Source of the DNA: Gemmatimonas sp.
GTDB taxonomy: Bacteria > Gemmatimonadota > Gemmatimonadetes > Gemmatimonadales > Gemmatimonadaceae
DNA: 64,000 nt
Assembly: GCF_021298855.1 (NCBI RefSeq)
Contig: NZ_JAJTHI010000043.1
Coordinates: forward strand, 1 to 64,000
Reading direction: 5' to 3'
How positions within the stretch are numbered: the first letter of the stretch is position 1; each line of letters begins with the position of its first letter. The position numbers and the translations under genes were made by a program. Of the stretch, positions 1 to 64,000 are shown one piece after another. The notes beneath the pieces are model-generated. The model was not told the DNA's origin. It saw only the letters and a program-made list of their open reading frames with translations, and searched no databases.

Positions 1-1
1 C

Positions 2-541
2 CTGGCTGACGTCCTGGCCGCCCGCCGCACGGCCGTCAGCCCCGAGGCAATCTCGGCGCTGATTCTCGAACTCGTTCGCCGCGGTGGCTGCAGTGCCATC
101 TTCCACTCCTTCGACGAAGGCGACGTGGAGCGGCTGCTGGCTTCGCCGTACGGCATGATCGGGTCCGACGGGGCACTGGTGGCCTTCGGGGTCTCGAGTC
201 CCCACCCACGCGCCTACGGGACCTACCCGCGAGTGCTGGGGCGCTACGTGCGGGAGCGGCGCGTGATCAGCCTCGAGGAAGCCGTGCGTCGCATGACCTC
301 GGCGCCGGCCTCGATGCTCGGGCTGGCGGACCGCGGGCGCCTCCAACCGGGGGCGGTGGCGGATCTGGTGGTCTTCGACCCGGCCACCGTGGCCGACCGG
401 GCCACCTTCGAAGCGCCCCACCAGTATCCAGTGGGGATTCCCCACGTGTTCGTCAGCGGCGTGGCCGTCGTGCGGAATGGGGAGGTGACCGGCGCGCGTC
501 CCGGCGTGGTGCTGCGGGGACGCGGCCGGGCTGCGCCCTAG
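2..541 (+). CDS. N-acyl-D-amino-acid deacylase (D-aminoacylase), C-terminal part
   Basis: The reading frame enters from the left edge, so only the last 179 residues are present. It shows the end of an amidohydrolase-fold D-aminoacylase: HSFDEGDVERLL and PYGMIGSDG, then SLEEAVRRMTSAPASMLGL, DRGRLQPGAVADLVVFDP and an HQYPVGI...GVAVV tail, which are hallmarks of the family's C-terminal half and its beta-sandwich subdomain. The family hydrolyses N-acyl-D-amino acids, usually with a metal. The metal ligands of the N-terminal half lie outside the window. The first ATG in the visible frame (125) is internal. The next gene follows after about 20 bases on the same strand. Confident of the family; exact substrate unknown. 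Confidence 0.85.
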   Translation: MADVLAARRTAVSPEAISALILELVRRGGCSAIFHSFDEGDVERLLASPYGMIGSDGALVAFGVSSPHPRAYGTYPRVLGRYVRERRVISLEEAVRRMTSAPASMLGLADRGRLQPGAVADLVVFDPATVADRATFEAPHQYPVGIPHVFVSGVAVVRNGEVTGARPGVVLRGRGRAAP

Positions 542-562
542 ACAGCGCGGAGCGCCCGGGGA

Positions 563-1432
563 ATGTTCCGGGGCATGGACGGACTCGTCGCCTACTTCAC
601 CACCATTCCCAGCAGCCACCGCTCACTGATCCTCGCGGGGGGCATTGCGTTCTTCTGGCTCTGGGAACTGGCGGCCCCGCTCGACCGGCGGCCCTACGCC
701 AAGGGGGGTCACGCGCTGGTGAACGTCTTCTTCACCGGCACGACGATCATCGTCAACTTCGCGCTCGCGTTTCTGCTGCTGCGCACGTCGGCATGGGCGG
801 ACGCGGCCGGTGTGGGGCTGCTGCCGTGGCTCGCCGCCCTGCCACTCGCCATGCAGGCTCTCATCGGGCTCCTCGTCCTCGATCTCGTGGGGGCGTGGCT
901 GCCGCACTTCGTCGAGCACAAGACGCCGCTGCTCTGGCGTCTCCATCTCGTCCACCACTCGGACCGCCACGTTGACACGACGACCGCCAACCGCCACCAC
1001 CCCGGCGAGAGCGTCGTCCGCTTCGTGTTCACGCTGCTCGCCGTGGCCGTCACCGGCGCCCCCATGTGGCTCGTGTTCCTCTACCAGAGCCTGAGCGTGG
1101 TGCTCAGCCAGTTCAACCACGCGAACATCGCCCTCCCCGCGGCGCTCGACCGGGCCCTGTCGTGGGTCGTCGTCTCGCCCGACATGCACAAGGTTCACCA
1201 CCACTACGTGCTGCCGCACACGGACGCCAACTACGGCAACGTCTTCGCGGTGTGGGACCGGCTCTTCGGCACGTTCATGACGATCGACCGGTCGCGCCTC
1301 GTCTACGGCATCGATACCCATTTTGACGAGCGCGAGCACACCACCGCCGGGGCCTTGCTCACGATGCCGCTGCGCAAAGGCACCCGGCGCCTCGTGGACA
1401 TGCCCCCGCGCGTCTCTCGCGAAGCCCCGTAG
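563..1432 (+). CDS. Sterol desaturase / fatty acid hydroxylase superfamily membrane protein
   Basis: A 289-residue polytopic membrane protein with the di-iron histidine boxes of the fatty acid hydroxylase superfamily: HFVEH at residues 115-119, HLVHH at 128-132 with further HH near 144-145, and HKVHHH at about 209-214. Hydrophobic helices lie at roughly residues 15-33, 50-72, 83-112 and 150-180. These proteins use a di-iron centre at the membrane surface to hydroxylate or desaturate lipids. The substrate cannot be read from sequence. A second ATG at 575 (MDGLVAYF) is an equally good start. It may share a transcript with the D-aminoacylase gene just upstream. A small hairpin (agccgcg/cgcggct) follows the stop. 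Confidence 0.8.
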   Translation: MFRGMDGLVAYFTTIPSSHRSLILAGGIAFFWLWELAAPLDRRPYAKGGHALVNVFFTGTTIIVNFALAFLLLRTSAWADAAGVGLLPWLAALPLAMQALIGLLVLDLVGAWLPHFVEHKTPLLWRLHLVHHSDRHVDTTTANRHHPGESVVRFVFTLLAVAVTGAPMWLVFLYQSLSVVLSQFNHANIALPAALDRALSWVVVSPDMHKVHHHYVLPHTDANYGNVFAVWDRLFGTFMTIDRSRLVYGIDTHFDEREHTTAGALLTMPLRKGTRRLVDMPPRVSREAP

Positions 1433-1605
1433 CCGCGCACCGCTCGCGGCTCGGGGCATCGTGGCGGTGGGTTCCGGCCGCCCCCCCTGGTTTCCCGGCG
1501 CCCCACGGCACCATGACCACCCCGGCGGTGTCGTAACAGACGGGGCTGACGAGCGTAGACTGCAGGTGACCATGATGACGCCGCATCGATCGGGGAACGA
1601 CCGCC

Positions 1606-3519
1606 GTGACTGATTTTCTGGAGCGCCTCCAGCGCGCCTTGGACCCCGGGTTTCACATCGACCGGGAACTCGGTGGCGCCGGCATGTCGCGGGTATTCGT
1701 GGCGACCGAACGGGCCCTCAACCGGACGGTGGTCGTGAAGGTGCTGCCGCCGGAGCTCGCGGCGGGCATGAATGTGGAACGCTTCCGCCGCGAGATCCAG
1801 CTGGCAGCGCAGTTGCAGCACCCGCATATCGTGCCGCTCATTGCCGCGGGCGATGACCACGGGTTGCTCTGGTTTTCCATGCCCTACATCGAGGGGGAGT
1901 CGCTTCGTGGCACCCTCACCCGTCACGGGCGGCTCTCGCCCCGCGACGTGGTGCGCATCCTGCACGATGTGGTCGACGCCCTCGCCTATGCCCATGGACG
2001 TGGCGTGGTGCACCGGGACATCAAGCCCGACAACATCCTCACGTCGGGTATGCACGCACTGGTCACCGATTTCGGGGTCGCCAAGGCGCTGAGCGCCTCG
2101 GTGCCGGTGCACAGCGGCACGAGCACCGGCATGGCGATCGGCACGCCGGCCTACATGGCGCCTGAGCAGCTGGCGGCGGACCCGGCCGCCGACCATCGCG
2201 TGGACCTGTACGCCGTGGGGCTGCTGGCCTACGAGCTGCTCACCGGCAAGAGCCCGTTCAGCGGGGCCTCACCACAGGCCACCTTGGCGGCCCAACTGAC
2301 GGTCATGCCGGAGCCACCGCATCGTACGGTGAGCGACATCCCCGAGCCGCTGTCTGAGCTCATCATGCACTGTCTCGCCAAGGATGCGGCCAAGCGCCCC
2401 CAGACGGCGCAGGCGCTCCTCGCCACCCTCGAGGCGCTTCCGCCCATGTCGGGACATTCACTCGGCGTGCGCGGGCCCTCCAGTGTCTTTGCCGGGCCCC
2501 GACGTGCCCGCGCGCTTGGCGCGGCGGGCGCCGTGGCCGTGCTTGGCGCACTGCTCTGGGCCGTCGTGCCCGACCGCCCGCCTCCACGTGGCGTGGCGGA
2601 CTCGCTGGAGGCACGTGACGCCGGTCCGGGTGGCCGCACCGGGACGCCCCTCACCGCACCGGCCGAGCCGACGGCCGGTGCGCAGACCGACTCCAGCGCG
2701 GCGCCTCGCCTCGCCGATGAAGCCCCCATGGAGGCGGTGACGCCGTTCGTGATCACACGGGCCGAATCGCTGGCGATTGCCGCGGCGGTAACCCGGCGCC
2801 AGCGCAGCGCGGAGACCCGCGGCGCGACGCCAACGGCACCGGCCGCCGACAGCACCCGGATCGATCGCACGCTGCTGCTCGCCGAGGTGGGTCGCATCTT
2901 CGCCGACTCCATGACCCGTGCGATCAGGGCGATGGAGGTCACGCTGGCCAACGCGCCGCGCTTCGTGCGGCCGGAGATGTCGCCGGCCGACGCGGGGAGT
3001 GGCGTACCGTCGTTGGCGTTCGACGCCCGCAGCGCCTCGCGGCCGAACATGCCCGTCGCGCCACTCATGGCGCCACCTGCCGACGGCCGCCTGCGCATCG
3101 TGGTGGCCGCCTTTACCAATGCCACGGGCAGGCGTGACGTGAGCGCGCTGGCACGGAGCGCGGCCAGCGAACTGCGCGAGGCCATCCCGGCGGATCGGTT
3201 CGAGGTGGTACCGGCTGACGTGACCGAACGGGCCACCCGCACGCTCCCCGACAAGATGTCGGTGGGCTGGGCGCTGCGCGCCGATTATGTCGTGAGCGGA
3301 TGGGTCATCGCCCGCGGCGATTCGGTGGCGATGGTGACGATGCTGACCGATGTCCGCACGGGACGCTTCACGCGGGCGACCGAAGGCGTGACCACGGCCG
3401 AAGCCGGTACCGCGAAACCGGTGGATGCGGCGAAGAAGCAGATGAGTGCGTGGCTGGACACGGCCGCCACCCTCGCCGCCCGTCGGCGCGCGCCGGAGAC
3501 GGTGAGGCGTGAGCACTGA
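1606..3519 (+). CDS. Receptor-like Ser/Thr protein kinase
   Basis: A 637-residue protein with a GTG start. The N-terminal half is a Hanks-type (PknB-like) kinase: glycine loop GGAGMSRVF at 23-31, ATP-binding Lys45, catalytic HRDIKPDN at 136-143, DFG at 155-157 and APE at 185-187, so it looks active. One transmembrane helix at about 302-321 separates it from an outer region: a Pro/Ala/Thr-rich linker and then a folded domain from about residue 490 (RLRIVVAAFTNATGR onward, with GWALRADYVVSGWV) that resembles the TolB-amino-terminal-like sensor domains attached to such kinases. Expected role is membrane signalling; the ligand is unknown. It stands alone, with 173 bases before it. Confidence 0.88.
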   Translation: MTDFLERLQRALDPGFHIDRELGGAGMSRVFVATERALNRTVVVKVLPPELAAGMNVERFRREIQLAAQLQHPHIVPLIAAGDDHGLLWFSMPYIEGESLRGTLTRHGRLSPRDVVRILHDVVDALAYAHGRGVVHRDIKPDNILTSGMHALVTDFGVAKALSASVPVHSGTSTGMAIGTPAYMAPEQLAADPAADHRVDLYAVGLLAYELLTGKSPFSGASPQATLAAQLTVMPEPPHRTVSDIPEPLSELIMHCLAKDAAKRPQTAQALLATLEALPPMSGHSLGVRGPSSVFAGPRRARALGAAGAVAVLGALLWAVVPDRPPPRGVADSLEARDAGPGGRTGTPLTAPAEPTAGAQTDSSAAPRLADEAPMEAVTPFVITRAESLAIAAAVTRRQRSAETRGATPTAPAADSTRIDRTLLLAEVGRIFADSMTRAIRAMEVTLANAPRFVRPEMSPADAGSGVPSLAFDARSASRPNMPVAPLMAPPADGRLRIVVAAFTNATGRRDVSALARSAASELREAIPADRFEVVPADVTERATRTLPDKMSVGWALRADYVVSGWVIARGDSVAMVTMLTDVRTGRFTRATEGVTTAEAGTAKPVDAAKKQMSAWLDTAATLAARRRAPETVRREH

Positions 3520-3545
3520 GCGGGAGAATGGAGTGGCCCGAGGCT

Positions 3546-3578
3546 GAGAATCGAGCCGGGATCGCGGTGAGAGTTGAG
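3546..3578 (+). repeat. Left arm of inverted repeat flanking the four-helix-bundle gene
   Basis: This 33-base arm matches the reverse complement of 4067-4099 at 30 of 33 positions. It begins five bases beyond the stop codon of the four-helix-bundle gene. The core contains gagccgggatcgcggtgaga. Similarity continues less perfectly into the outer flank (ggagaatgg...cccgag). Confidence 0.75.
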
Positions 3579-3583
3579 AGAGC

Positions 3584-3961
3584 CTACGGGTGGTCCGGCT
3601 TGGCGAGCACGTGTTTGCGGAAGCCGAAGGTCATGCGACGGACTTCGATGACTTCGTCGATCAGGGGTTCGTCATGGGCCGCGATGATGTCGAGGGCGCG
3701 AGCGAGTCGAAGTTGCAGCTCGACCTCATTGCAGGAGCCGATGGCGGTGTTGCAGAGGGCGGCGACCTTGGCGGGCGACGGATGGCCGGTGCCTTCGGCG
3801 AGGTTGAGCGCAATCGAGTTCACGGCACGCAGCAGCTGATTGCGCATACCGGGCGACAACCGCGCCATGGCGTCCTGTGCCTGATCGGCCATGCGATGCA
3901 CGTCGACCGAGAGAGCGAACGCGCGCTGCACGACCTTGAGCGAGAGTGGGTTGTGGGTCAT
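3584..3961 (-). CDS. Four helix bundle protein (23S rRNA intervening-sequence protein family)
   Basis: A 125-residue all-helical protein of the four-helix-bundle family first described as proteins encoded in 23S rRNA intervening sequences. Diagnostic stretches are LLRAVNSIALNLAEGTGH, an NTAIGSCNEVELQLRLA segment, and a basic C-terminal helix (FRKHVLAK). Members are related to the Avd accessory protein of diversity-generating retroelements, but no reverse transcriptase is nearby. The start is the ATG at 3961; a GTG at 3979 would add six residues. The gene lies between the arms of a near-perfect inverted repeat and next to a tandem array of a related 22-base motif, which suggests a small mobile or formerly mobile unit. 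Biochemical role of the family is unknown. Confidence 0.82.
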   Translation of the reverse strand: MTHNPLSLKVVQRAFALSVDVHRMADQAQDAMARLSPGMRNQLLRAVNSIALNLAEGTGHPSPAKVAALCNTAIGSCNEVELQLRLARALDIIAAHDEPLIDEVIEVRRMTFGFRKHVLAKPDHP

Positions 3962-4044
3962 CCGCCAGGATAGGCGCACGCGGCCAACGAGGTGTCACCC
4001 GAATCCCTCGCGTTGTATCACGCCAACGCACCCGCGTCGTCCCC

Positions 4045-4110
4045 CTCGACGCTCACCGCGAGCCCGCTCAATTCTCACCGCGATCCGGGCTCGACTCTCG
4101 GGCTCACCAT
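4045..4110. repeat. Degenerate 22-base tandem repeat with right arm of the inverted repeat
   Basis: Three head-to-tail copies of a ctcrayTCTCACCGCGAncc-like unit are visible: 4045-4066, 4067-4089 and a decayed copy at 4090-4110. Further ctcaactcgcattctcac-type remnants run to about 4145. The middle copy and its neighbour form the right arm (4067-4099) that is inverted relative to 3546-3578. Nothing else in this interval looks coding. Confidence 0.65.
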
Positions 4111-4152
4111 CTCAACTCGCATTCTCACTTCTCGGATCTCACGTCTCATGGG

Positions 4153-4206
4153 GCAGGAACGACACAGGGGGCGGACCTTTCGGCCCGCCCCCTGTGTCAT
4201 TCCTGC
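4153..4206 (-). terminator. rpoC terminator, 22-bp stem
   Basis: Arms 4153-4174 and 4185-4206 pair over 22 positions with a single mismatch, leaving a 10-base loop. The stem lies immediately after the rpoC stop (4209 on the minus strand) and can act in both directions. It ends the secE-to-rpoC block and insulates it from the four-helix-bundle unit. Confidence 0.8.
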
Positions 4207-4208
4207 TC

Positions 4209-7200
4209 TCACTCGTCCGGCATGGTGAATGCCGACGGTTCGAAGCTCGGCAGCAGCGCATCGAAGTTGGGTTCGATCGCTTCCGGCAGCGGCTCCGGCT
4301 CGGGGAGGGCATCGCTCTCGACGTCCACTTCCTGGTAGCGGTACATGCCCGTACCGGCCGGGATGAGGTGACCGATGATGATGTTCTCCTTGAGCCCCAG
4401 CAGGTCATCGCGCGAGCCACGAATGGCCGCGTCGGTGAGGACGCGCGTGGTCTCCTGGAAGGAGGCCGCGGACACGAACGACTGCGTGGTGAGCGAGGCC
4501 TTCGTGATGCCAAGCAGCAGGGGCTCCGCCGTGGCCGGCGTGATCTTCCGCTTCTTGGCGTCCTCGTTCGTCTCCCGGAAGACCGCGCGATCGACATGCT
4601 CGCCCTCGAGCATCTCGGTGTCGCCCGAATCCACGATGCGCACCTTCTGCAGCATCTGCTTGACGATCACGCCGATGTGCTTGTCGTTGATCTTCACGCC
4701 CTGCAGGCGGTAGACCTCCTGGACTTCGTTCAGGAGGTACTCCTGCACCGCGCGCGGCCCCTTGATGCGCAGAATGTCGTGCGGGTTGACCGGGCCCTCG
4801 CTGATGCGGTCACCGGCGCGCACACGGTCGCCCTCGTGCACGCGCAGGTGCTTGCCGGACGGCACTTCGTACACCTGCTCCGCCTGGCTTTCGTCCACCT
4901 GCCACACGCCGCGGTCGATGACGGCCGGGCGCACGAACACCTCGCGCTTGCCGCGCTTGATCTCGCCGAACCGCACGAACCCGTCCACCTCGGAGATCGT
5001 CGCCGGGTCCTTCGGCCGGCGCGCCTCGAACAGCTCGGCCACGCGCGGCAGACCACCGGTGATGTCGCGGGTCTTGTATGCCTCGCGGCTGATCTTGGCC
5101 AGAATGGTGCCGGCCTTGATCTCCTCGCCATCCTCGATCGTGATCACGGCGCCCACGGGCAGGATGAAGTCGCGCACGCGCTTCTCCTTGCCGCCCTTGT
5201 TCTGCCAGATCTCGATGTGCGGGTGCAGCTTCTTCTCGCGGTCTTCGATCACGACGCGCTGACGGAGACCCGTGAGTTCGTCGAGTTCCTCGGCCAGCGA
5301 TTCGTCTTCCACGAGGTCCACGAAGCGCACCGTTCCCTCGACATCCGCGATGATCGGATTCGAGTACGGGTCCCACGTGAACACCGTGTCTTCCTTCTTC
5401 ACGGCCTGGCCGTCCTCGACCATGAGGTACGCGCCGAGCGGTACCTGGAGGCGCGCCTCGATGGCCGCGTTCTTGTCGGCCGACGCCTTGATGATGAGCT
5501 CGCCTTCGTACGACGTCACGACCTTCTGGCCGTCCGGGTTCACGACGGTCACGAGACGGTCGCCGAACTCGATGACACCGGCCTTCTTGGTCTTGCGCGC
5601 CGTCTGTTCGGCGATACGCGCGGCGGTGCCACCGACGTGGAAGGTCCGCAGCGTGAGCTGCGTGCCCGGCTCACCGATGGACTGCGCGGCGATGATGCCC
5701 ACCGCCTCGCCCAGATCCACCATCTGCATGGTGGCCAGGTTTCGGCCGTAGCACATGCGGCAGAGGCCGCGCTTGGCTTCGCAGGTGAGCACGGAACGGA
5801 TCTTCACCGTTTCGATGCCCGCGTCTTCGATGCCCTGCGCCGTTTCCTCCGAAATGAGCGAGCCCGCCTCGACCAGCAGACGCGGACGGCCGGCCTCATC
5901 GCGCTCCATCGGATCGTACACATCCTCGGCCGCCACGTTGCCGACGAGACGCTCGGCGAGCGGCTCGATCACGTCTTCGCCTTCCTTCAGCGCCGCCGTG
6001 TCGATGCCCAGGATGGTGCCGCAATCCTCTTCGGCAATCGTCATGTCCTGCGCGACGTCCACCAGACGACGCGTGAGGTACCCGGCGTCGGCCGTCTTGA
6101 GCGCCGTGTCCGCGAGCCCCTTGCGCGCCCCGTGCGTGGACGAGAAGTACTCGAGCACCGACAGCCCTTCACGGAAGTTCGACTTGATCGGATTTTCGAT
6201 GATTTCGCCGATACCACCCGTGAGCTTCTTCTGCGGCTTCGCCATGAGGCCGCGCATACCGGCCAGCTGGCGGATCTGGTCGCGGCTACCGCGGGAGCCG
6301 GAGTCGAACATCATGAACACCGGATTGAAGCCGCCCTGCGACTCGCGCATGGTCTTCACCATGGCGTCGGCAATGTCGGTGTTCGCGTGCGTCCACGTGT
6401 CGATGACCTTGTTGTAGCGTTCACCGTTCGTGATGTTGCCCGTCGCGTAGGCGCGCTGGAAGCGCTCCACGCGCTCCGACGCCTCGGTGAGCAGGACCTG
6501 CTTCTCCTTGGGGATGTGCAGGTCTTCGATGCCGATGGAGACGCCGCCGCGCGTCGCGTTGCGGAAGCCGAACTCCTTGAGACGGTCGAGCATGGCCACC
6601 GTCTCCGCGAGCCCCGCCGAGCGGTAGCTCTCGAACACCAGTTCGCCGAGCGCCTTCTTCTTCATGTCCTTGTTCAGGAACGGCAGTGCCTTCGGGACGA
6701 TGCCGTTGAACATGACACGTCCGGCGGTGGTGCCGATCCATTCCGAGCCCGACTCGGTTTCCAGGCGCCAGCGGATGGGCGTCTGGTAGTTGGCACGGCC
6801 GTTGGCGATCGCCATTTCCACTTCCGACGCGCTCGCGTAGGCCGGCAGCGTCTTCACGAAATTGGGATCTTCCTTCTTCTTGTCGAAATCGGCCGAGGGC
6901 GCCTTGGTGGCCACGTAGCAGCCCAGCACGATGTCCTGCGACGGCTCGGCCACCGGACGACCGTCCGACGGCTTGAGGATGTTGTTCGAGGAGAGCATGA
7001 GCACGCGCGCCTCGATCTGCGCCTCGAACGAGAGCGGCACGTGCACGGCCATCTGGTCACCGTCGAAGTCGGCGTTGAACGCCGTCGTCACGAGCGGGTG
7101 AATGCGAATGGCCTTGCCTTCCACCAGCACCGGCTCGAACGCCTGGATGCCCAGACGGTGGAGCGTGGGCGCGCGGTTGAGCAGCACGGGGTGGTCCTTG

Positions 7201-8525
7201 ATGATGCCTTCCAGCACCTCGTACACCATCGCGTTCTCGCGCTCCACGATCTTCTTGGCGCGCTTCACCGTCTCCGCTTCGCCACTCTCCACCAGCTTGT
7301 GGATGATGAACGGCTTGAAGAGCTCGAGCGCCATGGCCTTCGGCAGGCCGCACTGGTGCAGCTTGAGCTCCGGCCCCACGACGATGACCGAACGGCCCGA
7401 GTAGTCCACGCGCTTGCCGAGCAGGTTCTGACGGAACCGGCCCTGCTTGCCCTTGAGCATGTCGGAGAGCGACTTGAGCGGGCGCTTGCCGCGGCCACGG
7501 ATGGCCTTCGAGCGGCGCCCGTTGTCGAACAGGGCGTCGACGGCTTCCTGCAGCATGCGCTTCTCGTTGCGCAGAATGACTTCCGGCGCGCGGTGCGAGA
7601 TGAGCTTCTGCAGGCGGTTGTTGCGATTGATGACGCGGCGGTACAGGTCGTTCAGGTCCGACGTCGCGAAGCGGCCGCCATCGAGCGGCACGAGCGGACG
7701 GAGGTCGGGCGGGATGACCGGGATGACGTCGAGGATCATCCACTCCGGACGATTGCGGATTTCGCCGCCCTCGCCCGACGTGCGGAAGGCATCGACGATC
7801 TTGAGACGCTTGAGCATCTGCTTCTTGCGATGCTGGCTCGTCTCGCCCACCACGGAGCCCCGCAGCTCCTCGGCCGTCTTGTCGACGTCGAGGCGCTTGA
7901 GCAGTTCCCGCACGGCCGGCGCGCCGATATCGCACTGGAATACCGTGTCGCCCTCGGCCTTGGCCTTCTGGCGCAGCGTGAGGTACTCGTCCTCGTCGAG
8001 CAGCTGGCGCTCACGCACCTCCTGATTGCCCGGCTCGATGACGATGTAGTTGCTGTAGTAGATCACCTTCTCGAGGTCACGCAGCGTGACGTCGAGCAGG
8101 TTGCCCATGGGGCTCGGCAGGGTCTTGAAGAACCAGATGTGCGCAACCGGCACGGCCAGTTCGATGTGGCCCATGCGCTCGCGCCGCACCTTGCTGAGCG
8201 TGACTTCCACGCCGCAGCGGTCGCAGATCACGCCGCGGTAGCGGATGCGCTTGTACTTGCCGCAATGGCATTCCCAGTCCTTCACGGGACCGAAGATGCG
8301 CTCGCAGAACAGGCCGTCCTTCTCGGGCTTGAAGGAGCGGTAGTTGATGGTTTCGGGCTTGGTGACTTCGCCCCACGACCACCAGGTGCGCAAGCCGGCC
8401 ATCTCCAGCCGCTCGCGCTCCTTGGGGTCCTTCGGGCCGCGGATCTCTTCCGGAGAAGCGATGCGGACCGACATGTAGTCGAACGCCGACGCGCGGGCCT
8501 CGCGCGAGCTGCGGAAATCGATCAT
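4209..8525 (-). CDS. rpoC: DNA-directed RNA polymerase subunit beta'
   Basis: A complete beta' subunit of 1438 residues. It has the first zinc-binding domain ([13 protein letters not shown]...CDRCGVEV, near residues 86-108), the catalytic NADFDGD loop that chelates the active-site magnesium, the bridge helix/trigger loop region ([22 protein letters not shown]), the second zinc site (CGTIL...[11 protein letters not shown]) and the conserved [15 protein letters not shown]. Length is within the normal range, and the C-terminus is an acidic tail. It follows rpoB after three bases on the same strand, so it is translated from the rpoBC message. A strong hairpin follows the stop. Confidence 0.97.
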
Positions 8526-8528
8526 GCG

Positions 8529-13099
<4,571 letters not shown>

Positions 13100-13175
13100 A
13101 TCCTTAAGGGGCTCACCCTCTGGCGGGGCACGCGATCCCGGGGAGGCCGGTCGGCCGCCCGGGGGCGCAAAGCGC

Positions 13176-13231
13176 TCCGTCCCCGACGGCTCCGGTCACT
13201 TTTTCGTGACCGGAGCCCCCGGGGCGGAGCG
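13176..13231 (-). promoter_or_regulatory. Large hairpin in the rplL-rpoB intergenic region (attenuator or RNA processing site)
   Basis: A perfect 12-bp stem (13188-13199 with 13206-13217, six-base T-rich loop) is extended by a second outer stem, cgctccgtcccc against ggggcggagcg. It lies in the 190-base gap between rplL and rpoB. In Escherichia coli this gap carries a partial terminator and an RNase III site that sets the L12 to beta ratio. A similar role here is inference from position. Confidence 0.55.
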
Positions 13232-13288
13232 TTACAACGGCGGAACTACAGGGTGTCGACGTAAACCGGTGGCTGGAGGGCCGACGGA

Positions 13289-13675
13289 TTACTTGACTTC
13301 GACGCCAGCGCCTTCGGCCTCGAGCTTGGCCTTGATCTGCGCGGCTTCGTCCTTCGACACATTCTCCTTCAGCGTCTTGGGCGCACCGTCGACCAGGTCC
13401 TTCGCTTCCTTCAGGCCCAGGCCGGTGAGCTCGCGCACCACCTTGATGACCTGGATCTTCTTCGCGCCGGCTTCCTTGAGGATGACGGTGAACTCGGTCT
13501 GCTCTTCTGCCGCCGGAGCCGCCGCCGCCGCGCCGCCGCCGCCGCCCGCCGCCACCGCGGCGATGGTGACGTTGAACTTCGTCTTGAACGCTTCGATGAG
13601 TTCGGAGAGCTCGATGACGCTCATCGCGCCGATCGCGTCGAGAATCTCGTCCTTGCTCAGGGTCGTGTTAGCCAT
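13289..13675 (-). CDS. rplL: 50S ribosomal protein L7/L12
   Basis: A 128-residue L7/L12. The N-terminal dimerisation helices ([20 protein letters not shown]) are joined by an Ala/Gly hinge at about 42-57 to the C-terminal factor-binding domain ([36 protein letters not shown]). It forms the flexible stalk that recruits elongation and initiation factors to the ribosome and binds L10 as dimers. It lies 69 bases downstream of rplJ; that gap holds two small hairpins (13700-13716 and 13725-13738). Confidence 0.97.
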
Positions 13676-13744
13676 GGTAAAACGTTCTCCGTGAATGTCC
13701 CCCAGGGGTCCTGGGGCGTGTAATCAGGCGTACGCCTGGGGAAC

Positions 13745-14248
13745 TCAGTTGGAGCCTTCGAGCTGCGCCTTACGGGCGTCGAGGGCGAGGGCGAACATCA
13801 TCGGGATGCTGTTGAGGTAGCCGGCGAAGATCGAGAGCGCCTCCTCGCGGTTCGGCAGCGAGGCCAGCTTCTTGACCATCGCCTCGTCGACCGCGTTGCC
13901 CTCGTAGATGCCACCCTTCACGGCGGGCTTCTGGTCGTTCTCCTTCGCAAAGTCGGAGAGAACCTTGGCTGCCGTGATGGCATCCTTTGCCACCACCACC
14001 CCCGTCGGGCCCTTCAGGCGCTGCGCCACCAGTCCGCTTTCGTTCACGGCCCGGAGCGCCAGCGTGTTCTTGATCACGACGTAATCCACCCCGGCCTTGC
14101 GCAGCCGGCGACGGAGTTCCGTCATGCGCTTCACGTTCAGCCCCGTGAAGTCGGTGTAGTAGAGCGCCTGCGCGCCTTCCATCGACGCCTTCAGGCTGTC
14201 CACCAGGATCTGCTTCTCGGCCTTCTTGGCCTTCGGCTTGGCTTTCAT
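13745..14248 (-). CDS. rplJ: 50S ribosomal protein L10
   Basis: A 167-residue L10, the base of the ribosomal stalk that anchors L7/L12 dimers to 23S rRNA. The N-terminal rRNA-binding domain is recognisable ([49 protein letters not shown]), followed by [10 protein letters not shown] and a helical C-terminal tail. A very basic start ([12 protein letters not shown]) precedes it. Only 15 bases separate it from rplA, so the long L10-binding leader known upstream of rplJ in enterobacteria is absent here. Same strand as rplA and rplL. Confidence 0.96.
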
Positions 14249-14263
14249 GGTCGCGTCTCCCTC

Positions 14264-14953
14264 TTACCGGAACGGCGTGGTGTCGACGGTGACGCCAGGA
14301 CCCATGGAGCTCGAGATCGCGACGTTGCGGATGTACACACCCTTCGCCGCCGCCGGCTTGGCGCGCACGATGGTGTCCAGCAGCGCGGAGAAGTTGGACT
14401 CGAGCTGCTCAGGGGTGAACGACACCTTGCCGATCGGGGCGTGCACGTTCCCCCCCTTGTCGACGCGGAACTCGATCTTGCCACCCTTCGACTCGCGCAC
14501 CGCCTTCGCCACGTCGAACGTGACCGTGCCGGCCTTCGGATTCGGCATCAGGCCACGCGGCCCGAGCACGCGACCCAGCTGGCCCAGCTGGCCCATCTGG
14601 TCAGGCGTCGCGATCAGGACGTCGAAGTCGAGCCAGCCGTCCTTGATCTTCTGCAGAAACTCGGTGCCCACGTAGTCGGCCCCCGCGTCCTGCGCTTCCT
14701 GCACCTTGGCCCCGGCGGCAATGACGAGCACGCGCATCGTCTTGCCCGTACCGGCCGGCAACACGACGGTGCCACGCACCACCTGATCGGCGTGACGCGG
14801 ATCGACGCCGAGACGGATCGCCACTTCGACGGTCTCGTCGAACTTGGCGAACGCCATGTCCTTCACCAGCGCGATCGCCTGCTTCGAATCGTACGCCTTG
14901 GCCTGATCGCGACGCTCACTCGCGGCGCGGAACTTCTTGCCATGCATCTTCAT
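14264..14953 (-). CDS. rplA: 50S ribosomal protein L1
   Basis: A 229-residue L1, the mobile L1-stalk protein that binds 23S rRNA and helps release deacylated tRNA from the E site. Family motifs are [11 protein letters not shown] near the start, [49 protein letters not shown] and a C-terminal [12 protein letters not shown]. Length is standard. The start at 14953 (MKMHGKK) has an in-frame alternative ATG at 14947. It begins four bases after the rplK stop, so the two are probably translationally coupled. Confidence 0.97.
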
Positions 14954-14957
14954 GCGC

Positions 14958-15380
14958 TCAATCCTTCACCGTGATGCCCATGGACCGCGCCGCCCCGGCG
15001 ATCATCGCCACGGCGCTCTCCATGCTCTCACAGTTCAGGTCGGGCATCTTCGTGGTCGCAATCTTCTCGAGCTGCGCCCGCGTGATCGTGCCCACCTTGA
15101 CCTTGTTCGGCTGACCCGAGCCCTTGTCCACGCCGAGCTCCTTCTTGATGAGCTCCGCCGCCGGCGGAGTCTTCAGAATGAAGGTGAACGACTTGTCCGC
15201 GTAGATCGTGACCTCGACGGGGATGATCATGTCCCCGCCCTGCGTGCGAGCGTTGAACTCCTTGCAGAACCCCATGATGTTGATACCCTGGGGACCGAGG
15301 GCCGTACCTACCGGGGGCGCCGGGTTCGCTTTGCCTGCAGGAATCTGCAGCTTGACGAATCCAGTGACCTTCTTGGCCAT
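14958..15380 (-). CDS. rplK: 50S ribosomal protein L11
   Basis: A 140-residue L11. It contains the family signature ([39 protein letters not shown]) and the C-terminal rRNA-binding domain ([20 protein letters not shown]). It forms the GTPase-associated centre with 23S rRNA and is needed for stringent-response activation of RelA-type proteins. A good RBS (gaggaa) precedes the ATG. A 98-base gap with a small hairpin (gcggga/tcccgc) separates it from nusG. Confidence 0.97.
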
Positions 15381-15478
15381 GCGACTTCCTCATCGCGAGT
15401 TCCGCCGCGGGACCATCCCGCAACGGTCTAGCTGCCACGTTGTTTGGCGCCGAGTGGTGGCGGCGTCCTGCCGGAAGC

Positions 15479-16042
15479 TCAGTACCCGCGCAACTGCAGG
15501 TAATCCAGCTCCACGCTCGTCGGCCGACCGAACAGGCTCACCGACACCCGCACCTTGCCCTTGTCCGGCAGGATTTCCTCGACCGTCCCGTTGAAGTCCG
15601 CGAACGGCCCCTCCGTGATGGCCACCGCCTGCCCCACGAGGAACGGAATCTCCTCGCGCACCGGGCTCTCGTCGGCCGGATCCGCCTGCCCCAGCAGCCG
15701 ACGCACTTCGTCGTCGCGCAACGGCATGGGATCGCGATCCTTGCCCACGAACTTGATGACGCCCTGGATGGCGTTGATCTCGTGCAGCGTATCCTGCGAC
15801 GCCACCATCTCCACGAGCACGTACCCCGGGAAGATCTTCCGCTCCACCGCCACCTTCTTGCCGTTCTTGATTTCCACGACTTCCTGCGTCGGCACGAGCG
15901 CCTGACGAATCAGGCGATCCTCGGGCTGCGCCGGATCCATGTCGATCTTGCGCTGGATCAGGCGCTGCACCTTGTTCTCGTGGCCGGACGTCGTCTGAAT
16001 GGCGTACCAGCGGTGCTCGAGCATCGACACGGACATGGGCAT
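15479..16042 (-). CDS. nusG: Transcription termination/antitermination protein NusG
   Basis: A 187-residue NusG with the N-terminal NGN domain (HRWYAIQTTSGHENKVQRLI, KIFPGYVLVEM, VIKFVG) and a C-terminal KOW domain (VGQAVAITEGPFADFNGTVE, VSLFGRPTSVELDYLQL). It binds RNA polymerase across the clamp, suppresses pausing and bridges to Rho or to ribosomal S10. I take the ATG at 16042, four bases after the secE stop. In-frame ATGs at 16036 and 16024 are possible; upstream extension would run through secE. Normal position in the secE-nusG-rplKA order. Confidence 0.96.
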   Translation of the reverse strand: MPMSVSMLEHRWYAIQTTSGHENKVQRLIQRKIDMDPAQPEDRLIRQALVPTQEVVEIKNGKKVAVERKIFPGYVLVEMVASQDTLHEINAIQGVIKFVGKDRDPMPLRDDEVRRLLGQADPADESPVREEIPFLVGQAVAITEGPFADFNGTVEEILPDKGKVRVSVSLFGRPTSVELDYLQLRGY

Positions 16043-16046
16043 CACG

Positions 16047-16280
16047 TCAGCGACCGAACAGCATGGACGGCAGGCGCACGAGCGCAAACTGCAGCGCCAC
16101 GTCCACCAAACCGATGAGCGCTCCGAGAATCAGCACGAAAACGATGATCTGGACGGTGGCCGACTGCAGCTGCGGGCGGTCCGGCCACGTCACCTTCTTC
16201 ATCTCGGCGATCACGTCATGATAGAACGTGACCAGCCGCGTGCCGAGTCCCGGACGGGAAACCTCGACGGGTGCCGTCAT
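16047..16280 (-). CDS. secE: Preprotein translocase subunit SecE
   Basis: A 77-residue short-form SecE with one membrane helix (about residues 43-65) preceded by the conserved amphipathic segment FYHDVIAEMKKVTWPDRPQL. It stabilises SecY in the SecYEG channel. It lies three bases after rpmG and four bases before nusG on the same strand, the usual rpmG-secE-nusG arrangement. Confidence 0.95.
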   Translation of the reverse strand: MTAPVEVSRPGLGTRLVTFYHDVIAEMKKVTWPDRPQLQSATVQIIVFVLILGALIGLVDVALQFALVRLPSMLFGR

Positions 16281-16283
16281 GGC

Positions 16284-16436
16284 TTACTTGGTTTCCTTGT
16301 GGAGCTGATGCTTGTTGCAGCGCGGGCAGTACTTCTTCCACTCCACGCGTTCCGGATGAAGACGCTTGTTCTTCATCGTGAAGTAGTTGCGGTTCTTACA
16401 CTCGGTGCACCCGAGGATGATCTTCTCGCGCGGCAT
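16284..16436 (-). CDS. rpmG: 50S ribosomal protein L33
   Basis: A 50-residue protein, [19 protein letters not shown]... ending in ...HKETK, read directly from the minus strand. It has the four cysteines of the zinc-binding form of L33 (CTEC and CPRC), the NYFTMKNKR core and the basic [12 protein letters not shown] segment. L33 sits near the E site of the large subunit. The cysteine form is the zinc-containing paralogue type. It is the first gene of the rpmG-secE-nusG unit and has a plausible promoter about 80 bases upstream. Confidence 0.95.
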
Positions 16437-16519
16437 ATCCCGGCTCCGTCACAGCTCTTCGAAAATTCCCGATAGTTCGGACCCACCTCCGGCTTTCACC
16501 GAAGTGGGGTGAGCCTTGC

Positions 16520-16548
16520 AACGTAGTAGCGCAAGACGCCCCCCGCAA
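16520..16548 (-). promoter_or_regulatory. Candidate sigma-70-type promoter for rpmG-secE-nusG
   Basis: On the minus strand a TTGCGG box (16543-16548) and a TACGTT box (16520-16525) are separated by 17 bases, with transcription expected to start about 75 bases before the rpmG ATG. Both boxes are imperfect, so this is a position-supported guess. The rest of the interval 16437-16760 holds only this and the tRNA terminator; I see no gene in it. Confidence 0.35.
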
Positions 16549-16708
16549 GTCACGCGCCCAAGCTCTCCACACCACTGGCCCCGACTCCGCAAGTGCCCGT
16601 GGATTCGCGCCTTACCAGCCCGTCCGCACCCCCAAACGGGGCCCGAACTGCCGGTCAAGTGCCAGCCGGGCGCACCCCGCACCCGCGCACCACGCTGCCC
16701 CCAAACGC

Positions 16709-16745
16709 CACCGCCCCCCTCGTGCGCGGCACGAGGGGGGCGGTG
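16709..16745 (-). terminator. Terminator after the tRNA cluster, perfect 17-bp stem
   Basis: Arms 16709-16725 and 16729-16745 are perfect complements with a three-base loop. The hairpin starts 16 bases past the 3' end of tRNA-Thr(GGT), and a short T run follows on the minus strand (gcgtttggg). It should end the tRNA transcript. Confidence 0.75.
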
Positions 16746-16760
16746 ACGTGGTCCAACGAG

Positions 16761-16833
16761 AGCTCACGACCGGGATCGAACCGGTGACCTCATCCTTACC
16801 AAGGATGTGCTCTGCCGACTGAGCTACGTGAGC
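16761..16833 (-). tRNA. tRNA-Thr (anticodon GGT)
   Basis: Read on the minus strand, the 7-bp acceptor (GCTCACG/CGTGAGC), D arm (GCTCAGTCGGCAGAGC), anticodon arm CATCC-TTGGTAA-GGATG and T arm (CCGGTTCGATCCCGG) are intact. The anticodon GGT decodes ACC/ACU. CCA is not encoded. Last of four tRNAs in the Thr-Tyr-Gly-Thr series. Confidence 0.95.
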
Positions 16834-16854
16834 GTCCTGCACCGGCAACCACAG

Positions 16855-16927
16855 AGCGGGAGACGGGGCTCGAACCCGCGACATCAAGCTTGGAAGGCTT
16901 GCGCTCTACCAGCTGAGCTACTCCCGC
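16855..16927 (-). tRNA. tRNA-Gly (anticodon TCC)
   Basis: A complete cloverleaf on the minus strand: acceptor GCGGGAG/CTCCCGC, D arm GCTCAGCTGGTAGAGC, anticodon arm CAAGC-CTTCCAA-GCTTG and T arm with GGTTCGAGCC. TCC reads GGA/GGG. Third gene of the cluster; CCA not encoded. Confidence 0.95.
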
Positions 16928-16969
16928 GTGCACACACTGCTACCCGCCACTGCGCCGGCGGTCCTGCCA

Positions 16970-17052
16970 TGGTGGGGGAAGGATTCGAACCTTCGAAGGC
17001 TTGCGCCGTCAGATTTACAGTCTGATCTCGTTGGCCACTTGAGTACCCCACC
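16970..17052 (-). tRNA. tRNA-Tyr (anticodon GTA)
   Basis: An 83-base class II tRNA on the minus strand with acceptor GGTGGGG/CCCCACC, anticodon loop CTGTAAA and a long variable arm, followed by a T arm with GGTTCGAATCC. The discriminator base is A, as expected for tyrosine. Second gene of the cluster. Confidence 0.95.
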
Positions 17053-17086
17053 CAAGTTCCGCCGGCCGCCGCGCGAGTGCCGCGAA

Positions 17087-17159
17087 AGCTGACGAGGGGG
17101 CTCGAACCCCTGACCTGCTGATTACAAATCAGCTGCTCTACCAACTGAGCTACGTCAGC
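17087..17159 (-). tRNA. tRNA-Thr (anticodon TGT)
   Basis: A complete cloverleaf on the minus strand: acceptor GCTGACG/CGTCAGC, D arm GCTCAGTTGGTAGAGC, anticodon arm CTGAT-TTGTAAT-CAG and T arm GGGGTTCGAGCCCC. TGT reads ACA/ACG. It is first in the Thr-Tyr-Gly-Thr order, the same order as the tRNA cluster that precedes tufB in enterobacteria. Confidence 0.95.
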
Positions 17160-17183
17160 AGAAAGGACCCGAACTCCCGGAGA

Positions 17184-17200
17184 CCCCAATGCTAATGGGG
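17184..17200 (-). terminator. Weak hairpin between cysS and the tRNA cluster
   Basis: CCCCA and TGGGG arms enclose a seven-base loop in the short gap after the cysS stop. It may be a weak terminator or a processing site; there is no T tract. Confidence 0.3.
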
Positions 17201-17243
17201 CACGGTGCCGCGCGGTAGCTCCCCTGCCCCACTCGCCACAACC

Positions 17244-18650
17244 TCAGCCGCGTCGCCAGCGTGTCCCGCCCGGCCCGTCCTCAATGAGGATGCCCCGCGC
17301 CGTGAGCTCGGCGCGCACCTGGTCGGCAGCGGCAAAATCACGGCGCTCCCGGGCCGCGCGCCGGGCGGCAAGGCGCTCCTCCACCCACGCCGCCAGCTCG
17401 CTCTCCGTATCCTGCTCCGGGACAAGATCGAGGACCGAATCCATGAGACGGAACGCCGCCCGTGCCCGTTCCAGCGCCGCCCCGTCGGTGCCCCCGGCAT
17501 CGAGCTCCCGGTTGGCCTCGGTGATGAAGGTGAACAGCGCCGCCATGGCCTCGGGGGCGTTGAGGTCGTCGAACAGGGCGTCGAGAAACGCCTTCTCCGC
17601 CCGCGTGGCCGCCGCGGCGAGCGCCGGCGTGGCGCCGGTCGCCTCGGCCAGACGCCTGGCAAAGGCCCCAATGCGGTTCACCGCCGCCCGCGACTGCTCG
17701 AGCGAGTCCTCGCCCAGATTGAGCTGCTTGCGGTAGTGTGCGCTGAACACGAAGTGCCGGTAGGCGGTGCCGCTGATCCCCTGCTCCCGCAACTCCACCA
17801 CGTTGGCCACGTTGCCGACCCGCTTGGCCATCTTGGCGCCATCGGTGAGCAGGAACTCCCCGTGGCACCAGCAGCGCGCGAACGGCTTGCCGGTGGCCGC
17901 CTCGCTCTGCGCGATTTCGTCCTCGTGATGCGGGAAGATGAGGTCGATCCCCCCGGCGTGGAGATCGAATGTCTCGCCGAGGTACTTCATGGCCATCGCC
18001 GAGCACTCGAGGTGCCAGCCGGGACGGCCGCGCCCCCAGGGCGAGTCCCAGGCGGCCCCGGTGGCCTCATCCTCGGGCTTGGCCGCCTTCCAGAGCGCGA
18101 AGTCCTGGGCGTTTTCCTTGGCGTATTCGTCCTGCGCCACCCGTGCGCCGCTCTTCACCTCGCGCTTGTCAAGCTGCGAAAGCTTCCCGTAATCGGGGAA
18201 CTGGTCGATGGCGAAATACACCGACCCGTCGTCGGCCACGTAGGCCACGCCGTTGGCCACCAACCGCTCGACCAGCGCGATCATTTCCGGGAGGTGCTCC
18301 GTGGCCTTGGGATACCGCTCGGCATCCTCGATCCGCAGGTATCGGCGGTCGGTGTGGAAGAGCTCGGTATAGGGTTCAGTGACCTCGAGAATGTGCTGGC
18401 CATTCGCCTGCGCCTTGCGGATGATCTTGTCATCCACGTCGGTGAGGTTCATGACCTGCTCCACGTGCCAGCCGGCCAACCGGAACACCCGCCGCAGCAG
18501 GTCTTCGAAGAGAAACGTGCGAAAATTGCCGAGGTGGGCCGCGTTGTAGACCGTGGGTCCGCACGTGTACATGCGCACCGTCTGTCCATCGGCGGGCGCG
18601 AACGGCTCGACGCGGCGCGTGAGCGTGTTGTACAGGCGGAACTCGGGCAT
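17244..18650 (-). CDS. cysS: Cysteinyl-tRNA synthetase
   Basis: A 468-residue class I synthetase that charges tRNA-Cys. It has the zinc-binding cysteine in TCGPTVYN (C30), the HIGH motif as HLGN (39-42), the cysteine-binding region [23 protein letters not shown] with further zinc ligands, and a KMSKS motif as KMAKR ([11 protein letters not shown]). The C-terminal DALR-like helical region and an [13 protein letters not shown] segment are present. I start at the ATG 18650 (MPEFRLYN); upstream codons to 18749 are not conserved family sequence. It lies upstream of the tRNA cluster on the same strand. Confidence 0.95.
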
Positions 18651-18767
18651 TGGCGCAGGTGGCGGAGGCAGGAACCTTGAAACGCGCGGGATCTCCACGC
18701 AAAGTAACGCGTTGAATGTAGGGGGCCTGTCACCCCCTCGGCTCCCCACCCTCGTCCGGTACCGACC

Positions 18768-19388
18768 ATGCGTGCAGCGTCGTCCTCGTCACCGCGTTCA
18801 TTCCGCGTCCGCTACGCCGCCGTCCTCGCGGCCCTGATCGCCGTGGGCGTTTCGGCGCGCAGCAGCCGGGCCGCCCAGGTCCTGGTCGTGCAGCCCCCCT
18901 CCCAGCCGGCGGTACCCGCCGCACCGGCCACCGACTCGTCGGCCGGGCAGACTTCCGCCCCGGACAGCGCCGCGGCCGACGCGCTGGTGGTGTCGGATTC
19001 ACTGGCGCCCGCGATGACCGATGCCAGTCAGCCCGTAGCCCTGAAGGCCGCGGCTCCGGCGCCAGCCGCGCCCGCCGCCTGGCCGGTGGACCCCGTGACG
19101 GGGCAGACGCTCATCAACGGGCGCCCGGTCGTGGGCCGCGTCTTCATCATGAAGAAGACCGACGGCACGGTGAAGTATCCCAACGTGGCGGACGTGATCG
19201 CGCACGAAGCGCTCGCGCCGCTGCCGCCCGTGGTGGGCTCCAGCTACACGCCGGCTCCCATCACCAACCAGCGCCGCATGCGTGGCATCATGATTCAGAG
19301 CACGCTGTGGGACATCGACGCCAAGCGCAGCGCCGTGCGCCACCGCTACTACCCGGCCAGCACCCCGGCCAATCAGCTGGGGCAGTAA
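18768..19388 (+). CDS. Secreted protein of unknown function
   Basis: A 206-residue protein with a typical signal peptide (basic start, hydrophobic stretch at about 16-30, then SRAAQ cleavage context). The mature part begins with a long Ala/Pro/Ser-rich region to about residue 110 and ends in a compact segment (VDPVTGQTLINGRPVVGRVFIMKKTDGTV ... RRMRGIMIQSTLWDIDAKRSAVRHRYYP). I do not recognise a family. The conserved-looking end suggests a small envelope protein rather than a spurious frame. Diverges from cysS with 117 bases between starts. Confidence 0.6.
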   Translation: MRAASSSSPRSFRVRYAAVLAALIAVGVSARSSRAAQVLVVQPPSQPAVPAAPATDSSAGQTSAPDSAAADALVVSDSLAPAMTDASQPVALKAAAPAPAAPAAWPVDPVTGQTLINGRPVVGRVFIMKKTDGTVKYPNVADVIAHEALAPLPPVVGSSYTPAPITNQRRMRGIMIQSTLWDIDAKRSAVRHRYYPASTPANQLGQ

Positions 19389-19478
19389 GGCCAGCCGGCC
19401 GCACCACACGCCACTCGACCGGCGCGCCCGGGGCTGCGGCCTCGGGCGCGTTGCCGTGATGCGGCCTCCACTGATCCA

Positions 19479-20102
19479 TCATTCCCACCGTGGCAGGTCG
19501 AACAGGCGCCCGTGGTGCAGCCGCATCACCCGGCTCCCCTCCCCGGGCAAGCGGTACCCGTGCGGCGTTGGTTCATGCAGGGCCCCGCGAGGCCGTTCAA
19601 CGGCAGGATCGTCGCCGTGTGGTACGTGCCAGGGCACCAGCACCAGGGCGTCTCCGGCCGCGCGTGCGCGCTGCGCCCACTCCCGCCACTGCTGACGCGT
19701 ACCGTCGACTTCGGGTTGCCGCCGTGTGGCGCGCAGCAGGTACACAACGGGGCGGCCCGGCGATGCCGCCGCCTCCCGCGGCGCACTGCGCCATCCCTCC
19801 TGCACCGCCTGCATCGTGTCGAGACTGATGCGGCAGCGCCGAATGCGCACGCCCGCGCCGACATGACGTTCACCCGTGAGGTGCGCGCCCGCGGCCAGTG
19901 CGCCGTGTCCCCGCAGCGCCGCCAGCAGCACGGTGGCGCTGGACGGGTCGCGATGGTGCACCACGATGCAGTCGCCCTGCCGCACGCTGACGTGCACCCG
20001 ATCGAGTAGCCGCACGCTGGCGCGGCACCGCGGGGGAAGCCCCGCCTGCCATTCGGCGGAGGCGTTGACCAACGACAGCAACGGGCGCGATGAAGAGCTC
20101 AT
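19479..20102 (-). CDS. Degenerate ABC-ATPase-like protein, unknown function
   Basis: A 207-residue protein that keeps the outline of an ABC ATPase without its catalytic sites. The N-terminal part reads like the strand-loop-strand entry (LLDRVHVSVRQGDCIVVHH), the position of Walker A is HHRDPSSATVLLAAL with no GKS/T, and the end has GDALVLVPWHV and SRVMRLHHGRLFD, which resemble the Walker B/H-loop strand and the closing strands of ABC domains. The signature LSGGQ is not visible. A non-hydrolysing relative or a decayed gene are both possible. Alone on the minus strand between two plus/minus boundaries. Confidence 0.45.
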   Translation of the reverse strand: MSSSSRPLLSLVNASAEWQAGLPPRCRASVRLLDRVHVSVRQGDCIVVHHRDPSSATVLLAALRGHGALAAGAHLTGERHVGAGVRIRRCRISLDTMQAVQEGWRSAPREAAASPGRPVVYLLRATRRQPEVDGTRQQWREWAQRARAAGDALVLVPWHVPHGDDPAVERPRGALHEPTPHGYRLPGEGSRVMRLHHGRLFDLPRWE

Positions 20103-20191
20103 GCGTCACGATGCACCATGCACGCGCGGGCTGTGTCATCGGAATCGTGCACACCGGACCGTGGCGACGCAGCGCCACCCACGGGTACCAT

Positions 20192-20233
20192 GGCACCGCG
20201 GCGTCCCCGTGCCTACGGAGACGCCGCGGTGCC
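20192..20233 (-). terminator. Terminator after pspA, 14-bp stem
   Basis: Perfect arms 20192-20205 and 20220-20233 (ggcaccgcggcgtc and its complement) enclose a 14-base loop about 28 bases after the pspA stop. No clear T tract. It would close the sdaAB-to-pspA transcript. Confidence 0.6.
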
Positions 20234-20260
20234 ACCCGGTGACACGATCACCCGACCGAT

Positions 20261-21127
20261 TCAGCGTCCCGGGTTCGTCTGTCCGAGCCGCTCGATTTCG
20301 GCGATCAGATCGGCCTCGGCGGTCCTCGCGTCGGATGCCGCCGCGGGAGATGTGGAGGCAGGGAGCTGCGCCGGCGGCGCGGCCGGCGCGGCCGCTTCCG
20401 TGGGCCCCGCCCCAAGCTGACGCGACGGTGCCGGGGCACCGGCGCTCAGCATGCCCATGCGCTGCTTCAGCGCCGACAGCTGCAAGTCGGCCGACACGCC
20501 GCCGGACGCGCGCTCGAGCTGCTTGAACTCGCCGGCGAGGCGATCACCGCTGAACTCCTCGTCGATTTCCTGCGCGGCCTGCAGCTGACGCTCGTTGGCC
20601 GTGATCTTCTCCTCCATGCGCGCAAACGCTTCGAACGCGGAGTTCTCCGACAGCCCCGACATCGTTTGCGAGATGCGCGCCTGGGCCTCGGCACGCCGCT
20701 GGCGCGCGAGCAGCAGGTTCTTCTTGCGCTTCGCTTCCTCGATCTTGTCGTTGAGATCGCGCAGCGACTGCTTGAGCTTCTCGGTCTCCTGCTTGTGCGC
20801 CTCCCAGGTGGCCGCCAGCTGCTGCCCGTGCTCCAGGTGCTCCTGACCGCGCATGAGCGCCTGCTTGGCCAGGTCGTCGCGCCCTTCCTGCACCGCGAGC
20901 ATGGCGCGCTTCTCCCAGTCGTCGGCCAACTTGAACTCGGCTTCCGCCTGATCCTTGAGGCGCTTCTCGTCGGCGATGGCGGCGGCGACCTGCTGCTTGG
21001 CCTTCGCCAACTGATTGCGCATGTCGACGATGATCTGGTTCAGCATCTTCTCGGGGTTTTCCGCCGAGGAGATGAGGTCGTTCAGGTTCGACTTGATCAG
21101 CGTCGAAAGACGATCGAAGATACCCAT
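20261..21127 (-). CDS. pspA: PspA/IM30 family envelope-stress protein
   Basis: A 288-residue protein that is almost entirely coiled coil, starting with the family opening MGIFDRLSTLIKSNLNDLISSAENPEKMLNQ. The amphipathic N-terminal helix binds stressed membrane and the rest polymerises into ESCRT-III-like rods. After about residue 230 it carries an Ala/Pro-rich linker (PAPSRQLGAGPTEAAAPAAPP) and a short acidic tail helix, longer than the classical 222-residue form. It follows the YbjN-like gene after three bases, so the two are co-translated; there is no pspB/C or pspF gene here. Confidence 0.92.
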   Translation of the reverse strand: MGIFDRLSTLIKSNLNDLISSAENPEKMLNQIIVDMRNQLAKAKQQVAAAIADEKRLKDQAEAEFKLADDWEKRAMLAVQEGRDDLAKQALMRGQEHLEHGQQLAATWEAHKQETEKLKQSLRDLNDKIEEAKRKKNLLLARQRRAEAQARISQTMSGLSENSAFEAFARMEEKITANERQLQAAQEIDEEFSGDRLAGEFKQLERASGGVSADLQLSALKQRMGMLSAGAPAPSRQLGAGPTEAAAPAAPPAQLPASTSPAAASDARTAEADLIAEIERLGQTNPGR

Positions 21128-21130
21128 GGA

Positions 21131-21535
21131 TCAGCGAGCCTCGCGGAAGGCGGCCAGCTCACGCAAATGTCCGGTGAGCGAAAGTGTCATGCTTTCGAAC
21201 GACGCCAGAAACTCCTCGAAATCGAGGTGCGCGAGCTCGAGCGCCTCGGTGAGCACCACGGCATCGCCATCGATGCCGTACGCGCCATGCAACAGGTCGG
21301 TGGCGTTCAGCTCCAGGAGGCGACGGTTGAGCGCGGCCGATTCGGCGGCGTCTGCCGGCAGGGGCATCACCTTCACGCGCAGCAGCACCACCGGCGGATT
21401 GTGGGTGACAACGACATCGAAATCGAGCGCACCGCCCGGCTTCACCACCCAGAGTCCCGGTTCGACTTCCTGATACGTGGCGCCGTCGGCATTGAGCCGG
21501 TCGAGGAACGCCTCGATGTCCTCACGCGTGACCAT
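21131..21535 (-). CDS. YbjN / type III chaperone-like domain protein
   Basis: A 134-residue protein with the alpha/beta layout of the YbjN and CesT/Tir-chaperone-like fold: helix (REDIEAFLDRL), strands (TYQEVEPGLWVVK, DFDVVVTHNPPVVLLRVKVMPLP), then helices with LNRRLLELNATDLLHGAYGIDGDAVVL. The LN..L..G.y.id....V pattern is typical. Members are thought to be protein-binding regulators. The tight coupling with pspA (three-base gap) suggests a partner or regulator of PspA. That link is inference from context. Confidence 0.65.
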   Translation of the reverse strand: MVTREDIEAFLDRLNADGATYQEVEPGLWVVKPGGALDFDVVVTHNPPVVLLRVKVMPLPADAAESAALNRRLLELNATDLLHGAYGIDGDAVVLTEALELAHLDFEEFLASFESMTLSLTGHLRELAAFREAR

Positions 21536-21636
21536 GATCGATTCCCTTGAGGTTCGGTTGCTGAGCCGTACGGGAGCAGGCGCGGTTTCGTTTCGACACG
21601 ATCCGCGCCGTCAGCGGAAGATACGCCGAAGACGGG

Positions 21637-22620
21637 TCAGGGACAGCGGCCGACATAGATCGCGCCCTGCCGCCCCTCGGTGACGACCAGCAGGCGGCCG
21701 TCGGCGAGCCAGGTGAGCCCCTCGGCCGTGTCCTCGCGAATGGGAAGGGCACATCGGGCCACCAGGGCGCCGGGACGTCCGGTAGCCGGATCGGCGTCGA
21801 ACACATGCACCGCGCCATACGAGAGCAGGGCCAGGCGTCTCCGGCCGTCGACCAGCGGCGCCGACAGGCTGGCGTCCGTCACCCAGTCGTGCGCGGTGCC
21901 ACGTTCGGGGATGAGCGGCAGCGAGTCCACCACCGCCGCCGTATACACGCCCCCCTGCTCCCACGCCGCCCGCGGCACATGGTACACACGCACCGGGCGC
22001 CACGCGCCGCCGGCGCCTCGTGCGGGGCGCTTGGTGACCAGCCACAGGCCGCCGTCCGCTCCGGCGTACATCGCCTCCACGTCGTACGAACCATCGGCAT
22101 AGCGCACATCGAGTGATCGCCGCACGCGCACCGTACTCGCGGTGGTCCGTGGCTCCGCGAGCTGGTACAGCGTCAGCGTTCCACGAATGGCCGCGTTGTC
22201 GCCGACGTCGCCAATGGTGACGCACTGTCCCTCACTGCATGGTCCGGTGGCCAGCGCTTCCCAGTCCCGGTTCCTGACGCCCTTCACATCCACCCGCCCG
22301 AGGGCGCGCCCCGTGCTGTCGAAGGCGAACAACGTTTCGTCGTTCCCGCTGTCGTTCTGGCTCCAGAAAACGCCGGGCTCACCCACCGATACCACCGCGC
22401 CAGACGCCTCTTCCAGCGCGTCGTCAGCGAAGCGTCCACTGCGGTGGGTCTCGCGCAGCACCACATCACCCTGGCGCACCCAGCGCAGCTGACCGCCTCC
22501 CACGGGATCGCACCCCGCCATGAGAAGGCCGGTCAGCAGCAGACTGGCGCGCCCTGCAACGGCGGCAGCAACGGCCGCCGCAGCGGTGGCCCCGCCCAGC
22601 GGGCGCGACCGCTCACCCAC
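21637..22620 (-). CDS. Predicted beta-propeller lipoprotein
   Basis: A 327-residue protein with a GTG start, an Ala-rich hydrophobic leader and a lipobox LLMAGC (Cys near 37), so an outer-envelope lipoprotein. The mature part contains spaced motifs of a propeller fold often seen in secreted proteins of unknown function: FWSQNDSGNDETLFAFD, NRDWEALATGP, TIGDVGDNAAIRG, SYDVEAMYAG, DTAEGLTWLADGRLLVVTEG. No catalytic residues can be assigned. Its start overlaps the end of sdaAA by eight bases, so it is probably translated from the same message. Confidence 0.65.
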   Translation of the reverse strand: MGERSRPLGGATAAAAVAAAVAGRASLLLTGLLMAGCDPVGGGQLRWVRQGDVVLRETHRSGRFADDALEEASGAVVSVGEPGVFWSQNDSGNDETLFAFDSTGRALGRVDVKGVRNRDWEALATGPCSEGQCVTIGDVGDNAAIRGTLTLYQLAEPRTTASTVRVRRSLDVRYADGSYDVEAMYAGADGGLWLVTKRPARGAGGAWRPVRVYHVPRAAWEQGGVYTAAVVDSLPLIPERGTAHDWVTDASLSAPLVDGRRRLALLSYGAVHVFDADPATGRPGALVARCALPIREDTAEGLTWLADGRLLVVTEGRQGAIYVGRCP

Positions 22621-23497
22621 CGCTGCGCTTCAGCTCGTACAGGCGCTCACGCGCCAGCCGGCGTCCGGTCGGGGTGGCCGCCAGCCCGCCACCGGCGGTC
22701 TCGCGGTACCGCACGTCCATGCTCGCGCCGATCTCCCCCATCGTGTCGATCACTTCGTCGGCCGGGATCGCGAATTCGATGCCCGCCATGGCCATTTCAA
22801 TGGCCGCGAGGGCAATGGCCGCGCCGGTGGCGTTCCGGAAGACGCAGGGCAATTCCACCAGACCGCCGAGCGGATCACAGACCAGCCCGAGGGTGCCCTG
22901 CTGCGCCAGGGCCGTCGCGTGCCCCACCTGCCGCGGCGTGCCGCCCAGCATTTCCACGGCCGCGCCGGCGGCCATACCGGCCGCGGCCCCGGTCTCGGCC
23001 TGACAACCGCCTTCCGCCCCCGACAGCGAGGCCCGTTCCGCCACCACGGCGCCAATGAGACCGGCAGTGGCCAGGGCATCGACCACGCGTTCCTCATCGA
23101 TCCCCTGGGCAACTGCCAGTCCCGTGAGCACGGCGGGAAGCACCCCGGCCCCGCCCGCGGTGGGCGCCGCCACGATCACCCCCATGGCCGCGTTCACCTC
23201 CTGCACCGCCAGCGCCCGCGCCAGCACATCGCGGAAGGCCGTGCCCGCCAGTGGCCCGGCCGGCCCCGTCCGCAGCTTGGCGGCATCGCCACCCACGAGT
23301 TCCGACGCACTGCGCAGATCCCCCACCAGACCGCGGTCCACGGCGCCACGCATCACCTGCAGCGCGCGCCGCAGCGCATCCCGGATCTCCGCCACGGGGC
23401 GCCCCTGATCCTGCGCTTCGGCCTCGAGCGCGACGGCAGCCAGGGTGGTCTGCCGCGCTTCCGCTTCGCGGATCGCGTCCGCCAGACTCTTGAACAT
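22613..23497 (-). CDS. sdaAA: L-serine ammonia-lyase, iron-sulfur-dependent, alpha subunit
   Basis: A 294-residue catalytic subunit of the two-subunit [4Fe-4S] L-serine dehydratase, which converts L-serine to pyruvate and ammonia. The cluster-binding cysteines are visible in GGCQAETG, LVCDPLGG and LPCVFRN. The core PTAGGAGVLPAVL and the C-terminal IGASMDVRYRETAGGGLA are standard. It lies 28 bases downstream of the beta-subunit gene on the same strand and overlaps the next gene. Length is normal for the split form. Confidence 0.92.
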   Translation of the reverse strand: MFKSLADAIREAEARQTTLAAVALEAEAQDQGRPVAEIRDALRRALQVMRGAVDRGLVGDLRSASELVGGDAAKLRTGPAGPLAGTAFRDVLARALAVQEVNAAMGVIVAAPTAGGAGVLPAVLTGLAVAQGIDEERVVDALATAGLIGAVVAERASLSGAEGGCQAETGAAAGMAAGAAVEMLGGTPRQVGHATALAQQGTLGLVCDPLGGLVELPCVFRNATGAAIALAAIEMAMAGIEFAIPADEVIDTMGEIGASMDVRYRETAGGGLAATPTGRRLARERLYELKRSGG

Positions 23498-23525
23498 CAG
23501 CGTGCTCCGGCACGCAGCGGCGCGG

Positions 23526-24194
23526 TCATGCGCTCACCTTGTCGAGGCGGAAGGCCCACGTCACCCACGGCAGCGCCCGAATGGCATCGCGCACGGCCTC
23601 GCGAGGTTGGTCATCCACCTCGATGACCATGAACGCGTCACCTCCCCGCTGTTTCCGCGACAGCTTGAGCGTGGCGATGTTCACATCGGCCTCGGCGAGA
23701 ATGCCGGCGATGCGAGCCACCGAGCCCTTCACGTCGTGCGCCACCAGGACGATCGTGTGCAGGTTGCCCGAGACCTCCACCGGGTACCCGTCAATTTCCG
23801 TGACCAGCACCCGGCCCGCGCCGAGGGAGGCGCCGACCATGACCGACCGGCGCCCCCCGCGCGCCAGCGCAATGCGCACGGTGTTGGGGTGCGCATCGTC
23901 ACCGAGCGACGTCTTTTCAAAACGATACTGCAGGCCCTCGCGCTCCATGATTTCGAGTGCCGTGCGCAGCCGCTCGTCGTCGGGGCGAAAGCCCATCAGT
24001 CCCCCCACCAGCGCCTTGTCGGTGCCGTGTCCCTCGCCGGTGCGGGCAAAGCTGCCGTGCAACTCGATGTGCGCCGTATCGGGCGTGCCGCCCACGAGGC
24101 AGCGCGCGAGCAGCCCCAGGCGACAGGCGCCGGCGGTGTGACTGGAGCTTGGCCCGACCATGACGGGGCCGATGATGTCGAGAAGGGATACCAT
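23526..24194 (-). CDS. sdaAB: L-serine ammonia-lyase, iron-sulfur-dependent, beta subunit
   Basis: A 222-residue beta subunit. The start is the ATG at 24194 (MVSLLDIIGPVMVGPSSSHT); the PSSSHTAGA motif and HGSFARTGEGHGTDKAL place it in the serine dehydratase beta domain. The C-terminal third (VLVAHDVKGSVARIAGILAE onward) is an ACT domain, suggesting amino-acid binding. Together with sdaAA it forms the enzyme that drains serine into pyruvate. It begins 55 bases after the uvrA stop and shares its strand, but the gap makes an independent promoter possible. Confidence 0.92.
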   Translation of the reverse strand: MVSLLDIIGPVMVGPSSSHTAGACRLGLLARCLVGGTPDTAHIELHGSFARTGEGHGTDKALVGGLMGFRPDDERLRTALEIMEREGLQYRFEKTSLGDDAHPNTVRIALARGGRRSVMVGASLGAGRVLVTEIDGYPVEVSGNLHTIVLVAHDVKGSVARIAGILAEADVNIATLKLSRKQRGGDAFMVIEVDDQPREAVRDAIRALPWVTWAFRLDKVSA

Positions 24195-24249
24195 GAATGG
24201 GCAATGTAGCGACCGTGAGCGATGTCGCGACGCCGCCGCGGCCTCTGCC

Positions 24250-27165
<2,916 letters not shown>

Positions 27166-27249
27166 CGCCGTGGAAGCTGCGAGAAGCCCGCGGGGGACAC
27201 AACCCCGCCGGGTTGGTGCCCCCTGGCGGCCCTCGATCGTCTATTTCGC

Positions 27250-28005
27250 ATGATCGAGATCTCCTCACTCTCCAAGCAGTACGGCACCTTCACCGCCGTA
27301 CGCTCCCTGGACCTCGTGGTCCCCGCCGGCGAGCTGTTCGGCTTTCTGGGACCAAACGGCGCCGGCAAGACGACCACGATGCGCATGATCGCCGGCATCC
27401 TGCAGCCCAGCGCCGGTGCCATCCGGATTGCCGGACACGATCTGCTGGCCACCCCCATGCAGGCCAAACGCGCCCTGGGGTTCATTCCGGACCGGCCGTT
27501 CATCTACGAGAAGCTCACCGGCATCGAGTTCCTGCGGTTCAGCGCCGGACTCTACGGCGAAGCGGGCCCCGACGTGGATCGTCGCGGCCACGAGCTGCTC
27601 GCCCTGTTCGACCTGGAGCCGTGGCGGGACGAGTTGGTGGAAAGCTACAGCCACGGCATGCGGCAGAAGCTCATCATCGCCAGTGCCTTCGTGCACCGCC
27701 CGGCCGTGATCGTCGTGGACGAACCGATGGTCGGGCTCGACCCGAAGTCGTCGAAGATCCTCAAGGACCTGTTCCGTGAGTACACCCGCCGCGGCCACAC
27801 GGTGATGATGAGCACCCACACCCTCGAGATTGCGGAGGGCATGTGCGATCGCATCGGCATCATGCAGCGGGGTGAGCTGGTGGCGTGCGGGACCATGGAG
27901 GAGCTGCGCGCCTCGTCGGGACATGACGATGCCCTCGAGGATATTTTCCTGCGACTCACGGGCGACCGTGTGGCCCGGGAACTGGTGGAGGTGCTGGATG
28001 CCTGA
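27250..28005 (+). CDS. ABC transporter ATP-binding protein
   Basis: A 251-residue ABC ATPase with Walker [11 protein letters not shown] near 37-46, Q-loop in the LGFIPDRPF segment, a signature SYSHGMRQK in place of LSGGQ, Walker [13 protein letters not shown] and an H-loop histidine in [11 protein letters not shown]. The SHGMRQ form is typical of exporters in the CcmA/NatA-like group. It overlaps the next gene, a large membrane protein, by eight bases, which makes them an ATPase-permease pair. Substrate unknown. Confidence 0.9.
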
Positions 28006-29716
28006 GGCGGGGATGCCCCCCGTGGCCGGCACCATGGATGGGGGCGCGTGGTCGCTGCTGCGTCCCAAGTGGCAGATGGCGCGCAATCGGACGCGCCACC
28101 ACCAGCAGGGTGACCTGCGGCGCATCGTCGTGGTGGGGTCCGTTGCGCTGCTCTTCTGGAGCGCGACCTTCGCGCTCGCACTGCGCCTGCTCCGCTATTT
28201 CCGCAGCGCCGAAGACATTGGTGCGCTGCTGGCGGCCAAGCTCCTGGCCATGATCCTGCTCTCCTTCGGCTCCATCCTGTTGCTCTCGAACACGATCGCG
28301 GCGCTCTCGAACTTCTTTCTGGCCCGCGACCTCGACCAACTGGCGGCGGCGCCGGTGCGCAGTGGATCGTTGTACCGGGCGCGCCTGGCCGAGACGGCAT
28401 TGCACTCGAGCTGGATGGTGGCCCTGCTGCTGGTCCCGCTGGTGGGTGCATACGGGGTGGCCTATCGCGGGGGGCTCGACTTCGTGCTCTTCGCCCTCGC
28501 GGTGTTCGTCCCGTTCCTGCTCATTCCCGCCGCGCTCGGCTCGGCGGTGACGTTGCTGCTGGTGAATGTCTTTCCGGCCCGCCGCACACGGGACCTGCTC
28601 AGCGTGATCGCGGCCATGGCCGTGGCGGGACTCGTCCTGCTCTTCCGCGCGGCGCGCCCCGAGCAGCTCGCGCGTCCCGAAGGCTTCGCCAACTTCATGC
28701 AGTTCGTGGCCGCCCTCGACACCCCGTCGTCGCCGTGGCTTCCCAGCGAGTGGGTGAGCGAGGCGGTGGTGAAGTACCTCGAAGGGAAGGCGGCGTGGCA
28801 ACCGCTGCTGCGCCTCTGGGCGACGGCCGCCGTGCTGGTGGGGGTGGGGCATGTGCTGTATGCGCGCGGCTGGCGCCGCGCGTACAGCATGGCGCAGGAA
28901 GGGGCGACCAAGCGCGGCACGGCACGCAGTGCCCGTCCGTGGCTCGATCGTGCGCTCACCTTCCTCGGCCCACTGCGTCGTGAGCTGGTCCTCAAGGAAT
29001 TGCGGGTCTTCGCCCGCGACAGCACCCAATGGTCGCAGCTCGTGCTGCTGGCGGTGCTGCTGGTGGTCTACGTGGCCAACGTGCGCTACCTGCCGCTCAA
29101 CGGCGAAGGCGTGACGGTGCTGCTGCGCAACCTCATCCCCTTCCTCAACCTGGCGCTGGCCGGTTTCGTCCTGGCGTCGATCGCCGCGCGCTTCGTGTTC
29201 CCGAGCGTCTCGCTCGAAGGGCGCGCCCTGTGGTTGCTGCGCTCGAGTCCGCTCCCCGTGGGCGAACTGTTGTGGGCCAAGTTCTGGGTGGGAGCCGTGC
29301 CGCTGCTGGTGTTGGCGCTGGTACTGGTGGGTGCCACCAATGTCATGCTGCGCGTCACGCCGTTCGTGCATCTGGTGTCGCTGGTGTCCATCACGGCGCT
29401 GGTGTTCCCGCTCACCGCACTGGCGCTGGGGTACGGCACGTTCTATCCGCGCTTCGACAGCGAAAACGCCGCCCAGATTCCCACCTCTTTCGGCGGTCTG
29501 CTGTTCATGATCACCGCCATCGGCCTCATTGGTGTGGTGGCGTTCCTCGCCGGACGTCCGGCGGCCCGCTGGGTCGTCGCCGAGCATTTCGGCCGCCTGC
29601 GCGATCCGCTCGATCTGGTGGTCCCATTTGCCATGGGCGTGCTGGTGTGTGCGGCGGCAACCGCGTTGCCGTTGCTGCTGGCACGGCAGCGCCTCGAGGC
29701 GCTCGAACGGGGATGA
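27998..29716 (+). CDS. ABC exporter permease subunit
   Basis: A 572-residue integral membrane protein with about twelve hydrophobic segments in two halves, separated by a polar region near residues 290-360. The pattern (N-terminal cytosolic arm LRPKWQMARNR, NTIAALSNFFLARDLDQLAAAPV, and a second half starting LRRELVLKELRVFARDSTQWSQL) matches the large putative ABC permease family usually paired with a single NatA-like ATPase. The DxxLLxAAPV-like motif, FLARDLDQLAAAPV, is a family hallmark. The start at 27998 overlaps the ATPase stop, so translation is coupled. Substrate is unknown. Confidence 0.82.
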   Translation: MPEAGMPPVAGTMDGGAWSLLRPKWQMARNRTRHHQQGDLRRIVVVGSVALLFWSATFALALRLLRYFRSAEDIGALLAAKLLAMILLSFGSILLLSNTIAALSNFFLARDLDQLAAAPVRSGSLYRARLAETALHSSWMVALLLVPLVGAYGVAYRGGLDFVLFALAVFVPFLLIPAALGSAVTLLLVNVFPARRTRDLLSVIAAMAVAGLVLLFRAARPEQLARPEGFANFMQFVAALDTPSSPWLPSEWVSEAVVKYLEGKAAWQPLLRLWATAAVLVGVGHVLYARGWRRAYSMAQEGATKRGTARSARPWLDRALTFLGPLRRELVLKELRVFARDSTQWSQLVLLAVLLVVYVANVRYLPLNGEGVTVLLRNLIPFLNLALAGFVLASIAARFVFPSVSLEGRALWLLRSSPLPVGELLWAKFWVGAVPLLVLALVLVGATNVMLRVTPFVHLVSLVSITALVFPLTALALGYGTFYPRFDSENAAQIPTSFGGLLFMITAIGLIGVVAFLAGRPAARWVVAEHFGRLRDPLDLVVPFAMGVLVCAAATALPLLLARQRLEALERG

Positions 29717-29762
29717 CCGGCGGCACCCGTGGGGGTGAAGGGGCGCTGGCGATCCTTTAGCT

Positions 29763-30557
29763 TTGCGCCTCATGACTCCGCGCGCCGCCGGCCCATCGTT
29801 CGTTCCCCCGCCCCCTGAAACGGCCACCGCCTTTCGGCGGCGGTTGCATGCCTGGTTCCGCACCCACGCGCGCGACTTGCCCTGGCGGCAGACCCGCGAC
29901 CCGTACCGCATCCTGATTTCGGAGCTCATGCTCCAACAGACGCAGGTATCACGGGTGCTGGACTTCTACCGGCGGTTCCTCGGGCGCTTTCCCGACCTGC
30001 CCACGCTCGCGCGGGCCCGTTCGCACTCGGTCATGGAGTACTGGGCAGGACTCGGGTACTACGCCCGGGCGCGCCATCTCCACCTGCTCGCGCGCCACGT
30101 CACGGCCACGCGCGATGGCGTCATTCCCAGTGAGCCTGAGCAACTGCGCGCGTTGCCCGGCGTGGGCGCATACACGGCGGGGGCCGTGGCGTCGTTCGCG
30201 TACGAGAAGCGTGCGGCGCTCGTGGATACGAACGTCGCCCGGGTCCTGCACCGGGTCTTCGCGCCGGAGCTCAACCCCAAGAGCGGGGCCGGGCTCAAAC
30301 GACTCTGGCACCTCGCTGAACAGCTGCTCCCGCGCACGGGGAAGCAGTGCTGGACACACAATCAGGCGCTCATGGAGCTGGGGGCCCTCGTCTGTTCGGC
30401 GCGTGCCCCCAAGTGCGGGGTGTGCCCGGTGCGTGGCCTGTGTGCCAGCGTCGATCGCCTGCCACGATCAGGGCCGAAGCGCGCCTCCAGCACGTCATGC
30501 CGCAACACGCCCGCAGCCCGCGGCCCCGCGCGTACTCGGGCGGCGATCGGCAGATGA
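29763..30557 (+). CDS. mutY: A/G-specific adenine glycosylase, short form
   Basis: A 264-residue HhH-GPD DNA glycosylase that removes adenine opposite 8-oxoguanine. Features: catalytic Glu in ISELMLQQTQVSRV, HhH motif ALPGVGAYTAGAV, catalytic Asp in LVDTNVARVL and the [4Fe-4S] loop C-x6-C-x2-C-x5-C (CSARAPKCGVCPVRGLC). It ends soon after the cluster, so the NUDIX-like C-terminal domain that recognises 8-oxoG is missing; short MutY forms of this kind exist. Start is TTG at 29763 or ATG at 29772. The stop overlaps the ATG of the next gene (ATGA at 30554). Confidence 0.88.
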   Translation: MRLMTPRAAGPSFVPPPPETATAFRRRLHAWFRTHARDLPWRQTRDPYRILISELMLQQTQVSRVLDFYRRFLGRFPDLPTLARARSHSVMEYWAGLGYYARARHLHLLARHVTATRDGVIPSEPEQLRALPGVGAYTAGAVASFAYEKRAALVDTNVARVLHRVFAPELNPKSGAGLKRLWHLAEQLLPRTGKQCWTHNQALMELGALVCSARAPKCGVCPVRGLCASVDRLPRSGPKRASSTSCRNTPAARGPARTRAAIGR

Positions 30558-31147
30558 TCCACTGCGAGGTCGACGGGGTGCGGGCACGCACGGCGCCGCT
30601 GCACGATCGCGCTGCACACGCGAGCGCCGAAGCGCTGGGCCAGGCGTGGTTCGGCCCCAACTTCAGCGAGTCGTGCTTCGACGCCTGGGCTGCGCAGTGC
30701 GCCAACATCCTGTTCGTCGCCGAGTTTCTGACAACCGGCGAATTCCTCGGCTACGCCGATCAGCTGTTCCTCGCGCCGGGCACGGCCGCCGCCCTGCGCG
30801 CCGGCCACATGGACGAAACCCACTTTACCACGCACGATGTGCTGGGCGATGAGGCCGTGGCGCAACTCCCGGCGGGCAGTGCGGTGACCCTGTACCTGGC
30901 GGGCATGTGCGTAACGCACCCCGGCACACGGCACGGTCGTGCCGCCGCGAAGGCGCTGCGCGGCTGCCGGCGCGCGCTGCTGGCCCACTGGCGCTCCCGC
31001 GGGTTGACCATTCACCTGCTGCTCGCCGCAGCCACCGAGGCGGGGCGCAAGATTGCCACGCGCGCCGGCGGTGTGCTCATTGGCACCGGCGACGCGCGCG
31101 CGGATGGCTACGACTTGTACGAACTGCCCGATCTGCCCGACTGGTAA
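30554..31147 (+). CDS. GNAT-like acetyltransferase of unknown substrate
   Basis: A 197-residue protein whose second half has the outline of a GNAT fold: a strand VTLYLAGMCVTHPGTRHGRA leading into a helix (motif A region, here R-H-G-R-A in place of R-x-x-G-x-G/A), then TIHLLLAAATEAGRKIATRAGGVLIG, which matches the closing strand and helix where a 'GF' usually follows. The start overlaps the mutY stop by four bases, so it is probably co-translated with mutY. I would not assign a substrate; the motif A match is imperfect. Confidence 0.5.
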   Translation: MIHCEVDGVRARTAPLHDRAAHASAEALGQAWFGPNFSESCFDAWAAQCANILFVAEFLTTGEFLGYADQLFLAPGTAAALRAGHMDETHFTTHDVLGDEAVAQLPAGSAVTLYLAGMCVTHPGTRHGRAAAKALRGCRRALLAHWRSRGLTIHLLLAAATEAGRKIATRAGGVLIGTGDARADGYDLYELPDLPDW

Positions 31148-31179
31148 CCGGTCGCCGTCAGGCAGCCGTGAGGCAACTG

Positions 31180-31734
31180 TCAGGCCGCGGCGAGCTGCGT
31201 GCCGCAACCGCTGCAGAAGCGCGAGCCAACCAGATCGATTGTCGTGCCGCACGCGCCACACTTTTCCGGCAGATAGCGCCCGCAGCTGGAACAGTACGTG
31301 GCATCCGGCTCCGGCCGCGGTCCGCACACGCCACAGCGGCGCACACCGGCGCGGGCGCGGGCAATGGCCGCTTCCACCGGATCGGGCGCGCCGTCGAGGA
31401 CGGCCAGCGCCGGCGCCGGCGTAGTCACGTTGCCCCCACCCGCCGCCGCCTCCGCCGCTCGCAACTCCGCCAGCGCTTCGCGGGTGTAGCGCTGTTTCAT
31501 GTCCGCGTAATCGCTCTCGCTCAGCTTCCCCGTTTCGCGATCGAATTCGATTTCGCGCAGCGCGTCCACGGCGGTGTTGACCGGTTCGTCGTCGTCTCGG
31601 CGCCGCTTGGGCGCCGGCTTCGCGGTGTCCGTCGCATCCATGGCCCCCAGCAGTGGTGACAGCACGAGGGTGAGGGCGGCGAGCGCCAGTCCGGTGCCCA
31701 CCACCAACGGCAGGGCGCCTTCGGGCAGGGCCAT
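31180..31734 (-). CDS. Zinc-ribbon protein with CcmI-like N-terminus
   Basis: A 184-residue membrane-anchored protein. A transmembrane helix at about 8-30 is followed by a segment typical of the CcmI/CycH N-terminal region (DALREIEFDRETGKLSESDYADMKQRYTREALAEL), then a linker and a C-terminal double zinc ribbon (CGVC...CSSC and CGAC...CSGC). CcmI normally binds apocytochrome c with TPR repeats; here zinc ribbons take that place. Its ATG overlaps the ccmH stop by one base (TAATG). Likely a specialised apocytochrome or CcmH partner; inference from context. Confidence 0.65.
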   Translation of the reverse strand: MALPEGALPLVVGTGLALAALTLVLSPLLGAMDATDTAKPAPKRRRDDDEPVNTAVDALREIEFDRETGKLSESDYADMKQRYTREALAELRAAEAAAGGGNVTTPAPALAVLDGAPDPVEAAIARARAGVRRCGVCGPRPEPDATYCSSCGRYLPEKCGACGTTIDLVGSRFCSGCGTQLAAA

Positions 31735-32381
31735 TACCGCTCCTCCCGCAAGGCCGCCTGCAGCCTGGCCAGCTCCTCGGGAGTGGCATCGAGATTTTCG
31801 CCGCCGGTCGCTGCCGGCGTGTGCGCGGGACGTGCCGACTCGGCCCGCTTCGCATTCATGCGCCAGCTGCGCAGCAGCACACCAATGCCCACGCCCCCTA
31901 TGGCCACCGCCGCAAACGGGGCAAACCACGCGACGAGGCTGAACCCTTCCTTGCGCGGCGCGTTCAGGATGAAGTCACCGTAGGTGCCGGTGAGCGCCTC
32001 CATGATCTCGGCGCCGCTGTAGCCACCGTCCACCAGACGCTGGATGTCCCCATGCACCGCCGGCGAAATGCCGCAGGAGAAGTCGGTGGTGCGGCAGGTG
32101 TAGATGTCGAGGGTGCACGGACACGGGCAGGCCAGTTCACGCTCGAAGGCTTCGACCTGCTTTGCATCCATGGTGGGCTTCGCGCCGGGCTTGGGAGGAC
32201 GCGACACCGGCTTGTAGCTGTCCGACGTCATCTCCTCGCCGCCCGGGGCCGCGGCGGCGGGCTGCTGCGCCGACGCGCGACGGGATACGAGCGCCGTTCC
32301 GGCGGCTACCGCGCCCGCCCGCAGGAGGAACGCCCGGCGTGACTGCCCGCGGCGGGAGGTGAGCGGATTGCGGGACTCCAT
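31734..32381 (-). CDS. ccmH: Cytochrome c maturation protein CcmH-like, cysteine-rich
   Basis: A 215-residue protein. The N-terminus carries a twin-arginine-like signal (SRRAFLLRAGAVAAG). The CcmH core follows at 75-135, but the usual LRCxxCQ redox motif is replaced by CPCPC (C85, C87, C89), with extra cysteines C96 and C103. The helical bundle HGDIQRLVDGGYSGAEIMEALTGTYGDFIL and a C-terminal transmembrane helix (about 147-170) are as in CcmH. The family reduces apocytochrome CxxCH thiols before haem attachment. Start and stop overlap ccmF and the zinc-ribbon gene by one base each. Confidence 0.8.
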   Translation of the reverse strand: MESRNPLTSRRGQSRRAFLLRAGAVAAGTALVSRRASAQQPAAAAPGGEEMTSDSYKPVSRPPKPGAKPTMDAKQVEAFERELACPCPCTLDIYTCRTTDFSCGISPAVHGDIQRLVDGGYSGAEIMEALTGTYGDFILNAPRKEGFSLVAWFAPFAAVAIGGVGIGVLLRSWRMNAKRAESARPAHTPAATGGENLDATPEELARLQAALREER

Positions 32382-34417
32382 CACGCCCCCGCACCCACCG
32401 GCTCGAGCTCGCGCCCCATGGGGATCTGCGCCACGTACCCGCCTTCGCGTTCCGCCTTCTGCGCCTGCGGCCACATCACGATGAGCCCACCGAAGGCCAT
32501 GACGATGCCGCCGAACCACACCCACCACACGAGCGGGTTGAAGTTGATGTGCACCGCGGCAGTGTCCCGATCCACGGCACCCGTGAACACCAGGTACACG
32601 TCCTGCTTGGGCGACTCGAGAATCCCCACCTCGGTGGACGGCTCGAAGGTGGGCTCCCCGCGCGAATTCACATGCTGACGCTTCTCGCTGGAGAGCAACC
32701 CCATGCGCTTGCCATCACGGGTGACATCGAACGTCACGGCCGTCACACGCCGATTGAGTTGCTCGAAGAACGAGATGCCCTGACTCGTGAACACCCAGTC
32801 GTGACCATAGGCGTCGGTCATCTTCACCGACTCGCCGGTCTTGAGCGTGGCCGTGATGTCCTTCTTGAACATGAGGCCGGCGAAGGCGCAGAAGAGCACC
32901 ACCACGCCGAAGTGCACGATGTAGCCGCCGTAGCGGCGGCGATTGCGACCAATGAGTCGGAAGAACGCCGCGAAGAAGCCCTCGCTGTACATGCGGCGCC
33001 GCGCCCCCACCCCCTTCACGAATTCCTGGATGATGGTGCCGAACACGAACCCGGCCAGCAGGTAGGACACCAGCGCATACGGGTCGCGCATCCCCAGCGC
33101 GAGCAGGGCCACGCAGACCACCACGCCCGCGATCAGGGGCGCCGTGAACTGCCGCTGCAGATTGGCCACGGAGGCCCGGCGCCAGGCAATGAGGGGACCG
33201 ATGCCGGTCAGCGCGAGCAGCAGCAAGCCGAGGGGACCGTTGACTGCGTTGAAGAACGGCGGCCCCACCGTGATCTTGTCGCCCTTCACCCACTCGGAAA
33301 GAATGGGGAAGAGCGTGCCCCAGAGCGTGGCGAAGCAGATGCCCACCAACACCAGGTTGTTGTACAGGAAGGCGGCCTCGCGGCTCACCATGCTCTCCAG
33401 CTCGGCCTTGGCCTGCAGATCGTTGAGGCGGGTGCTCACCAGGTACACCGTGACCGCCGTGGCCGCGATGAGGAAGCCCAGGAACCAGTTGCCAATCGGG
33501 GAGCGCGCAAAGGCGTGCACGCTTTCAATGACCCCCGACCGGGTGATGAACGTGCCCAGAATGGTGAGCAGGAAGCTCAGCACCACCAACGTCACGTTCC
33601 ACTTGCGCAGCATGCCGCGTTTTTCCTGGATCATGATGCTGTGCAGGAACGCCGTCACGGTGAGCCACGGCAGGAACGACGAGTTCTCCACCGCGTCCCA
33701 CGCCCAATACCCGGCCCAGCCCAGCTCCACGTAGGCCCACCACATGCCCAGCACGATGCCGATGGTGAGGAAGAACCAGGACACCAGGGCCCAGCGACGC
33801 ACGGCGCCCAGCCACTGCGCATCGAGCTGCCGCGTGACGAGCGCTCCAATGGCGAAGGCAAAGGGCACCGCCGTGCCGACGTAGCCGAGGTAGAGCATGG
33901 GCGGGTGTGCCGCCATGCCGGGGTTCTGCAGCTGCGGATTCATGCCGCGGCCGTCGGCCGGCACCCAGTCCAGGCGCTCGAACGGATTCTCCGCGAACGC
34001 CATGGTCATGAGGAAGAAGAGCGACACGACACCCAAGGTCCCGGTCACGTACGGCATCATCGCCCGGTTCCTGTCGCGGTTGGTGAACACCGCGATGGCC
34101 GCGTACATCGTCATGATGAGCGTCCAGAACAGCAGCGACCCCTCCTGTCCGGCCCAGAAGGCCGTGAACAGGTACACCTTGGGCAGATTCGCGCTGGTGA
34201 ACGACGCGACGAACTTGAGCGAGAAATCGTGCGTGAAGAGCGCGGTCCACAGGCCGACCGAGGCCAGGACGACGAAGCCGAACGTGGCGTACATGGCCCG
34301 TTCGCCACTCTTGATCAGATCGGGGCGCGCCTGCATGCCGCCCGCAAAGGAGACCGTGGTCGTCCAGGTCGCCATCAGCAGGGCGATCCAGAGCGACAGC
34401 TCACCAACAAGAATCAT
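32381..34417 (-). CDS. ccmF: Cytochrome c haem lyase CcmF
   Basis: A 678-residue polytopic membrane protein with about 15 helices. The tryptophan-rich haem-handling motif is complete (MWWAYVELGWAGYWAWDAVENSSFLPWL), and periplasmic histidines flank it (AAHPPMLYLGY, FLHSIMI). After the helices comes a periplasmic domain (VKMTDAYGHDWVFTSQGIS...) and a last helix. CcmF takes haem from CcmE and joins it to apocytochrome with CcmH/I. Its stop overlaps the ccmH ATG by one base. No ccmABCD genes are in the window. Confidence 0.95.
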   Translation of the reverse strand: MILVGELSLWIALLMATWTTTVSFAGGMQARPDLIKSGERAMYATFGFVVLASVGLWTALFTHDFSLKFVASFTSANLPKVYLFTAFWAGQEGSLLFWTLIMTMYAAIAVFTNRDRNRAMMPYVTGTLGVVSLFFLMTMAFAENPFERLDWVPADGRGMNPQLQNPGMAAHPPMLYLGYVGTAVPFAFAIGALVTRQLDAQWLGAVRRWALVSWFFLTIGIVLGMWWAYVELGWAGYWAWDAVENSSFLPWLTVTAFLHSIMIQEKRGMLRKWNVTLVVLSFLLTILGTFITRSGVIESVHAFARSPIGNWFLGFLIAATAVTVYLVSTRLNDLQAKAELESMVSREAAFLYNNLVLVGICFATLWGTLFPILSEWVKGDKITVGPPFFNAVNGPLGLLLLALTGIGPLIAWRRASVANLQRQFTAPLIAGVVVCVALLALGMRDPYALVSYLLAGFVFGTIIQEFVKGVGARRRMYSEGFFAAFFRLIGRNRRRYGGYIVHFGVVVLFCAFAGLMFKKDITATLKTGESVKMTDAYGHDWVFTSQGISFFEQLNRRVTAVTFDVTRDGKRMGLLSSEKRQHVNSRGEPTFEPSTEVGILESPKQDVYLVFTGAVDRDTAAVHINFNPLVWWVWFGGIVMAFGGLIVMWPQAQKAEREGGYVAQIPMGRELEPVGAGA

Positions 34418-34528
34418 GACGCCTCGCGCGGTGCGCGGAGGCCGGGCGCCGACTCGCGCCCGGCGCGTGAGTTGCCACTACGGTGTGACGGGGCGCGGCA
34501 CGGACGGCCGCGCACGACGAACGCCGTG

Positions 34529-34984
34529 TTACGCCTTGGGGACGTTGTCGGGGTGTTTGGCGCCCGGCGGATACTGCCCCGGCTGCCCCGGCGCGTTCTC
34601 GTAGCGCGACGCGCACTTGGCCAGCAGCGTCGTGGCCTGGAACACCCCGTTGGCGTCAAGACGCCCCTCCACCACGATATCCACGCCGTCGGTGAAGGTG
34701 TCGGGGGCCACGCCGCGATAGTGCACCGGGTACGTCTTCGTGCCGTCGGTCATGATGAACGTCAGCTCGCGGCCACCCGGATCACGCTTGATGGTACCGT
34801 CCACCACGCGGGCGCCGATCTTCACGCCGTTCTTGGAGAAGCGCGGGTTGACGGCCACCTTCGCCGCCAGTTCACCCGGCGTGAGGTAATACGTGGCCGT
34901 CTCGTCGATCGAGCTGGCCATGAGATAGGAGGCAGTGCCAAGCACCAGCACGCCGCCGAGCAGGAACTTGTTGCGAGCTTTCAC
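34529..34984 (-). CDS. ccmE: Cytochrome c-type biogenesis protein CcmE, CxxxY variant
   Basis: A 151-residue haem chaperone with an N-terminal membrane anchor (about 6-24) and a periplasmic OB fold (YLTPGELAAK, VKIGARVVDGTI, ELTFIMTDGTKTYPVHYRGVAPDTF, GVDIVVEGRL). The haem-binding site of classical CcmE, HxxxY, is here C124-A-S-R-Y128, that is CxxxY. Such cysteine-type CcmE proteins are known from archaea, some Gram-positives and Desulfovibrio. It precedes ccmF with a 111-base gap holding a small hairpin (ccgggcgc/gcgcccgg). First gene of the ccm unit. Confidence 0.93.
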   Translation of the reverse strand: MKARNKFLLGGVLVLGTASYLMASSIDETATYYLTPGELAAKVAVNPRFSKNGVKIGARVVDGTIKRDPGGRELTFIMTDGTKTYPVHYRGVAPDTFTDGVDIVVEGRLDANGVFQATTLLAKCASRYENAPGQPGQYPPGAKHPDNVPKA

Positions 34985-35077
34985 GGGGTCGCCGTCCTGT
35001 AAGGTCGGGAGGGTAGGGCTGGAAGATACTACGTCGGCCGAGAAAGGGCACTCTTCCCGACAGGATTTATCGGCATG

Positions 35078-36565
35078 CTACCGGGGGTCACGGGCCCACC
35101 CCAGCGCAGCCCGGACGGCGCGGCGCCACCCTTCATACGCGGCAGCGGCCGCGGCCGTTCCGCCCGTCGAGGGCGAAAAGCGGGTGAACTGCCGGCTGGC
35201 GAGGAATTCGCTCCCGTTGGCCCAGACGCCGGCCGCCAGGCCGGCCAGACCAGCCGCTCCCAGGGCCGTCGTTTCGACCATGTCCGGGCGGTCGACCGGC
35301 ACCCCCAGCACGTCGGCCTGGAATTGCATGAGCCAATCGTTGGTGGTCGCGCCGCCGTCCACCCGCAGCTTGTCGAACGGCACCTGCCCGTGGGTGCGCA
35401 TGTCCCCCAGCACGTCGCGGGTGGCGAAGGCCATGGCCTCGAGCGCCGCGCGCGCGAAATGCGCCACGCCGGTTCCGCGGGTAATGCCCACGATGGTGCC
35501 GCGGGCGTTGGGCTCCCAGTCCGGTGCGCCGAGTCCCACGAGCGCGGGCACGAAGTACACCCCCTCGTTGGACGCCAGCGATCGGGCGAGCGCCTCCGTC
35601 TCCCGGCTCGTGGCGATGATCCCCAGCCCGTCGCGCAACCACTGCACGGCGGCGCCGGCAATGAAGATCGAGGCCTCGAGGGCATACACCGGCTGCCCGC
35701 GCTCGTCACAGGCGATGGTCGTGAGCAGGCCGGAGCCCGCCACCGGTTGGTGCGTGCCGGTGTTCAGCAGCAAGAAGGCGCCCGTGCCGTAGGTGTTCTT
35801 GCCGTCGCCCGCCCCCCAGCCGCCCTGTCCGAAGAGCGCGGCCTGCTGATCGCCGGCGATGCCGGTAATGGGCAGCGACACGCCAAGCGTGGCCACCGTG
35901 GTGCGCCCCACCTCCCCGCTCGACGGCACCACCGTGGGCAGCAGGGCGGGTGCCACGCCGAACAGTGCACACAGTTCCCCGCTCCACGCACGCCGGTGGA
36001 TGTCGTACAGCATGGTGCGCGACGCATTCGTGTGGTCGGTGGCATGGACCGCCCCGCCGGTCAGGTGCCACACCAGCCAGCTGTCGATCGTCCCCGCACA
36101 CAGCTCGCCGCGATCGGCACGGGCGCGGTGATCGCCCTGCGCCAGCAACCACTCCAGCTTCGTCCCGCTGAAATAGGGATCGGTCACCAGCCCCGTGAGT
36201 GCGCCGATGCGCGCCTGATGCGGCTCGAGCTCGGCGCACCGCGCAGCGGTGCGACGGTCCTGCCACACGATGGCGCGGTGCACGGCACGACCCGTGGCCC
36301 GTTCCCAGAGCACGATGGTTTCGCGCTGGTTGGTGATCCCCACGCACACCGGCGCCTCGGCGCCCGCCTGCCGCGCCGCCGCCATGGCGTCGCGGGCCGC
36401 ATCGAGCGTGCGCTCGAGGATTTCGTGCGCGTCGTGCTCCACCCATCCCGGGGCCGGGTAGTGCTGCGTGATTTCGCGGTAGGCGCGGCCCACGACACGC
36501 CCATCGCGGGCGATGACGAGACAGGTGGTGCCGGTGGTACCCTGATCGATGGCGAGGACGGACAT
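35078..36565 (-). CDS. glpK: Glycerol kinase
   Basis: A 495-residue FGGY carbohydrate kinase that phosphorylates glycerol to sn-glycerol 3-phosphate with ATP. Motifs: LAIDQGTTGTTCLV at the start (phosphate 1), WQDRRT, AGTIDSWLVWHLTGG, ITGIAGDQQAALFGQ, NTYGTGAFLLLNTG and RVDGGATTNDWLMQFQADVLG. The start is the ATG at 36565, seven bases after the mtnA stop. Normal length. No glpF or glpD is next to it. Pairing with mtnA is unusual. Confidence 0.95.
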   Translation of the reverse strand: MSVLAIDQGTTGTTCLVIARDGRVVGRAYREITQHYPAPGWVEHDAHEILERTLDAARDAMAAARQAGAEAPVCVGITNQRETIVLWERATGRAVHRAIVWQDRRTAARCAELEPHQARIGALTGLVTDPYFSGTKLEWLLAQGDHRARADRGELCAGTIDSWLVWHLTGGAVHATDHTNASRTMLYDIHRRAWSGELCALFGVAPALLPTVVPSSGEVGRTTVATLGVSLPITGIAGDQQAALFGQGGWGAGDGKNTYGTGAFLLLNTGTHQPVAGSGLLTTIACDERGQPVYALEASIFIAGAAVQWLRDGLGIIATSRETEALARSLASNEGVYFVPALVGLGAPDWEPNARGTIVGITRGTGVAHFARAALEAMAFATRDVLGDMRTHGQVPFDKLRVDGGATTNDWLMQFQADVLGVPVDRPDMVETTALGAAGLAGLAAGVWANGSEFLASRQFTRFSPSTGGTAAAAAAYEGWRRAVRAALGWARDPR

Positions 36566-36572
36566 GGGTCGC

Positions 36573-37565
36573 TCAGACGAAGGGAGGGGTGATGAGACCG
36601 CGGTCGGTGAGATAGCCGGTGACAAGGTGGCGCGGCGTGACGTCGAAGGCGGGGTTCCACGCCGGTACGCCGGGCGGCAGCTCGCCCAGTTCATCGCGGC
36701 TGCGGTGTTCGATGACGATGTCGGGTCCCGTTGCCGTGGCCGGATCGATCGTACTCCACGGCGCCGCCACGTAGAACGGCACCGCATGGGCGCGCGCCGC
36801 GAGCGCCACCCCGTACGTGCCCACCTTGTTCGCCACATCCCCGTTGGCCGTGATGCGATCGGCGCCGACGATCACCACATCCACCTGCCGTTGCGCCAGC
36901 AGCGAGGCGGCCGCGCCATCCGGCAACACCGTGACGTGAATGCCGGCACGGGACAGCTCCCAGGCGGTGAGCCGCGCGCCCTGGCGGAGGGGACGGGTTT
37001 CGTTGGCATACACCGTTACCAGGCGACCGGCCGCATGGGCCGCGTAGATCGGCGCGAGGGCCGTACCGGTTCCCGCGGTGGCCAGCGCCCCCGCATTGCA
37101 ATGGGTGAGGATGCGCGCACCATCCGGCACCAGCGGCAGCCCGTGCCGCCCGATGGCGGCGCACATCTGCACATCCTCCTGGCGGATCACCTCGGCCTCC
37201 ACGCGCAGCGTCTCCAGCAGCTGCTCGTCGCCCGTCTCGGCCGCCAACCGCAGCAACCGGTGCACGGCCCAGGCCAGATTGACCGCCGTGGGCCGGGCCT
37301 CGACGAGACGCGACGCGTATTCCGGCAACAGGGCACGGGCGGTACTTCCCCGCCCCTCGCTGTCGGCGGCCAGCGCAACCGCCAGACCAATGGCGGCCGC
37401 CACGCCAATGGCGGGGGCCCCACGCACTGCCAAGGTGCGGATGGCGTCGATGATGTCGGGCAGTGCCACGAGGTCGCGGATCACCTCGCGGGCGGGAAGG
37501 TAGCGCTGGTCGAGGATGCGGAGCGCGCCGGTATCGGGGGACCAGCCCACGGAGGGGATATGCAT
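36573..37565 (-). CDS. mtnA: S-methyl-5-thioribose-1-phosphate isomerase
   Basis: A 330-residue member of the eIF2B-related isomerase family. It converts 5-methylthioribose 1-phosphate to 5-methylthioribulose 1-phosphate in methionine salvage. Visible motifs: AVRGAPAIGVAAAIGLA, the catalytic cysteine in THCNAGALATAG, the catalytic Asp in GADRITANGDVANKVGTYG, and the end EELPPGVPAWNP-like DVTPRHLVTG. The ATG at 37565 (MHIPSVGWSPD) is chosen because family sequence starts there. It is upstream of glpK and divergent from the enoyl-CoA hydratase gene (84 bases). Confidence 0.93.
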   Translation of the reverse strand: MHIPSVGWSPDTGALRILDQRYLPAREVIRDLVALPDIIDAIRTLAVRGAPAIGVAAAIGLAVALAADSEGRGSTARALLPEYASRLVEARPTAVNLAWAVHRLLRLAAETGDEQLLETLRVEAEVIRQEDVQMCAAIGRHGLPLVPDGARILTHCNAGALATAGTGTALAPIYAAHAAGRLVTVYANETRPLRQGARLTAWELSRAGIHVTVLPDGAAASLLAQRQVDVVIVGADRITANGDVANKVGTYGVALAARAHAVPFYVAAPWSTIDPATATGPDIVIEHRSRDELGELPPGVPAWNPAFDVTPRHLVTGYLTDRGLITPPFV

Positions 37566-37649
37566 TGGAGAGTAAGGTAATGCCGGCGGCAGCCGGCGGG
37601 TCGCTAGCTTTATCCTGCTCCCACGTCCCTGCCCCGAGCCCGCGCGCCC

Positions 37650-38426
37650 ATGTACGAGTACCTCATCTTCGACGTTGCCGACCGCATTGCCACCATCACG
37701 GTGAACCGGCCGGACAAGCTGAACGCACTCAACGACGCCACCATTGCCGAACTCGGTCGCGCGATCGACGAGGCGAATGCCCGCGCCGACGTGGCGGCGG
37801 TGCTGCTCACCGGGGCGGGCCGGTCTTTCATTGCCGGCGCCGACATTTCGGAGCTGGAGAGTCAGTCGCCGCTCGAGGCGCAGCGACGCGCCCGTGCCGG
37901 GCAGGCGATCTTCCGCCGCTTCGAAACCAGTCCCAAGCCCACGGTGGCGGCCATCAACGGGTTCGCGCTGGGCGGGGGCTGCGAACTCGCCATGGCGTGT
38001 CACGTGCGCCTCGCCAGCGACAAGGCCAAGCTGGGCCAGCCGGAGGTCAAGCTCGGGATCGTGCCCGGCTACGGTGGCACGCAGCGGCTGCCGCGCCTTG
38101 TGGGGCGTGGCGCCGCGCACCGGTTGCTGCTCACGGGTGACATGATCGATGCCGCCGAGGCGCTGCGCCTCGGCCTCGTGGATCAGGTGGTCGCGCCGGA
38201 GGCGTTGCTGGACACCGCGCGCGCGCTGCTCACCACCATGGCCGCCAATGCCCCACTCGCGCTGGCCGGGTGCATCGAAGCGGTGGACCGCGGCCTCGGA
38301 GTCACGCTCGAGGAGGGGTGCACCATCGAGAGCGACTTCTTCGGGCTGCTCTCGGCGACTGCCGACATGAAGGAAGGAATGCGGGCGTTTCTCGAAAAGC
38401 GCGCGGCCACCTTCACTGGCCGCTGA
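37650..38426 (+). CDS. Enoyl-CoA hydratase/isomerase family protein
   Basis: A 258-residue crotonase-fold enzyme. It has the oxyanion-hole segments (SFIAGADISELE and INGFALGGGCELAMACHVR) and both catalytic glutamates of hydratases (in GGGCELA and in LGQPEVKLGIVPG), followed by GGTQRLPRLVGRG and the C-terminal EGMRAFLEKRAATF. These fit a short-chain 2-enoyl-CoA hydratase of beta-oxidation or related pathways. Exact substrate is not determined. recF starts 28 bases after its stop, so the two may share a transcript. Confidence 0.92.
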   Translation: MYEYLIFDVADRIATITVNRPDKLNALNDATIAELGRAIDEANARADVAAVLLTGAGRSFIAGADISELESQSPLEAQRRARAGQAIFRRFETSPKPTVAAINGFALGGGCELAMACHVRLASDKAKLGQPEVKLGIVPGYGGTQRLPRLVGRGAAHRLLLTGDMIDAAEALRLGLVDQVVAPEALLDTARALLTTMAANAPLALAGCIEAVDRGLGVTLEEGCTIESDFFGLLSATADMKEGMRAFLEKRAATFTGR

Positions 38427-38454
38427 ACACCCGCCGCGCGCCGGCCCTCCCCCC

Positions 38455-39582
38455 GTGCTTCAGCACCTGACCGCGCGCGACTATCGCAACTTCGCGCGCC
38501 TCGACGTGGCGGTTCCCCCCGCCGGCTTCGTGATCGTGGGGGAAAACGGGCACGGCAAGTCCAACCTGCTGGAAGCCGCGGCGTATCTGGGGCTGCTCCG
38601 CTCCTTTCGTGGCGCGCGGGATGCCGATGTGGTGCGCTTTGGCGCGGCGGCTTTTCACGTACGGGCCACGCTGGCGGCACCGGCGGCGTGGACCACCGTG
38701 AGCGTGGGCTACGAACGCGCCACCAAGCGGAAGCGCGCCACCCTCGACGGCGTGGAGCAGCCGCGGCTCACCAACGCGCTGGGGGCGTTGCCGGCGGTGG
38801 CCTTCTCGCCCGATGACGTGACGCTGGTGACCGGCGCCCCGGGTGACCGCCGGCGCTACCTCGACGTGATGCTCGCCCTCTCGTCACCGGCGTACCTGCA
38901 GGCGCTGCAGCAGTACCGGGCCGCGCTGCTGCGACGCAATGCCACGCTGCGCGCGGCGCAGCGGGATGGCGGGCGAGGCGATTACGCGGCCCAGGTGCAG
39001 CTCTGGGAGCCAGCGCTCGCGGAATACGGGGGATTCATTGCGGCGGCGCGTCACCGGTTCGTGCAGGAGCAGGGGGCGCGCTATGCACAGCTGTGCACCG
39101 CCATTGGTGAGCGGGAGCCGGCGCTGTTGCGCTGCGTCGCGGCAGGCGGCGACAACACCGACGCGCTCTGCACCAGCAGCCAGGCGCAGTCGGTCGCCCT
39201 CACGCGCGCCTTGGCACAGCAGCGCGCCAGCGAACTGCGGCGTGGCATGACGCTGGCGGGTCCGCACCGCGACGAGCTGCTGCTGCAGCTGGGGGCGCGC
39301 GACCTGCGCACCTTCGGATCGGCCGGGCAACAGCGGAGCGCGGCCATTGCGCTGCGCCTGCTGGAGCTCGCCACGCTGCGCGCGGCGCTGGGCCATGCCC
39401 CGCTGTTGCTGCTCGACGATCCCTTCGCCGAGCTCGATCTGCGCCGTGCGGGGCGCGTGCTGGAGTTGCTGGAAGACGCCGGGGCGGCGCAGGTGCTGCT
39501 GGCCGTGCCGCGGGCCGAGGACATTCCGGCGGCCTACACCCGGCTTGAACAGCGCACGATGCGCGACGGCGTGCTCACATGA
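38455..39582 (+). CDS. recF: DNA replication/repair protein RecF
   Basis: A 375-residue SMC-like ATPase with GTG start. It has Walker A VGENGHGKSNLLEA near 28-41, the AFSPDDVTLVTGAPGDRRRYLD motif, the signature FGSAGQQRSAAIALRL and Walker B PLLLLDDPFAELD. RecF loads RecA at gaps together with RecO and RecR. The arrangement recF, DciA-like, gyrB is the common replication-gene order; dnaA and dnaN are not in the window. Confidence 0.93.
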   Translation: MLQHLTARDYRNFARLDVAVPPAGFVIVGENGHGKSNLLEAAAYLGLLRSFRGARDADVVRFGAAAFHVRATLAAPAAWTTVSVGYERATKRKRATLDGVEQPRLTNALGALPAVAFSPDDVTLVTGAPGDRRRYLDVMLALSSPAYLQALQQYRAALLRRNATLRAAQRDGGRGDYAAQVQLWEPALAEYGGFIAAARHRFVQEQGARYAQLCTAIGEREPALLRCVAAGGDNTDALCTSSQAQSVALTRALAQQRASELRRGMTLAGPHRDELLLQLGARDLRTFGSAGQQRSAAIALRLLELATLRAALGHAPLLLLDDPFAELDLRRAGRVLELLEDAGAAQVLLAVPRAEDIPAAYTRLEQRTMRDGVLT

Positions 39583-39601
39583 CGCCCCTCCGGCGCAACG
39601 C

Positions 39602-39910
39602 ATGAGCGAACACAAGCGATCGCCGTCGAAGCTTGGCGACGTGGTGGCGTCGGTGCTCAAGCATGCCGGGCTGACCGATCGCGTGGCGCAGGCGGCGGTG
39701 ATTCCCGAGTGGCCCGCCCTGGTGGGCGCGCAGATCGCCGGCGTGACCGAGCCGCTGCTGCTGCAGCAGGACGGCACGCTGGTGGTGATGGTGAAGACCC
39801 ACGCGTGGATGCAGGAACTCACGCTGCTCGAGCCGCAGCTGTTGACGCGGCTCAATGCCGACCCGTCGCGTCCGCCGATCGTGAAGTTGCGCTGGATGCT
39901 GCGCCGGTAA
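39602..39910 (+). CDS. DUF721 / DciA-like protein
   Basis: A 102-residue DUF721 protein: KLGDVVASVLKHAGL, VIPEWPALVGAQIAGVTEPL, GTLVVMVKTHAWMQELTLLEPQLLTRLN. Some members of this family, called DciA, load or activate the replicative helicase DnaB in bacteria that lack DnaC. It starts 19 bases after the recF stop. Position between recF and gyrB is typical. Whether it is a functional DciA is inference. Confidence 0.85.
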   Translation: MSEHKRSPSKLGDVVASVLKHAGLTDRVAQAAVIPEWPALVGAQIAGVTEPLLLQQDGTLVVMVKTHAWMQELTLLEPQLLTRLNADPSRPPIVKLRWMLRR

Positions 39911-42106
<2,196 letters not shown>

Positions 42107-42127
42107 CCCCTCGGTCCCGATGCGCTT

Positions 42128-42160
42128 CGAACGGCCCGCGCCCCTCGCGCGGGCCGTTCG
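42128..42160 (+). terminator. gyrB terminator, 13-bp stem
   Basis: Arms 42128-42140 and 42148-42160 (cgaacggcccgcg and complement) with a seven-base loop, followed by gtttcccc. It lies between convergent gyrB and the peroxidase gene and may serve both. Confidence 0.7.
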
Positions 42161-42169
42161 CGTTTCCCC

Positions 42170-43303
42170 TCATCGCACGAAGGGATCGCTGAAGCGCGGG
42201 TCGGTGAGAAAGGTCCGGTCGGTCAGCGTCTTGAGGAACGCCACCAGCGCGTCGCGTTCCGTCACGGTGAGGTTGAGCCGCTGCGGCTGTCCGCCGGGCG
42301 TCCGCAGCCGCGGGTCGAGTGCGGGATTGGCCCGTACCCCCCGATCGTAGAAGTCCACCACCTGCTCGAGCGTCTGGAACCGCCCGTCGTGCATGTAGGG
42401 CGGTCGCACTTCCACGTTGCGCAGCGACGGCGCCTTGAAGCGGCCATTGCCGGCGCCGGCGTCGGTGATCGTGGCGTCGAGCCCGGTGTTGTGCACGGCG
42501 TCGCTGATGTGCGCCGTGGTCCCGTGACAGCGCGCGCACCCCGCCCGCCCGATGTACAGCTGCTGCCCCAGCAACTCCTGCGCGGTGAGGAGGTCAGCGC
42601 CGTTGGGCCCCCCGTTGGCGCCCACGGCGCGGTCGAACCTGGCGTTCGTGCTCACCAAGGCGCGCACGAACTGGGCGAGCGCGCGCGCCACCCGGTCGGT
42701 CGTGATCTCCCGCGTCCCGAACGCCGCCTCGAACAGCGCCGGATAGTACGCGGCGCGCGCCAGCTTGGCCGGAAGCTCATCGAGCCGTTCGCCCATCTCC
42801 GTGGGGTCCGCGATGGGCTGCAACACCTGCGCCTCCAGCGTGGCCGCACGCTCATCCCAGAAGAAGCGTCCGCTGGTGTAGAAGCGCGCATTGCTGAGCC
42901 CCATGCTGTGCCGGGTCGTGAGCCCACCGTCGAAGCCGCGGCTCAACCGCGCCGTGTCGGAGAAGGCGAACTCCTGCCGGTGGCAGGAGGCGCAGGACAC
43001 GCGACTGTTCACCGACAGGCGGCGATCGTAGAACAGCACGCGACCCAGGGTGGCGCCGGCATCCGTCGTGACATTCGATGCCGGCGTGTTGTCGGCCGCG
43101 ATGGCGGGGGGACCGCCGCTGGGCCCCGTGAAATGCCGCGGCAGCGGAAGGCGCGCATCGCTGTAGGCGAGCAACGCGGACGGGAGTACCGGGGCGACAA
43201 TCACGTCGGTGCTGGGCGCGAGGCCCGTGGGGCTAGCGACGGGGGCGTCGCCACATCCCGATGCCGCGACGCTGAGCAGGAGGAGCGGCAGGATCGGTCG
43301 CAT
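42170..43303 (-). CDS. Di-haem cytochrome c peroxidase / MauG-family lipoprotein
   Basis: A 377-residue protein (start taken at the ATG 43303) with a lipobox-like leader (LLLLSVAASGCGD) and two c-type haem sites, CASCH and CARCH. Sequence around them (LGRVLFYDRRLSVNSRVSCASCH, FAFSDTARLSRGFDGGLTTRHSMGLSNA, FKAPSLRNVEVRPPYMHDGRF) matches bacterial di-haem peroxidases and MauG relatives. They reduce H2O2 in the periplasm or oxidise protein targets. It needs the Ccm system for haem attachment. An ATG-less upstream extension to 43357 is possible but not needed. Confidence 0.9.
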   Translation of the reverse strand: MRPILPLLLLSVAASGCGDAPVASPTGLAPSTDVIVAPVLPSALLAYSDARLPLPRHFTGPSGGPPAIAADNTPASNVTTDAGATLGRVLFYDRRLSVNSRVSCASCHRQEFAFSDTARLSRGFDGGLTTRHSMGLSNARFYTSGRFFWDERAATLEAQVLQPIADPTEMGERLDELPAKLARAAYYPALFEAAFGTREITTDRVARALAQFVRALVSTNARFDRAVGANGGPNGADLLTAQELLGQQLYIGRAGCARCHGTTAHISDAVHNTGLDATITDAGAGNGRFKAPSLRNVEVRPPYMHDGRFQTLEQVVDFYDRGVRANPALDPRLRTPGGQPQRLNLTVTERDALVAFLKTLTDRTFLTDPRFSDPFVR

Positions 43304-43393
43304 GAGCAGTTTGGCTGGTGGAAGCAACCACAGGGCACGGGGGATCACCCGTCCCACGGTCTGTCCTCAGGGACACGCGCCACCCCCCTCACC

Positions 43394-45481
43394 CTACGTG
43401 TGTTCCGCCCGCTGCAGCAGCGCCGTGGCGTCGGCAATCGACTCCGTGGTCCCCGCGAGGGCGAGGACATCCCCCGCCTGCAGGCGTTCGCTCCCGACGG
43501 GGAGCAGAACCTGCTCCGTACCGCGCGTGATGGCCAGGATGACCGCACCGGTTTGCGACCGCAGCTGCAGCTCGCGCAGCGTGCGACCCACCGAGGCGTC
43601 ACCGTCACGGACGACGTAGGGGACCGGGTCGCCCAACCCGGGCAGGACGCGATGGACCGTGGACAGATCGCGCGGCGCGGCGTTGGGGGTGGCCGCCGTT
43701 GCAGCAGCTGGCGATGCCGACGCAAACCCCTTGGACAGGGCGGACAACAGCACCTGCGCACCCGCCCGCGTATGCCCGTACAGATCCGCCGTACGCCGCC
43801 AGAACACCACGGTGAGCCAGCCAACGACTACCGCCAGGACCGCCGCCCCGCGACCCAGCGGCACGAAGGGCTCGGTCACGACCACCACCACCAGCCCACT
43901 GACCGTCACGAGCGCCAGCTGCAGCGTGGCCATGAGGACGCGTCGCGGCGATTCGGCGTAGTCCAGACGATTGGCGACCGACTGCGGCAGTGCGCGGAAG
44001 GCGAGCAGCGACGACAGGGCGCCGGCAACGCGCACGATGCCAACGACGAGCGGAGCGGCCAGCAGCACGGCGATCGTGTACAGCGCCGCACTGGCCCACA
44101 GAGGGGGGAGCGACCGCGCGGCGAACTCCGCCAGGAGCCGCGGCTTTGCGAACACCGTGCCAATCACCACCCCCGTCAGCAGCGCCGTGTCGAGCACGAG
44201 CAGGCGGATCTTGCGGCGTACCAGCGGCGCGGTCGCTGCTGCAGCGGGGGTGCGACGCAGCGACGCGATCCACGTGCCATACAGCCCGACGAACGTCTGC
44301 AGCGGGCGCGGCAACCGCCGGTCCACGAACGTCGCCACCGCCCCCGAGGCTCGAATGGCGATGGGCGTCGTGAGCGTGGTGATGGCCGATACCGCGACCG
44401 CCACGGGATAGAGGAACGCACCCACCACCCCCGCCGTCGTCCCCACGGCGGCAATGATGAAGGCGAACTCGCCGATCTGCGTGAGGCTCATGCCGGCCTG
44501 GGTGCTGGTGCGCACGTCGTTGCCCGAAAGAAACGCCCCCACACTCACGGCCAGCAGCTTGCCGGTCATGACCACCAGCGACAGGACCACGACGGCCACC
44601 CAGTGCTCCGCCACCAATCGCGGATCGATCATCATGCCCACGGCCACGAAGAACACGGCGCCGAACATGTCGCGCACGCCCATGACGAGGTGCTCCACGC
44701 GTGATCCTTCGCCCGACTCCGCGACCAGGGACCCCGCAATGAACGCCCCCAACGCCACCGAATAACCGGCGTCGAGCGCCAGCAGGGCACCGCCAAAGCA
44801 GAGCCCAAGGCTCACCACCAGCGTGGTCTCCGGCCGATCCAGCGCCACCACCATGCGTACGAGGCGCGGCACCACGGCCAGCCCCACGCCGATGAACAGC
44901 GCCAGGAACAGCACCAGCGTGCCGGCGGTGGCCGCGACCGCCCCGGCCGACAGGCCGGCCCCCGACGCAATGGTGGTGAGCATCGCAATGAGCAGGATCG
45001 CGATGAGATCCTCGATGATGAGGATGCCATACACCAACTCGGTGAAGCGGCCCTTCACCCCCTGCTCGGCAAAGGCCTTGACGATGATGGTCGTGGACGA
45101 GATGGCCACAATGGCGCCGCCGAAGACGCTCTCCAGTGGGGTCCAGCCGAGCAGCTGGCCCGTGACATACCCGAAGCCGAACATGGCACTCGTATCGACG
45201 AGCGCAATCAGCCCCACCGTGGGCGCGACGGCCGCCAACTTGCGCAAGCTGAACTCGAGCCCCAGCCCGAACATGAGCAGGATCACGCCCAGCTCCGACA
45301 GGGTCGTGACCATGCTGCGGTCGGCGAAGAGCGGCACGCCGACATACGGCCCGATGATCATGCCGGCCACCAGGTAGCCAAACACGACCGGCTGGCGGAT
45401 GCGCTGGAATACCACCGTGGTCAGCGCCGCCACGCACAGGACCAGCGTCAGATTCGCCAGGAAGGCGTGGGCATTGGCCAT
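43394..45481 (-). CDS. Monovalent cation:proton antiporter-2 (CPA2/Kef-type)
   Basis: A 695-residue membrane protein. The N-terminal two thirds are a Na+/H+ exchanger-like domain with about 12 helices (LVAGMIIGPYVGVPLF, LGVILLMFGLGLEFSLRKL, ISSTTIIVKAF, ILIIEDLIAILLIA with the conserved acidic residues, and LAVSVGAFLSGNDVRTSTQAGMSLTQIGEFAFI). Extra helices follow, and the last 90 residues form a TrkA-C ligand-binding domain (GRTLRELQLRSQTGAVILAITRG). There is no TrkA-N domain. It probably exchanges K+ or Na+ for protons under control of a ligand. It stands alone on the minus strand. Confidence 0.88.
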   Translation of the reverse strand: MANAHAFLANLTLVLCVAALTTVVFQRIRQPVVFGYLVAGMIIGPYVGVPLFADRSMVTTLSELGVILLMFGLGLEFSLRKLAAVAPTVGLIALVDTSAMFGFGYVTGQLLGWTPLESVFGGAIVAISSTTIIVKAFAEQGVKGRFTELVYGILIIEDLIAILLIAMLTTIASGAGLSAGAVAATAGTLVLFLALFIGVGLAVVPRLVRMVVALDRPETTLVVSLGLCFGGALLALDAGYSVALGAFIAGSLVAESGEGSRVEHLVMGVRDMFGAVFFVAVGMMIDPRLVAEHWVAVVVLSLVVMTGKLLAVSVGAFLSGNDVRTSTQAGMSLTQIGEFAFIIAAVGTTAGVVGAFLYPVAVAVSAITTLTTPIAIRASGAVATFVDRRLPRPLQTFVGLYGTWIASLRRTPAAAATAPLVRRKIRLLVLDTALLTGVVIGTVFAKPRLLAEFAARSLPPLWASAALYTIAVLLAAPLVVGIVRVAGALSSLLAFRALPQSVANRLDYAESPRRVLMATLQLALVTVSGLVVVVVTEPFVPLGRGAAVLAVVVGWLTVVFWRRTADLYGHTRAGAQVLLSALSKGFASASPAAATAATPNAAPRDLSTVHRVLPGLGDPVPYVVRDGDASVGRTLRELQLRSQTGAVILAITRGTEQVLLPVGSERLQAGDVLALAGTTESIADATALLQRAEHT

Positions 45482-45540
45482 ATCGGAAGAGAAGCGAGGT
45501 GCCGGTCGTTCACCATCGTCGGTCGCCCGCGCGAAACGAC

Positions 45541-45570
45541 GAAGGCCGCCGGCACCTGCCGGCGGCCTTC
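45541..45570 (-). terminator. Hairpin terminator, 13-bp stem
   Basis: Perfect arms 45541-45553 and 45558-45570 (gaaggccgccggc and complement) with an acct loop, just after the stop of the small membrane protein gene. Short T run on the minus strand (gtcgtttcg). Confidence 0.7.
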
Positions 45571-45592
45571 CCCACCATGACCGGGCGCGCGG

Positions 45593-45847
45593 TTACGGCG
45601 TGGTGTACTGCCCCTTCGCCTGACGGCTCAACTGACTCGAGAAGTTGAGCACCACGGTGATCAGTGCCCCGAACAGGAAGGTGAACGCCACGTAGCAGAT
45701 GGTCGTGACCGTCGGCTCCATGCCGCCCGTGGGGCTGGGCGTGGAGATGTACATGAGCAACCCGTACAGGCCCAGCAGCGGCAGGGCCGCCGCCGCGGCC
45801 ACCAGACTGAGCAGCTTGTTCGTGGACGGAGCGACTTTCGCAGGCAT
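45593..45847 (-). CDS. Small two-helix membrane protein
   Basis: An 84-residue protein starting at the ATG 45847 (MPAKVAPSTNK). Two hydrophobic helices at about 12-32 and 46-66 are joined by a Pro/Thr-rich loop (STPSPTGGMEPTV), and it ends with a polar tail (SSQLSRQAKGQYTTP). I do not recognise a family. It lies between convergent hairpin and the thymidine phosphorylase gene; it may be expressed alone. Confidence 0.6.
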   Translation of the reverse strand: MPAKVAPSTNKLLSLVAAAAALPLLGLYGLLMYISTPSPTGGMEPTVTTICYVAFTFLFGALITVVLNFSSQLSRQAKGQYTTP

Positions 45848-45960
45848 CACGAGATCGGACAGGGGTGCGGGGCACCGGTGAACGGGGCGCGGCCACGCGG
45901 CCGCCAACGTGCCAAACCTAGACACTTCCGGGGTCAACGGGGAGTGGGGGAAGTGGGTTC

Positions 45961-47298
45961 CTACTCCTCCGGATCCCACCGCTCGACGCCGGCGGCGGTC
46001 ACCCGATGGCTGATGAGCGGCAGCGGGGGGTCCGCCTCATCCGCCAGGCGGATGGACTCGTCGAGTGCCCGGCGACCGGCAGCCACGCCGGCGGCATCGC
46101 GGGCGAAGATGGTGGCCAATGGCTCCCCGGCGCGCACCACATCGCCTGGGCGGGCCGTCATCACGAACCCCACGGAGGGATCCACCTGATCCTCCACGCG
46201 GGTCCGTCCCCCCCCGAGCGCCGTGATGCCGCGGCCGATCGCGCGGGGCTCCACCTGGGCCACCACCCCGGCCCGATCAGCCAGATACAGTTCGCATTCG
46301 GCCGCCTGCGGCAACAGCCCGGGGTCGTCCACGACCGCCGGATTGCCCCCCTGCGCTTCGATGATCTCCTGGAACTTGCGGGCCGCGCGGCCGCTGGAGA
46401 TGGCCACCTCCATGCGCCGACGGGCCTCATTGCGGTTCGACGCCGCACCACCCAGTACCAGCATCTCGGCACCAAGGGCATACGTGACGTCCATGAGATC
46501 GGCCGGTCCGTCGCCACGCAGTGCCGCAATGGACTCCTCCACTTCCAGCGCGTTGCCACAGGCGCGTCCCAGCGGGCGGTCCATCGCGGTGAGCAATGCC
46601 ACGACCGGGCAGCCATGATCCGTGCCGAGCTCGATCATGGTGCGCGCCAGGGTGATCCCACGATCGAGCTCGGGAAGGAACGCCCCCGATCCGTACTTCA
46701 CATCCAGCACGAGCCCGGTAAGCCCTTCGGCGAGCTTCTTGGACATGATGCTGGCCGAAATGAGGGGAATGCTTTCCACCGTGGCCGTCGCATCCCGCAG
46801 CGCATACAGTTTGCGATCGGCCGGCGCGATCTCCCGGGTCTGGCCAATGAGGGCGCACCCGATGGCCTCCAGCTGGCGCGTGGCGCGCTCGAGCGACAGA
46901 TCCGTGCGAAACCCGGGGATCGCCTCGAGCTTGTCGAGGGTTCCACCGGTATGGCCGAGCCCCCGCCCCGACATCATGGGCACGGCCACCCCGCACACCG
47001 CCACCAGTGGCGCGAGGACCAGCGACACCTTGTCTCCCACGCCGCCGGTGGAATGCTTGTCCACCCGTCCGACCGTGAGGTGGTCCAGCTGCAGCACGGC
47101 GCCACTCTCGAGCATGGCGTCGGTGAGGGCCCCGATCTCGGTGCGATCGAGCCCGACGAAGTAGATGGCCATGGCCAGGGCGGCCATCTGGTAGTCGGGC
47201 ACTTCGCCCGCCGCGTAGTGTTTCATGAGGGAGCGCCACTCGGCCGCCTCAATCCGTCCGCCGTTCCGCTTCCGCTCGATCAGAGTTCGTGCTTCCAT
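45961..47298 (-). CDS. deoA: Thymidine / pyrimidine-nucleoside phosphorylase
   Basis: A 445-residue phosphorylase that splits (deoxy)pyrimidine nucleosides to base and (deoxy)ribose 1-phosphate. Motifs: IERKRNGGRIEAAEW at the start, the signature VDKHSTGGVGDKVSLVLAPLVA, MMSGRGLGHTGGTLDKLEAIPG, SIMSKKLAEGLTGLVLDVKYGSGAF and the C-terminal barrel-sandwich domain (ALGGGRTRVEDQVDPSVGF). It fits deoA or pdp; the two cannot be separated by eye. Its start is only five bases from the divergent TPR gene's start, so promoters must overlap coding sequence. Confidence 0.9.
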   Translation of the reverse strand: MEARTLIERKRNGGRIEAAEWRSLMKHYAAGEVPDYQMAALAMAIYFVGLDRTEIGALTDAMLESGAVLQLDHLTVGRVDKHSTGGVGDKVSLVLAPLVAVCGVAVPMMSGRGLGHTGGTLDKLEAIPGFRTDLSLERATRQLEAIGCALIGQTREIAPADRKLYALRDATATVESIPLISASIMSKKLAEGLTGLVLDVKYGSGAFLPELDRGITLARTMIELGTDHGCPVVALLTAMDRPLGRACGNALEVEESIAALRGDGPADLMDVTYALGAEMLVLGGAASNRNEARRRMEVAISSGRAARKFQEIIEAQGGNPAVVDDPGLLPQAAECELYLADRAGVVAQVEPRAIGRGITALGGGRTRVEDQVDPSVGFVMTARPGDVVRAGEPLATIFARDAAGVAAGRRALDESIRLADEADPPLPLISHRVTAAGVERWDPEE

Positions 47299-47303
47299 AC
47301 GTC

Positions 47304-48071
47304 ATGCCAACCTACACCACCCTGTCCGCGACCGCACGACTGTGGCGCGCCGTTTCCCGTAGGCAATGCATTGGCGCGCTGGTGGCGGTCGGGGCGGTGG
47401 CCCTGCTTCCCTGGCGCCCGGTTGCGGCCCAGTTGCCGGCGGCGGCCGCCGCGTCGTCGGCGCGTGAGCCGACCACCTATGCAGAGCTGTGGCAGGCGGC
47501 CGCGGTGGCGGTGGACCAGGGGGAGTTCGAACGCAATGAACCCCTGCGCACCGCACTCTACGCCAAGGCCACCGACTATGCGCGCCGTGCCGTGGCGCTC
47601 AACCCCGGTGACGCCGAAGGCCACTTCCACCTGTCGCGGGCCCTCGGGCGCACGGCGCTCGCGCTCGGTCCGCGCGAACGGGTGAAGTTGGGCATCGAAG
47701 TGCGGGAGCAGGCGCTGGCGGCGCTCAAGCTGGCACCGCGTCACCCGGGCGCGCTGCACGTCATGGGTGTGTGGAACGCCGAAATCATGCGCCTCAACGG
47801 GATTGCCCGCACGGTGGCCAAGGCCTTCCTTGGCGGGCGGATCTTCTCGACGGCGTCGTGGAGCGAAGCCGTGCGCTATCTCGAGCTGGCGGTGCAGGTG
47901 GAGCCGGAGCGGCTCGTGCACCGGCTTGACCTCGCACGCATCTATCGCGACCTCGACCGCACGGAGGACGCGCGCGCCGCGTACCGGGCGGCGGTCGCCA
48001 GTGCCGATTTCGACCCGAACGACCGCGTGTATCGGCAGCAGGCCACCGAAGAGCTGCGGCGGCTCAAGTAA
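47304..48071 (+). CDS. Secreted TPR-like repeat protein
   Basis: A 255-residue protein starting at the ATG 47304 with a signal peptide (basic start, hydrophobic GALVAVGAVALLP, PVAAQ cleavage context). A GTG at 47289 would lie inside the divergent gene. The mature part is helical with TPR-like units (YAELWQAAAVAVDQGEFERN, DYARRAVALNPGDAEGHFHLSRALGRTAL, SEAVRYLELAVQVEPERLVHRLDLARIYRDLDRTEDARAAYRAAV). The layout resembles bacterial relatives of the RMD-type TPR proteins. It probably mediates protein contacts in the periplasm. A strong hairpin follows. Confidence 0.75.
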   Translation: MPTYTTLSATARLWRAVSRRQCIGALVAVGAVALLPWRPVAAQLPAAAAASSAREPTTYAELWQAAAVAVDQGEFERNEPLRTALYAKATDYARRAVALNPGDAEGHFHLSRALGRTALALGPRERVKLGIEVREQALAALKLAPRHPGALHVMGVWNAEIMRLNGIARTVAKAFLGGRIFSTASWSEAVRYLELAVQVEPERLVHRLDLARIYRDLDRTEDARAAYRAAVASADFDPNDRVYRQQATEELRRLK

Positions 48072-48073
48072 AC

Positions 48074-48102
48074 GGGGAGAAGGGGGCTTGCCCCTTCTCC
48101 CC
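48074..48102. terminator. Bidirectional terminator, 12-bp stem
   Basis: ggggagaagggg (48074-48085) pairs perfectly with ccccttctcccc (48091-48102) across a five-base loop. It lies between the convergent TPR and YtxH genes. Confidence 0.75.
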
Positions 48103-48107
48103 ATCCG

Positions 48108-48494
48108 TTACCCGCGCACCCGGTCCTGCAGATCGCGCGCCATCTCGCGGCTGCGCCGCACACCGCGACGGGCCAGTCGGCGCGCCAGGTAATCGGCATC
48201 GTCGCGCAGATCGGTGACCGCCTCGTTCCCGCGCATATACAGCCGTCGCGCACCCCGGCGCAGGTGGCGCCGCGTATCCTCGCCGCTGGCCGGTGCCATG
48301 AGCAGCGCCATGCCGGCGCCAAGCGCTGCCCCCAGCAGCAGCCCCAGCCCGAAGGCGCGGCCGTCGGTGCGCCCGGCGGCGGGCGCTGGTCCCAGCACCT
48401 CACGCCCCTCCACGTCCACATCCATCTCCACATCCAAGTCCACGTCGTCCCGTGCTTCCTGATCGACGTCGTGCGTATCCTTGCGATGGACCAT
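48108..48494 (-). CDS. YtxH domain-containing protein
   Basis: A 128-residue protein. The N-terminal 30 residues are strongly acidic with alternating Asp/Glu and Val (encoded by a hexamer repeat). A glycine-rich hydrophobic segment with the YtxH pattern follows (FGLGLLLGAALGAGMALLMAPASGEDTRRHLR), then a basic helix. YtxH proteins are small, membrane-associated and linked to stress in other bacteria; their function is poorly known. Start at the ATG 48494. Convergent with the TPR gene. Confidence 0.75.
   Translation of the reverse strand: MVHRKDTHDVDQEARDDVDLDVEMDVDVEGREVLGPAPAAGRTDGRAFGLGLLLGAALGAGMALLMAPASGEDTRRHLRRGARRLYMRGNEAVTDLRDDADYLARRLARRGVRRSREMARDLQDRVRG
48409..48444. repeat. Six hexamer repeats inside the YtxH gene
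   Basis: Six consecutive tccaNN units (tccacg, tccaca, tccatc, tccaca, tccaag, tccacg) encode the alternating Val-Asp/Met/Leu acidic run of the YtxH protein. Copy number could vary by slippage. Confidence 0.7.
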
Positions 48495-48574
48495 CTCTCC
48501 CCCCGCGTGTGGGCTCTGGCCAACCAGTGAACACCGGCATCATTACCCTCGGGCGACGGGGCCGCCAGCGGTAG

Positions 48575-51225
<2,651 letters not shown>

Positions 51226-51266
51226 CCGGTCGTGGCGGGCGCCGACATGCGCCCGCTGCCCCGCCA

Positions 51267-51806
51267 TTACACGACCGGCGAGGGGATGAGGCCGGTGTAC
51301 TTGGGGTTGGGCTGCAATTCGCCGTCCAGAAACACTTCCCGATCCCACGGCAGCACGATCATCGCCTGTGTGGCGAAGGCGTGGTAATCGGGGGTGTAGC
51401 TGCCGGTGAGAATGCTCACCGCCGTCCGGACTTCGCGAGCACCGGCATGCACGATGGCCCCAACGGCCAGGCGCAAGGTGGCGCCGGAATCGCAGGTTTC
51501 GTCCACCACCAGCACCCGCTTGCCACGTACATCTGCAGGCGCGGCCCCGAAGACCGCCGGCGTCTCGCGCACCTCGTCGGCGTGATGCCGCCGCGAGATG
51601 AGGATGGAGTGGAACGGCAGATCGAGAATCGCCGCCACCGCGGCGCCCGGCACCACCCCCGCCGTGGCGATGCCGACGATGACGTCGGGCATCCAGTCGC
51701 GCGCCACCCGGACGGCCAGCGCCCGGGACAGTTCGCCGAACAGTGGCCAATCGACAATGAGCACGCCCTTCGAGGGATCGGGGGCATACGGCTGCGGCAC
51801 AGGCAT
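51267..51806 (-). CDS. Phosphoribosyltransferase family protein
   Basis: A 179-residue type I PRTase with the PRPP-binding motif VLVVDETCDSGATLRLA and the core strand VIVGIATAGVVPGAAVAAIL. C-terminal AMIVLPWDREVFLDGEL resembles purine PRTases of the xanthine/hypoxanthine type. Base specificity is not assignable. The ATG at 51806 is preferred; ATG at 51863 would add 19 residues. Divergent from the TPR gene with about 210 bases between. Confidence 0.8.
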   Translation of the reverse strand: MPVPQPYAPDPSKGVLIVDWPLFGELSRALAVRVARDWMPDVIVGIATAGVVPGAAVAAILDLPFHSILISRRHHADEVRETPAVFGAAPADVRGKRVLVVDETCDSGATLRLAVGAIVHAGAREVRTAVSILTGSYTPDYHAFATQAMIVLPWDREVFLDGELQPNPKYTGLIPSPVV

Positions 51807-52017
51807 TCCACGGCTCCGCTGAGGGTCAGGGGGAGTGTAGTGCTCCCGGGGACGACGCGCCATGCGGACATCCCCGACGGACGCGAGGGTGAGGCGCGGC
51901 GTCTTGTAGGGGGGCGGTCGTACCGATAGGTTTGCGACAGTGGTCCGTGGGCTGCCGCCGGTGTTCCGGCGAACCATATCGCAGCATTCCTTTCCCCTCA
52001 CGATTCCCCGCGCGCGC

Positions 52018-52500
52018 ATGACTTGGTGGCGCCGCCTCGTGGGCGGCTCGTCCGAACGTGATTCGAAGCAGCCGGACTTCCTGGCGGAAGCGCTCGATCT
52101 CGAGTCGCGCGGCGATTACGCCAACGCGCTGACGTCGTATCGCCTCGCCCTGCGCGAGCGGCCCGACGATCCGCGCGTGCTGCAGAACATCGCCATCGCG
52201 TTTTCCAAGACGAGCCAGCCGGAAGAGGCCATTCGCACGTATCGCCGCGCCCTGCAGATCGATCCCGATCTGGCGGGAGCGCATTACGGACTGGCGTTCC
52301 TGCTGCTCAAGCGGGGCGACACGGCACACGCCGGTCTGCATCTCGAGGGTTTTCTGCGAACAACACGGGCCGACGATCCGGCGGCGGCGAAGTTCCGCGC
52401 ACACGCCGAGCGCACGCTGGCCGAGTTGAGCGGGCAGGAGCAGGCCACCGACGCGGGCGACGACGGCGACGACGCATACGATCCGCGCACCGAGGGCTGA
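52018..52500 (+). CDS. TPR protein
   Basis: A 160-residue cytosolic protein with three TPR-like units: [64 protein letters not shown] and [29 protein letters not shown]. The N-terminus is basic ([10 protein letters not shown]) and the C-terminus acidic ([12 protein letters not shown]). It is followed after two bases by a ParA-like ATPase gene, so it is likely a partner of that ATPase. Confidence 0.8.
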
Positions 52501-52502
52501 CG

Positions 52503-53270
52503 GTGGGTCGCGTGCTGTCCATCGTGAGCCAGAAGGGTGGCGTGGGAAAGACGACCACGGCAGTGAACCTGGCCGTGGCCTTCGCCCGTCGTGGCCTCAA
52601 GACGCTGCTCGTGGATGCCGATCCGCAGGGCGCCGTGCGGTACGGCGTGGGGCTGCGGCGCGGCCATCCCACCGTGGGGTTCGATGACTACGTGCGGGGC
52701 GAGCGCGCCCTGCGTGAAGTCATCCTGCCCACGGCGCTCCCCTGGCTGCGGGTCATTCTTGCGGGCAGCGTGAGCGATTCGGCCGACCACCGGGACTTCC
52801 AGAAGCTGGTGGGAGAAACCAGCATGCTCGCGGACCTGCTCACCCTGGCTCGGGAGCGGTGCCATGTCGTGGTCGTGGACACGCCGCCCGGGCTGGGGGC
52901 CATTACGCGCCGGGTGCTGGCCTCGAGCCAGCATGTGGTGGTGCCCCTGCAATGCGAGCCACTGGCCCTGCAGACCACACCGCAGATCCTCCGCGCCATT
53001 CAGGACATGGTCGCGGAGAATGCCGAGCTCACGTTGGAGGGAATTCTCCTGACGATGTACGAGCAGGGGAACCCGGCCAGTGAGCGCGTCGTACACTACG
53101 TGCGTGAGCATCTGCCTCAGCATCTCGTGTTCGAAACGCCCGTGCCGCGAACGCCGGCCACGGCCGATGCCTTTGCCGCCGGGCAACCGGTGGTGTTGCG
53201 TGCCCCCGCCGATGCGGCGAGCCAGGCGTACGTGAACATCGCCACGCGCCTCGCCGAACGGTTCGTGTGA
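52503..53270 (+). CDS. ParA/Soj-family ATPase, orphan
   Basis: A 255-residue ParA-like ATPase with GTG start: deviant Walker [16 protein letters not shown] near 10-24, Walker A-prime [14 protein letters not shown] and Walker B-type [16 protein letters not shown]. The Soj-like ending [16 protein letters not shown] is present. There is no parB neighbour, so a chromosome-partitioning role is not supported by context; positioning of a protein complex is an alternative. It is embedded between a TPR gene (two-base gap) and a lipoprotein gene (four-base overlap). Confidence 0.88.
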
Positions 53271-54094
53271 CGCGTCTCCTGCTGCTGGGCGGAACGGCTG
53301 CGGCCGTGTTCGTCGCGGTCGGCTGCGCCGATGTCGGCACCGCGCCCGATATCCCGACCAGCATCGAACTGCCGCCGTTTCCGTTTCCGTCGGTGGTGGT
53401 GGGTGATACGCTGCGCAACGAGGCCGGCGTGGCCACGCCCGTGCGGGCCGTCGTGCGTAATGCCGCCGGCGACGTGATCGACGGCGCACGGGCCACCTAT
53501 GTGTACGCAGACTTCCTGCGCGACAGCGCCTTCACGGTCGACACCGCCACCGGAATCATCGTGGCCCGCCGGGTGGTGGCGGCGGGGCGCATCGCGGCGC
53601 GTATTGGCACCTCGCTGCAGGTCCTCCGGCCGCTCATTGCCACGCTGCGCCCCGATTCGGTGGCGCCGGCCGGTGCCGTCGATCCGCTCATCGTATCGCT
53701 CCTCCCGGACACCGGGCGCGCGCGGGCGGAGGGGAACACCTCGGGCGACCTGCCGGTGCTGGTGCGCAACAACTCCAGTCCCACCCCCGGTGGGGTGAAC
53801 GGCTGGCTGGTGCGCTTCCGCCTGGTGCGCCCCGCCAACCCGGCCAACGACACCTCGCAGGCCGTCTTTCTGGTCGACAACCAGCTGCGGCCCTCCACGG
53901 TCGACACCACCAGCCCCGATGGGCGGGCCGGGCGCCGGGTCCGGGTGCGCGCGGCGCGCTTCCCGGCGCCGCAGGGCAACGCGCGCGTCACCGACACCGT
54001 GGTCGTGGAAGCCACGGTGCGCTACCGCGGGCAACTCGTCACCGGCACGCCGCTCCTCCTCAGCGTGCCCATCATCCGGCCGGCCTCGCAATAG
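53267..54094 (+). CDS. Lipoprotein of unknown function
   Basis: A 275-residue protein with GTG start overlapping the ParA stop (GTGA). A lipobox VAVGCAD follows a hydrophobic leader, so the mature protein is lipid-anchored. The rest looks like beta-rich repeats of the Ig-like/Big type: [102 protein letters not shown] cannot assign a function. The operon link with the ParA-like ATPase is unusual. Confidence 0.7.
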
Positions 54095-54221
54095 CGGGCG
54101 GGGCGGTACCCTCCCGTCCGTCGTGGCACGGGGCCAATTTTCCCGGGCCTACCTTGGGCGGCGTGTGACCGGCGTCATTCCACCCGGCACCCACCCGACC
54201 TCAGTCCAGCTGGAGATGGCG

Positions 54222-56108
54222 ATGACTTCGTTCAGCGCATCCGCAGTACCCTCCCTGAACAACACCCTCGCCGGTATCCCGTCGCCGCTCACGGCGGCGG
54301 TCGGGGGGCCACGCCCCGCCCCCGGTACGATCAACGCGCTCTTCTTCGATGCCGTGGAGCGATTCGATCGGGCGGACGCCCTGCTGTACAAGGTGAAGGG
54401 CGTGTGGGAGCCCACGAGTCATGCCGGCATCCTCACGCGGGTGCGCCACATCGCGCTGGGGCTGGCCCGGCTGGGCATCGTCGCGCAGGACCGTGTGGGG
54501 CTGCTGTCGGAGAACCGCCCCGAGTGGTTGCTGGCCGACTACGCCTGCCTCTGCAGCTCCGTCACCGATGTGCCCATCTACCCCACACTGCCGGCCGAGC
54601 AGATTCCCTACCTGCTGAACGACTCGGGCGCGCGCGCCCTCTTCGTCTCCACCCCCGAACAGGCACGCAAGGTGGCGAGCGTGCGCGCGCAGGCGCCGGG
54701 TGTGGAGTGGATCATCGGTTTCGCCGCCGGCAAGGATGACGGCTGCGACTACACGCTCGCTGAACTGGAGGCGCTCGGCGCGGCAGACGACAGTCGGGAG
54801 CGCGCCACGCTGTTCAAGGAGCAGGCGCTTGCCGTGACGCCCGACCAGCTCGTCACCCTCATCTACACGTCGGGCACCACAGGCAATCCCAAGGGCGTCA
54901 TGCTCACGCAGGACAACCTGTCCTCGAACGTGATGGCCACGAAGGCCACGATGCCCGTGAGCACCGCCGATACGGCGCTCAGCTTCCTGCCGTTGAGCCA
55001 CATCTTCGAGCGCACGGGCGATTACTTCCTTTTCGCCAACGGCGTCCGGATCGCGTACGCCGAAAGCATCGACACCGTGCCGGTGAACATGAGCGAGGTG
55101 AAGCCGTCGCTCATGATGTCCGTGCCGCGTCTGTACGAAAAGATCTACGCGCGTGTCCTCGAGAACGCCGTCTCCACCGGTGGGCTCAAGAAGCAGATCT
55201 TCTTCTGGGCCAAGCGGGTGGGTGAACGCTGGGCCGACGAGAAGCTGGCGGGGCGGGAGCCGGCGGGGCTGCTCGGCTTCCAGTACCGGCTCGCCGACAG
55301 GCTGGTCTTCTCGAAGCTGCGCGAGCGCACGGGCGGCAACATCCGCTACTTCATTTCCGGCGGCGCACCGCTGTCCCCCGAGATCGCCAAGTTCTTCTAC
55401 TCGGCGGGGCTGATCATTCTCGAAGGGTACGGCCTCACGGAAACGTCGCCGGTGATCTCCGCGAACAACCTGCGGGACTACCGGCTCGGCACGGTGGGCA
55501 AGCCCATTGCCGGGGTGGAAGTGCGCATCGCGAAGGACGGGGAGATCCTCACACGCGGCCCCCACGTCATGCGCGGCTACTACAACAACGAGCAGGCCAC
55601 GCGGGAGTGCCTCACCGACGACGGCTGGTTCCACACGGGCGACATCGGCGTGCTCGAGGACGGCTTCCTGCGCATTACCGACCGCAAGAAGGACATCATC
55701 GTGACGGCCGGTGGCAAGAACATCGCGCCGCAGCCGATCGAGAACATGCTGAAGACCAACAAGTACGTCTCGCAGGCGGTCATGCTGGGTGACAAGCGCA
55801 AGTTCCCGGTGGTGCTCATCGTGCCCGACTGGGATCCGCTGGAGAAGTGGGCGGCGCGCAATCAGATCGTGTGGACGTCGCGCGCCGAGCTCATGAACAT
55901 GCCCACCATCCAGGCGAAGGTGGAGAAGGAAGTGCAGGAACAGCTGAAGGGGCTGGCGAGCTACGAGATGCCCAAGAAGGTGAAGCTCATCGAGCACGAC
56001 TTCAGCATCGAGCGCGGCGAGCTCACCCCCACCCTGAAGGTGAAGCGGCGCGTCATCGACCAGACATACAAGGCGCAGATCGACGAGCTGTACGCCGGCG
56101 CGGACTGA
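54222..56108 (+). CDS. Long-chain acyl-CoA synthetase (AMP-dependent ligase)
   Basis: A 628-residue ANL-family enzyme that activates fatty acids to acyl-CoA through an acyl-AMP. Motifs: the P-loop LIYTSGTTGNPKGVMLT, LPLSHIFERTGDYFLFANG, YFISGGAPLSPEIAKFFYSAGL, EGYGLTETSPVISANNL, GWFHTGDIGVLEDGFLRITDRKKDIIVTAGGKNIAPQPIE and the C-terminal catalytic KVKRR segment. The start at 54222 has GGAG six bases upstream; ATG at 54216 is also possible. The 127 bases before it separate it from the lipoprotein gene. Substrate chain length is inferred from family resemblance. Confidence 0.93.
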   Translation: MTSFSASAVPSLNNTLAGIPSPLTAAVGGPRPAPGTINALFFDAVERFDRADALLYKVKGVWEPTSHAGILTRVRHIALGLARLGIVAQDRVGLLSENRPEWLLADYACLCSSVTDVPIYPTLPAEQIPYLLNDSGARALFVSTPEQARKVASVRAQAPGVEWIIGFAAGKDDGCDYTLAELEALGAADDSRERATLFKEQALAVTPDQLVTLIYTSGTTGNPKGVMLTQDNLSSNVMATKATMPVSTADTALSFLPLSHIFERTGDYFLFANGVRIAYAESIDTVPVNMSEVKPSLMMSVPRLYEKIYARVLENAVSTGGLKKQIFFWAKRVGERWADEKLAGREPAGLLGFQYRLADRLVFSKLRERTGGNIRYFISGGAPLSPEIAKFFYSAGLIILEGYGLTETSPVISANNLRDYRLGTVGKPIAGVEVRIAKDGEILTRGPHVMRGYYNNEQATRECLTDDGWFHTGDIGVLEDGFLRITDRKKDIIVTAGGKNIAPQPIENMLKTNKYVSQAVMLGDKRKFPVVLIVPDWDPLEKWAARNQIVWTSRAELMNMPTIQAKVEKEVQEQLKGLASYEMPKKVKLIEHDFSIERGELTPTLKVKRRVIDQTYKAQIDELYAGAD

Positions 56109-56129
56109 CCCGCACGGCGTCGGCGCCGC

Positions 56130-56765
56130 TCAGCCAACGTCGTCCGGCGCGCGCCGGCGGAGCTCCACCAGTCCGCTGGCGCGCGTGGTCACTTCGGCCA
56201 CCAGCTCGTGCGCGTCGCGGGCCACCACCTGCACGCCGGCCGGAAGCAGCGCGGTGGCGGGTGCGACGAGACGACCGCCCCGTCGCACCGCGCGCACCAC
56301 GCTGTCGAGCATCGGCCCGTCGCTGTGCGCACCATCGAGCGCGGCGCCCGCCAGCGTTTCGACGCCAAGTGGGACCCGTCCGCGCACTTCGAGCGCGCCC
56401 ACCAGCGTCACGGGCCGTGGCGCCGTCCGGCGGGCGTTGAGCCACAGCTGCGGCACCGGCACGAGCTCGGCCAGCGCGGCGCCGGCGTCGGCATAGGCGC
56501 CGGCGAGCAGCACCGGCTGCTGGCCCTCGGTGACCCCGAGCATGGCGGCCAGACGCATGGCCTCGAGTTCCACCGCCGGAGGTGGTCCGACGGGCGGGTC
56601 GAAGCGCGCGACACCCTCGTGAATGACGAACTCCGCGCCGCAGACGGGGCAGGCCAGGTCGGCATCGCGCAGGTCCGCGCCCTCGGCGTGGTGCACCATG
56701 GCGACCAGCCACGACTCGTCGTGCGGACGCGGGCACCGCAGCGCATCGAGCAGATCTCTCAGCAT
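56130..56765 (-). CDS. Trm112-like zinc-ribbon protein with degenerate methyltransferase-like part
   Basis: A 211-residue protein. The N-terminus has a Trm112-type start (LLDALRCPRPHDESWLV ... ACPVCGAEFVIHEGVARF). The rest (ELEAMRLAAMLGVTEGQQPVLLAGAYADAGAALAELVP, LDSVVRAVRRGGRLVAPATALL) keeps the outline of a Rossmann methyltransferase without a clear SAM-binding GxGxG. It may be a scaffold. It is last in the PTPS-folE-SDR run, 41 bases after the SDR stop. Confidence 0.55.
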   Translation of the reverse strand: MLRDLLDALRCPRPHDESWLVAMVHHAEGADLRDADLACPVCGAEFVIHEGVARFDPPVGPPPAVELEAMRLAAMLGVTEGQQPVLLAGAYADAGAALAELVPVPQLWLNARRTAPRPVTLVGALEVRGRVPLGVETLAGAALDGAHSDGPMLDSVVRAVRRGGRLVAPATALLPAGVQVVARDAHELVAEVTTRASGLVELRRRAPDDVG

Positions 56766-56806
56766 GCCGAAAGCTAACGGCCACCGCGCACGCGGTGTGT
56801 GTGCCG

Positions 56807-57532
56807 TCAGGCCCGACTGAGGCGCAGCTCGTCGACGTTCACGTGCGGAGGGCGCGTCACGGCCCACAGCACGGCATCGGCCACGTCGGCCGCGTGCAGC
56901 ATGCTGGCGCGCGACGGCACCCCCGGCGTATGGTCGGGGTCGACCGGATCCCAGATGGGCGTGTCGGTGGCGGCGGGCGAGATGAGCGTGGTGCGAATGC
57001 CCGAGCCGACGCACTCCTCGCGCAGCACTTCGTGCAGGGCACGCGCGCCGAACTTGCTGGCGGAATAGGCGCCGTTCCCGCCGAAGATGCGGCGATCGGC
57101 GACCGACCCGATGGTGACCACGTGTCCGCTGCGCTGCGTGCGCATGCCGGGCAGCAGCGCGTGCAGCAGCCGGTATGGCGCCGTGAGGTTGGCGGTCAGC
57201 GTCTGCTCGAACGTGGACGGCGACGTGTCGGCGATGGGGGCCAGGGGAAAGATCCCTGCGTTGCTGACGAGGATGTCCACCGACCCGCCGGCGGCGGCCA
57301 ACACGGCGGTGACGGTGTGCGACAGGGCGGGCGCGTCCGCCAGGTCACAGACGTGCGCCTCGGCGCCTCCGCCCAGCTCGAGCGCGAGGGACGCGAGGGC
57401 GTCCCGGGAGCGGGCCAGCAGAAACAGCCGTGCCCCCGCCGAGGCGAGGGCACGGGACACGGCACGACCGATGCCGCGCGACGCCCCGGTGACCAGCGCC
57501 GTTCGGCCGCTCAGGGGCGCATGCGCGTGCAT
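56807..57532 (-). CDS. Short-chain dehydrogenase, sepiapterin reductase-like
   Basis: A 241-residue classical SDR with NADP-type motif TALVTGASRGIGRAVSRALA at 11-30, catalytic Ser in VVTIGSVADRRIFGGN, YxxxK as YSASK (with FGARAL after), and the NAG motif VSNAGIF. The stretch AATDTPIWDPVD and the short C-terminus recall bacterial sepiapterin reductases. Sepiapterin reductase completes tetrahydrobiopterin by reducing 6-pyruvoyl-tetrahydropterin. Placement directly after folE (five-base gap) and near the PTPS gene supports this; sequence alone would not. Start at ATG 57532. Confidence 0.75.
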   Translation of the reverse strand: MHAHAPLSGRTALVTGASRGIGRAVSRALASAGARLFLLARSRDALASLALELGGGAEAHVCDLADAPALSHTVTAVLAAAGGSVDILVSNAGIFPLAPIADTSPSTFEQTLTANLTAPYRLLHALLPGMRTQRSGHVVTIGSVADRRIFGGNGAYSASKFGARALHEVLREECVGSGIRTTLISPAATDTPIWDPVDPDHTPGVPSRASMLHAADVADAVLWAVTRPPHVNVDELRLSRA

Positions 57533-57537
57533 GGCGC

Positions 57538-58212
57538 TCAGTACGTGGTGGGCGAGTGGGCGAGCCGCAGAAACTCGCTGCGGGTCTTCGAATCGTCGCG
57601 AAACAGCCCCCGCATGCTGGACGTGATCGTCCGCGAGCTCTGCTTCTCCACACCGCGCATCATCATGCACAGATGCACCGCCTCGATGACGACACCGACA
57701 CCCTTGGGCTGCAGCACCGCTTCCAGCGCGTCGGCGATCTGCTCCCCGAGGCGCTCCTGCACCTGCAGGCGGCGCGCGAACACCTCCACCACGCGCGGCA
57801 GCTTCGACAGCCCCACGATCTTGCCGTTGGGGATGTAGGCAATGTGCACCTTGCCGAAGAAGGGCAGCATGTGGTGCTCGCACATCGAGTACATCTCGAT
57901 GTCACGCACCATGACCATGTTCTCGTGATCCTCCGCGAACAGGGCGTCGCCGATCACTTCCGATGCCGTCTGGCCGTAGCCGCGCGTGAGCCACATCTGC
58001 GCCTTGGCCACCCGGCTCGGCGTCTTGAGCAGCCCCTCGCGATCGGGGTCCTCCCCGATCAGCTCGAGCTGACGACGCACCATCGTTTCGTACTCGGCGA
58101 GGTTGCCGTCCGCGGTGAAGTCGTCGGGATCGACGATGTTCACCGCCGCACGCCCCGAGGACACCCCTGCCACAGGTCGGATCACGTCCTTATTCCCCTT
58201 CGTAGTCGACAT
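57538..58212 (-). CDS. folE: GTP cyclohydrolase I
   Basis: A 224-residue type IA enzyme that makes 7,8-dihydroneopterin triphosphate from GTP, the entry to folate and biopterin. Zinc ligands are visible in [21 protein letters not shown] and in [52 protein letters not shown] and the end SEFLRLAHS are family standard. Its start overlaps the end of the PTPS gene by 23 bases, and the SDR gene follows after five bases. Confidence 0.95.
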
Positions 58213-58603
58213 AGTTGTTCTCGGTTTCCCAGAGCCGCAGTCGAACCAGCCGGGCGGGCGCGATCGCCGGAGCGAGCACCCGCCACATGGCCACCACCAC
58301 GTTTTCGGTGGTCGGATTGATTCCCTGCATGTAGGGGACGTCGATGTTGAAGTTGCGATGGTCGGTCTCGTCGATCACGTGCCGATCCACCACGTCCCGC
58401 AGCTGCCCCAGGTCGATCACGTAACCGGTACGCTCGTCCACGGGCCCCCGCACCGACACTTCCAACTCGTAGTTGTGGCCGTGCCAGTTGGGGTTGTTGC
58501 ACTTGCCGAAGAGCCGGCTGTTCTCGGCGTCGGAGAGCGCAGGATTGTGAACTCGATGCGCCGCGTTGAAGCGGAGGCGGCGCGTCACGGTGACGATGGG
58601 CAT
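58190..58603 (-). CDS. 6-pyruvoyl-tetrahydropterin synthase family protein (CX5HGH type)
   Basis: A 137-residue PTPS/QueD-fold enzyme. Zinc ligands are His16 (RFNAAHRV) and His41/His43 in [17 protein letters not shown]; the catalytic Cys35 lies six residues before the HGH, the CX5HGH spacing characteristic of PTPS acting on dihydroneopterin triphosphate, whereas QueD (7-deazaguanine pathway) has CX3[28 protein letters not shown] carries the other catalytic residues. With folE overlapping it by 23 bases and an SDR after, tetrahydrobiopterin synthesis is likely. Annotation pipelines would probably call it QueD. Start: ATG 58603. Confidence 0.88.
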
Positions 58604-58651
58604 ATGGAATGAAGCCGGCCGAAGGGGAAATGGTTCCGTCGGCTCCCCCGC

Positions 58652-58860
58652 AAAGCGAAGGCCCCGCCACAAGGACGGGGCCTGCGCAACAACACGGGAA
58701 CGAAGAAGGTGATCTTGAAGCCCAAAGAAAACCATAAGACTCTCACCGCGCTGTCGCCTTCCCCGCACTGGGGCATGACGTTCACCCGTCTGTTGAATCC
58801 CTTCTCAGGACTTATCGGCTCAAGAAGTAAAGCCTCTCCGCCCCCGCAACCATGAACACG
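58652..58860 (-). ncRNA. Candidate structured small RNA or leader upstream of the pterin operon
   Basis: The interval 58604-58919 has no convincing gene. On the minus strand a good promoter is followed, about 180-200 bases later, by a terminator-like hairpin (58659-58683) with a short T-rich tail. Between them, CTTGAGCC (58817-58824) can pair with GGCTTCAAG (58714-58722, one bulge) and ATAAG (58811-58815) with CTTAT (58734-58738), suggesting a long hairpin with internal loops. A CCCC-agtgc-GGGG stem is also present. It is either an independent RNA (6S-like shape is one idea) or a long regulated leader. Not matched to a known family. Confidence 0.4.
58659..58683 (-). terminator. Terminator-like hairpin 56 bases before the PTPS gene
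   Basis: aggccccg (58659-58666) pairs with cggggcct (58676-58683), with two more pairs inside the loop. On the minus strand the tail reads tcgctttgc. It could end the small RNA or act as an attenuator for the pterin operon. Confidence 0.55.
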
Positions 58861-58866
58861 ACGCGT

Positions 58867-58895
58867 ATTGTAGAGTACGGTCACGGAACGCGCAA
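58867..58895 (-). promoter_or_regulatory. Promoter upstream of the candidate RNA and pterin operon
   Basis: TTGCGC (58890-58895) and TACAAT (58867-58872) are spaced by 17 bases on the minus strand. It is one of the better sigma-70-type matches in the window. It drives the candidate RNA and possibly PTPS-folE-SDR. Confidence 0.6.
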
Positions 58896-58919
58896 TTGCG
58901 CCATGGAGTAGATTGCGTC

Positions 58920-59090
58920 ATGGACCTCACTCTGCTTGCCGGAATCGTGATGCTCGTCGTCTGGGGCGGGCTGACCGTCGCCACCGAGGCGCCTGGCTGG
59001 ATCCACCTGCTGCTGACCGCCGGGGTGTTTCTCGTCATCTGGCGCATCGTCGTGCGCGACACACCCAGCGGCCCCGGCACGTCGCGGTAG
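58920..59090 (+). CDS. Small Lmo0937/DUF5670-like membrane protein
   Basis: A 56-residue protein starting at ATG 58920 (MDLTLLAGIVMLVVWGG). Two short hydrophobic helices (LTLLAGIVMLVVWGGL and WIHLLLTAGVFLVIWRIV) with the 'xxGWIHLLLxxGVxLxIxR' spacing resemble the small hydrophobic Lmo0937-type family. A TTG at 58896 would extend it but has no support. Role unknown; often stress-related in other bacteria. Followed by the convergent GNAT gene. Confidence 0.6.
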   Translation: MDLTLLAGIVMLVVWGGLTVATEAPGWIHLLLTAGVFLVIWRIVVRDTPSGPGTSR

Positions 59091-59130
59091 CCGCACCACG
59101 CCGGCTCCGCGCGGCGGGCGCGTGGTGCCG

Positions 59131-60108
59131 TCAGATCTCCCAATTCGACAGGACCATGCCCTCGGTGGGCGGCACTTCGGACCACCCGAAGACGCTCATC
59201 CGCAGGTCCGTCCAGCGCACGCGCGCGCCAAGCGCCACCAGCGTGCGATAGGCGTCGGGATAGTCACCCTGCAGGCGGATGGCGAGACGACGCGTACCGG
59301 AGCGCCGCGCCAGATCGGCCAGCGCCCCCAGCAACGCCGGCAGCTCGGCGCGTCGCGCGAGCACGAGCTTGAGCACGCGCAGTTCGTCACGTGAGCGTCC
59401 CTCCACCAGCGGCGCCGAGTGGCAGAGGGCAAACCCCGACGGATCGTGCGGCGGGCCGAGCAGCACCGTGTCCCCCAGCCCCAGCCGGTCGGTCAGCTCG
59501 AGTTCGCGGGTGAAGTCGTAGCCCGGCATCACGCGCGTGGTGAGCGCAAGACACGCCGCCATCGCGGCCACCTTGTCGCTCTCCGACAGCTGCGACAACA
59601 GGCGCGGCGCCTTGGGACCGGCTGCCGCATCGAGCGTCACCGTGATGGTGAGATGCGACGGCACGAAGCCGAGCGTGGAGTAGAAGCCGATGTTGTCCAT
59701 CGTTCTCGGCATCGTTTCGAGGCCGATGACACGGGCCTGCTGCAGTCGGAGCCAACGCATACCGGCCTGCACCACCACCTTGCCCAGTCCCACGCCCTGC
59801 TGGTCGGGGCGGACACAGAGCGGCCCCATCCATCCTTCCGTGCCCGAGTGGTGCGCCATGTTGAAGGCCACGATGCGTCCCTGCCCGTCCCGCCAGCAGA
59901 GTGCCCCGTCGCCGGCGTCCTCGATGGCATAGCGCCAGATGGCCGGATTGAGCGGCGGCACCCGCACGCCCGTCATTCCGTCCTTGCGATAGCGCTCGGT
60001 GAATGCCTCGGTGAAGATCTGGTTCAGCGCGGGGATGTCCGCCAGCGTCGCCACGAACGGTCCGTCAACCGGTCGGGTACCGCGGAACGATCGTGTCGAC
60101 ACGGTCAT
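59131..60108 (-). CDS. GNAT-family N-acetyltransferase, tandem GNAT-like
   Basis: A 325-residue protein. The first GNAT domain has the CoA loop GWMGPLCVRPDQQGVGLGKVVVQAGMRWL (motif A, Q-G-V-G-L-G) and an IGFYSTLGFVPSHLTITVTLD end. A second half (ELRVLKLVLARRAELPALLGALADLARRSGTRRLAIRLQGDYPDAYRTLVALGARVRWTDLRM) has the shape of another, CoA-loop-less GNAT domain. Substrate unknown. Start at ATG 60108, four bases after the sbcC stop, so it belongs to the sbcDC run. Confidence 0.8.
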   Translation of the reverse strand: MTVSTRSFRGTRPVDGPFVATLADIPALNQIFTEAFTERYRKDGMTGVRVPPLNPAIWRYAIEDAGDGALCWRDGQGRIVAFNMAHHSGTEGWMGPLCVRPDQQGVGLGKVVVQAGMRWLRLQQARVIGLETMPRTMDNIGFYSTLGFVPSHLTITVTLDAAAGPKAPRLLSQLSESDKVAAMAACLALTTRVMPGYDFTRELELTDRLGLGDTVLLGPPHDPSGFALCHSAPLVEGRSRDELRVLKLVLARRAELPALLGALADLARRSGTRRLAIRLQGDYPDAYRTLVALGARVRWTDLRMSVFGWSEVPPTEGMVLSNWEI

Positions 60109-60112
60109 CGGC

Positions 60113-62590
60113 TCACCCCTCGCCCCAGGGCGCGGGCGCCGCACCGGCGGCGACCTCCGCCTCCGGCGAGAGCGACGCGCCCGCCAACGCCGTCGTGGCG
60201 TCGGTGACCACGCTGCAGCCGCGCGTTTCATCGAAACGCACCAGCAACAGGCGATCGAGTCCCTCGCGCACCTGTTCGATGTGCGTGATCACGATGACCT
60301 GTTCGAATCGATCGTGCAGCCGCCGCAGCAATTCCACCACGTTGCTCCGTCGGGTTTCATCGAGCGAACCGAATACCTCGTCGAGAATGAGCAGCGAGAA
60401 CGACTGCCCGGCCCGCTCGGCGATCATCTGCGAGATGGCCAGACGCAGTACCAGGTTGCACAGGTCTTCCTCGCCACCCGAGATCACCGGCTTCGGCACC
60501 CCGTCCTCGAGCACGAGCAGTCGATACTCCTCGTCGAACTCCAGCTGCGTGTACCGCCCGTCGGTGAGGTCGTCGAGGAACCGGCTCGCGATGTCCGCCA
60601 GCTCGGGGCGCAGCTGGTGATTCAGGTCGCTGCGCAGGTCGGTGAAGGCCCGGTCGAGTTCATCGTGCACCCGCTTTTCCGTTTCCAGCGCCTCGAGGCT
60701 GGTCTGCAGGCGGGCCAGCTCCCGTCGCGCCTGCTCCGCCGTCTCCAGGGCGGTGCGCGCCCGCTCGGCTTCACCGCTCGCAGCCACCGCTTCCAGTTCG
60801 GCGCGCTGCGCCTCGGTGGCCGCGGCCTCGTAGGCCGCCCGCACCGTGCCATAGGTGGCATCATCCATGCCCAGCGCCGCCAATTGCGTTTCCACCGTCA
60901 TCAGGCGCTCGCGCGCCGCGTCGCGCGCGGCCAGCACACGCGCCCGCTCGGTCCGCATCACGAGTTCACGCTCGAGGAGTCCGCTCACCCGTGCCATGCG
61001 CGTGTCGATCTCCTGCAGCCGCTGCACATCGGCGCGCAGCTGCTCGTGCCGATGCGCGTCGTAGCCGGACGGCAGCGCCGCCAGCTGCGACGTGGCATCC
61101 TCCAGGCGGCGCGTCAGCTGCGCCCGCTGCTCCGCCACCATGGCGGCCTCTCCCATCGCCGCCTGTATGCGCGCCAACCGGCGCTCGGCGACAGCGACTT
61201 CCTGCTGCTGGCCGCGCCGTCCCTCCTCGAGGCCGTCAATGCTCGCCGGGACGGCCGAGAGCTGCTCGGCGCGCTGCCGAAAATACTGGCCATCGACACG
61301 GACCGTCTCCAGCTGCTCGTTGAGCTGCTCCAGTACCGAGGCGAAGTTTGCCCCCAGCGGCTGGCCGCAGGTGGGACAGGGACTTTCCTCTCCCAACCCT
61401 TCGAGGCGCTCCCGTTGCTGCGACAGCTCCGCGTACTGCGTGCGCAGCGCCTCGAGACGCGTTTCCGCCTCCTGCCGATCACGCGCCCAGGCGGTGCGCT
61501 CGGCATCGAGCGCCTGCTCCGCCTGCGCCAGCGCCGCGCGCAACGCCAGCACCTGCGTCGTGGTCTCCACCTCCAGTGCGGGCGCCGATTCGAGCCGCGC
61601 GGCGCGATCGATGAGCTTGGCCTCTTCTTCCGCGTAGGCGGCAACCCGTTCGAGCAGCGCCTGCCGGCGGGCCCCGGCAGCGGCAAGCGCTTCCTGCGCC
61701 GACAGCGCCTCGCGCACACCGGCCAGTCGATTCGCCTCTGCGCGCAGGGGCACGAGCTCGTCGTGCGCGCGCGCCACCGCGTCCAGTTCCCGATCGAGTC
61801 GTTCGAGTTCGCGCGACAGCGATACCGCCTCGCTCTCGGCCACGCGCAGTTCGGACGCCAGCTGCAGCCGTCGCTCGCGCTGCGACTGCGCATCCTGCCA
61901 GCGGGGCACGAGTCCCTGCAGCCGCGCGGCCGCGTCCCGCTGTGCCGCGTCCGCTTCGGCCGATCGCGTGCGCGCCACGGCGAGACGCGCTTCCGCATCG
62001 GCCACGGCGCGCCAGATGGCGTCGGGGTCGGCCATGCCCTGCTTGAGCCCGTTGATCTCCGCCAGCACCGCGCGCCGACGCTCGCGCGCGAACTCCTGGG
62101 CGCCAGTGATGCGATCGTATCCCAGCACGCGCGACAGGAATCGCGCCCGCTCGGCCGCCCCCAGCGCGGCCATCACATCCAGCTCCTTCTGCCCCGTGAA
62201 GTACGTGTGGAAGAACTCCGCGCGCGTCATGCCCAGGCGGCGCTGGAGCAGCTCCGTGGCCCCGGTGATGGTATTCGCGATGGGGGCTTCCCCAGCGTCG
62301 AGGTAGACCTCGGCGTTGGAAAGCCCCCGCAGGACGCGGTACCGGTGGCCGGCCAGCTCGAATACGAGCTCCACCTTCACCGGGGCGCGCGGCCCAGCGC
62401 GCGAGAAGCGGATGCCGTCACGCGTGCCGCGGGCCGCCGGGTTGCCATAGAGGGCCCACGCAATGGCCTCGAGCACGGTGGACTTGCCCGATCCATTCGG
62501 CCCCACGATGCCGGTCAGCCCGCGATCGAAATCCAGGCGCGTGTCGGCATGCTGGCGGAAGTTCTGGAGGCGCAGCGAAATGAGTCGCAT
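60113..62590 (-). CDS. sbcC: SbcC/Rad50-like SMC-family exonuclease subunit
   Basis: An 825-residue ATPase: Walker A VGPNGSGKSTVLEAIAWALYG near 29-49, two long coiled coils around a zinc hook CPTCG near residue 404, and at the C-terminus the signature SGGEEDLCNLVLRLAIS and Walker B FSLLILDEVFGSLD. With SbcD it forms the Mre11-Rad50-type complex that opens hairpins and processes double-strand ends. The coiled coils are shorter than in Escherichia coli SbcC. It starts two bases after the sbcD stop. Confidence 0.92.
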   Translation of the reverse strand: MRLISLRLQNFRQHADTRLDFDRGLTGIVGPNGSGKSTVLEAIAWALYGNPAARGTRDGIRFSRAGPRAPVKVELVFELAGHRYRVLRGLSNAEVYLDAGEAPIANTITGATELLQRRLGMTRAEFFHTYFTGQKELDVMAALGAAERARFLSRVLGYDRITGAQEFARERRRAVLAEINGLKQGMADPDAIWRAVADAEARLAVARTRSAEADAAQRDAAARLQGLVPRWQDAQSQRERRLQLASELRVAESEAVSLSRELERLDRELDAVARAHDELVPLRAEANRLAGVREALSAQEALAAAGARRQALLERVAAYAEEEAKLIDRAARLESAPALEVETTTQVLALRAALAQAEQALDAERTAWARDRQEAETRLEALRTQYAELSQQRERLEGLGEESPCPTCGQPLGANFASVLEQLNEQLETVRVDGQYFRQRAEQLSAVPASIDGLEEGRRGQQQEVAVAERRLARIQAAMGEAAMVAEQRAQLTRRLEDATSQLAALPSGYDAHRHEQLRADVQRLQEIDTRMARVSGLLERELVMRTERARVLAARDAARERLMTVETQLAALGMDDATYGTVRAAYEAAATEAQRAELEAVAASGEAERARTALETAEQARRELARLQTSLEALETEKRVHDELDRAFTDLRSDLNHQLRPELADIASRFLDDLTDGRYTQLEFDEEYRLLVLEDGVPKPVISGGEEDLCNLVLRLAISQMIAERAGQSFSLLILDEVFGSLDETRRSNVVELLRRLHDRFEQVIVITHIEQVREGLDRLLLVRFDETRGCSVVTDATTALAGASLSPEAEVAAGAAPAPWGEG

Positions 62591-62592
62591 GC

Positions 62593-63795
62593 TCAGCCGT
62601 CCATCACCGGGAGCGCCGCCACGGCCGCTTCCTCCGCGAGGTGCAGATAGCGCAGTCCGAGCGCCACGAACTGATCGCGGTCCACGTCGGCCGGGAGCGG
62701 TCGCTCGCGCAGTCGTTCCCCCACGATCTCCGGCAGTGTCGCGCGGCGGCTTCCGCCGCCGCCGGCGCCGCCTCCCGAGCGACGGGGCAACGGGTCGGGG
62801 CGTCGCGTGTCGAGGTGGAAGTGCATCGCCCGCCGGCGGTACTCGCGCAGCGCCCCGTGGTCCAGCTCGCGGGCCACGTGGCGGGCCACGTGGCGCACCG
62901 TCACCCGCACGATGCGATGGTCGATCCCCCCCGGCGCACTCTCCACCCGCGCCCGAATGGCCGCATCGATCTCGCCCGCCCCCATGCCGCTGGCATCGAT
63001 CGGTTCAAGATCGAGCAGCGGGCGGGCCGGCGTGACCGGATGGAAATGATGGGCACCGTGCGTCAGGTCGTGCTCGATGAAGCCCTTGCCGGGAATGCGG
63101 CGCTCGCGCTCCTCGCGCAGCTCGCCCCACGGGTTGGTGCTGGTGTATTCGAGGGAGCCGCTGTAGTACGCCCGCGGCGCGACTTCGCGGTACACGTGGT
63201 AGTGACCAAGCGCCACGTAGCTCCACCGGTCGGCGTGCAGCGCCTCCGGCGGAATCTCGATGGCGGCCCGTTCGGCGTTCGCGGCCTGCACCGGCAGCAG
63301 CCCCGCCACCTCGCCGTGCAGCAGCAGCACGGTGTGCCGGAAGCCCTCGGGCGGCAGCAGCGGTGGTCGCTCAACGCCGGGTACGTCCGGTACGGCCAGG
63401 ACGGCAAGCGACTGCTCCGGAAAGGTGAACAGCTCCGCGCGCGCATCGGCGACGTGCACACCGATCTCCCGGAAGAGCCGCAGAATGCACCCCGTTTCGG
63501 CCGTGCGCGGTGCGTCGTGGTTGCCCGCCACCATGATCACGGGCGTTTCGGGCAATCGCTCCCGCAGCTGCATGAGGGCACGAAAGGCGTGCAGGATGGC
63601 GGGATTGGACGGCCGCACGGTGTGGAACACATCGCCACCGATGACGACCAGATCGGGTGCCACCTCGATGATCTGCGTGATGGCCCGCTGTACGGTGGCG
63701 GCGACGTCGTCCTCGCGCTGGTTGGTGCCCGACGCGGTGAGCCGTTGGTACTGGCGGAAGCCGAGATGGAGATCGGCGAGGTGGACGAGACGCAT
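62593..63795 (-). CDS. sbcD: SbcD/Mre11-like DNA exonuclease subunit
   Basis: A 400-residue calcineurin-like phosphoesterase with all metal-binding motifs: HLADLHLGF (D-x-H), VVIGGDVFHTV (GD), MVAGNHDAP (GNHD), HTVLLLHGEVAG and ALGHYHVYREV (GH-x-H). It is the nuclease partner of SbcC. A Gly-rich insertion (RRSGGGAGGGGSRR) lies near residue 340. The ATG at 63795 (MRLVHLADLHLG) is chosen because family sequence begins there. The last residues end two bases before sbcC starts. Confidence 0.92.
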   Translation of the reverse strand: MRLVHLADLHLGFRQYQRLTASGTNQREDDVAATVQRAITQIIEVAPDLVVIGGDVFHTVRPSNPAILHAFRALMQLRERLPETPVIMVAGNHDAPRTAETGCILRLFREIGVHVADARAELFTFPEQSLAVLAVPDVPGVERPPLLPPEGFRHTVLLLHGEVAGLLPVQAANAERAAIEIPPEALHADRWSYVALGHYHVYREVAPRAYYSGSLEYTSTNPWGELREERERRIPGKGFIEHDLTHGAHHFHPVTPARPLLDLEPIDASGMGAGEIDAAIRARVESAPGGIDHRIVRVTVRHVARHVARELDHGALREYRRRAMHFHLDTRRPDPLPRRSGGGAGGGGSRRATLPEIVGERLRERPLPADVDRDQFVALGLRYLHLAEEAAVAALPVMDG

Positions 63796-63874
63796 CCCCC
63801 AAACTAACGGTGCGTCTCGCCGGCGCGGGTGGTGGCAGGGCGCGTATCGCCGCGCGGCCGGCGCCCCGGTCCGC

Positions 63875-64000
63875 TCAGCGCACCCGGACCTGCTGTTCGA
63901 TACGAATGTCCAGCAACATCGGCCGACCGGCGCCGGCGGGCCCGGGGGCCACCTCCGACTGCACGTCCATGACGGTCCGCGCATCGGTAATCCAGGCGCG
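63875..64000 (-). CDS. C-terminal end of an unidentified protein
   Basis: The minus-strand frame entering at the right edge encodes 41 residues ending at a TGA (63875-63877): ...RTVMDVQSEVAPG..., then MLLDIRIEQQVRVR. Only the tail is present, and no family is recognisable. It would be the gene upstream of sbcD on the same strand, with about 80 bases between. Confidence 0.5.
   Translation of the reverse strand, partial: RAWITDARTVMDVQSEVAPGPAGAGRPMLLDIRIEQQVRVR

Follow-up and report, generated by a model that had tools for sequence, protein, structure and literature searches.

An IVP/S23 gene between inverted repeat arrays beside rpoC in Gemmatimonas: a possible selfish protein–repeat system

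Introduction

What kind of genetic element consists of one small gene held between inverted repeats at the 3′ end of rpoC? The question is raised by a 64,000-nt stretch of Gemmatimonas sp. DNA (the window), in which a gene of the 23S rRNA intervening-sequence protein (IVP/S23) family and its flanking arms had been read in either of two ways: as a non-autonomous mobile element of small size, or as a gene with regulatory repeats of its own. To our knowledge, IVP/S23 proteins have had no assigned role since rRNA intervening sequences were described.

Within rRNA intervening sequences, IVP genes are bounded by inverted repeats and have long been suspected of mobility, with the open reading frame (ORF) serving that mobility (PMC4990558). 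Heptameric STRR arrays are another class of repeat, represented by GGGAATC in Xanthomonas and GGGGA(T/C)T in Nostoc; no protein partner has been described for them, and the Xanthomonas arrays are often inverted convergent pairs (PMC4692102). A 2018 survey placed heptamers first in abundance among the tandem repeats of prokaryotic intergenic DNA and reported no clear clue to their function (PMC6344855).

The window's unit is one of nine in its genome in which an IVP/S23 gene lies between inverted arrays of short G-rich repeats. On our preferred reading, which we hold at a probability of about 0.5, such units would constitute a selfish protein–repeat system that works like REPIN/RAYT with an unrelated, Avd-like protein. 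That IVP genes occur in association with inverted arrays of repeats is well supported.

Results

The ORF of the gene extends over 3584–3979, being open from a GTG at 3979 and closed by a stop codon at 3584–3586, and its likely start is the ATG at 3961, where the starts of aligned orthologues agree (Table 1). As predicted, the product belongs to the IVP family, scoring 66.3 bits against PF05635 (23S_rRNA_IVP; cut-off 33.8) and 69.4 bits against TIGR02436 (cut-off 24). Its AF2 model (pLDDT 88.6) reaches TM values of 0.77 and 0.75 to the S23-family structures 2rld and 2gsc, respectively, and comparison with these structures predicts that their four-helix-bundle fold is present in the window's protein. 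The model also resembles Avd (4dwl, 8ub7), more weakly, with a Foldseek probability of ~1.00 and E-values of 0.06–0.5. No transposase lies between the arms, in agreement with the original prediction.

Table 1. The IVP unit and its surroundings at the rpoC 3′ flank, in coordinates of the window
Feature	Position	Strand	Basis
IVP/S23 four-helix-bundle gene	3584–3961	−	Profile matches, orthologue alignment, AF2 model
5′ arm, on the upstream side of the gene; heptad-like in part and G-rich on the coding strand	4062–4147	−	Inverted match to 3496–3583
3′ arm, on the downstream side of the gene and C-rich on the coding strand; outer end overlaps the kinase gene's final codons	3496–3583	−	Inverted match
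Two neighbouring 22-nt repeat units in the 5′ arm	4041–4084		77% identity
Spacer from 5′ arm to start codon; candidate place for promoter and ribosome-binding site	3962–4061	−	Spacing in related units
Terminator-like hairpin of rpoC, just beyond the unit	4153–4206	−	25-nt arms 92% complementary, 4-nt loop
rpoC, flanking gene	4209–8525	−	ORF; C-terminal part 87–99% identical in most relatives

The core arms (3546–3578 and 4067–4099) match in inverted orientation at 30 of 33 positions, exactly as had been claimed, and they are the only such pair in the window: across all 64 kb, no other pair of 33-mers spaced within ~1.1 kb reaches 28/33. The arms exceed 33 nt, extending to 44 nt at 84% identity (3540–3583/4062–4105) and, in a gapped alignment, to 88 nt at 72% (3496–3583/4062–4147), with the outer part of the 3′ arm running into the last codons of a protein-kinase-like gene (ORF 1606–3519, stop codon 3517–3519). 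The right arm had further been assigned to a 22-base tandem array at 4045–4110. Two units of this array hold up, with 17/22 identical positions in the 4045–4088 register; the third matches at 4/22 and is out of register, and Tandem Repeats Finder called no array at the window's 5′ arm. Read on the minus strand, the outer arm fits degenerate heptads better (TGAGACG TGAGATC CGAGAAG TGAGAAT). Elsewhere in the window, at 39968–39999, a perfect 14-nt tandem (GCGGGGAGCGGGAG) corresponds to two G-rich heptads and has no IVP link.

Comparison of the rpoC 3′ flank among relatives, with orthologous sites located through RpoC C-termini, disclosed a polymorphic site. The IVP unit lies on the rpoC strand in the window's genome (G000) and in G015, G042, G005 and G017, and on the opposite strand in G004, G012, G001, G019, G041, G024 and G023; a single inversion suffices to account for these orientations on the RpoC tree. 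At the same site, G021 carries a gene-less hairpin with the arm sequence of an IVP unit found at another place in the G021 genome, and G045 a decayed remnant of the unit that is intact in its sister G019. Neither gene nor repeats are present there in G010, which is nested among carriers in the RpoC tree, and the same holds for G020, G011 and G044. A unit that never left a single locus and had no further copies would, on the terms of the original prediction, have refuted mobility; the relatives show the opposite. The terminator-like hairpin of rpoC is found 3′ of the gene in relatives with and without the IVP unit. Divergence among the relatives at the rpoC site is too great for the unit ends to be fixed, and the duplicate units of G005 yielded no clean ends, as they sit within long repeat arrays. 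At the G005 rpoC 3′ flank (L127), a near-perfect gene-less hairpin (GTCCAGCAACGCAGAAGTGAGCGGCGAGGCCC...) lies within the arm region of the IVP unit, forming nested hairpins.

Arm match scores range from 35 to 94 within a unit and mostly from 7 to 27 between species (except between sister species, with one pair at 36), indicating that complementarity is kept while the sequence turns over. The IVP protein itself is under purifying selection, with dN/dS values of 0.09–0.23.

The initial view of an isolated single unit proved too narrow: the genome (G000; 4.09 Mb, 91 contigs) contains nine PF05635 genes, eight of them besides the window's own, and IVP genes are generally associated with inverted arrays. 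Four of the nine are located where contigs stop, which would be expected of genes whose surrounding repeats break assemblies. Each IVP gene read has its own repeats on both sides, inverted or, less often, direct. In a repeat scan covering 0.97 Mb of this genome, every one of the seven inverted pairs scoring ≥27 at a spacing of 400–600 nt has an IVP gene inside it, and the repeat sequence differs from pair to pair; the only further pairs detected score 24. Across the genus, the inverted-repeat scores of most IVP flanks far exceed those of 1500 random positions, many reaching p ≤ 0.001, the control positions having been drawn without matching to intergenic DNA.

The repeats also occur without the gene. 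The 27-nt core of the window's arm is found at four further sites lacking an IVP gene, three of them as hairpins, and the flanks of most units in this genome have additional matches elsewhere in it. Outside the unit loci, 29 gene-less long hairpins were detected; 18 match IVP-arm families, compared with 28 of 2000 random intervals (Fisher p = 2 × 10⁻²⁴), and the other 11 have no IVP-arm family match. At least seven of the nine units occupy the same locus in the sister species G015, which suggests that gene copies move rarely here. The first interpretation is borne out in part: the variable rpoC site and the further copies favour mobility, but gene copies seldom move here and the unit is not unique. 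Protein subfamilies and repeat families appear to covary over all pairs; once same-locus pairs are removed, the signal is weak and is carried by few cases. Strict heptads are not enriched in this genome (0.63 per 100 kb), the arms using longer degenerate units. In L014, the window's repeat recurs at ~1480–1535, directly ahead of a putative transposase-like reading frame.

One alternative, which corresponds to the second of the two initial readings, is that the arrays act in cis, with the arm stem insulating, terminating or processing the IVP transcript (for example, through RNase III), the job of the gene being unrelated to the repeats. The unit indeed folds better as RNA than its shuffles do (−302.7 versus −266.4 kcal/mol, z −4.1), RNase III cuts the stems of rRNA intervening sequences (PMC4990558), and the arms stay near the start and stop codons, the left arm of related units usually ending 55–130 nt ahead of the start and the right arm beginning 0–30 nt past the stop. 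Yet a private regulatory repeat leaves unexplained why the same repeat families recur as gene-less hairpins at many other sites, and heptad arrays occur far from IVP genes, so we regard a purely cis-acting role as unlikely. Under the preferred protein–repeat reading, units with the gene would be autonomous, and the gene-less hairpins would depend on them.

The movement of IVP units is visible in cyanobacteria. Near-identical units (mostly 97–99%; L299–L310) occur at unrelated sites of the cyanobacterium G128, within MITE-like elements with the TIR ACTGAYGTTACGCA, and 5-bp target duplications (TAATA, TAGTA, TACTA and AATTA) accompany 7/7 sites at which both ends were found. This TIR has 43 occurrences in G128, some of them as short gene-less pairs. 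A second MITE family with an IVP gene is represented in G110 by two 99.8% identical units at different sites (L312, L313), with ends GGGCTGTTTCATTCT and TA flanks. These moving ends are ordinary transposon-like TIRs located outside the heptad arrays, and a conventional transposase supplied in trans is the probable mover in G128 and G110. For the window's unit, no TIR with target duplication was found, and no such ends were seen in its genus; target-site duplications, which the original prediction had proposed looking for, were found at the near-identical units of G128 and not in the genus. Many IVP frames in G128 are cut by another inserted, heptad-bearing element.

The IVP gene could on this evidence be a passenger: inverted repeats or MITEs moved by ordinary transposases would pick up IVP genes together with heptad arrays, and the protein would have no part in movement. 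The ACTGAYGTTACGCA TIRs of G128, with their 5-bp duplications and their sharing with short gene-less pairs, fit this explanation, as do the different TIR and TA flanks of the G110 units. It accounts poorly for an association that spans many phyla and includes Gemmatimonadota-type loci where no such TIR is seen; moreover, the repeated enclosure of one small family is unexpected for random cargo, and the IVP protein is under purifying selection. We consider the passenger explanation improbable and retain the selfish protein–repeat system as the preferred reading.

The association was then followed in 80 IVP loci from Acidobacteria, Planctomycetes, Proteobacteria, Chloroflexi, Cyanobacteria, Verrucomicrobia and others, collected with a closer IVP sequence set, the full diverse alignment having no conserved stretches. 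Within this wide set, which like the other wide samples favours the best-scoring IVP subfamily, lag-7 self-identity beside the IVP gene was 0.358, the controls giving 0.257, and the signal recurred at lags 14, 21 and 28. The corresponding values were 0.437 versus 0.263 in cyanobacteria, 0.391 versus 0.254 in Gammaproteobacteria and 0.324 versus 0.268 in the window's genus, where the heptads of the window's arm are degenerate and none was called by Tandem Repeats Finder. The flanks are polar: GC skew upstream of the IVP gene is positive (G-rich) at 70/79 loci of the wide set, 27/30 in cyanobacteria and 27/29 in Gammaproteobacteria, and downstream flanks are C-rich at 71/79 loci of the wide set, with a control mean skew near zero. 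In 64–79% of loci, the sequence upstream of the gene, compared with the reverse complement of the sequence downstream of that gene, gives a match above the 95% level of other loci; direct, non-inverted matches are much rarer in the same comparison.

Such flanks bear on a further explanation, in which arrays arise anywhere by replication slippage and IVP genes merely sit in tolerant intergenic DNA. The prevalence of heptads, which outnumber all other tandem repeats in prokaryotic intergenic DNA (PMC6344855), and their presence in some genomes without IVP accord with slippage, which nevertheless leaves unexplained the matched, inverted IVP flanks, the polar skew and the fact that IVP genes alone are enclosed in the sampled genome; we disfavour it as very unlikely. 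Heptad arrays off IVP loci were found in 17/20 samples of IVP-rich cyanobacterial genomes versus 6/20 of IVP-less ones (p = 0.001), the IVP-rich set having been picked for high IVP number and the two sets not being phylogeny-matched. The link in cyanobacteria is strong, not absolute, as the six IVP-less samples with arrays include genomes in which a second model, too, finds no IVP: G092, G122 and G124 (L376, L387, L388) carry many heptad arrays and no IVP by two family models, which means that the protein is not needed to keep arrays. These genomes may have lost the IVP gene, or their heptads may have another partner; within 20-kb samples of IVP-less cyanobacteria, no other gene between inverted heptads was convincing.

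Three gammaproteobacterial IVP loci (L338, L344, L347) have a sequence that by eye is tRNA-Gln-like at most ~70 nt past the downstream array. The 1.5-Mb genome G508:C1 (L348–L350) gave eleven weak IVP-family hits, mostly near-identical and clustered near contig ends; their assignment as rRNA intervening sequences was dropped, the stretches read having no Rfam rRNA match.

Discussion

Several known systems share features with the window's unit. The 23S rRNA intervening sequences of Coxiella and Leptospira likewise contain an IVP-family ORF between stem-forming inverted repeats, within a total of ~0.4–0.6 kb; in contrast, the window's unit lies outside rRNA genes, between rpoC and a kinase-like gene, its arms are repeat arrays with gene-less relatives, and nine different units occur in one genome. 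REPIN/RAYT (TnpA-REP) is similar in having a protein gene with repeats on either side, gene-less inverted pairs of that repeat scattered through intergenic DNA, and several families per genome. Here, however, the sole gene is that of a four-helix bundle, with no HuH/Y1 transposase, the arms are tandem arrays instead of 20–40 nt REP palindromes, and copy number is lower. STRR heptameric repeats are G-rich 7-nt tandem arrays, mostly intergenic and in Xanthomonas often in inverted convergent pairs, a periodicity that is clear at IVP loci of other phyla and degenerate in the window's arm; the present arrays differ in bounding an IVP gene. MITEs, too, are short, with inverted ends and no transposase, and the G128 and G110 copies lie within MITE-like elements; the defined ends and target duplications seen in G128 copies have no counterpart found at the window's unit. 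Avd of diversity-generating retroelements has a related fold, but neither a reverse transcriptase nor TR/VR lies beside the window's unit, whose neighbouring ORFs are rpoC and the kinase-like gene.

In diversity-generating retroelements, Avd binds nucleic acid and reverse transcriptase. By this relationship, we infer how the IVP protein may act on the repeats, from binding to action in trans and the involvement of an enzyme: it would bind the folded repeat, either as a DNA hairpin or as an RNA stem, and together with host enzymes would help its cognate hairpins to be copied, to expand and to spread. The intervening sequences of 23S rRNA, likewise bounded by inverted repeats and IVP-coding, would then be units of this kind that came to reside in an rRNA helix.

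A wider proposal, which we put forward tentatively and with more doubt than belief, is that IVP/S23 proteins are the missing partners of bacterial heptameric arrays and hairpins, together making up a widespread selfish class convergent with REPIN/RAYT, built on an Avd-like non-nuclease protein and including rRNA intervening sequences as a special case. Such a link may give common, unexplained bacterial repeats their first protein partner, and if IVP genes are the protein half of heptad repeats, the role of each becomes testable. It would also describe a route by which bacteria gain intergenic hairpins beside essential genes such as rpoC. Within the open-access literature, we found no paper making the IVP/heptad link. 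Xanthomonas campestris, the best-described heptad case, has an IVP of solved structure, XCC0516 (PDB 2gsc).
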